DNA of 32,084 nt from a virus. The stretch is taken from IMG/VR virus record IMGVR_UViG_3300042381_000362, positions 1 through 32,084 of that record; one strand, written 5' to 3'. Made by a program: the position numbers and the translations under genes. This document shows, piece after piece, positions 1 through 32,084 of this stretch (the stretch's first letter is position 1; every line of letters begins with the position of its first letter). The notes under the pieces are model-generated. The model made no database searches. It was given only the letters and a program-made list of their open reading frames with translations, and had not been told where the DNA came from.

Positions 1-86
1 TTATAGCCATATCATCCGCAAAATTTTTTGTGAATGTAAGCTATTTAATAACATTAAGAAAGAGAGAGTGTGTTGTTTGCCACATA

Positions 87-118
87 CAAACATACACATA
101 AACCCACTGATAATCAAT
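87..118 (-). promoter_or_regulatory. Candidate leftward Bacteroidota-type promoter
   Basis: Read on the minus strand, 94-87 is TATGTTTG, a full match to the Bacteroidota -7 consensus TAnnTTTG. It is preceded after exactly 20 bp by ATTG (118-115), three of four bases of the TTTG -33 box. It would drive transcription leftward out of the window, towards a gene that is not visible. Confidence 0.4.
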
Positions 119-140
119 GAGTTATGAAAAAAAACAACAA

Positions 141-181
141 ATGTTCCACGTGAAACAATATATATAATCAATTATAATAAC
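141..181 (+). repeat. Extended direct repeat around parS 1 (pairs with 295-336)
   Basis: The first 20 bases (141-160) are identical to 295-314. The similarity continues past parS as ATATAAT (162-168 and 315-321) and TTATAATA (172-179 and 326-333), with small spacing differences. The repeated unit is therefore about 40 bp, longer than parS alone, which suggests duplication of a whole binding-site module. Confidence 0.65.
142..157 (+). promoter_or_regulatory. parS: parS-like centromere site, copy 1
   Basis: The 16 bases TGTTCCACGTGAAACA match the broadly conserved chromosomal parS consensus TGTTNCACGTGAAACA at every position. ParB/Spo0J proteins bind this near-palindrome (core CACGTG). It lies in non-coding DNA, and a second identical copy occurs 154 bp away, which makes chance very unlikely. 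No parA or parB gene is in the window, so whether a phage or a host ParB binds here is unknown. Confidence 0.85.
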
Positions 182-294
182 TTTTCTTCTTATATAAATA
201 AGTTGAAACCTGATATACCTGCTACAATGAATAAAAGCCTATCACTATCTTTTATTTGTATATCTGTATTGGTGTTATTACAATTAATTACAAT

Positions 295-336
295 ATGTTC
301 CACGTGAAACAATAATATAATTTAGTTATAATAGAC
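295..336 (+). repeat. Extended direct repeat around parS 2 (pairs with 141-181)
   Basis: This is the partner of the repeat at 141-181. The 20 left-hand bases are identical and the AT-rich right half is degenerate. The repeats are in direct orientation with starts 154 bp apart. Confidence 0.65.
296..311 (+). promoter_or_regulatory. parS: parS-like centromere site, copy 2
   Basis: This second site is identical to the copy at 142-157, in the same orientation and again in non-coding DNA. Together the two could nucleate a ParB partition complex. Outside this region the only CACGTG cores noticed lie inside virion genes (near 13910 and 18326) and lack the flanking TGTT and AACA arms, so the pair is confined to this segment. 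Confidence 0.85.
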
Positions 337-420
337 AGTCCGTACAAACTATTAAGTTATCCGTTGTTCCATTTATGGTCTGGACGGTAACATCTATTAC
401 AACTAAATATATATATAAGA

Positions 421-466
421 TGAAAAATAATCTCAGCAGACAATGTAAACAAAGACTGCTGGGATT
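421..466 (-). terminator. Second leftward terminator-like hairpin
   Basis: 429-439 (AATCTCAGCAG) pairs with 456-466 (CTGCTGGGATT) in 11 pairs including one G-T, around a 16-nt loop. Read on the minus strand the stem is followed by ATTTTTCA, a short T run. It lies just beyond the first terminator of the minus-strand gene and could be a back-up terminator or the end of a small RNA. Confidence 0.45.
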
Positions 467-476
467 ATGGAGACTA

Positions 477-517
477 CGAAAAAGGCATTAAGCCCTAACC
501 CTGAGGTTAGAGCTTAA
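477..517 (-). terminator. Rho-independent terminator of the minus-strand gene
   Basis: 488-500 pairs with 505-517: TTAAGC/GCTTAA, one mismatch, then CTAACC/GGTTAG, around a 4-nt loop. On the minus strand it is followed by TGCCTTTTTC. The stem includes the TAA stop of the gene at 507-776, so translation would end inside the terminator. Confidence 0.65.
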
Positions 518-776
518 TAGCAGAACGTCTTTGTTTCTCAACAATCCACGGCTGGCCGTTGATTCTTGAGATTTCAAAGTCGTTTGACAATCCTAAGTCT
601 TCTGTAAGAAACTTAGGAGTGTTGCCATTGAAGTGCTTTGCACCTACAAGGGCTTTGCTGCCATCTGTGAAATTCACAATGGCAGCTTGAACAGGACTAC
701 CCTGTTCGTTGGTTGCTTGCTCTATAGAGCTTGCAACTTGTTTGGCATCTTTTGATGCCCAATTGAGTGTTAGCAT
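507..776 (-). CDS. Small conserved-looking protein of unknown function (89 aa)
   Basis: I do not recognise this protein. It has 89 residues, is soluble, has no signal peptide or membrane segment, and reads as alternating strands and short helices (AIVNFTDGSKALVG, then DFEISRINGQPWIVEKQ), which could be a small mixed alpha/beta or beta-barrel fold. It is the only convincing gene on the minus strand. By hand count it is 43% GC (116 of 270) against about one third around it, so it either came from elsewhere or is under expression-linked codon selection. It has its own terminator overlapping the stop, and an inverted repeat just upstream of its ATG. Its position between the parS region and the rightward late region suggests a separately controlled gene. 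A DNA-binding or regulatory role is a guess. Confidence 0.7.
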   Translation of the reverse strand: MLTLNWASKDAKQVASSIEQATNEQGSPVQAAIVNFTDGSKALVGAKHFNGNTPKFLTEDLGLSNDFEISRINGQPWIVEKQRRSAIKL

Positions 777-784
777 ACGCGAAA

Positions 785-806
785 TAGCAGGGGGTATATA
801 CTGCTA
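785..806. promoter_or_regulatory. Inverted repeat upstream of the minus-strand gene
   Basis: TAGCAG (785-790) and CTGCTA (801-806) form perfect 6-bp arms around 10 bases, starting 9 bp upstream of the ATG of the gene at 507-776. It could be a repressor operator or a hairpin in the 5' leader. No clear TAnnTTTG box was found for this gene. Confidence 0.4.
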
Positions 807-896
807 AAGTAAGTGAAGGGATGGTTTGATGGGGACTCAATCACACACTCAATTACAGATTAAATTTTTAATTAAAAAAATTTTTTGTATAACACC

Positions 897-932
897 ATTG
901 AACACATTATAAAATATTGTATATTATATTAT
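897..932 (+). promoter_or_regulatory. Candidate rightward promoter (weaker)
   Basis: TATATTAT occurs at 920-927 and again, overlapping, at 925-932. ATTG at 897-900 lies 19 bp before the first copy. The TATATTAT box recurs before the genes starting at 11429, 17744, 19823 and 28719. Here the nearest real gene begins 143 bp downstream, so this would be an upstream promoter of the 1075 transcription unit. Confidence 0.4.
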
Positions 933-1022
933 GGAACCAATATTATCTTCTATATGCTGTCCTGAATGTGAAGGCAGTGTTTGTTTATGTTAAAAAATAT
1001 ATTAATGTATTTTAAAAATAAA

Positions 1023-1054
1023 TTTGGAAAGTTTAAACTTTCTAGATATATTTG
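1023..1054 (+). promoter_or_regulatory. Strong Bacteroidota-type promoter for the packaging block
   Basis: TTTG (1023-1026), 20 bp, then TATATTTG (1047-1054) is a full match to the Bacteroidota primary-sigma consensus TTTG / TAnnTTTG. Transcription would start near 1061, about 14 nt before the ATG at 1075. The spacer contains a perfect palindrome. Confidence 0.75.
1027..1042. promoter_or_regulatory. Perfect 16-bp palindrome, candidate operator
   Basis: GAAAGTTTAAACTTTC is its own reverse complement and lies exactly between the -33 and -7 boxes of the promoter at 1023-1054. A dimeric repressor or activator bound there would control the promoter directly. A related half-site (GGAAGTTTAAA) follows the TTTG box at 17671. 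Confidence 0.55.
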
Positions 1055-1074
1055 TATTCTAAATAATTAATAGA

Positions 1075-1473
1075 ATGAAATCAAACAAACAAACAACAGA
1101 AACAATGGAAGCAGCACAAGAAGCTCCTAGTAAAGAAAAGGTAATGGAATGGATGCTAGATCAAATAGCATTTAAGAAAGTTCAATTAGAATTACAGGAG
1201 GTTGATACAAAGATTGCTGTTAGTAGATCAGAGTATATGAAGGCTATGTATACAATAGCACAGATATCTTCTCCACAGGATTCTCCTACATTAAAGCAAC
1301 ACACTCTTACAGAAGAAGATATATCTGCTAATCCTGAGTTAGTTGAGCAAGGATTTAAAGTGGGGGATGTTGTTGGTATTCCTCCTCATACAGAAGAAGA
1401 GGAAATTGAGTTTACACCAGAATCCAACACAAATTCTGCTCCATTACAGCCTACAAGAGGATTAAAAAAATAA
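1075..1473 (+). CDS. Unknown protein, first gene of the packaging block (132 aa)
   Basis: I do not recognise this protein. It is hydrophilic. Residues about 20-65 look like one or two long helices with possible coiled-coil character (LDQIAFKKVQLELQEVDTKI). The C-terminal half is acidic and Pro-rich (HTEEEEIEFTPE) and ends in a basic GLKK. There is no signal peptide or membrane segment. It is the first gene after the strong promoter at 1023-1054 and is followed 4 bp later by the winged-helix-like gene, so the two are surely co-transcribed. The ATG at 1075 is preceded by an A/T-rich leader with no Shine-Dalgarno sequence, as for most genes here. The helix-plus-acidic-tail build would fit an assembly or scaffold-like helper, but nothing proves it. 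Confidence 0.75.
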   Translation: MKSNKQTTETMEAAQEAPSKEKVMEWMLDQIAFKKVQLELQEVDTKIAVSRSEYMKAMYTIAQISSPQDSPTLKQHTLTEEDISANPELVEQGFKVGDVVGIPPHTEEEEIEFTPESNTNSAPLQPTRGLKK

Positions 1474-1477
1474 TAAT

Positions 1478-1846
1478 ATGGCAGAGGTAAATCAAGTTGT
1501 AAAAAAGACTAAGGTTGATAAATGGGATATTATTAAGTTCCAGCTCACTACATATTGTTTTTTTAATAAGCTATCTCTTTCTAATGCAGATCTTGATTGT
1601 ATTATATTGTTAGCAATGTCTGATGATTTAGATGAATTAAACACTATATGCATTAAGGTTTGTGATATGAAGATATTTAAAACTCCACAGAGTGTTAGAA
1701 ATTCATTAAACAAAATGGAGAAGAAAGGTATTTTAGTTAAGAGTGGGAAGGGTAAGAAGAAGCTTGTTATTAATCCTGATATTGGACTTATTAAAGAGGG
1801 TAATATATTATTGAATTATAATCTATTATGTATTGAGACCAATTAA
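1478..1846 (+). CDS. Winged-helix-like small protein (122 aa)
   Basis: The protein has a Lys-rich N-terminus, then helices. Residues about 72-100 (SVRNSLNKMEKKGILVKSG followed by a strand KKLVINP) look like the recognition helix and wing of a winged-helix domain. Residues 20-60 are helical, with several Cys that show no zinc-finger spacing. This suggests a DNA-binding protein, perhaps a late regulator or a small-terminase-like factor that marks DNA for packaging; the assignment rests on sequence pattern alone. The last 14 nt overlap the start of the IHF/HU-like gene in another frame, consistent with translational coupling. Confidence 0.7.
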   Translation: MAEVNQVVKKTKVDKWDIIKFQLTTYCFFNKLSLSNADLDCIILLAMSDDLDELNTICIKVCDMKIFKTPQSVRNSLNKMEKKGILVKSGKGKKKLVINPDIGLIKEGNILLNYNLLCIETN

Positions 1847-2252
1847 GTCTAAAGATCTTATTGTATCCACCGCACTTAAGAACAATCTTCCAGTGGAAGT
1901 GGTGACAGAAATAATTGCTGTTTATTGGAAAGATGTTAGAACTGCTTTGTCTACATTAGCATTTCCTAAAGTGCATGTAAGTAATTTAGGGGATTTTGTT
2001 GTAAAGTATTGGCTTATTGAAAAGCAGAAAGAAAACATCCACAGAATTATGAATGGATTAAAGCCAGGAATTAGAGGGGATGCATTACGTTTAAGTTTAG
2101 AAAGTAAGTTAATTCTTATAGATGAGATGGAAGAAAAAAGATTAGGTGAAGAACAAAGAAAAGATTTTATTAAATCACACAAAAAATTAATATCAAATGT
2201 TAAATCAAATATTTCAAAACAGAAAACAGATTTTAGAAGGAATAAAAAATAA
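1833..2252 (+). CDS. IHF/HU-like DNA-binding protein, TTG start (139 aa)
   Basis: The N-terminal 60 residues follow the IHF/HU pattern: two helices (SKDLIVSTALKNNLPVEVV, then a helix ending in ALSTL) and the strand-turn-strand NLGDFVVKYWL at about 51-61, equivalent to the conserved LxxFGxF region of HU. The usual beta-arm is replaced by a Lys/Arg-rich helical tail (residues 62-139). IHF/HU proteins bend DNA; phage versions can help compact or package the genome. The frame has no ATG: TTG at 1833 is the only standard start after the in-frame stop at 1812-1814. It overlaps the previous gene by 14 nt and the next by 56 nt. Confidence 0.75.
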   Translation: MRPIKSKDLIVSTALKNNLPVEVVTEIIAVYWKDVRTALSTLAFPKVHVSNLGDFVVKYWLIEKQKENIHRIMNGLKPGIRGDALRLSLESKLILIDEMEEKRLGEEQRKDFIKSHKKLISNVKSNISKQKTDFRRNKK

Positions 2253-2511
2253 CATTTTTAAGAAAGATCATGTTGAAGTTATTGCAAATGGTAGATTAAA
2301 CATTTGTAAATCTTGTGATAATTATACTATGGGAGATGCTGGTTGCCTAGTGGTAGGAACCAGCCCCTGCTGTAATAAATTAACAGGTGGTTGTGGATGT
2401 AGTTTGTCATTAAAAACAAGAGCATTAAGTTCAGGATGTCCTCTTTCTGTTCCTAAGTGGAAAGCTATTTTAACAGAAAAAGAAGAAGATATATTAAATA
2501 AACAATTATAA
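2197..2511 (+). CDS. Cys-rich, probably zinc-binding small protein (104 aa)
   Basis: Cys occur at 37, 40, 50, 58, 59, 66, 68 and 81, in the pattern RLNICKSC - C - CC - CGCSLSLKTR - CP - W. This is a layout I know from small proteins common in phages of Bacteroidota (CxxC, then CGCxLxxKTR, then CPxxxW), probably one or two zinc sites. The function of that family is unknown to me. An amphipathic N-terminal helix precedes the metal-binding part. Starting at ATG 2197 gives a 56-nt overlap with the IHF/HU-like gene. No later ATG precedes the first Cys pair, so this start, or a nearby non-ATG start, must be used. Confidence 0.75.
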   Translation: MLNQIFQNRKQILEGIKNNIFKKDHVEVIANGRLNICKSCDNYTMGDAGCLVVGTSPCCNKLTGGCGCSLSLKTRALSSGCPLSVPKWKAILTEKEEDILNKQL

Positions 2512-2513
2512 TT

Positions 2514-3353
2514 ATGGCATTACAATTTAAACCAGAGTTTCATAAATACACATCTATAGATGAAGAAGAAAATATAGAATGGACATCAGTAACAAGTTTT
2601 ATTTCTAAATTTAAAGCTCCATTTGATGCAGATAAAATTGCAGCAAAAGTAACAAAGTCCAAAAAGTCCAAATGGTATGGAATGGATGTTGAAGAGATAA
2701 AGAATATTTGGAAAAATGAATCTAAAAGAGCTACAGATTTAGGAACATGGTATCACAACCAAAGAGAGTCTGATATTTGTGGATTGAATTCAATAAGAAG
2801 AGAAGGGGTGGATGTTTCTATATATATTCCTAATGTAGATTTAGATGGTACTAAAACAGCACCAGATCAAAAGTTAGTAGAAGGTATTTATCCTGAGCAT
2901 ATGGTTTATTTAAAATCTGCTCAATTATGTGGTCAATCTGATTATGTAGAAGTGGTTAATAAGAAGGTTAATATTATAGATTATAAAACTAATAAAGAAA
3001 TAAAATTAGAATCTTTTACATCATGGGATGGTGTTAGTCAGAAAATGGCAGCCCCACTTCGACATTTAGATGATTGTAATTTTAATCATTATGCACTACA
3101 ATTGAGTGTTTATATGTATATTATTATTAAGCACAACCCATTATATAAACCTGGGACATTAACACTTCAGCATGTTATATTTGAAAAATCTGGTGAGGAT
3201 AAGTATGGTAATCCAGTGACAGCAATAGACAATGATGGTAATCCTATTGTAAAAGAAGTTGTACAATACACTGTACCTTATTTAAAAGATGAAGTAGTAA
3301 CACTTATTAAATATTTAAAAGATGAACAAAATAAATGTAAAAACAATCATTAA
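2514..3353 (+). CDS. PD-(D/E)XK nuclease family protein (279 aa)
   Basis: The protein carries the motifs of the RecB/Cas4/lambda-exonuclease-like PD-(D/E)XK superfamily: an N-terminal G-x(3)-H (GTWYHNQRE, about 77-85), then GQSDYVEV with the first catalytic Asp at 142, then NIIDYKT with Asp156 and Lys158 (D-x-K), and a downstream QLSVYMYI helix (195-202) matching motif QxxxY. All key residues are present, so it should be an active metal-dependent DNase. In phages such enzymes serve in recombination, host DNA breakdown or maturation. Lying two genes before the head-assembly helpers and upstream of the terminase, it may trim or resolve DNA for packaging. It overlaps the next gene by 32 nt. Confidence 0.85.
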   Translation: MALQFKPEFHKYTSIDEEENIEWTSVTSFISKFKAPFDADKIAAKVTKSKKSKWYGMDVEEIKNIWKNESKRATDLGTWYHNQRESDICGLNSIRREGVDVSIYIPNVDLDGTKTAPDQKLVEGIYPEHMVYLKSAQLCGQSDYVEVVNKKVNIIDYKTNKEIKLESFTSWDGVSQKMAAPLRHLDDCNFNHYALQLSVYMYIIIKHNPLYKPGTLTLQHVIFEKSGEDKYGNPVTAIDNDGNPIVKEVVQYTVPYLKDEVVTLIKYLKDEQNKCKNNH

Positions 3354-3564
3354 AAATGATTATCAATGGACTATTGAACAAGACCATCCTGGCATGTCTT
3401 TAAAAGATATGAAAGAAAAATATCTTAACACTTTTGTTACAGATGGTGTAGATGATTTACATGTAACCCAAATGAAATTCACTCCTACAGGAATTACAAA
3501 TGGACATTATGTAATAGATTTGATAGATGATGAACAACAAGCTTCTCAATTTTTAAAAATATGA
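3322..3564 (+). CDS. Unknown small protein (80 aa)
   Basis: I do not recognise this protein. It starts inside the end of the nuclease gene and ends in an ATGA overlap with the next gene, so translation of the three genes is probably coupled. It is soluble, with a predicted strand-rich start, a short helix at about 26-35 (LKDMKEKYL) and an acidic C-terminus. Its tight packing and good codon agreement with neighbours argue that it is real. Role unknown; the position suggests a late function. Confidence 0.65.
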   Translation: MNKINVKTIIKNDYQWTIEQDHPGMSLKDMKEKYLNTFVTDGVDDLHVTQMKFTPTGITNGHYVIDLIDDEQQASQFLKI

Positions 3565-3755
3565 CAATAAATAATAAATTTGATATAGGTGATCATGTAT
3601 ATGTAATCACTGATAAAGAACAAGATATGGGAATTATCACTGGTATACTCATTAATCCAAGAGACATTGTATACTTTGTATCAAGAGATAGTGATGTAAA
3701 TAGATTCTATGATTTTGAATTGAGTAAAGATGAAAATAAAATATTAAGATTATGA
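3561..3755 (+). CDS. Small SH3/KOW-like beta-barrel protein (64 aa)
   Basis: Residues 6-45 read as successive short strands with a GDHVYVI start, then GIITGIL and VYFVSRD, a pattern seen in small SH3- or KOW-like barrels that bind RNA or proteins. No catalytic residues are seen. It overlaps its neighbours by ATGA on both sides, so it sits in a translationally coupled string. The fold call is a pattern judgement and the function is unknown. Confidence 0.65.
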   Translation: MTINNKFDIGDHVYVITDKEQDMGIITGILINPRDIVYFVSRDSDVNRFYDFELSKDENKILRL

Positions 3756-4264
3756 TAAGGCTTTTTGATGTACTAAATGGGGAGATAATTCCTACAGAGC
3801 ATTGTTATACAATGTTATGTTATAAGAAAATAATGGATGCCTATCCTGATGAATATTTAAATATATATGCCTATCTATTTTACCTATCATGTCCCAATCC
3901 AGAATTTAATCCTTTTTTTGATGTTCCAGAAAATGACAAAGAAGAATTAATTAGAAGAGAGGTTGGAGGTGAATTTGATTCAGATGATGATCTTATACAA
4001 AATGCATTAGATGTAACTAAATCTTTATATGACACTCCTACAGTGAGAGCTTATATGGGTATTAAAGGAATGTTAGACAAACTTGCAAAGTATATGGAGA
4101 ACACTGCAATTACAGATGGAAGGGATGGTAATATTACAGCATTAATAAATGCAGCCAAAAATTTTGAATCTGTAAGACAATCATTTAAAGGTGTATTAAA
4201 AGATTTACAAGAAGAACAATTATCAACAGTTAGAGGGGGTCAGAATATGGCTTATGATCAATAA
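3752..4264 (+). CDS. Unknown helical protein (170 aa)
   Basis: The protein is mostly alpha-helical, acidic in the middle (EFDSDDDLIQ, about 75-84), with an aromatic-rich N-terminal half (YAYLFYLSCPNPEFNPFF). I do not recognise it. A helical protein of this size two genes upstream of the large terminase would fit a small terminase subunit or a head-completion helper, but no DNA-binding motif is obvious. It starts in an ATGA overlap. Its stop at 4264 is 25 bp before the preferred start of the GroES-like gene. Confidence 0.7.
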   Translation: MIRLFDVLNGEIIPTEHCYTMLCYKKIMDAYPDEYLNIYAYLFYLSCPNPEFNPFFDVPENDKEELIRREVGGEFDSDDDLIQNALDVTKSLYDTPTVRAYMGIKGMLDKLAKYMENTAITDGRDGNITALINAAKNFESVRQSFKGVLKDLQEEQLSTVRGGQNMAYDQ

Positions 4265-4289
4265 TAAATTAAAAACAAAAAAAACAAAC

Positions 4290-4571
4290 ATGAAAAAATT
4301 AATTGGAACAAGAGTTTTGATTACAAAACCAGTAAAACCAGAATCAACAATTGTAATCTCTCCTGAAATGGAAGATGCATTGGAAAGAGAAATGATGAAA
4401 AAATGGACACATTTAGAAGTGTATGCTATTGGCTCAGAAGTAACTTCTGTTAGTGTAGGAGATAGTGTATATGTACCTTCTTATTCTTTACAATCAGCAG
4501 ATTTAATTGAATTAGATGATTTGTCAACAAAAATGATGATTTCTGAAAGAGACATTGCAATAATATGGTAG
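4290..4571 (+). CDS. GroES-like co-chaperonin (93 aa)
   Basis: The sequence follows the GroES/Cpn10 fold: GTRVLITKPVKPES at 6-19 (as in the conserved N-terminal strand of GroES), a mobile-loop region rich in Met/Glu, then EVYAIGSEV, the GDSVYVP strand and C-terminal SERDIAII. Length is close to GroES (about 97 aa) and T4 gp31 (111 aa). Such phage proteins cap host GroEL and help fold the capsid protein. An earlier in-frame ATG at 4254 would overlap the previous gene and add a Lys/Asn-rich tail; ATG 4290, after an A-rich leader, begins where the fold begins and is preferred. It lies before terminase, portal and capsid genes, as expected for a capsid-folding helper. Confidence 0.8.
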   Translation: MKKLIGTRVLITKPVKPESTIVISPEMEDALEREMMKKWTHLEVYAIGSEVTSVSVGDSVYVPSYSLQSADLIELDDLSTKMMISERDIAIIW

Positions 4572-4753
4572 TAAAAGATGAATATTTACAACACTGGATG
4601 TTTCACTTCAACCCTTACACTAGAGTATGGAGTGGATTTCATAGAGACAACTATGTCAAATATCTTAACGGAGTGGGAGGATCCAACATTTACTCAGCTC
4701 CCAGTATGGACAAACTCCTTAGATACATAAAATCAAAACATGCAACAACATAA
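4565..4753 (+). CDS. Small unknown aromatic-rich protein (62 aa)
   Basis: This compact protein has the pattern HWMFHFNPYTRVWSGFHRD (10-28) followed by a short helix and LLRYIKSKH at the end. I recall similar W-x-FH-NPY-x(3)-W patterns in small phage proteins without a known role. It overlaps the GroES-like gene by 7 nt and the terminase gene by 14 nt, so it is probably translated with them. No membrane segment or metal site. Function unknown; the conserved aromatic core argues for a folded domain rather than a chance frame. Confidence 0.7.
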   Translation: MVVKDEYLQHWMFHFNPYTRVWSGFHRDNYVKYLNGVGGSNIYSAPSMDKLLRYIKSKHATT

Positions 4754-6983
4754 AATAGAAAATAATTATTATATTCAAATCCCTACATTTGAAAACAGCA
4801 CTTGGACAACCACAGTTTTTAATACAAGGGATGAATATAAAGAATTTGTAAATTCTATTTTTATTGATGCAGGTCCTGATAAAGGATATGGGTTTGATGA
4901 AATGAGTTTTGAATTTAATAGTGAAGCTAGAAAATTTCAAAAACAAGGATATTATACTAATGTACCTTTTAGGTCAAAGGATTATGTATTGTATTGGGAT
5001 GACCAAAAAAACAAATGTAAGAATGGTATAATCTTTAAGAATAAAGGTAAAACATGGTATCTCACTAGAGATTATTATATGTGGTTGAATTTTCTTCCTA
5101 TTTATGATAAGGAAGAAAAAAGATTTGACTTTGCTAAAGTGAGGGATGCTCAATATCATATGGCATTATATGAATGGAAAGCAGAACTTAATTATAAACA
5201 TTGTCCTATATTAAAAAAACGTCAGATAGCTAGTTCCTATTTTCATATGGGTAAACTAATAAATGCTTATTGGTTTGAAGAAGGATCTGTAAATAAAATA
5301 GGAGCTAGTCTTAAAGACTACATTTCTGAGAAAGGATCTTGGAGGATGTTAAATGAATATAGGAATTTCTTAAATGAGCACACTGCATGGTATAGACCAT
5401 CAGAACCAGATAAGATATTTTCATGGCAACAAAGGATTAAAGTGAGAATTGGTGGTCGTGATACTTATAAAGGAAACAAATCTATTATCACTGGTACATC
5501 ATTTGAGAAAGATCCAACTAATGGTGTTGGTGGTCCATGTACTTATTTCTTTCATGAGGAGGCAGGTATTGCTCCTAAGATGATGGATACATATGAGTTT
5601 ATGAGACCTGCCTTACAATCTGGTATGGTGACTACAGGAACATTTATTGCTGCTGGATCTGTGGGTGATTTAGATCAATGTATTCCTTTAAAAGATATGA
5701 TCTTGTATCCACACAAATTTAGTATGCAAGCTGTCACTACAGATTTATTAGATGGTAATAAGACAATAGGTGAAACAGGACTTTTTATTCCTGAACAATG
5801 GAGTATGCCACCTTATATAGATGTATTTGGAAATTCTTTAGTAAATAAAGCTTTAGAAGCAATTTATGAAGAACGTAAACAATGGAAAAAAGATCTTAGT
5901 CCAGAACAATACCAGCTTCGTATATCTCAAAAACCCACTAACATTGAAGAAGCTTTTGCTACAAGAAAAGAATCTGTATTTCCACCACATTTAATATCAC
6001 ATCAACTTAAACGTATAGAAGATGGAGAATATCCAGTTGAATATGTTACATTATCTATAGGAGAAGATAATGGTAAAATCATTGCTACAAAAACTAATAA
6101 GAGTCCAATAAAGAAATTTCCTATAGATAAAACTATGGAAGATAAGTCTGGAGTGATATGTGTATATTCAAGACCAATTCCAAATGTTCCTTGGGGAACA
6201 TATTATGCTTCTATAGATCCAGTTGGGGAGGGAAAAACAACAACAAGTGATTCATTATGTAGTATATTTATATACAAAAATCCTACAGAAGTAATAAAAG
6301 ATGATGGGCAAGGTAAGGTGAGTACACATTTTGAAAGAGATGAGATGGTGGCTTCATGGTGTGGAAGGTTTGATGATCTTCAAAAAACACACGAAAGATT
6401 GGAGATGATGATAGAATGGTATAATGCTTGGACTTTAGTGGAGAATAATGTAAGTCTTTTCATACAATATATGATTAGTAAAAGAAAACAGAAGTATTTA
6501 GTTCCAAAAGATCAGATTCCTTTTCTAAAAGAACTTTCTTCTAATGCTAGTGTATATGCTACATATGGATGGAAAAACACTGGGACATTATTTAAAACCC
6601 ATTTAATATCTTATGGTATACAGTTTTTACAAGAAGAATTAGATATTCAAACAAATGAAAGTGGTGAGGTGATGAAAACTCACTATGGAGTGGAAAGAAT
6701 TCCTGACCCAATGTTATTAGAAGAGATGAAACAATATCAACCAGGTTTAAATGTTGACCGTTTAGTTTCATTTTGTGCATTAGTTGCATTTGCTCAAATA
6801 CAACAGAATAACAGAGGAAGAGCAACAAGAGTAGAAATTACATCAGATAAGTTGGAAAATTCACAAAAATTAAGTAAATTATCTATAAGGAGTCCATTTA
6901 GACATATGGGTTTAAACTCAGGAAGTTTAAGCAAAAGTGCTTTAAATAGTCCCCCTAGAAATACTTTCAAAAACATAAAATAA
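4740..6983 (+). CDS. terL: Terminase large subunit (747 aa)
   Basis: This is the packaging motor: an ATPase that pumps DNA into the prohead through the portal, and a nuclease that cuts the concatemer. A Walker A-like segment KKRQIASSY (159-167) lacks the classical GKS/T, as in many TerL proteins that use a deviant (R/K)QxG-type loop. Walker B is TYFFHEEAG (268-276), with the catalytic Glu next to the acidic pair. The C-terminal RNase H-like nuclease shows YASIDPVGEG (489-498) with its Asp and LVENN (566-570) with the second acidic residue. At 747 residues it is long for TerL (commonly 450-650) but similar to large phages of this host group. No partner small subunit is identified with confidence. 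It starts inside the end of the preceding gene. Confidence 0.9.
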   Translation: MQQHKIENNYYIQIPTFENSTWTTTVFNTRDEYKEFVNSIFIDAGPDKGYGFDEMSFEFNSEARKFQKQGYYTNVPFRSKDYVLYWDDQKNKCKNGIIFKNKGKTWYLTRDYYMWLNFLPIYDKEEKRFDFAKVRDAQYHMALYEWKAELNYKHCPILKKRQIASSYFHMGKLINAYWFEEGSVNKIGASLKDYISEKGSWRMLNEYRNFLNEHTAWYRPSEPDKIFSWQQRIKVRIGGRDTYKGNKSIITGTSFEKDPTNGVGGPCTYFFHEEAGIAPKMMDTYEFMRPALQSGMVTTGTFIAAGSVGDLDQCIPLKDMILYPHKFSMQAVTTDLLDGNKTIGETGLFIPEQWSMPPYIDVFGNSLVNKALEAIYEERKQWKKDLSPEQYQLRISQKPTNIEEAFATRKESVFPPHLISHQLKRIEDGEYPVEYVTLSIGEDNGKIIATKTNKSPIKKFPIDKTMEDKSGVICVYSRPIPNVPWGTYYASIDPVGEGKTTTSDSLCSIFIYKNPTEVIKDDGQGKVSTHFERDEMVASWCGRFDDLQKTHERLEMMIEWYNAWTLVENNVSLFIQYMISKRKQKYLVPKDQIPFLKELSSNASVYATYGWKNTGTLFKTHLISYGIQFLQEELDIQTNESGEVMKTHYGVERIPDPMLLEEMKQYQPGLNVDRLVSFCALVAFAQIQQNNRGRATRVEITSDKLENSQKLSKLSIRSPFRHMGLNSGSLSKSALNSPPRNTFKNIK

Positions 6984-6984
6984 A

Positions 6985-7272
6985 ATGGAAGATAAAAAGA
7001 TTGAATTATTAGAAAAATTAATTAAAGAAAATAAAATTTCTTTAAAAGAAGCTATGGTTTTAATTGGAGGAAGTGAAGAAAAGGTTGTAATACAACACAT
7101 TCCTTCTCAACCTTCATATACAAATCCATGGGCAGAGCCTCATTGGAAAAAACCATTTGAAGTTTATTGTGCACCAGATCCATTTACAACAACATCAGGA
7201 ACAACAGCTAGTTATCCAAAAGGAACAACAGCTAGTTATCCAAAAGGAACAACTGTTAATACTACAATTTAA
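6985..7272 (+). CDS. Unknown protein with C-terminal tandem repeat (95 aa)
   Basis: It begins 1 bp after the terminase stop. Residues 1-35 form a helical, charged segment that looks like a helix-hairpin (LLEKLIKENKISLKEAMVLI). The middle is Pro-rich, and the C-terminus consists of 2.3 copies of GTTASYPK encoded by a 24-bp tandem repeat at 7198-7253. Not recognised. The repeat suggests a flexible, variable tail. The role may be to bridge terminase and portal, but this is only a guess from position. Confidence 0.7.
   Translation: MEDKKIELLEKLIKENKISLKEAMVLIGGSEEKVVIQHIPSQPSYTNPWAEPHWKKPFEVYCAPDPFTTTSGTTASYPKGTTASYPKGTTVNTTI
7198..7253 (+). repeat. 24-bp tandem repeat, about 2.3 copies
   Basis: 7198-7221 and 7222-7245 are identical, followed by 8 more matching bases. 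The unit keeps the reading frame and encodes GTTASYPK. Copy number could vary by slippage without breaking the gene. Confidence 0.85.
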
Positions 7273-7283
7273 ATATATAAAAA

Positions 7284-7925
7284 ATGGCTTATGTATATAG
7301 ACATATCAGATTAGATAAAAATCAACCTTTTTATATAGGAATTGGTAGTGATGATTATTATAATAGAGCACATAGTAAAAAAAATAGAAATAAGTATTGG
7401 AAAAATATTACAAGATTAACAAAATATGATATAGAAATATTAATGGATAATTTAACATGGGAAAAATCATGTGAAAAAGAAAAAGAATTTATAGCATTAT
7501 ATGGCAGAAAAGATTTAAATAAAGGAATATTATGTAATTGTACTGATGGTGGTGAAGGAGTTTTGGGTTTAACAATGTCTAATGAAACACGTAATAAAAT
7601 AAGAATTGCAAATACAGGAAAAAAACAATCAGCTGATCAAATAGCAAAAAGAGTAGAAAAATTAAAAGGTGAAAAAAATCCTTGGTTTGGAAAAAAATTT
7701 TCAGAAGAATATAGAAAAAAATTATCTGAAGCAAAAAAAGGTAAAAAAAGAAATGTAGAAGTTATGAATAATCTACATGCTTGTTTAAGAAAAAAAATAT
7801 TAGATTTAGAAACAAATAAAATTTATAATTCAATTAATGATTTAGCAAAAGAATATAATGTTCATTCTAGTACTGCAAGCAGGTGGGTTAAATCTAAAAA
7901 CTTAAAATTTAAAATAATAAAATAA
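7284..7925 (+). CDS. GIY-YIG homing endonuclease with NUMOD domains (213 aa)
   Basis: An N-terminal GIY-YIG nuclease (1-90) shows YVY (3-5) and YIG (17-19), an Arg at 28, a Glu-rich helix at 60-70 and the conserved Asn near LCNCTDGGEG. Two NUMOD3-type segments follow (about 97-115 and 130-153, the second NPWFGKKFSEEYRKKLSEA), then a NUMOD1/IENR1-type helix-turn-helix near the C-terminus (DLETNKIYNSINDLAKEYN). This is the standard build of free-standing phage homing endonucleases, which spread by cutting related genomes that lack them. It is inserted between packaging genes and the portal, its stop overlaps the portal ATG by one base, and it is visibly richer in A than its neighbours. All neighbouring genes look intact, so it is free-standing rather than in an intron. 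Confidence 0.88.
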   Translation: MAYVYRHIRLDKNQPFYIGIGSDDYYNRAHSKKNRNKYWKNITRLTKYDIEILMDNLTWEKSCEKEKEFIALYGRKDLNKGILCNCTDGGEGVLGLTMSNETRNKIRIANTGKKQSADQIAKRVEKLKGEKNPWFGKKFSEEYRKKLSEAKKGKKRNVEVMNNLHACLRKKILDLETNKIYNSINDLAKEYNVHSSTASRWVKSKNLKFKIIK

Positions 7926-10663
7926 TGACTATATATAATGCACTTGATCTCAAGTCAGGCAAGAAAGTAGAGTATAATAAAATGGGCAGTTTGATGCAGC
8001 CCATACAATTTCTTCCTGAAGGTGAAAAAGATGATGAATGGAGAGCTTGGAATTTAGATTGGCTTGAATGGCAAGGTATGCGTCAGCTTAGACGTAATGC
8101 TGTAAGACTACTCAAGAATTATAAACTTGCAAAAGGTATTATAGATAAAACAGACTATATAGTAGAAGAAGATAATCCTAATGCTGATCTTATTGATGTT
8201 TTAACTAAAGAAGATAAAACAGCATTAGAACTTAAATTCTATCCTATTGTTCCAAATGTAATTAATGTATTATGTTCTGAATTTAGTAAAAGATCTTCTA
8301 AAATAATGTTTAGGACAGTGGATGAATTGTCTTATAATGAAATGTTAGAAGAAAAAAAGAATATGATTGAGCAAGTGCTAATGCAAAAAGCACAAGCTAA
8401 AATGACTGAAAAACTTATTGGTATGGGAATGGATCCTAACTCTGATGAGTTTAAACAAGAAATGTCTCCTGAAAAATTAAAATCACTTCCAGAAATTGAA
8501 GGGTTTTTTAAGAAGAGTTACAGAAATGTTTATGAAGAATGGGCAACACATCAACATCAAGTGGATGTGGAGAGATTCCATATAGATGAATTAGAAGAAC
8601 GTGCCTTCCGTGATATGCTTATTACAGATAGAGAATTTTGGCATTTTAGAATGGGAGAAGATGATTATGATATTGAGTTGTGGAATCCAGTACAAGTGTT
8701 CTATCATAAATCTGCATCTAATAGATATATATCTGAATCACATTGGATAGGAAATATTGATTTACTTACAGTGGCTGATGTTATTGATAAGTATGGATGG
8801 ATGATGAATGAAGAGCAACTTAAAGCTTTAGAAGTTATTTATCCTGTTAGATCTGCTGGATATGCTCTTCCTGGTATGCAAAATGACGGTTCTTATTATG
8901 ATGGTACAAGATCACATGACTGGAATACACAGATGCCAGGATTGGCTTATAGGCAGTTTATGAGCACCTATGATAATACAAGGTGGAGTGGAGATGTTAT
9001 ACAAATGATCCTAAATGAGTCTGAAGATTTAATGGATTGGGGTAATGCACATCTTTTACGTTGTACAACAGTGTATTGGAAATCTCAAAGAAGAGTGGGA
9101 CATCTCACTAAGATTACAGAATTAGGAGAATTAGTACAAGATATTATATCAGAGAATTATAAAATCACTGATAAACCACTATATGATAATACATTATACA
9201 AAGAAAAAACAAAAGATAATTTAATATTTGGTGAGCATATAGATTGGATATGGATTAATGAAGTTTGGGGTGGAATTAAAGTTGGGCCAAACAGACCTTC
9301 ATTTTGGGGTATGAATAATCCAGGTGGTTTTAATCCATTATATTTAGGACTTAATGGTGGTAAACCAGGAAGAATTCCTTTCCAGTTTAAAGGAGATACA
9401 ACACTCTATGGATGTAAACCTCCTGTAGAAGGATCTGTATTCTCTGATAGAAATACACGTTCTGTATCAATGGTGGATCTTATGAAGCCATTCCAGATTG
9501 GGTATAATATTGTTAATAACCAAATAGCTGACATTCTTATAGATGAACTTGGTACAGTGATTATGTTTGATCAAAATGCTCTACCAAGACACTCAATGGG
9601 AGAAGATTGGGGTAAGAACAATTTAGCTAATGCTTATGTAGCAATGAAGAATTTCCAAATGCTTCCATTAGATACATCTATCACTAATACAGAAAATGCA
9701 CTAAACTTCCAGCACTATCAAGTGTTGAACTTAGAGCAAACAAATAGGTTGATGTCAAGGATTCAATTAGCTAATTATTTTAAAACTCAAGCATTTGAGG
9801 TGATTGGTATTAATCCACAAAGGATGGGACAACAGATTGCACAACAAACTGCTACAGGTGTAGAACAAGCATTAAATGCATCATACAATCAAACTGAAGT
9901 TTATTTTGTACAGCATAGTGATAATCTAATGCCAAGAGTACATCAGATGAGAACTGAACTTGCACAATACTACAATTCTACAAAACCATCTGTACGTTTA
10001 CAATATATCACTTCTGCTGATGAAAAAGTTAACTTTCAGATTAATGGTACAGATCTTTTAATGAGAGATCTTAATATATTCTGCACAACTAAGACTAATT
10101 CAAGAGCTGTTATGGAACAACTCAAATCATTAGCCTTAAATAATAATACAACAGGTGCTAGTATATATGATCTTGGTAATGTAATTAAAGCTGAATCAAT
10201 TGCTGAACTTTCTAATGTTCTTAAATCTTCTGAAGAAAAATCTAATGCAATTAGACAACAACAACAGCAGCATGAACAAGAAATGCAACAACAACAGCAA
10301 CAATCTGCACAGCAACAACAACAAGCTGCACAACAATATGAATCTGAAGAAAAAGATAAAGACAGACAAGCTAGATTATTAGAAGCTCAAATAAGAGCTG
10401 CTGGTATGGGAGCTGGTGCTGATATTAATCAAAATCAAGTTTCAGATTATCAAGATGCAATGCTTAATATACAAAAGCAACAAAACTATGTTGATACAAC
10501 AAATCTTAAAAGAGAACAAGAAGTAAATAAAACAAGATTTAATGAACAGAAGTTAGATGTTGAAAGACAAAAGCTTCAAACTCAACAAGATATAGCTAAT
10601 AAACAATTAGAAATAGCTAGGACAAACAAAAATAAATATGACGTTAAATCTCCTAAAAAATAA
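7925..10663 (+). CDS. Portal protein (912 aa)
   Basis: Portal proteins form the dodecameric ring through which DNA enters and leaves the head. This call rests on position (after TerL, before scaffold and capsid genes), size, and the long mixed alpha/beta body with acidic helices typical of the large portals of Bacteroidota podoviruses. The region about 180-330 resembles a clip/stem (FWHFRMGEDDYDIELWNPVQ). The C-terminal third is a long helix region with a Gln-rich stretch (about 777-805, made of CAA/CAG codons) and then a heptad-like coiled coil to the basic C-terminus. It is longer than most portals (450-750), the surplus being this tail. It starts in a TAATG overlap with the homing endonuclease. 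Confidence 0.75.
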   Translation: MTIYNALDLKSGKKVEYNKMGSLMQPIQFLPEGEKDDEWRAWNLDWLEWQGMRQLRRNAVRLLKNYKLAKGIIDKTDYIVEEDNPNADLIDVLTKEDKTALELKFYPIVPNVINVLCSEFSKRSSKIMFRTVDELSYNEMLEEKKNMIEQVLMQKAQAKMTEKLIGMGMDPNSDEFKQEMSPEKLKSLPEIEGFFKKSYRNVYEEWATHQHQVDVERFHIDELEERAFRDMLITDREFWHFRMGEDDYDIELWNPVQVFYHKSASNRYISESHWIGNIDLLTVADVIDKYGWMMNEEQLKALEVIYPVRSAGYALPGMQNDGSYYDGTRSHDWNTQMPGLAYRQFMSTYDNTRWSGDVIQMILNESEDLMDWGNAHLLRCTTVYWKSQRRVGHLTKITELGELVQDIISENYKITDKPLYDNTLYKEKTKDNLIFGEHIDWIWINEVWGGIKVGPNRPSFWGMNNPGGFNPLYLGLNGGKPGRIPFQFKGDTTLYGCKPPVEGSVFSDRNTRSVSMVDLMKPFQIGYNIVNNQIADILIDELGTVIMFDQNALPRHSMGEDWGKNNLANAYVAMKNFQMLPLDTSITNTENALNFQHYQVLNLEQTNRLMSRIQLANYFKTQAFEVIGINPQRMGQQIAQQTATGVEQALNASYNQTEVYFVQHSDNLMPRVHQMRTELAQYYNSTKPSVRLQYITSADEKVNFQINGTDLLMRDLNIFCTTKTNSRAVMEQLKSLALNNNTTGASIYDLGNVIKAESIAELSNVLKSSEEKSNAIRQQQQQHEQEMQQQQQQSAQQQQQAAQQYESEEKDKDRQARLLEAQIRAAGMGAGADINQNQVSDYQDAMLNIQKQQNYVDTTNLKREQEVNKTRFNEQKLDVERQKLQTQQDIANKQLEIARTNKNKYDVKSPKK

Positions 10664-10666
10664 TAA

Positions 10667-11323
10667 ATGTCATTACAAAAAATAAAACCAAAAAATCCCA
10701 TTAAGTTTTCTCTTACGTTAAATTCTGAACAAAAAGAAGCTAAGGATAAAATTCTTTCTGCAAAGATTACTTTTTTAAAAGGACAAGCTGGATCAGGTAA
10801 ATCTTTACTTGCAGCACAAATAGCATTAGATCTTTTATTTAAAAAAGAGGTGGAGAAGATTATATTAACAAGACCTGTAGTAACAGCAGGAGAGGATATA
10901 GGATTTTTACCTGGAGATAAAGATGCTAAATTAGCACCATATACAGCTTCTATATATGATAATATGTATAGACTCTATAATAAGGAGAAGATAGATAAAG
11001 AGATAGGAGAAGGAAATATTGAAGTTGTTCCTATAGGATTTATGAGAGGAAGAAACTTTTCAAATTGTTTTGTTGTTATAGATGAATCTCAAAACATAAC
11101 TCAAACTCAACTAGAACTTATTATAACAAGACTTTGTATAGGATCTAAAATGATATTTGTAGGAGATAATTCACAAATAGATTTAAAAGATAAACGTCAA
11201 AGTGGTTTTGACTATATGAGTAAAAAACTTAGTTTCATAAAAGATATAGAATGTATAGCATTAAAAACTAACCATAGAGATCCTATTGTAGAAGAAATTT
11301 TACAAACATTAAACGACAATTAA
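10667..11323 (+). CDS. phoH: PhoH-like ATPase (218 aa)
   Basis: All PhoH-family landmarks are present: Walker A GQAGSGKS (39-46), TRPVV (68-72), Walker B VVIDESQN (136-143), MIFVGDNSQID (162-172) and a terminal NHRD with the arginine-finger-like Arg204. PhoH proteins are superfamily-1-helicase-like ATPases, in bacteria linked to RNA and phosphate-stress functions; they are common in phages, where the role is unsettled. Here the gene stands 3 bp after the portal gene and before the capsid unit, so it should be expressed late with virion genes. An RNA- or assembly-related role is inference. An 8-T run and a weak hairpin follow it. Confidence 0.9.
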   Translation: MSLQKIKPKNPIKFSLTLNSEQKEAKDKILSAKITFLKGQAGSGKSLLAAQIALDLLFKKEVEKIILTRPVVTAGEDIGFLPGDKDAKLAPYTASIYDNMYRLYNKEKIDKEIGEGNIEVVPIGFMRGRNFSNCFVVIDESQNITQTQLELIITRLCIGSKMIFVGDNSQIDLKDKRQSGFDYMSKKLSFIKDIECIALKTNHRDPIVEEILQTLNDN

Positions 11324-11352
11324 AATTATAGCTCTATTATCCATAAGTTTTT

Positions 11353-11376
11353 TTTGCAATAACATATTATTGTAAA
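11353..11376. terminator. Hairpin between phoH and the capsid unit
   Basis: TTTGCAATAA (11353-11362) pairs with TTATTGTAAA (11367-11376), ten pairs with one G-T, loop CATA. The T run lies before rather than after the stem on the plus strand, so it would not be a classical rightward terminator. It could be an mRNA-end stabilising hairpin or a protein-binding site next to the promoter at 11395. Confidence 0.35.
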
Positions 11377-11402
11377 TCTTTAGAGTTTATTTCGTATATT
11401 AT
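11369..11402 (+). promoter_or_regulatory. Candidate promoter for the scaffold and capsid genes
   Basis: TATATTAT (11395-11402) is the same -7-like box found before the genes at 17744, 19823 and 28719. The upstream element is poorer: ATTG at 11369-11372 with a 22-bp spacer. Transcription would start near 11409, about 20 nt before the ATG at 11429. Confidence 0.5.
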
Positions 11403-11428
11403 TATTGTAAATATAAAACCAATATTAC

Positions 11429-12667
11429 ATGGAAACCAACAACACAGTGACGGATGTAAACACATCTGTTGAAAAAGTAAATCTTGACATTGACAGCTGG
11501 TTAGGAGCACCTGGAGCAGAATCATTAATTGTTCCAGAAAAGTCAGAAGAAAAACCTAACATCTTTAGTGGTAACACCAATACAGATGTTTCTTTTTTAG
11601 ATGAAGAAGGTGCTGATAAAGCAGATGAATTAAAAGAAGTACTTGATGATATTAGAATTGATGTTCAAGATGACGAAAATAATTTTGATAGTCAAGAACA
11701 ATCAAAAGGTGGAAGACCTAAAACAGAAAAATCTGGATTAGTAAACTTCCTTAAAAAAAGAATAGAATCAAAAGAAATGTTTGCTTTTGATGATTATGAT
11801 GAAAGCAAACAATCTCTAGATGACTATCTAGGCTCTTTGAATGAGAAAGATGTTGATGAATTGTGGCAAGCAAATGTTAGTAATATAAGACAAGAGGTTG
11901 CTTCTAATACACCAGCAGAATTTTTTGAAAGTCTTCCAGAAGAATTACAATATGCTGCTAAATATGTAGCAGATGGTGGTCAGGATTTAAAAGGACTTTT
12001 TCAAGCTCTATCCCAAGTGGAACAAGTGAGAGAAATGGATCCAACAAATGACAATGACCAAGAGATGATTGTAAGGTCTTATCTTCAAGCTACAAATTTT
12101 GGAGATGCAGATGAGATAGAGGAAGAAGTGGTCAATTGGAAAGATCTTGGTCAACTTGAAAAGAAAGCTAAACAATTCAAACCAAAACTTGATATGATGC
12201 AAGAAGAGATGGTACAATCTAGACTTGCTCAACAAGAAATGGTTAAAAGACAACAGGAACAAGCAGCAGAAACATATGTACAAAATGTGTTTGAAGCTCT
12301 TAGACCTGGAGAATTGAGTGGTGTGAAATTGGATAAGAAAGTTCAATCATTTTTATATAATGGTTTAACATCTCCCCAATATCCTTCAATAAGTGGTAAT
12401 CCAACTAATTTGTTAGGACACTTGTTAGAGAAATATCAATATGTTGAACCACGTTATGATTTGATTGCTGAAGCTCTTTGGTTACTTTCTAATCCTGATG
12501 ATTATAGATCTAATCTAATGAGACAGGGTAAGAATCAAGCTGTTGAACAAACAGTGAGACAATTAAAAACTGAACAATCAAGAAACAAAGCAACATCTTC
12601 CGTAAACACTGAAGCACAAGATAGCCCAAGAAAAATAACAAGACAAACCAATATATTTAAAAGATAA
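11429..12667 (+). CDS. Probable scaffolding protein (412 aa)
   Basis: This acidic, low-hydrophobicity protein lies directly before the major capsid gene, the normal position of a scaffold. Residues 1-100 are disordered and Asp/Glu-rich. The centre has a KGGRPKTEK basic patch and a globular helical part (110-220). Residues 225-300 form a long Gln/Glu helix suited to coiled-coil dimers (EEMVQSRLAQQEMVKRQQEQ). The C-terminus is basic (PRKITRQTNIFKR), as in scaffolds that bind the inner face of the capsid. No protease catalytic motif is seen. It shares the promoter at 11395 with the capsid gene. The scaffold call is from position and composition, not a recognised family. Confidence 0.65.
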   Translation: METNNTVTDVNTSVEKVNLDIDSWLGAPGAESLIVPEKSEEKPNIFSGNTNTDVSFLDEEGADKADELKEVLDDIRIDVQDDENNFDSQEQSKGGRPKTEKSGLVNFLKKRIESKEMFAFDDYDESKQSLDDYLGSLNEKDVDELWQANVSNIRQEVASNTPAEFFESLPEELQYAAKYVADGGQDLKGLFQALSQVEQVREMDPTNDNDQEMIVRSYLQATNFGDADEIEEEVVNWKDLGQLEKKAKQFKPKLDMMQEEMVQSRLAQQEMVKRQQEQAAETYVQNVFEALRPGELSGVKLDKKVQSFLYNGLTSPQYPSISGNPTNLLGHLLEKYQYVEPRYDLIAEALWLLSNPDDYRSNLMRQGKNQAVEQTVRQLKTEQSRNKATSSVNTEAQDSPRKITRQTNIFKR

Positions 12668-12701
12668 TTAACCCTTAATTTAAAAACAAAAACAAAAAAA
12701 A

Positions 12702-14348
12702 ATGAGTACACCAGTTTTAAATAATGGTATATTTCTTCGTGATAACAACTACAAAACAAGTTCTCACGTTGATTCATATCATATGACACAGATGCTGAAA
12801 TCAGCAGAACCAATGGATCTTGGTCCAGTGGATCTTTGGGCTATGACACAAAAAGTTGAAATGCCCCTCTATCAAATGAGTTCATTTGGTGGTAAAAATG
12901 TAATCATGGTAGATAATGCCCGTGGTGAATACAAATGGCAAGTTCCTGTAGCACAAGATCTTCCTTATTTAACAGAAGAACTTTACACTACAAATGCAGG
13001 GTCAACATCATCTACATATGGTGCAGATGGTACAACCTTCAAAATCCGTTTAAACAAACGTACATTTGGACATGGTGATATCATCACTTATGACAAATAC
13101 AATGGTGTTGAGATGTACATCACTTCTGATGATATTGTTCCATCAGGTGATTCATTTGTATACACAGTTCAAATTGTAAACAATGATAGTACAAAAGCTA
13201 TTGTTCAAACATCAGGTAATCCATTCAAAACAGGAGCTAAAGTTTTCCGTAAAGGTTCTGCACGTTCAGGAGATTATGGAGAAAGATTCTCTGATATTGG
13301 AGATGTTCGTTCTGGATTCCGTGAATTCTATAACTTTGTAGGTGGTGCTGAAGCTCACGTTCATTACACTATTAGCTCTAAAGCTGATATGATGATGAAA
13401 GGTGGTATGAAAGCTGATGGTACAGTTCCAGTTATTGAATTGTGGAGAAACTTTGACAAATCAATGGATCCAGCAGTAACTTCTCTTGAGAAGATGGCTG
13501 AAAAAATGGGACCTGATTATGTTAAAAAAGCATATCAATCAGGACAATTGTCACGTACATTCTTAACTACATTAGAAGCTGCTCACTTGAGTAAGATTGC
13601 TAATGATATTGAAACCTATTTGATGTGGGGTCAAGGTGGTCGTCTGAAACAAGATGGTCCTGATGATATCCGTTTGTCTGTAGGTTTGTGGAAACAACTT
13701 GATAACTCTTACAAGCGTATTTACAATAAGTCTAGTTTTGACTTAGATTTGTTCCGTGCTGAGATTTTCAACTTCTTTAATGGTAAAGTTGAATTCAAAG
13801 GACCAGATCCTCAACGTAGTCTTGTAGTACAAACAGGTATGGGTGGTATGAAACTTATCAATGAAGCAATTAAGAAAGATGCTGTTGCTTCTGGTATGGT
13901 GATTAACGCACGTGAAGTTGGTGCAATTACAGGTCAAGGTATGGATTTGAATTTTGGATTTGCTTATACACAATATGTAATTCCTTTCTTGGCAAATGTT
14001 AAGTTTGTCTTGAATCCAGCATTTGATAATGTACATACAAATGATATTGAAAATCCACTAATTGATGGTTTCCCATTATCATCTTATAACTTTATCATCT
14101 TTGATATTACAGATAATACTAATGACAACATCTTCTTGTTGAAATTATCTTGGGATAATCAATTGAAGTGGTGGTATCAAAATGGTACAATGGATTACAT
14201 GGGACGTACACAAGGATTCCAGTCTTCTGGTCAATTCTCTGGATACCGTGTAATGATGTCTCAAACAATGCCAGCAATTTGGGTGAAAGATCCTACAAAA
14301 GTGTTGAAAATTGTGATGAGAAACCCAATTACAGGTGGATCATTCTAA
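12702..14348 (+). CDS. Major capsid protein (548 aa)
   Basis: Context (after the scaffold, before a strong terminator), size and composition identify this as the major head protein, presumably HK97-fold. The N-terminal arm (1-60) is polar and is followed by WAMTQKVEMPLYQMSSFGGKN. The central part contains strand-rich segments and a long helix (DPAVTSLEKMAEKMGPDYV). The C-terminal half has Gly-rich strands and a WWYQNGTMDYMGRTQGFQSS segment. Unlike most genes here it uses CGT for most Arg codons and more C-ending codons, as expected for the most abundant phage protein. No cleavage site is obvious. The gene is followed 15 bp later by a strong terminator hairpin. Confidence 0.8.
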   Translation: MSTPVLNNGIFLRDNNYKTSSHVDSYHMTQMLKSAEPMDLGPVDLWAMTQKVEMPLYQMSSFGGKNVIMVDNARGEYKWQVPVAQDLPYLTEELYTTNAGSTSSTYGADGTTFKIRLNKRTFGHGDIITYDKYNGVEMYITSDDIVPSGDSFVYTVQIVNNDSTKAIVQTSGNPFKTGAKVFRKGSARSGDYGERFSDIGDVRSGFREFYNFVGGAEAHVHYTISSKADMMMKGGMKADGTVPVIELWRNFDKSMDPAVTSLEKMAEKMGPDYVKKAYQSGQLSRTFLTTLEAAHLSKIANDIETYLMWGQGGRLKQDGPDDIRLSVGLWKQLDNSYKRIYNKSSFDLDLFRAEIFNFFNGKVEFKGPDPQRSLVVQTGMGGMKLINEAIKKDAVASGMVINAREVGAITGQGMDLNFGFAYTQYVIPFLANVKFVLNPAFDNVHTNDIENPLIDGFPLSSYNFIIFDITDNTNDNIFLLKLSWDNQLKWWYQNGTMDYMGRTQGFQSSGQFSGYRVMMSQTMPAIWVKDPTKVLKIVMRNPITGGSF

Positions 14349-14363
14349 ATAACTTGCAGATTT

Positions 14364-14394
14364 ATAAGGGAGAGCAATTCTCCCTTATTTTTCT
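14364..14394 (+). terminator. Strong terminator after the capsid gene
   Basis: A perfect 10-bp stem, ATAAGGGAGA (14364-14373) with TCTCCCTTAT (14379-14388), 5-nt loop, is followed by TTTTTC. It should end or attenuate capsid transcripts, giving more capsid mRNA than downstream mRNA. Confidence 0.8.
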
Positions 14395-14438
14395 GTATAA
14401 TCAAACAATTTTTTATAACTTTATAAATTTAAAATAAA

Positions 14439-15041
14439 ATGGCATATACAAAATTTTTTCCTGTTTCTCCAGATACATTTCTGAAAGCAGGTTCTGACAT
14501 GGCCCTTGCAAAATTTGGGCATTTGAATTCTTTAATTGATTATGTTAATACTGCTGTAGATTATAATTCTACAACAGGTATGACATTAGTTAAAGGTCAA
14601 GATTTAAATATTATTTCTGGAAGTGGATCAAGTGTTACATTAACAACGTCACAATCAGGCTCTGTTGTATTAATGGATAGAGCAGCTGGTATTACATTTA
14701 CACTTCCAGTAGCTACAAGTTCTACAATAGGTATGTATTTTGATTTTGTTGTTACAACTTCAGTAACATCTAATGGATATAAAGTAATTACTGGTGCTGC
14801 AACTGAATTTTTAATTGGTGGCTATACAAGTGTTGATACTGATACTTCAAATGCTGTAGCAGTATTTACAGGTAATGGTAGCTCTCATATATCTGTTAAT
14901 ATGACATCTGCTTCTACAAATGCAGCTGGTGGTATATTTGGTACTAAATTACGTTTTACTTGTTTATCAACAACAAGATGGATGGTAGAAGGAATAGTAC
15001 AAGGTGCAGGAACAGTAGTAACAGCATTTGCAACAACTTAA
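14439..15041 (+). CDS. Probable head decoration or fibre-like protein (200 aa)
   Basis: A short helical N-terminus (about 1-40, SDMALAKFGHLNSLIDYVN) is followed by a Thr/Ser/Gly-rich beta domain. Segments such as VVLMDRAAGITFTLPVATSS, then GMYFDFVV, then YKVITGAATEFLIGG recur in small phage virion proteins encoded next to the capsid gene, which I take to be head-associated or decoration proteins. No signal peptide, no Cys cluster. It comes directly after the capsid terminator with no good promoter, so it is probably expressed by read-through. A tail-associated role is the main alternative. Confidence 0.65.
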   Translation: MAYTKFFPVSPDTFLKAGSDMALAKFGHLNSLIDYVNTAVDYNSTTGMTLVKGQDLNIISGSGSSVTLTTSQSGSVVLMDRAAGITFTLPVATSSTIGMYFDFVVTTSVTSNGYKVITGAATEFLIGGYTSVDTDTSNAVAVFTGNGSSHISVNMTSASTNAAGGIFGTKLRFTCLSTTRWMVEGIVQGAGTVVTAFATT

Positions 15042-15054
15042 TAATTAATATAAC

Positions 15055-15096
15055 ATGAAAGGAAAAGGAAAAAAAGGTGGCAAGAAAGGTTGCTAA
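15055..15096 (+). CDS. Possible 13-residue Lys/Gly peptide gene
   Basis: ATG 15055 opens a 13-codon frame for MKGKGKKGGKKGC with stop at 15094-15096, 13 bp after the previous stop and after an A-rich leader of the kind used by real genes here. Such a strongly basic Gly/Lys/Cys peptide is unlikely to be a folded protein; it could be a DNA- or RNA-binding tail, or chance. Low confidence. Confidence 0.3.
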   Translation: MKGKGKKGGKKGC

Positions 15097-15115
15097 CTTT
15101 TAAAACAAATCCTCC

Positions 15116-15136
15116 TGTAAAGATAGTATCTTTACA
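15116..15136 (+). other. Hairpin in the 15097-15218 spacer
   Basis: TGTAAAGAT (15116-15124) pairs perfectly with ATCTTTACA (15128-15136) around a 3-nt loop. It is followed by TTCCCC, not a T run, so it is not a standard terminator. Confidence 0.5.
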
Positions 15137-15138
15137 TT

Positions 15139-15183
15139 CCCCAATATAAGCTTATTTAAGAAGACTGGCAGCCTTCATTGGGG
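15139..15183 (+). other. Closed stem in the same spacer, possible structured RNA
   Basis: CCCCAAT (15139-15145) pairs with ATTGGGG (15177-15183). The enclosed part contains the palindrome ATAAGCTTAT and a short AAG/CTT pairing. With the preceding hairpin this makes a structured leader of about 70 nt ahead of the gene at 15219. It resembles no riboswitch or tRNA I know. Confidence 0.4.
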
Positions 15184-15218
15184 GCAACACACTCACCAAA
15201 CCAATAAACAAACCAAAC

Positions 15219-16235
15219 ATGAGTACAACAAGTATGGTGGAAATGTATCCACAAAACAAAAAATCTAAAATTGCAATTAGACCATTCTTTGACCCTAAAG
15301 TTGATAATATGGGATTGCAAAATTACGGACTAGCTCTTTTTGACAATGTCTTCCATGAAGAACAAATTGCATGTTTAGAAATGCATGGTATCAGAAGATA
15401 TCTTACAGGACTAAATGAATTTGCTCCAGAATTCTATGATATGTCATTAGAAGATAAAGAAGCTAAGATTAAACAAATTAGACAAGTGGTTTCTCAATTA
15501 GAGAAAACATTAAATTCAAATGTTGTTGATCCAGATGATAAAGAATTTTGGAATAAGATTAAACTTCTTAAACCAGATAATTCAGAATTTTGGGATAAGA
15601 TTAAATTAAGATGTGGTAATGAACCTATATTCTTAGATCCATCTACAGATCCATATGATCTTATTAAATTATATGCAATAGAACACGGAGGTTTTAGTAT
15701 GATAGCTAAATCATTAGAAGAAGCTAAAACAATGAATAAGCCACCAAAATTCTATTTAGATAAATTAGAAGAAACAGCTAACACTAATACTGAAATTAAA
15801 AAATTACGTAATAAAGCTGCTGCTGAACTTCATAAGCTCTTTGATAAAAATCAGAATAAATTATTCTACATTGCTAAAATCTTAGATTTGAACAGTGCAC
15901 AATATAAGAAATCAACACCTAATGATATCATCTATGACAATATGGATAAGTATATTAGTGGTGATCTTGTAGATAAGGATAAAAAGAAAACAGCTGAAAA
16001 GTTTTTAGATGTATCAAGACTTGATATGGAAACTCTTAAAATTAGAGCAATTGTCAAGGATGCTACATATTATAAAATGATTGCTACAAAAGCTGATGGA
16101 TTTGTTTATCATATGGCATCTGCTACAATGATGGGTAGAAATTCAGCTGATGTAGGAGAATTTTTAAAGAATCCTCTTAATGAGCAAATTCTGATTGATA
16201 TTCAGACACAGATTGAAAAACATTGGAATCAATAA
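15219..16235 (+). CDS. Unknown virion-region protein with internal repeat (338 aa)
   Basis: I do not recognise this protein. It is helical and charged, with no membrane segment. Residues about 100-127 hold a short internal duplication, DDKEFWNKIKL followed by DNSEFWDKIKL. The centre (170-215) looks like a coiled coil (LEETANTNTEIKKLRNKAAAELHKL). The position between decoration and connector genes suggests an internal head or connector-associated protein; size and helicity would also fit an ejected internal protein. It follows the structured spacer at 15116-15183 and an A/C-rich leader with no Shine-Dalgarno sequence. Confidence 0.7.
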   Translation: MSTTSMVEMYPQNKKSKIAIRPFFDPKVDNMGLQNYGLALFDNVFHEEQIACLEMHGIRRYLTGLNEFAPEFYDMSLEDKEAKIKQIRQVVSQLEKTLNSNVVDPDDKEFWNKIKLLKPDNSEFWDKIKLRCGNEPIFLDPSTDPYDLIKLYAIEHGGFSMIAKSLEEAKTMNKPPKFYLDKLEETANTNTEIKKLRNKAAAELHKLFDKNQNKLFYIAKILDLNSAQYKKSTPNDIIYDNMDKYISGDLVDKDKKKTAEKFLDVSRLDMETLKIRAIVKDATYYKMIATKADGFVYHMASATMMGRNSADVGEFLKNPLNEQILIDIQTQIEKHWNQ

Positions 16236-16252
16236 TTTAAAAAATAAACAAC

Positions 16253-16411
16253 ATGGCAAAGTCACATCCAGGATTTAAAGCAGTACAATCACAAATTGCT
16301 AAAAAACAAGGAATCAGTCAAGAATCAGCAGGTGCTATTTTAGCATCAGCAACAAGAAATGCATCAGCAGGAGCTAAGAAAGCAAATCCAAAATTAAAAA
16401 AAGTCAAGTAA
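16253..16411 (+). CDS. Small basic Ala/Lys-rich protein (52 aa)
   Basis: ATG 16253 begins MAKSHPGFKAVQSQIAKKQG, followed by an Ala/Ser-rich helix and a Lys-rich end (KLKKVK). I have seen this kind of sequence (K-x-HPGF-x(4)-x-IAKK-G-S-x-x-AGAILA) as small phage proteins next to structural genes, where it is normally left as hypothetical. The basic, helical make-up points to nucleic-acid binding or an internal head peptide. The A-rich leader and strong family-like pattern make this a real gene despite its length. Confidence 0.7.
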   Translation: MAKSHPGFKAVQSQIAKKQGISQESAGAILASATRNASAGAKKANPKLKKVK

Positions 16412-16415
16412 TAAG

Positions 16416-16459
16416 CTGACAAAATATATTTAAAAGTAAGCTTATACACTGACAAAATA
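16416..16459 (+). repeat. Short direct repeat before the connector gene
   Basis: CTGACAAAATA occurs at 16416-16426 and 16449-16459, 33 bp apart, and the interval is bordered by ATAAGC/GCTTAT inverted arms (16411-16416 and 16440-16445). This spacer has no convincing -33/-7 pair; the repeat may be a regulator or RNA-processing site. Confidence 0.4.
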
Positions 16460-16467
16460 ATAACACA

Positions 16468-17172
16468 ATGAACAACAATCTAATACAAATTAAAATTAAG
16501 CAGAGGTTAAACAAATTAGCTAGTCTTGATTATGATAATATAGAATGTTGGCAAATTGCGGAGGCTTTTAATAAAGCTCAAATAGAATGGGTGAGAAGAC
16601 AACTCCATGGTACTAATAATTATAAAGAAGGTGATGAAGCTTCAATAAGAAGAATAGATGACCTTCAAAAGTTATTAACCACTGTAAATATTGAAGGAAC
16701 AATGGTTGGTCCAACATATTATGAAGTGGATTCTTTACCAGCAAACTATTTAGAATTTAAAAGAGTTTCAATTAAAGGTAAGCATGGTAAATGTCCTGAT
16801 AGACCATTTGTGGTTTATTTAGGAGAAGAAGCTGATGTGGATCTTTTACTAGTTGATAAATTATCACAACCATCATTTGAGTGGGGAGAAACATTTTGTA
16901 CACTAGTGGGAAACAAGATTAGAATCTATACTAATAATGAATTTGAAGTTATAAGTCCAAAACTGAACTACTACAGAAAACCTGTGGAAGTTCAGTTTGT
17001 TGGATGTATTGATTTAAACACTGGTAATACAATAGCTACAGATGTTCAATCTGAACTAAAAGATGATATTGTAGAACTTATATGTGATGAAGCTGCATCT
17101 ATATTAGCTGGTGATATTGAATCTATTATGCAATATCAAAGAAATGAAAAATCAGCAGAAAGAAATAATTAA
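16468..17172 (+). CDS. Head-tail connector or ring protein candidate (234 aa)
   Basis: The N-terminal helices (IAEAFNKAQIEWVRRQL, about 31-47) are followed by a beta domain containing VDSLPANYLEFKRVSI (90-105), then a strand region with VGNKIRIYTNNEF, and a C-terminal helical part (KDDIVELICDEAASILAGDI). The LPxxYL-x-FKRV element with the helical ends resembles adaptor or ring proteins that sit below the portal in podoviruses of Bacteroidota, but I judge this from pattern only. It lies between capsid-region genes and the large virion protein, as a connector should. Confidence 0.55.
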   Translation: MNNNLIQIKIKQRLNKLASLDYDNIECWQIAEAFNKAQIEWVRRQLHGTNNYKEGDEASIRRIDDLQKLLTTVNIEGTMVGPTYYEVDSLPANYLEFKRVSIKGKHGKCPDRPFVVYLGEEADVDLLLVDKLSQPSFEWGETFCTLVGNKIRIYTNNEFEVISPKLNYYRKPVEVQFVGCIDLNTGNTIATDVQSELKDDIVELICDEAASILAGDIESIMQYQRNEKSAERNN

Positions 17173-17189
17173 TTAATTAAACATAAAAA

Positions 17190-17669
17190 ATGAAAACAAT
17201 ATCACGCAATGTCTTTAGTGTTTCAGGTCCTATAACATCCCCATCATCTAATTCTGCTTCTTCATATTCATCTGCTCCAGCTAATTCTTCATTAGAAGTT
17301 TCAACAGCTGCTTGTGTTTCTGAACTTATGAATGCAGCAACTTCTTTTCACAAACTCCATCTTAAAATTACAGGACTTGGATCTTTTGCAGGACATAAAG
17401 CTCTTAATGAATTATATGATGAACTTCCAGGACATGCTGATGATATTGCAGAAGGATTCCAAGGTGCTGCTGAAAAACTATTAGATTATACAGATGTAGC
17501 TCCAAGAACATTAAATTCTGTATCAGAAGCATTATCATATTTAAGAGAATTAGTTTCTATGGTGACTACCCTTCAAAGTAAAATGCCATATTCAGAAATA
17601 ATTAATGATCTTGATAATGTAAAGAGTACAATTAATTCTGCTAAATATAAATTAAATTTCCTAAAATAA
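17190..17669 (+). CDS. Dps/ferritin-like helical protein (159 aa)
   Basis: After a Ser/Pro-rich disordered start (1-38), the protein is a helical bundle. The segment SFHKLHLKITGLGSFAGHKA and the following NELYDELPGHADDIAEGFQG (roughly 50-90) match the pattern of phage Dps/ferritin-like proteins (LHW-x-KT-x(3)-x-HKALxxFYD-x-LxxLVDxFxExYQG). The metal ligands of true Dps are only partly kept, so iron storage is unlikely; these phage proteins are of unknown function and often sit in virion regions. The gene ends just before a promoter. Confidence 0.65.
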   Translation: MKTISRNVFSVSGPITSPSSNSASSYSSAPANSSLEVSTAACVSELMNAATSFHKLHLKITGLGSFAGHKALNELYDELPGHADDIAEGFQGAAEKLLDYTDVAPRTLNSVSEALSYLRELVSMVTTLQSKMPYSEIINDLDNVKSTINSAKYKLNFLK

Positions 17670-17670
17670 A

Positions 17671-17702
17671 TTTGGAAGTTTAAAATATATATATTATATT
17701 AT
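17671..17702 (+). promoter_or_regulatory. Promoter for the large virion protein
   Basis: TTTG (17671-17674), 20 bp, TATATTAT (17695-17702; a second overlapping copy at 17690-17697). The -33 box extends as GGAAGTTTAAA, similar to the promoters at 1023 and 28669. Start near 17709, about 35 nt before the ATG at 17744. AAGTTTA (17676-17682) and TAAACTT (17708-17714) form inverted arms around the -7 box. Confidence 0.65.
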
Positions 17703-17743
17703 TTATATAAACTTATTTATAACCCTTAAAAATTTAAAAAATT

Positions 17744-19714
17744 ATGTATTTTAATCACGCATTTAGAAAAACCCTTTTAGCTGTTGATTCTGGTAGTGCA
17801 ACACTTAGTGGAACTACAAGTCTTGCAACATCTGCTTTAGCAGCAGGTCAACTTGGTATTTATAATCAAAACTTTGGTGTAATTGATTACACAGGTTCAG
17901 GTACTAAAGCTCCATTTTATCTTGTACAAGGTTCTTATTACAAAACATCTGGATATTCTGATAAAATTGGTTCTCATGGTGGATATCAAGAATCAGTTAA
18001 ATCTAAAATGATTAATCCAAAATATATCAGTCGTATATTCTGGGTACAATCTAAATTACCTGTACAACAAGTAGTACAAATTCCTTTGACAGCTCAAGCT
18101 GGATCAACTAATGTTGGTTTGAATGCTGACACAACATACCGTTTACGTATTGATGTTAAAGGTAGTCCAGCTTTACGTTTTTTATCTCATAATATTTATC
18201 GTGTGATGGATTCTTACACAGGACCTGCTAATGCAACAAATCCTACATATGTAAAAGATCCTGTTGCAACATTAGTTGATTGGAAAGAGCAAATTACAAT
18301 GTCTCCTTATTTTAATCAATTGGTACAAGCACGTGTTTATGCATTTAAAAATAATGTAACAAGTAGTACTTATACGGCAGGTACTCCTACAGTTTCTTCA
18401 ACAACTTTAACAGTTTCATCAACCTCTGCTGGTGGTATTTTACCTGGTCAACGTATTGTTGCATCTACAGGAGTAACTGGATTAACTAATGTACCTAATA
18501 TTTTTGCTAATTATGGTACTGCATTTGCTACAGGTACTACTCCAACAACTGCTCCTACAGCATCTACTACTTCTGTTACAATTACAGGAACAGGTACAGG
18601 TACTCCAACAGGTACAATTACTGTTGGTATGTATGTAACAGGAGCTGGTTTACCACAAGGAGCTTACCTATCTACAGTTAGTTCTCAAACTAACTATATA
18701 ATTACTTATCCTACTCAATCTACAGCTCCTACAATAACTGGAGCAGCTGCTGCACTTACTTTTTATAATACTATTGTATTAACTTATCCAACTCAAGCTT
18801 CAGCACCTACTTTTAGTTCATGGACTATAAAATGTTATAGTGATCTTTATGGTAATAATGGTGGATATGTAACTCCTTACACTAATATTGCAGTAACAAG
18901 TGGTCAACAACCAACATATGTAGGTCAAACTCCATATATTCCTGGTAGTTCTGCTTATACAACTGGTACTTCTCAAACAGCTGGTACACTTACAGGTGCT
19001 ACAATTACAGCTGCTTCAACAGTTGCTGCTGCTACATCTGGAGCACATATTTATACTGCTGCTGCTGATGCGTCAACATTTACTACAGATGCTTTCTTAG
19101 AATTAACAGCTGCTTATTTGGAAACTAAATTTGGTAATCCAACATTTACAATAAGTGATAATTATGATCTTGAGCCATTAAAAATCATTGCATCATTAAT
19201 GGATGATAGTGGTAGTACAACAGTTGTTGCTCCTATTGGAACTGCTGCTTTACAAACAATTGGTGAAGCAGGTATTGCTACAGTAGCACAAGCTAGTTCA
19301 ATGGCACAAGGTACTGGTGAAACAGTTCTTCGTGAATTGATTCTTACTGGTAGATACCGTCAAGAAGCATTTGGTGATGGAACTAATATTGATCAATTCC
19401 GTATGAGAGAGATTGAAGCTAATCCAAGTGTATTAGATATGATGAGTGTTGCAAATAGAAACAAACTTTATAATAAACTTTGCATTCTTCATAGTGTTCC
19501 TAGATTTAATAATCCTACAGGAGTATTTGATAATGATCAATATTTAATTGAAATTGCTCTTCCTAGTACTTTAACAATTGGTAAGCTTTTTGAAAATGCT
19601 ACTTATTCAGCAGGAAATAATAATTATGTTCCTACTGCTGGTAATGGTTTAGGAGATTATATTCTTGAAGCATCTATTGCAGCAGGTGGTGTGCAATATA
19701 TAGAAATGATTTAA
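17744..19714 (+). CDS. Large virion structural protein, probably abundant (656 aa)
   Basis: Two conserved-looking parts flank a repetitive insert. The N-terminal part (1-205) has MYFNHAFRKTLL, then KYISRIFWVQSK and YRLRIDVKGSPALRFLSHN. The C-terminal part (447-656) has LETKFGNPTFTISDNYDLEP, then ETVLRELILTGRYRQE and HSVPRFNNPTGVFDNDQYL. I recall this combination from structural proteins of large aquatic phages. The middle (206-446) is Thr/Gly/Ser-rich with TITVGMYVTGAGLPQGAYL-type strand repeats, like surface-exposed Ig- or fibre-like inserts. Ten of its 15 Arg codons are CGT, as in the capsid gene and unlike the AGA-rich fibre genes, which suggests high expression. Its own promoter and terminator agree. 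A tail-tube or major tail protein is the best guess. Confidence 0.7.
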   Translation: MYFNHAFRKTLLAVDSGSATLSGTTSLATSALAAGQLGIYNQNFGVIDYTGSGTKAPFYLVQGSYYKTSGYSDKIGSHGGYQESVKSKMINPKYISRIFWVQSKLPVQQVVQIPLTAQAGSTNVGLNADTTYRLRIDVKGSPALRFLSHNIYRVMDSYTGPANATNPTYVKDPVATLVDWKEQITMSPYFNQLVQARVYAFKNNVTSSTYTAGTPTVSSTTLTVSSTSAGGILPGQRIVASTGVTGLTNVPNIFANYGTAFATGTTPTTAPTASTTSVTITGTGTGTPTGTITVGMYVTGAGLPQGAYLSTVSSQTNYIITYPTQSTAPTITGAAAALTFYNTIVLTYPTQASAPTFSSWTIKCYSDLYGNNGGYVTPYTNIAVTSGQQPTYVGQTPYIPGSSAYTTGTSQTAGTLTGATITAASTVAAATSGAHIYTAAADASTFTTDAFLELTAAYLETKFGNPTFTISDNYDLEPLKIIASLMDDSGSTTVVAPIGTAALQTIGEAGIATVAQASSMAQGTGETVLRELILTGRYRQEAFGDGTNIDQFRMREIEANPSVLDMMSVANRNKLYNKLCILHSVPRFNNPTGVFDNDQYLIEIALPSTLTIGKLFENATYSAGNNNYVPTAGNGLGDYILEASIAAGGVQYIEMI

Positions 19715-19734
19715 TTTACTTTATAATAAAATAA

Positions 19735-19767
19735 AGAAGGAGAGATTTTATTCTCTCCTTTTTTTAT
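19735..19767 (+). terminator. Terminator after the large virion protein
   Basis: AAGGAGAGA (19737-19745) pairs with TCTCTCCTT (19752-19760) around a 6-nt loop, followed by TTTTT. It ends where the next promoter's TTTG box begins (19767). Confidence 0.8.
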
Positions 19768-19798
19768 TTGTATATTTGCAGAAAATATCTTATATTAT
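19767..19798 (+). promoter_or_regulatory. Promoter for the tail-fibre unit
   Basis: TTTG (19767-19770), 20 bp, TATATTAT (19791-19798). Start near 19805, about 18 nt before the ATG at 19823. Its -33 box abuts the T run of the preceding terminator. TATATTTG at 19771-19778 also fits TAnnTTTG but lacks a -33 partner. Confidence 0.65.
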
Positions 19799-19822
19799 TA
19801 GTGTAGAATAAATATAATAAAT

Positions 19823-20407
19823 ATGCCATTACAACACCAATTAGCTTTAGATATCCCAGATACTAACAATGTTAGTGTTTTTAGGGTGATGGATGCAAGT
19901 ATATATGCCAATGATTTAGATGTTAAATGTGCAACATTACAAGTTACATCTCCTGGGTTTACTTCTCCATCTACACATGATATGACTAATTATGCATTAT
20001 TAGCTAGTTCATTTAATTTAATATTAAATGCTTGTAGTCTTGGTTTTGTAGCAACTGGATGTCAAGATGTAGCACCAGCATTACCTGATGGTATATATAA
20101 ATTAAAATATTCAGTTAGTCCTAATGATAAAGTTTATGTAGAATACTATCATCTTAGAACAACTCAAACTTATAATGTTTACAATCAACAACTTTGTAAA
20201 CTTGAAATGGCAACTTGTGAACCTTCAGTGGAGATAAGAGCAAGATTGAATGAATTGAGACTTATTAAATCATATATTGATGCTGCTAAAATTAAAGCAG
20301 AAGATTGTCATGATCCTAATTTAGCAATGGAGTTATTACTTTATGCTAAAAAAAGACTTGATAAATATATAGGAGGATGTAAAGATTGTAATCAAAACCA
20401 ATATTAA
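19823..20407 (+). CDS. Tail-associated virion protein (194 aa)
   Basis: The N-terminal beta domain (1-115) contains SVFRVMDASIYANDLDVKCA and TLQVTSPGF, a combination I recall from a virion protein of Bacteroidota phages. It ends in PDGIYKLKYSVSPNDKVYVEYYHLR, a strand-rich unit. Residues 125-190 are helical (LNELRLIKSYIDAAKIKAED) and end in a Cys pair (GGCKDC). It is the first gene of the fibre unit, directly after the promoter at 19767, and is likely a base or hub to which the following fibre proteins attach; that is inference from position. Confidence 0.65.
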   Translation: MPLQHQLALDIPDTNNVSVFRVMDASIYANDLDVKCATLQVTSPGFTSPSTHDMTNYALLASSFNLILNACSLGFVATGCQDVAPALPDGIYKLKYSVSPNDKVYVEYYHLRTTQTYNVYNQQLCKLEMATCEPSVEIRARLNELRLIKSYIDAAKIKAEDCHDPNLAMELLLYAKKRLDKYIGGCKDCNQNQY

Positions 20408-20408
20408 T

Positions 20409-20561
20409 ATGACAAATTGTTCAAATTGTGGAACAACAATCACTTGTGGATGCCAAGTTAGAACAGCATCAAATGGAACTCAAGTATGTAATTCATGCAT
20501 ATCTGATTATGAAATAAAATTAGTAATTGTAAATGCCCCTATAAACAATCCAGATGAGTAA
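20409..20561 (+). CDS. Small zinc-ribbon-like protein (50 aa)
   Basis: ATG 20409, one base after the previous stop, encodes MTNCSNCGTTITCGCQVRTA, then CNSC. Cys at 4, 7, 13, 15, 27 and 30 give CxxC, CxC and CxxC, a plausible treble-clef or ribbon zinc site. The last 8 nt overlap the next gene. Function unknown; the neighbours are virion proteins, so it may be a small tail-assembly factor. Confidence 0.65.
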   Translation: MTNCSNCGTTITCGCQVRTASNGTQVCNSCISDYEIKLVIVNAPINNPDE

Positions 20562-21156
20562 TGTTTTATTATATAAAGACCGTTATAGAGAAGAGTTTGC
20601 TGAATGCATGGCTGAAAAATATAGATATGCTCAGTATGGAATTCAATGTGCAGAATCTAGCACTAATTGTGAGTTGGCTTATCTTAGGAATGAAATTTTA
20701 AGTTGGGCTGAGAATGAAGATGCAGGTGCATTAACACAAGTTAGTGTTGCATATATGTCATGGCTACCTGTGACATTTAATGGTAATCCAGCAGCTTATA
20801 TTGGTGGATTTAGTACAACAGGTCAATGTAGTGGTGGGGTGGCTCCATTATGTGATTTAGCAATGTCCTATCCAACCAGTAATGGTAATGTAAACATTAT
20901 AGATGTAAATGTTGGTGGATGCTGTACAAGAATTAATGTTAATCCTAATATCACAATAAATGGTGGCTCATATCAATATCATATTACAAATGCTTCTGAT
21001 ACTTGGACTATCACTCACAATCTTGGTTTTGTACCTAATGTACTTACTACTGATGATAATGGTATTGAGATTGCTGGAGTGGTTACATCAGCTACTATTT
21101 CAGTGGTGGTAATTGAATTTACTGAACTAGTAACAGGATTTGTATATCTATCATAA
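20554..21156 (+). CDS. Tail protein with C-terminal adhesin-like domain (200 aa)
   Basis: A helical, Cys-containing N-terminal part (1-60, YREEFAECMAEKYRYAQYGI) is followed by a Gly/Asn-rich beta region with CC at 123-124. The C-terminal 50-residue domain (151-200) starts WTITHNLGFVPNV and ends GFVYLS. The same domain, without gaps and with 19 of 50 identical residues, ends the next protein, and ITHNLGF-type endings are common at the tips of phage fibres. The N-terminal part probably anchors it to the tail. It overlaps the preceding gene by 8 nt and shares TAATG with the next. Confidence 0.7.
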   Translation: MSNVLLYKDRYREEFAECMAEKYRYAQYGIQCAESSTNCELAYLRNEILSWAENEDAGALTQVSVAYMSWLPVTFNGNPAAYIGGFSTTGQCSGGVAPLCDLAMSYPTSNGNVNIIDVNVGGCCTRINVNPNITINGGSYQYHITNASDTWTITHNLGFVPNVLTTDDNGIEIAGVVTSATISVVVIEFTELVTGFVYLS

Positions 21157-21902
21157 TGAGTACATTAGATAAAAAATATTACCATAATATTGATTTAGAC
21201 TCTAATGAGCTGAAGTCAGGAAGAATATATAATTTAACTGATACAGAAAGAAATGTATTATCTTCATCTTTAACTACAACAGATAAAGGATATATAGTAT
21301 ATGATACTACAGCATTAAGTCTTTATGTATGGAATGGAACAGGTTGGACTACTACTGCTGGTGGTAGTGGAACTGTAGCAAGTGTATCTGCTGGTACTGG
21401 AATGAGTTTTACAACTATAACTAGTTCTGGATCTGTATCTATAGATACATCAAAGGTTCCTTATTTATCTGGTGGATTTAACACAGGATTTCTTAAATGG
21501 AATGGATCTGCTTGGGTATTTGATAATAGTACATATTTAACATCTGCTGTAACATCAGTAGGAACAGGAACTGGATTAACTGGTGGTACTATAACAAGTA
21601 CAGGTTCAATATCTTTAAATTCAAAACTTGCTCCTGCTGATAATCTTACAGGAAATGCATTAAAATACCTTAGAGTAAATGCTGGAGAAACTGCTGTAGA
21701 ATATGCTATTACTTCTTATGTTCATACACAAAATATATCTTCTACTACTTGGAATATTACACATAATTTATATTTTTTCCCCAATGTAATTGTAGTAAAT
21801 AGTACAGGAGCTAACATTGTTGGTGATATATCATATCCTAATAATACATCATTAATATTAACTTTTTCAGCTGCCGTATCAGGAACAGCTTATCTTTCAT
21901 AA
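21156..21902 (+). CDS. Tail fibre protein (248 aa)
   Basis: The N-terminus (1-65) has NIDLDSNELKSGRIYNL, then GYIVYDTTALSLYVWNGTGW, an attachment module also recognisable in the next two proteins. Two G-T-V-x-SV...GS(V/I)S(I/L) beta repeats follow (about 70-105 and 128-150). The last 50 residues (199-248, WNITHNLYFFPNV ... GTAYLS) are the fibre-tip domain shared with the preceding protein. Fibres of this build recognise host surface polysaccharide or protein. No enzymatic motif. Start in a TAATG overlap. Confidence 0.75.
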   Translation: MSTLDKKYYHNIDLDSNELKSGRIYNLTDTERNVLSSSLTTTDKGYIVYDTTALSLYVWNGTGWTTTAGGSGTVASVSAGTGMSFTTITSSGSVSIDTSKVPYLSGGFNTGFLKWNGSAWVFDNSTYLTSAVTSVGTGTGLTGGTITSTGSISLNSKLAPADNLTGNALKYLRVNAGETAVEYAITSYVHTQNISSTTWNITHNLYFFPNVIVVNSTGANIVGDISYPNNTSLILTFSAAVSGTAYLS

Positions 21903-21919
21903 TAATAAAATAAATAACA

Positions 21920-24028
21920 ATGGCACAAATTTTTTTAACAAACATTAATTTATCAAATAACGAACTTCAAAACTTCAAAGTTCATAATACACCAAATTCA
22001 TCTCCTCCATCAGCACTTGGTGGTGAAATGTATTTTGATACGGCTACAAATTTAATGAAGTATTACAATGGTTCTGCTTGGGTAACTTTTGGTACATCTG
22101 GTAGTGGTGTTACTAGTGTTAATGTATCTGGTGGAACAACAGGTCTTACAACGTCTGGTGGTCCCATCACTTCAACTGGAACAATAACATTAGCTGGAAC
22201 ATTAGCCGTTGCTAACGGTGGTACAGGTGTTACAGCATCTTCAGGTGCTAATAGTGTTGTTTTGCGTGATGCAAGTTCAAACATAAGTGCAAATTTAATA
22301 TCTGAAGGATATTCAAATGTTTCTGCTGCTGGTACAACAACAACTTTAACTATTTCTTCAGTACCAAATTATGTAGTTACAGGTTCTGGTGGACAAACCT
22401 ATAAACTTCCAGATGCAACTACATTGAGTAATGGTGCTAATTACACATTTAATAATAATCAAAGCAGTGGAACAATTGTTGTTCAAAACAATTCATCTAC
22501 TACTGTTGCAACTGTTCAAGCTGGTGGATATATTGATGTAATTTTGTTAAGCAATGGAACTGCTGCTGGTACATGGGATGTACATAACTTTGCTCCATCT
22601 AATGTATCTTGGTCAACTAATACTTTAGATTATGCAGGTTCAATAACAAGTGCAACTTGGAATGGTAATGTAGTAGCCTACAACAGAGGTGGTACAGGTC
22701 AATCATCTGCTTTTGTGGCTGGTGGTATTGTTTATGGTTCTACAACAAGTGCATTGGCTGTTACATCTGTAGGAACAAGTGGACAAGTTTTAACTTCTGC
22801 TGGAGCAGGAATTCCTACATGGACTACACCAACAACAGGAACAGTTACATCTGTAACAGGAACTTCACCAATTGCCTCTAGTGGTGGCGCTACTCCTGTC
22901 ATATCTTTGGCTAGTAGCTATGGTGACACTCAAAATCCTTATGCTTCTAAGACTGCAAACTATGTCTTAGCTGCACCTAGCGGGTCTGCTGGCGTACCTA
23001 CATTCCGTGCAGTTGTAGCAGCAGACATTCCTACGCTTAATCAAAACACAACTGGCACAGCTGCCAATGTCACAGGTACAGTCGCTATAGCAAATGGTGG
23101 TACTGGAACAACTACTGGTTCTATAACAGGAACAGGTGCTTTAACATTTACAGCTGGTGGAACAAACACTAATGTTAATCTTACTCCAAATGGTACAGGT
23201 ACAGTGGATGTTAATTCTAAAAGGATTACAAATTTAGCTGATCCTACAGGAGCACAAGACGCTGCAACAAAAAATTATGTTGATAATGTTAGTGCAGGTC
23301 TTTCTTGGAAAGCTTCAGTTATTGCTGCAACAGTAGGTGGAGAGACATTCACTATATCAGGTGGAGCTGTAACACAAATTACAGGTACAACTCTTGATGG
23401 TCAATCCCCAGGAGTTAATGATAGAATATTAATTAAAAATGCTCCAGCTACAACAGGTACTGGTTCATCTCCTGAAACAAATCAATCAGCAAATGGTATT
23501 TATACTGTAACAAATGCTACAACAAATCTTACTGTGTCAAGAGCATCTGATGCTAATACCGCAGCTGAATTATTACAATCTGTAGTTTTTGTTAGACAAG
23601 GAACAATAAATGTTGATAATGCTTTTGTTCTTACTACTGACACAATCAGTACACTTAATACTACACCTTTACAATTTACTACTTTTTCTTCAGCTACTGT
23701 TCCTGATGCAACTATTTCTGTAAAGGGTAAAGTACAATTAGCAACAACAGCTCAAGCAGAAGCTAAATCTAGTACAACTTTAGTAGTAACACCATCAGGT
23801 CTTTCTACATTTACAAGAAAATACACAGCAACAATAGGAAATGGTTTATCTACTGCATTTGCTGTAACACATGGGCTTGGTTCTCAATATGTAACAGCTC
23901 AAGTATTTAATGAATCTACAAAAGCACAGGTATATTGTGATGTAACATTAACTAGTGGAACTCAAACAAGTTTTGTTTTTGCAGCTGCTCCATCAACTGA
24001 TCAATATAGAGTAGTAATAATAGGATAA
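21920..24028 (+). CDS. Long modular tail fibre protein (702 aa)
   Basis: Residues 1-55 repeat the attachment pattern (INLSNNELQNFKVHN, then GEMYFDTATNLMKYYNGSAW). Then come repeated fibre modules: GVTSVNVSGGTTGL, AVANGGTGVT, VVAYNRGGTGQSS, GTVTSVTGTSPIASSGG, AIANGGTGTT. The NGGTG-type repeats are standard in long tail fibres. Residues about 440-560 hold AATKNYVDNVSAG and a TIGGETFTISGG-like unit typical of the distal shaft. The C-terminal 65 residues (GNGLSTAFAVTHGLG to VVIIG) are a tip domain distantly like ITHNLGF. Bases 22861-23100 (residues about 314-394) are 47% GC against 32-35% beside them, with codons unlike the rest, as if that module came from another phage. Confidence 0.8.
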   Translation: MAQIFLTNINLSNNELQNFKVHNTPNSSPPSALGGEMYFDTATNLMKYYNGSAWVTFGTSGSGVTSVNVSGGTTGLTTSGGPITSTGTITLAGTLAVANGGTGVTASSGANSVVLRDASSNISANLISEGYSNVSAAGTTTTLTISSVPNYVVTGSGGQTYKLPDATTLSNGANYTFNNNQSSGTIVVQNNSSTTVATVQAGGYIDVILLSNGTAAGTWDVHNFAPSNVSWSTNTLDYAGSITSATWNGNVVAYNRGGTGQSSAFVAGGIVYGSTTSALAVTSVGTSGQVLTSAGAGIPTWTTPTTGTVTSVTGTSPIASSGGATPVISLASSYGDTQNPYASKTANYVLAAPSGSAGVPTFRAVVAADIPTLNQNTTGTAANVTGTVAIANGGTGTTTGSITGTGALTFTAGGTNTNVNLTPNGTGTVDVNSKRITNLADPTGAQDAATKNYVDNVSAGLSWKASVIAATVGGETFTISGGAVTQITGTTLDGQSPGVNDRILIKNAPATTGTGSSPETNQSANGIYTVTNATTNLTVSRASDANTAAELLQSVVFVRQGTINVDNAFVLTTDTISTLNTTPLQFTTFSSATVPDATISVKGKVQLATTAQAEAKSSTTLVVTPSGLSTFTRKYTATIGNGLSTAFAVTHGLGSQYVTAQVFNESTKAQVYCDVTLTSGTQTSFVFAAAPSTDQYRVVIIG

Positions 24029-24043
24029 ATTAATATAATATAA

Positions 24044-26260
24044 ATGAATTTTTTAAATAACATAAATGTATTAAATATTGCTGGTGATATATCTTCTCCT
24101 GTAAATGGAGATTTATGGTATAACACTACTACTAATAAATATAGAGGATGTCAAAATAGTGCTCTTGTAGATTTAATTTCTTCTGGTAGCACTGTTGGAG
24201 GGGATTTGACTGGTTCATATCCATCCCCAACAATAGCATCTGGAGCAGTAAGTTTAGCTAAAATGGCTAACCTTGCTACAGGTACAATAATAGGAAATAA
24301 TTCTGGTTCAGCTGGTGTTCCTTTAGCACTTACAAGTGCTGACGTTACTGCAATGCTTAGTACATTTAGTACATCAACTACTACTAAAGGATTAGTTCCA
24401 GGAAGTAATGGTGTAGGCTCTACTTATTTTCTTAATGCTGATGGTTCTTGGAGTATTCCAGCAGCTACTTACACATCTCCATTAACAACAAAGGGCGATA
24501 TATTTGTAAGAAGTACAGTAGATACAAAGTTACCAGTTGGTTCTGATACACAAGTATTGATTGCAGATAGTTCTACAGCAACAGGTCTTAAATGGGGAAG
24601 TAATACTGCTGCTACACCAACAGGATATTATGGAGCATTCCAAGATAATACTACACAAACTGCTGCTGCAATAAATACTCCTTACGCAATGAAGTTAGGT
24701 ATTACTGATTTAAGTAATGGAGTAACAGTGGTAAGTGATGGTAGCAATTTAACTAGAATCACTATTGCTAATACAGGAGTTTATAATATTCAGTTTTCAG
24801 CACAATTTGATAGAACAAACAGTGGTACTGACTCTGTTGATATATGGTTAAGAGAAAATGGAGTAGATGTACCTGGAAGTGGAGGTAAAATAGTTTTAGC
24901 AGGAAGCGCAACTGCTTCACAAATAATAGCTACTTGGAACTATGTATTAAATACTGTTGGAGGATATTATTATCAATTAATGTGGAGTACACCAGATACT
25001 CATGTTAGATTATTATATGAAGCTGCTCAAACTTCTCCATTTGCACATCCTATAATTCCATCTGTTATATTAACAGTTACACAACAGAGTGGTATAATGG
25101 CTGGTACAGGTATAACAGGACTTGGTACAAGTGGAAATATACAAACAGGAGCAACACAAACTCTTGATACAGGAACAAGTGGAACAGCTTTTAATATTGC
25201 TTCAAGTGGTAATACACAAACATTTAATATTCCATTAGCTAGTACAGCAAGTGTTACAGCAGGGTTAATTAGTAAAACTGATTATGATAATTTTAATACA
25301 GCATATACAGATAGATTAAAATGGGATGGTGGAGCTACAGGATTAGTTGCTGCAACAGGAAGAACGTCATTAGAGTTAGGTACATTTGCTGTAGCAAACT
25401 ATCCTACTTGGTCAAGTGGAACTCCATTTGTTAAGATGACAGCAGCAGGTACGTTTTATTTAGACACAAGCACTTATTTAACTTCTGCAATAACAAGTTT
25501 AAATGGATTAACAGGAGCTACACAAACATTTGTTAATGATACAAATGTTACAATGGTTTCTACTGGAACTACTCACACAATTACATGGAGTGGGACATTA
25601 GCTAATGATAGATTAGCAACTATGGCTAATAATACTATTAAAGGTAATGTTAGTGGTATTACAGCTTCTCCTTCTAATTTAACAGGTACTCAAGTAACTG
25701 CAATTCTTGATATATTTAATGGATCAAGAATAGGACTTGTACCTGTTCCATCTGGACCAGGTACTAATGTATTTTTAGCTGCTGATGGTACTTGGCAAAA
25801 AATTGCAACATCAGGTATTGCAGACCAATCAGGAAAAACATTGATTGCAAATACATCCCCATCTTTAGGAGCAGTAAGTGCTGTTGCAATATCTTCAATA
25901 ACTACAGAATTAAATGTTGTTGTAGGAGATAGTGGAAGTGGTGGTACAAAAGGATTAGTTCCAAATCCAGGAGCAGGAGATGCATCTGCTGGGAAATTTT
26001 TAAAAGCAGATGGAACATGGGCAGTACCAGCAGGTGGTGGAGGTGGAACTACTACTAACCCATTTATAATTAAGGCAGATAGTGGTACTACAGAAGGAAC
26101 AGATTTATACACATTTAATGGATCTTCAGCTAAAACAATTAATATTGTAGCTGGAACAAATATAACAATAACAAAAACATCAGGTACGTTAACTGTATCA
26201 TCTACAGCAGGTAGTACACCTTCATCTTATAATTACATAATGTCAACTCATTTTTCATAA
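24044..26260 (+). CDS. Long tail fibre with C1q-like domain (738 aa)
   Basis: The N-terminal module (1-45, INVLNIAGDISSPVNGDLWY) is shared with the previous fibre. Residues 113-138, 561-587 and 634-663 are three copies of a GLVP...FLxADGxW unit, known in tail fibres. Residues about 193-349 form a C1q/TNF-like jelly roll (GAFQDNTTQTAAAINTPYAM, then NTGVYNIQFSAQFDR, SVDIWLRENG, IIPSVILTVTQQ), a receptor-binding fold widespread in aquatic phage fibres. TTKGDIFVRST and VLIADSSTATGLKWG (147-185) are a recurring linker. The end is Gly-rich (GGGGG) then a short tip. Together these indicate a receptor-binding fibre. No peptidase or lyase motif seen. Confidence 0.8.
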   Translation: MNFLNNINVLNIAGDISSPVNGDLWYNTTTNKYRGCQNSALVDLISSGSTVGGDLTGSYPSPTIASGAVSLAKMANLATGTIIGNNSGSAGVPLALTSADVTAMLSTFSTSTTTKGLVPGSNGVGSTYFLNADGSWSIPAATYTSPLTTKGDIFVRSTVDTKLPVGSDTQVLIADSSTATGLKWGSNTAATPTGYYGAFQDNTTQTAAAINTPYAMKLGITDLSNGVTVVSDGSNLTRITIANTGVYNIQFSAQFDRTNSGTDSVDIWLRENGVDVPGSGGKIVLAGSATASQIIATWNYVLNTVGGYYYQLMWSTPDTHVRLLYEAAQTSPFAHPIIPSVILTVTQQSGIMAGTGITGLGTSGNIQTGATQTLDTGTSGTAFNIASSGNTQTFNIPLASTASVTAGLISKTDYDNFNTAYTDRLKWDGGATGLVAATGRTSLELGTFAVANYPTWSSGTPFVKMTAAGTFYLDTSTYLTSAITSLNGLTGATQTFVNDTNVTMVSTGTTHTITWSGTLANDRLATMANNTIKGNVSGITASPSNLTGTQVTAILDIFNGSRIGLVPVPSGPGTNVFLAADGTWQKIATSGIADQSGKTLIANTSPSLGAVSAVAISSITTELNVVVGDSGSGGTKGLVPNPGAGDASAGKFLKADGTWAVPAGGGGGTTTNPFIIKADSGTTEGTDLYTFNGSSAKTINIVAGTNITITKTSGTLTVSSTAGSTPSSYNYIMSTHFS

Positions 26261-26273
26261 AAATAAATAAATA

Positions 26274-26702
26274 ATGCCAGCAAATACAACACCCATATTT
26301 GGATTAACAGCTCAAACAACAAGAGCAAGCATAACTGCTGTAAATAACATAAGAGATTTATCAACATATACTAATGCAAAATTAATTTTTACAGGTGGAA
26401 CTAATGGTTCACGTTTAGAAAGAATTATTGCTTCACATGTATCTCCTGATGCTGGTTCTGCGTCAGGTACAGGTATATTTAGAATTTATACATCTACTAG
26501 TAGTACAGCAGGTACAGATGCTGCTTTATATAAAGAAATTGCATACACCACAACTACAGCTTCTAGCACTGTATTAGGAGCAAGTTTACAATTTACTATT
26601 CCAGGAGGATTGTTTATTCCCAGTGGTACATATGTCCATGCTACAATAACAGTATTGACAGGTGGTTCATTTCAAGTTTTAGCTGAAGGATATGATTATT
26701 AA
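26274..26702 (+). CDS. Small jelly-roll-like virion protein (142 aa)
   Basis: It is almost entirely beta-strand: GTNGSRLERIIASHVSP, then GIFRIYTSTSS, LYKEIAYTTTT, and FTIPGGLFIPSGTYVHATI. The order (GSN/GSR...RI, FRIY, L-x-EI, IPSGTYVHA, AEGYDY) matches a small virion protein found beside fibre genes in many phages, likely a trimeric or pentameric knob on tail or head. No enzyme motif. It sits between two fibre genes with 13-bp gaps, so it is co-transcribed with them. Confidence 0.65.
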   Translation: MPANTTPIFGLTAQTTRASITAVNNIRDLSTYTNAKLIFTGGTNGSRLERIIASHVSPDAGSASGTGIFRIYTSTSSTAGTDAALYKEIAYTTTTASSTVLGASLQFTIPGGLFIPSGTYVHATITVLTGGSFQVLAEGYDY

Positions 26703-26715
26703 AAATAAATAATAT

Positions 26716-28137
26716 ATGAACGGAATAGGAGGCATATCACAAAAAGGATTTACTTTTTCAAAAGAAAAAGCAGCAATAGGTAAAACTAGTTTTGCTAATT
26801 CTGCGTTTAACATACAAACTGAAAATATCGGAGCTGTTCAATCTGATGTTAATGGGTTATTATTAAGTAATCCTTCACTTGCTACTTTCGCAACACAGCA
26901 ATTATCTCCTCCAATAGTATTACAAGGCAATGGTTGGAAAAATACAAGTGCTGCTGGATCTCAAGATGTAAGATTCAGAATAGATGTTTTACCAGTTTTT
27001 AGTAATGGTAGTAATCCAACTGGAACTTTACGAATAGGCTCTTCAATAAACGATAGTGCTTATACTAATAGACTTACAATTGATAATTTTGGAACAGTTG
27101 TAGTAAGTGGTGGTACAACAATAGATACTAATGGTTTAACTAATCTTAGTAAAATAAGTTGGTTATCTGGTTCTTTTGGTTCTAATATGTTATGTGTTGG
27201 TTCTAATGTATTTGATTATAAAACTACAAATGGTGGAGCAACGCAACAAGCATCTGTTAGTTTTGCTGGAGGTTTTAATAGAGTTACAGCAGGTACTAAA
27301 AGTGTTGTTTTGTCAAATGCTACAGGAGATCTTTTAGGATTTGTTGTTGGTAATGGATCTATACCAATATTAACTGCTAAAATTGATTTATTAAATCTTG
27401 TTACTACAGCTGGAGCAGAAGCAGGTGATTTAGGTTTCTATACAAAACCAACTGGTTCTGCTGCTACATTAGCTTTTGTAATAAATAAATTAGGAGGTAT
27501 AAGTAATACAGGTTCCGCAGCAGTTAATACTTATTGTGCATTAAAAGCAGGTACAACAACAATTGCTCCATTAAAAATTACAAGTGGTACTAATATGACT
27601 TCTCCAGCAGGAGGTACTATAGAATATAATGGTAGTCATTATGAAACTGGTATAAATTCTGTAAGATATGGTAAAGGTGGTGTAGTAGCAAATACATATA
27701 CAACTGTAGATAATTCCACAACAACAGAAACAAGTTTATTTAGTTATATTTCTCCTGCTAATTTTTTTACAACTCTTGGTGATAAATGTGATGTTACACT
27801 GGGTGGAAGTTTTTTAGGACATGCATCAAATACAAGACAATTAAAAGTTTATTTTGGAGGAACAGCAGGAACTTTAATATTTGATTCAGGTGCAATGAGT
27901 GTTACAAGTACATCTTCTTGGAAAATAGAAATAAATTTACAAATGAGTGCTTCTGGGAAAGTAAAATATACAGTTATTTTAAATTATGATAGATCTGTAT
28001 CTTTTGTGAGTTCTGGAGAATTAACTGCAACATTAACTACCGAAAAAAAAATTGAATTAACAGGAACTGGTGTATCAACTGGAGATATTAGTTTATATAT
28101 GGGTCAAGCTTTGTATTCTCCTGTATCTAATTCTTAA
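26716..28137 (+). CDS. Tail fibre or tailspike-like protein (473 aa)
   Basis: An N-terminal linker (1-50) leads to a beta-rich shaft: LSPPIVLQGNGWKNTSAAGS, DVRFRIDVLPVFSNG, TNRLTIDNFGTVVVSGG. PPxVLxGNGW and NRLTI...G units are typical of phage fibres. Residues 300-470 form a C-terminal globular domain (YGKGGVVANTYTTVDNSTTT, then LKVYFGGTAGTLIFDSG and KIEINLQMSASGKVKYTVIL), built like receptor-binding heads of fibres. No catalytic residues of endosialidase or lyase are recognised, but I cannot exclude one. Confidence 0.7.
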   Translation: MNGIGGISQKGFTFSKEKAAIGKTSFANSAFNIQTENIGAVQSDVNGLLLSNPSLATFATQQLSPPIVLQGNGWKNTSAAGSQDVRFRIDVLPVFSNGSNPTGTLRIGSSINDSAYTNRLTIDNFGTVVVSGGTTIDTNGLTNLSKISWLSGSFGSNMLCVGSNVFDYKTTNGGATQQASVSFAGGFNRVTAGTKSVVLSNATGDLLGFVVGNGSIPILTAKIDLLNLVTTAGAEAGDLGFYTKPTGSAATLAFVINKLGGISNTGSAAVNTYCALKAGTTTIAPLKITSGTNMTSPAGGTIEYNGSHYETGINSVRYGKGGVVANTYTTVDNSTTTETSLFSYISPANFFTTLGDKCDVTLGGSFLGHASNTRQLKVYFGGTAGTLIFDSGAMSVTSTSSWKIEINLQMSASGKVKYTVILNYDRSVSFVSSGELTATLTTEKKIELTGTGVSTGDISLYMGQALYSPVSNS

Positions 28138-28156
28138 ATTTTAAAATAAAAACAAT

Positions 28157-28480
28157 ATGGAAAACTTAGAAGAAATATTACAATTTACAGCAACTGGCTC
28201 ATACAAAAGAAAAACTGTATATGCTTTTGCTGATTTTTTAGGCTATCAGCCTTTAATTGCAACATCACCTATAGATATTGTACCAAACCCTTTAACTAAA
28301 TTAGAATATGTTCAAGAATATATTAAAAATTTGTTAATAGATAGTATGTCTCAAATGAACATTATTTCTACAAAACAAGAACTTGACGAGCAATTTCAAG
28401 AGTCTTTGGCTCAAGCAGAAATTACTATTAAAAGTGATGTTGAACAATATATGAGTGTAATTGTAACAATCCCTGAATAA
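28157..28480 (+). CDS. Unknown small protein of the fibre unit (107 aa)
   Basis: I do not recognise this protein. Residues 15-45 contain a hydrophobic strand-like segment (KRKTVYAFADFLGYQ) and a Pro-rich loop (SPIDIVPNPLTKLEYVQEYI). The C-terminal half is a helix with Gln/Glu heptads (KQELDEQFQESLAQAEITIK). Size and position right after the fibre genes would suit a fibre-assembly chaperone, but there is no sequence proof. It ends 11 bp before the next small gene. Confidence 0.65.
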   Translation: MENLEEILQFTATGSYKRKTVYAFADFLGYQPLIATSPIDIVPNPLTKLEYVQEYIKNLLIDSMSQMNIISTKQELDEQFQESLAQAEITIKSDVEQYMSVIVTIPE

Positions 28481-28491
28481 AATAAATAAAA

Positions 28492-28662
28492 ATGGAACAA
28501 CCAAAACTAACATTAACAGAACAAGATTTGAAAGAGTTAAATGATTTCTTTCAAGAACTTCCAACTAAGTATGGACTACCAATGATTAATTTCTTTAATA
28601 AAAGATTAGAAGATCAAAAACCTAAAGAAGAAATAGTGGCAGAATCCACCAAAGAAGAATAA
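28492..28662 (+). CDS. Small acidic helical protein (56 aa)
   Basis: ATG 28492 in an A-rich leader opens a frame for a 56-residue protein: LTEQDLKELNDFFQELPTKY, then MINFFNKRLEDQ and an acidic end. It is amphipathic and helical. Its stop at 28660-28662 runs into a terminator-like hairpin, so it is the last gene of the fibre unit. Possibly a partner of the preceding protein in fibre assembly; not recognised. Confidence 0.65.
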   Translation: MEQPKLTLTEQDLKELNDFFQELPTKYGLPMINFFNKRLEDQKPKEEIVAESTKEE

Positions 28663-28691
28663 AATCTATTTGGATAGATTTAAAATTTTTT
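28662..28691 (+). terminator. Terminator-like hairpin of the fibre unit
   Basis: AAATCTAT (28662-28669) pairs perfectly with ATAGATTT (28674-28681), loop TTGG, then AAAATTTTTT. AT-rich and hence weak. Its loop contains most of the TTTG box of the next promoter. Confidence 0.5.
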
Positions 28692-28700
28692 GTATATTAT
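28669..28700 (+). promoter_or_regulatory. Promoter for the tail-tip unit
   Basis: TTTG (28669-28672), 20 bp, TATATTAT (28693-28700). The spacer begins GATAGATTTAAA, like the promoters at 1023 and 17671. Start near 28707, about 12 nt before the ATG at 28719. Confidence 0.65.
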
Positions 28701-28718
28701 ACTATAGACTAATATAAT

Positions 28719-28994
28719 ATGAAACCTGTAAAATCTAATTTATCAAAAAATGGATGTTCTCCTGTAGCATCTGATTGTGTAACCTGGAATGGACCAGATT
28801 TATGTTGCATTACAGAATGTGATGGGGATACACTATCTAGTGTGGTATTTAAATTATCACAAGAATTATGTTATCATAGAGCATTATTAGATTTAACAGT
28901 ATTAGATCTTGGTGATTTAGTTCTTTCTGGAGATGGAACTAGAACCCCAGCAAATGTATTACAGGCAATTATTAACAGAATACAACTTCCATAA
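28719..28994 (+). CDS. Cys-rich small tail-associated protein (91 aa)
   Basis: Cys at 13, 20, 29, 30, 34 and 51 lie in the pattern CVTWNGPDLCC ... GDTLSSVVFKLSQELC. The same spacing, CIEYSGDDIKC ... GDSMTNVLNNINSQLC, occurs in the large protein at 30224. I have met this W/Y-x-G-x-D-x-x-C ... GDS/T ... LC element in tail proteins of Bacteroidota phages. It may be an oligomerisation or attachment domain stabilised by metal or disulphides. The gene ends in a TAATG overlap with the next one. First gene of a new promoter unit. Confidence 0.65.
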   Translation: MKPVKSNLSKNGCSPVASDCVTWNGPDLCCITECDGDTLSSVVFKLSQELCYHRALLDLTVLDLGDLVLSGDGTRTPANVLQAIINRIQLP

Positions 28995-30211
28995 TGGCAG
29001 CACCAAAAGTAGACATAATAGTTAATTTATTAACAGCATTACAACCATTTGCCAGTAATGCTACAACTCTTCCATTAAATGATGCTGATCAAGCTTTAGA
29101 TTATTCTAGACTTATTGGTGGTATGGTGGTGGATCATGAGAATAGATTATCACAATTAACATCTAGTCTTAATACTTTATATGGATATACAACTATACTT
29201 CAAAACCAAATGGCAACTATCATTGCTAATGGGTTAGTAGTTCCACAAATATCACTTCCAAATATAATGCCAGATGCTGCTTATTATAATGTTGAAGTGG
29301 TGGTTTCAGAAATTGGTAATCAACTTAATACATTGAGAATTGCTACTGGTACATCTACAACATTAGGTGAAGCTGTTGGATACCAAAATAAAATATATAC
29401 ACCTAATACATTAGCAGAACAACCATCTTTATCAGATACTACGTTTGTTATGTCTGGTTTAACTGGATGGGTAGCAACTCCTACAACAGCAGCAGATGCT
29501 ATAAAGAATATGTGGATTACAATTAATGATATGAAAAAAGCTGTTCAAACACGCTTTACTCCTACATTAATTACATCATGTACAGGAATTACTGTTACTT
29601 TTAGTTTATATAGAGATATTGCTAATAACAGAATTACATTATTTTTTTTAGGAAATTGTACAATTCCAGATGGATTTATAGATAAAGATGCAACTGGTGC
29701 TAAATTAATTATAACTGATCAATCATCAAATACATACACTACATATGTAAATGTAACACAAACAAACAAAAGTGTTGATGGTGTTATAATTGATTTATCA
29801 GGAACAAATATTAACATTTATACTAGTTTAACATTATCATTAACTTATAGTATAACTAATGGTAGTTTAGTTTGTTCTGGTACATATGCTCCTGCTGCAT
29901 TTACAACAACTACAACTCCTTGTGTAGGATTGACATTAACACCATTATCAACATCATCATTTACTGGTATATTTAGTCCTATAATAGGAAAGGATATAAC
30001 TTATACTATAAAAACATTTAGTAATCCAGATTGTAGTACACAAGTAGGATCTACACAAACTTTTTCAAATCCAACTTTACAACAAATTACATATACTTTA
30101 ACTGGATTAACTGCTAACACTCCATATTATGTTAGAATGACAACTCTAATTGGATCATTAACAGGAGTTGATTGTATAGTTCAAACAGTAAAAACATTAC
30201 CATCAACTTAA
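28994..30211 (+). CDS. Tail protein with fibronectin-like end (405 aa)
   Basis: The N-terminal half is helical with a tail-oligomer look (LSQLTSSLNTLYGYTTILQN, about 52-71) and a repeat-like DAAYYNVEVVVSEIGNQLNTL. The C-terminal part (about 190-405) is beta-rich. The last 100 residues read like a fibronectin type III fold (YTLTGLTANTPYYVRMTTLI with the usual L-T-x-YYVR motif). Such domains on phage tails bind weakly to carbohydrates. It is translationally coupled to the Cys-rich gene before it. Probably a tail-tip or fibre protein. Confidence 0.65.
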   Translation: MAAPKVDIIVNLLTALQPFASNATTLPLNDADQALDYSRLIGGMVVDHENRLSQLTSSLNTLYGYTTILQNQMATIIANGLVVPQISLPNIMPDAAYYNVEVVVSEIGNQLNTLRIATGTSTTLGEAVGYQNKIYTPNTLAEQPSLSDTTFVMSGLTGWVATPTTAADAIKNMWITINDMKKAVQTRFTPTLITSCTGITVTFSLYRDIANNRITLFFLGNCTIPDGFIDKDATGAKLIITDQSSNTYTTYVNVTQTNKSVDGVIIDLSGTNINIYTSLTLSLTYSITNGSLVCSGTYAPAAFTTTTTPCVGLTLTPLSTSSFTGIFSPIIGKDITYTIKTFSNPDCSTQVGSTQTFSNPTLQQITYTLTGLTANTPYYVRMTTLIGSLTGVDCIVQTVKTLPST

Positions 30212-30223
30212 AATATATAAGAT

Positions 30224-31660
30224 ATGTCTTGCGGATGCTCATCAACAACAACCCCTTCTTCTTCTACATCTTGTGGAGGATGTGGATATCAATGTACTAG
30301 TTGCATATGTCCAGCTGATCCTATAGTTATGCCTACAGTGACATGTCCAGATCCTGTTGCATGTGATGAGATATTTCCATTAGAATGTATTGAATATAGT
30401 GGAGATGATATTAAATGTTCTACAACAGCAACAACATTATATCCTAATGTAACACATGTAGTGGCAACTAATGGTGATTCAATGACTAATGTATTAAATA
30501 ATATTAATAGTCAATTATGTTATTTATTTTCTGCTGATTACATTTCAAGAATGTTAACTAATATTAAAGAAGATAATGCTTTAAGTAGTTTATTTTGTTC
30601 TATTGTTTGTGGTTCTGCACCAACTGAACTCATATGTCCTACAGTTGCATCAGTTACGTATAATTATAATTCTACTACTTTACAATATTATCTTGCAGCA
30701 CAAATAAATTATGTTCCATTTGCTACAAGTTATGCATATAGATTTTATACAGAAACTGTACCTGGGGTATTTAATACAGCACTTTCTGGTGGTACAATAT
30801 TACAACCATCATCAACAACACCAATAACATTAACTGGTGCAATACCATCACCATCTACAAATACACCAAGTAAAAATTATGCTGTATTAGTACAAGCTAT
30901 TACTACAGGATCATTAACAGCAAGTGGTGTAGCACCTATTGATGTACCAACAAGTACTTTTACATATAGTACAGTTGCATCATCAAATCCTAATAATTGT
31001 GGTATTAATAAATATACAGGATCTACTGCTGAGTTAACTTGTGTTTTAGCTAATTTAAATGGTAGTTTTAAACCAGCTGCTGCTAATACAAGTGCATTAC
31101 AATTTTTATTTACTACAGAAACAATTAATCCTCTTTATGTTCCTGTAGTAAATTATACAGTTCATTGGTATTTAAAAGTTTCATCACCTACAATTAGTTA
31201 TGTATATCAAGGAAATTTTGGTCCTATTGCATATGCTAGTAGTCAAGCACAAACTATTAATTTATATAAACTTCCTGTTACTATAGTATATACTGGATTA
31301 AGTAAAGCAAGTTCAACACTTACTGTTACATCAGTAGCTCATGGATTAGTTTCAGGAATGAATATACAAATTGATACAGCAATTACTGGTGTGCCAAGTA
31401 GTGCTTATACAATTACAGTGACAAGTGTTGATGCATTTTATTTTACAGTTGGTAATACAACAGCATTAGCAGGTTCACAATCATTAACATATAAATCACA
31501 AATGAATCCTTTAACTGATAAAGTAGTTGCAATGATTTATACTAATGCAACAGATAAATGTAATAAAGGAATTCCATATGTTTCTGGTACAGTATATAGT
31601 GATACTGATATAACTAATTATATTAATAATCCTAATTATAATGTATTTAAAAATTATTAA
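30224..31660 (+). CDS. Cys-rich, fibronectin-like tail protein (478 aa)
   Basis: The first 65 residues hold 11 Cys (3, 5, 17, 20, 24, 27, 29, 41, 47, 55, 65), starting MSCGCSS. Residues 55-99 carry the CxxYxGDDxxC ... GDSMTNVLNNINSQLC motif shared with the protein at 28719. The rest is Thr/Ser/Pro-rich beta-sandwich repeats (VTYNYNSTTLQYYLAAQINY, then GAIPSPSTNTPSKNYAVLVQ), fibronectin/Ig-like. Near 365-410 it has a GLVSGMNIQIDTAITGVPS unit like those of fibre shafts. The Cys-rich start is probably the attachment end and the rest displays binding domains. Confidence 0.65.
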   Translation: MSCGCSSTTTPSSSTSCGGCGYQCTSCICPADPIVMPTVTCPDPVACDEIFPLECIEYSGDDIKCSTTATTLYPNVTHVVATNGDSMTNVLNNINSQLCYLFSADYISRMLTNIKEDNALSSLFCSIVCGSAPTELICPTVASVTYNYNSTTLQYYLAAQINYVPFATSYAYRFYTETVPGVFNTALSGGTILQPSSTTPITLTGAIPSPSTNTPSKNYAVLVQAITTGSLTASGVAPIDVPTSTFTYSTVASSNPNNCGINKYTGSTAELTCVLANLNGSFKPAAANTSALQFLFTTETINPLYVPVVNYTVHWYLKVSSPTISYVYQGNFGPIAYASSQAQTINLYKLPVTIVYTGLSKASSTLTVTSVAHGLVSGMNIQIDTAITGVPSSAYTITVTSVDAFYFTVGNTTALAGSQSLTYKSQMNPLTDKVVAMIYTNATDKCNKGIPYVSGTVYSDTDITNYINNPNYNVFKNY

Positions 31661-31662
31661 TA

Positions 31663-32084
31663 ATGGCATTAACAATAGTAACTAATCCTGTAACACCAAT
31701 TGGTACTACTACTGCAACTTGTGGTGGTAATACTATTACTGGAACTATTACTGGAAGCATTACTGTTAAAGGAGTATGTTGGGCTACAACAGCTAATCCA
31801 ACTACAGCATTAGCTACAAAAACAACTGATGGAACTGGAAATTCTAATTTTCCAAGTTCATTAACAAGTCTTACATCTTCAAGTACATATTACGTTAGAG
31901 CTTATGTTACAGATGGGTCTGGAACATATTATGGAGCTAATGTTGTATTTACTACATTAGGATTAACTACAACTGCTGCAACATCTATTACATCTACAAC
32001 TGCTATATCTGGAGCAAATAGTATTTCTGGATTTAGTCTTGGAAGTATTTCATCATCTGGAGTATGTTGGAGTACAAGTGCTAC
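31663..32084 (+). CDS. Tail or adhesin protein with repeated FN3-like domains, cut by window edge
   Basis: The open frame from ATG 31663 runs off the window (140 codons seen). It consists of two repeats of a beta domain with the pattern VKGVCWATTANPTTALATKT ... LTSSSTYYVRAYVTDGSGTY ... FTTL, then again SSGVCWSTS. This GVCWsTxxxPT ... YYVRAY ... GTxYG pattern is well known in secreted and surface proteins of Bacteroidota, which supports the host assignment. The length and the other domains of the full protein cannot be judged. Confidence 0.75.
   Translation, partial: MALTIVTNPVTPIGTTTATCGGNTITGTITGSITVKGVCWATTANPTTALATKTTDGTGNSNFPSSLTSLTSSSTYYVRAYVTDGSGTYYGANVVFTTLGLTTTAATSITSTTAISGANSISGFSLGSISSSGVCWSTSA

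Follow-up and report, generated by a model that had tools for sequence, protein, structure and literature searches.

A hypervariable one-gene replacement slot with a common structured leader in large tailed phages

Structured leader RNAs are known in phages, for example the put antiterminators of HK022 and the translational operators of T4. Small self-contained genes known as morons are found in lambdoid and other temperate phages, and an excerpt of PMC6469090 describes their independent transcription. In relatives of T7 and T3, gp0.3 encodes the Ocr DNA mimic in some cases and a SAM hydrolase in others, according to an excerpt of PMC8594841. Pistol ribozymes have been reported to adjoin phage genes (excerpts of PMC4604425 and PMC6154101).

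The locus described here resembles each of these systems in part. As with T7-like gp0.3, unrelated genes fill one position in close relatives, but here 11 families of proteins (A-K), about 80-134 aa long, occupy 33 loci behind a common structured leader, in much larger phages, and counter-defence is no more than a candidate function. Like a moron, the slot gene has its own terminator, an unlike GC content and a self-contained layout; unlike a moron, it is replaced occupant for occupant rather than inserted, and its leader is common to unrelated genes. The structured element lies right before the first gene of an arm, as do the HK022 put and T4 operator elements, but it has no Rfam match in the sources scanned. 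The predicted fold of one alternative occupant family (C) recalls the OB-fold ssDNA-binding proteins SSB, PriB and PrgE, although the occupants have no sequence-profile membership in these groups and an OB fold is not established for the family found in the window (A). Hatchet and pistol ribozymes of the relatives match Rfam above the gathering score; the difference is that they hold a fixed place downstream of a hypervariable slot gene, and none was found in the available sequence of the window phage. No description of the slot or of its leader was found among the literature matches listed.

The gene at 507-776 and its surroundings

The source record is a virus fragment of 32,084 bases, and the whole of it is called the window here. 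PHROG matches to TerL, portal and major head mark a tailed phage, and a large one; the records of its relatives run to 100-128 kb. Judged by major head protein, its closest named records belong to Leptolyngbya phage Lbo-JY46, a fragment of a faecal phage and Cellulophaga phages, none of which reaches 60% identity. The features at the left end of the window are as follows.

142..157, plus strand: parS-like site TGTTCCACGTGAAACA, a neighbour outside the cassette
296..311, plus strand: second parS-like site TGTTCCACGTGAAACA, likewise outside the cassette
316-412 (stem-loop proper 320..408), minus strand: large stem-loop bordering the cassette, at the end where hatchet or pistol ribozymes are found in relatives
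413..838, no strand assigned: exchangeable cassette, its limits placed to within about 10 nt
427..468, minus strand: intrinsic terminator 2, absent from the list of the consensus terminator scan
486..519, minus strand: intrinsic terminator 1, its stem overlapping the gene's last codons
507..776, minus strand: slot gene of family A, 89 codons, ATG start, all-beta model
776..862, minus strand: conserved leader (model R1), common to unrelated slot genes
785..806, minus strand: leader hairpin with a 6-bp stem and 10-nt loop, inverted repeat TAGCAG...CTGCTA
1075..1473, plus strand: first gene of the rightward arm, the conserved right border used as anchor

The original prediction singled out a GC-richer minus-strand gene at 507-776, and the 89-codon ORF proved to be real. 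Codon comparisons indicate purifying selection among the nearer family A homologues. For example, dN/dS is about 0.30 (0.325/1.068) between the window and L006 and about 0.20 (0.134/0.68) between L006 and L161; selection looks weaker between L012 and L051 (0.74; 0.138/0.187), and deeper pairs give about 0.4-0.6, near saturation. Seven residues (F36, G39, L43, F56, G74, W77 and I78) are invariant in the seven members. The gene's GC content of 0.430 is the highest among the ORFs taken as genes, the 36 others averaging 0.312 (sd 0.032), and only 1.6% of 270-bp stretches match it.

The signals predicted around the gene are also present. Both tandem terminators lie on its strand: the stretch at 478-522, which holds terminator 1, folds at -21.9 kcal/mol (z -5.5), and that at 424-470, which holds terminator 2, at -16.5 kcal/mol (z -5.7), with 0 of 200 shuffles folding as well in either case. 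The inverted repeat stands 9-30 bp ahead of the ATG and folds as RNA with a z of -4.5 (2 of 200 shuffles equal it). Outside the cassette, the 97-nt stem-loop at 316-412 has a z of -4.1, equalled by 0 of 200 shuffles. Its 320-408 part is retained, 98-100% identical, in two near-identical relatives with other occupants (L004 and L083), and it has no Rfam match; it could be an undescribed structured RNA. The gene at 507-776 is a real gene in a real, unusual setting, and any activity of its protein is putative.

The gene was also thought to lie on the strand opposite to all others. This holds inside the window, but not in general: the gene appears alone on the minus strand because the window ends there. 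A second contig of the same phage (L002), 100% identical in the overlap, extends about 1.25 kb past the window's left end and adds two minus-strand ORFs, one of 114 and one of 72 aa, on the far side of the parS repeats. Further genes of this leftward arm are seen in L083 and L161. The gene at 507-776 is therefore the first of a divergent arm, not a lone gene, and the slot gene heads the leftward arm.

Separate regulation, another part of the original prediction, is plausible through the gene's own leader and terminators; the promoter call listed sigma-70-like sites, none of them prominent. Ahead of the rightward operon, TTTG-N20-TATATTTG at 1023-1054 (plus strand) encloses the palindrome GAAAGTTTAAACTTTC; it has the form of the Bacteroidetes promoter pattern. 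A motif of this type was seen for the rightward arm only, and the pattern by itself is as common by chance.

Replacement of the occupant

Relatives were collected through TerL and the exonuclease (the best 80 of 441 and the best 80 of at least 599 confirmed stretches). At 84 loci the neighbouring gene g122 was in register and 900 bases or more of upstream sequence were present. The occupant was assigned by hand in 31 of them; these, with the window and L161, make the 33 slot rows. Near-duplicates (e.g., L003, L065, L097), loci where rightward genes replace the divergent arm, and loci with no recognised occupant (among them L016, L021, L046, L069, L080, L090 and L095) were excluded. The 11 families come from BLAST clustering at 1e-3, with L100 joined to A through hhalign (probability 89). 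Families H, I and J have a single member each, and hhalign joined no other pair of families with confidence, the next best being E-F (30%) and C-D (4%).

The clearest view of the replacement comes from the closest relatives. The window's right flank is 99.2% identical to that of L004 over 6,145 bp, 99.0% to that of L083 over 5,352 bp and 98.2% to that of L084 over 4,703 bp. The occupant is of family B in L004 and of family C in L083 and L084, and no similarity to the window's cassette was found in any of the three; the gene is replaced in them, never missing. Conversely, L006 and L161 share the A cassette with the window at 73-74%, with flanks at 79.8% and about 69%. The original prediction of a self-contained cassette is supported, and in this respect more strongly than claimed, as the leader hairpin, gene and terminators differ as a unit between genomes that are 98-99% identical.

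Changes of occupant are also frequent over longer distances. A tree of the neighbouring exonuclease gene, with 33 rows, needs no fewer than 19 changes of occupant, where the least possible is 10 and label shuffles average 23.7. None of 200 shuffles reached 19 or fewer, so the occupants are not random on the tree and some inheritance remains. L012 and L014 have identical exonucleases and different occupants (A and D), and L100 (A) adjoins L120 (D) on the tree. Ten virus records carry family A in 3 and family C in 1, never both, and each at the slot only. The slot gene exceeds its whole locus in GC content in 29 of the 31 loci compared, the exceptions being L034 and L053.

The cassette consists of a hairpin leader, one small ORF and terminators, swapped as a block. 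The locus is a hypervariable one-gene replacement slot with a common leader, which the original prediction missed, and confidence in the slot and its exchange is high. Exchange would take place by homologous recombination in conserved flanks, the parS and stem-loop side serving on the left and the leader's 5' block with the rightward operon on the right. With recombination placed there, regulation would stay and the protein alone would change. In L084 a 128-aa ORF (5485-5871, plus strand), HNH-like by eye, adjoins the cassette and replaces most of the parS region; Pfam gave no confirmation of an HNH identity. If a homing enzyme is encoded there, it could drive the exchange of cassettes.

The shared leader and downstream RNAs

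The stretches upstream of unrelated occupants are similar and are made up of a GAG-GTGTGATG block, boxes rich in C and a hairpin near the start codon. The 5' block (about 839-862) is in the conserved flank and the hairpin inside the cassette. A profile was made from 21 leaders of other families, leaving out six close relatives; L018, of the window's clade on the tree, stayed in. Its best match in the 32 kb is the window leader, with an E of 3.9e-5 (the next is 0.75). When the first 18 columns are removed the signal is gone; it therefore comes largely from the 5' block. A broader profile matched 53 of 177 sequences, once in each, and these counts take in duplicates as well as training rows.

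The hairpin covaries in the families where this was tested (A, F and B). In ten leaders, some of them related to one another, two-sided changes occur at 4 of 6 pairs, a count attained in 17 of 500 shuffles. Of the 500 shuffles, 0 attained the covariation score of 0.359; slides of the hairpin score 0.044-0.274, those of +2 and +3 also giving a signal (0.274 and 0.230). The count of further pair types was no better than in shuffles (365 of 500). For C-type or mixed leaders aligned with MAFFT, RNAalifold gave no consensus fold.

Model R1 was built from those ten leaders, the window's among them, so that the window's own score follows by construction. Over 45 sources it gave 37 matches at E up to 1 and 27 at E up to 0.01. 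Among the latter, 26 are followed directly by an occupant and the other, in L016, is at the equivalent place with the occupant unrecognised; 17 of the 27 are outside the training set, for example L087 (5e-10), L052 (1e-9), L053 (5e-9) and L061 (1e-7). One or other of the two models finds a leader ahead of the gene at 31 of the 33 assigned loci, many of which were training rows, and neither finds one at L120 or L145. The best R1 match falls at the slot in seven of ten whole records (G000, G001, G002, G003, G005, G006 and G007), three of which (G000, G001 and G007) hold training rows. The best match in G004 is a terminator, that in G008 is a weak possible copy away from the slot, and G009 has no match. 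Rfam at the gathering score gave no leader match in the window and L002. With E allowed up to 2, scans of L002, L004, L006, L007, L161 and L183 gave nothing but a miRNA match in L004, which was not significant. An N4-like hairpin promoter serves a phage RNA polymerase; such a reading of the leader is disfavoured because there is usually one convincing copy per record.

On the other side of the gene, several relatives carry self-cleaving ribozymes. A census of 49 records (1.97 Mb) with Rfam found hatchet (RF02678) above threshold in five and pistol (RF02679) in one.

L068:3621-3755, minus strand: hatchet, 203 nt downstream of the slot gene
L034:2911-3048, minus strand: hatchet, 683 nt downstream
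L064:1630-1762, minus strand: hatchet, 351 nt downstream
L175 and L176:4801-4939, plus strand: hatchet, 509 nt downstream
L084:5267-5326, minus strand: pistol, 619 nt downstream

All six are downstream of the slot gene and on its strand, 203-683 nt away. L175 and L176 carry the same slot protein, and for five independent hits the chance of this placement is roughly 5e-11, a post hoc estimate that supposes a single slot in every record and hits placed uniformly. Weaker candidates below threshold are pistols in L051 (342 nt downstream) and L016 (downstream of the leader by about 2 kb) and, in the record of L170, a hatchet at a distance of about 20 kb. A scan of 13 relatives with Rfam gave only the hatchet of L175, the pistol of L084 and a tRNA, and ten further loci gave no ribozyme; none was found in the window phage as covered by the window and L002. 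Hatchet and pistol ribozymes are thus set at one position in one phage lineage, and their role therefore becomes testable.

The parS-like sites also lie downstream of the gene in the window. The exact TGTTCCACGTGAAACA sites at 142 and 296 exceed chance, each within a 39-nt repeat. They resemble the chromosomal parS of many bacteria, so that host ParB might load on the phage. The region is variable among relatives: in L004 a single copy is left and the stretch that separates the repeats appears to have been lost, and L084 has the cassette with the parS pair gone and only the outermost part of the region kept. Exact sites are also found in L021, L023 and L069, whose occupant went unrecognised.

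What the slot proteins may do

The 89-aa protein has few affinities. AlphaFold2 with 7 sequences predicts an all-beta structure of six strands (pLDDT 76.8, pTM 0.59), and the other four models score 58-66. No significant match was found in Pfam, PHROGs, NCBIfam, PDB sequences, PDB folds or BFVD; the best fold scores were E 0.16 in PDB and 0.038 in BFVD, none reaching 0.001, and the best VIA hit had a Z of 4.3 over 53 residues (rmsd 2.7). The profile search and structure prediction proposed earlier for this protein thus gave an all-beta model with no confident match. An OB fold is not established for it because of the pLDDT of 77, the pTM of 0.59 and the 58-66 of the other models. With a Pfam limit of E 10 the only hit was DarA_N (E 0.048, 13.9 bits vs a cut-off of 27), so an identity with DarA (PF18788) was rejected; the SSB family PF00436 was not matched.

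Family C gives a clearer picture. Its model is a five-stranded barrel with a C-terminal helix (pLDDT 73.8, pTM 0.63), and its best-scoring structures in PDB are SSB, PrgE and PriB, with E values from about 5e-3 upwards. Foldseek places SSB first (E 4.7e-3), and VIA gives PriB a Z of 7.6 over 84 residues (rmsd 3.5), with ribosomal OB proteins tying in Z. An OB fold is accordingly predicted for family C; SSB function is not thereby given, because the SSB matches tie with ribosomal OB proteins. The matches of this family are weak: comparison with the SSB PHROG gave 0.055 and 0.19, and the family's sequence profile found no SSB in PDB. No homologue in a named phage was found for A or C, and B had only an insignificant match.

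The large records were also screened for other replication proteins. PF00436 was matched in 0 of 9 (the control was positive in 12 of 14 genomes), as was the Enc34-type SSB, for which the control was also negative everywhere, making this second result uninformative. Polymerase A was found in 0 of 9, and 7 of the 9 have partial matches to family-B polymerase, over about 50 of 453 positions, the cut-off being passed in 4. A missing SSB profile match does not prove absence, because G008 encodes a protein of 147 aa whose C-terminal tail is acidic (L182:1938-2381, plus strand), near the weak leader copy; it is possibly a separate SSB in that lineage.

An SSB-like role for the occupants is the best single guess, held tentatively, because family C has an OB model, the nine records have no SSB profile match and seven of them have polymerase-B matches. 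The occupants would be small beta-barrel nucleic-acid-binding proteins under a common leader, most likely alternative single-stranded-DNA-binding proteins that are swapped since host defences sense phage SSBs. Excerpts of three papers state that phage SSB activates AbpAB, Hna and Retron-Eco8 (PMC10732053, PMC13381803, PMC12887533), which would give a reason for exchanging such a protein. A counter-defence slot is nearly as likely: the first gene of the arm would be one of a changing set of unrelated host-defence inhibitors that share no biochemical activity. In favour of such a slot are the small non-homologous genes that stand at a single place and are swapped between near-identical phages, families A and C never occurring together in ten records, and the precedent of gp0.3 in relatives of T7 and T3 (Ocr DNA mimic or SAM hydrolase; PMC8594841, excerpt). 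However, no scanned occupant passes the cut-off for a known anti-defence family, DarA_N falling short as noted, and the 48-66% identity within family C together with its predicted OB fold is housekeeping-like. The best guess overall is that the occupants are exchangeable single-stranded-DNA-binding or counter-defence proteins, and these phages may swap a DNA-handling or counter-defence protein as their hosts change.

Other explanations are less probable. Moron-like cargo, in which independent accessory genes with their own signals and unlike GC settle at a tolerant site and have no common role, is unlikely. It would account for the terminators and leader, the raised GC in 29 of 31 loci and the HNH-like ORF (by eye) adjoining the L084 cassette, but not for a gene that is replaced rather than missing in three near-identical genomes, for the leader upstream in 31 of 33 assigned loci (many training rows) or for purifying selection in the nearer A members. 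The link to the adjacent centromere-like region that was originally proposed would make the protein a partner of parS, in segregation or related to ParB. In the window the exact sites start 211 and 365 bp downstream of the gene, and in the leftward arm of L084 a 277-aa protein (1429-2262, minus strand) has weak matches to ParB_N (Pfam E 0.0034) and nucleoid-occlusion protein (NCBIfam E 0.00067), both below cut-off. But only 7 of 33 loci have sites (2 mismatches at most) in the 2 kb that follow the slot gene, all in the window's clade and with occupants of the unrelated families A, B and C, and the A loci L012, L051, L064 and L100 have none; 9 of the 33 have less than 500 bases of downstream flank, and absences there are weak. 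The sites follow phage lineage, not the gene, so that the link did not hold up: across the 33 loci, with flanks partly incomplete, the slot gene and parS do not co-occur as an accessory of ParABS would, and a partner role is very improbable. Equally improbable is a chance ORF or a chimeric assembly at a repeat-rich junction. The contigs are metagenomic and repeats were found near the cassette border; against this stand the dN/dS of 0.2-0.3 among nearer homologues, the identical A cassette on two contigs (window and L002) and family A members on records of 125,946 and 100,264 bases.

A more speculative and rather unlikely extension of the SSB-like reading is a gene socket, in which a conserved RNA frame (the covarying leader upstream, a ribozyme or other structured RNA downstream) would hold interchangeable small proteins with one job, single-stranded nucleic-acid binding, so that what host defences sense changes with regulation untouched. 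If so, hatchet ribozymes would gain a defined genetic context. Should the occupants be functionally equivalent, they would form a natural set of unrelated proteins with one task and one regulatory element, and would allow a direct test of whether SSB-sensing defences drive replacement of the sensed protein.

Elsewhere in the window, a homing-endonuclease-like gene (7284-7925, plus strand; NUMOD3, E 6.8e-10) has the terminase on one side and the portal on the other.
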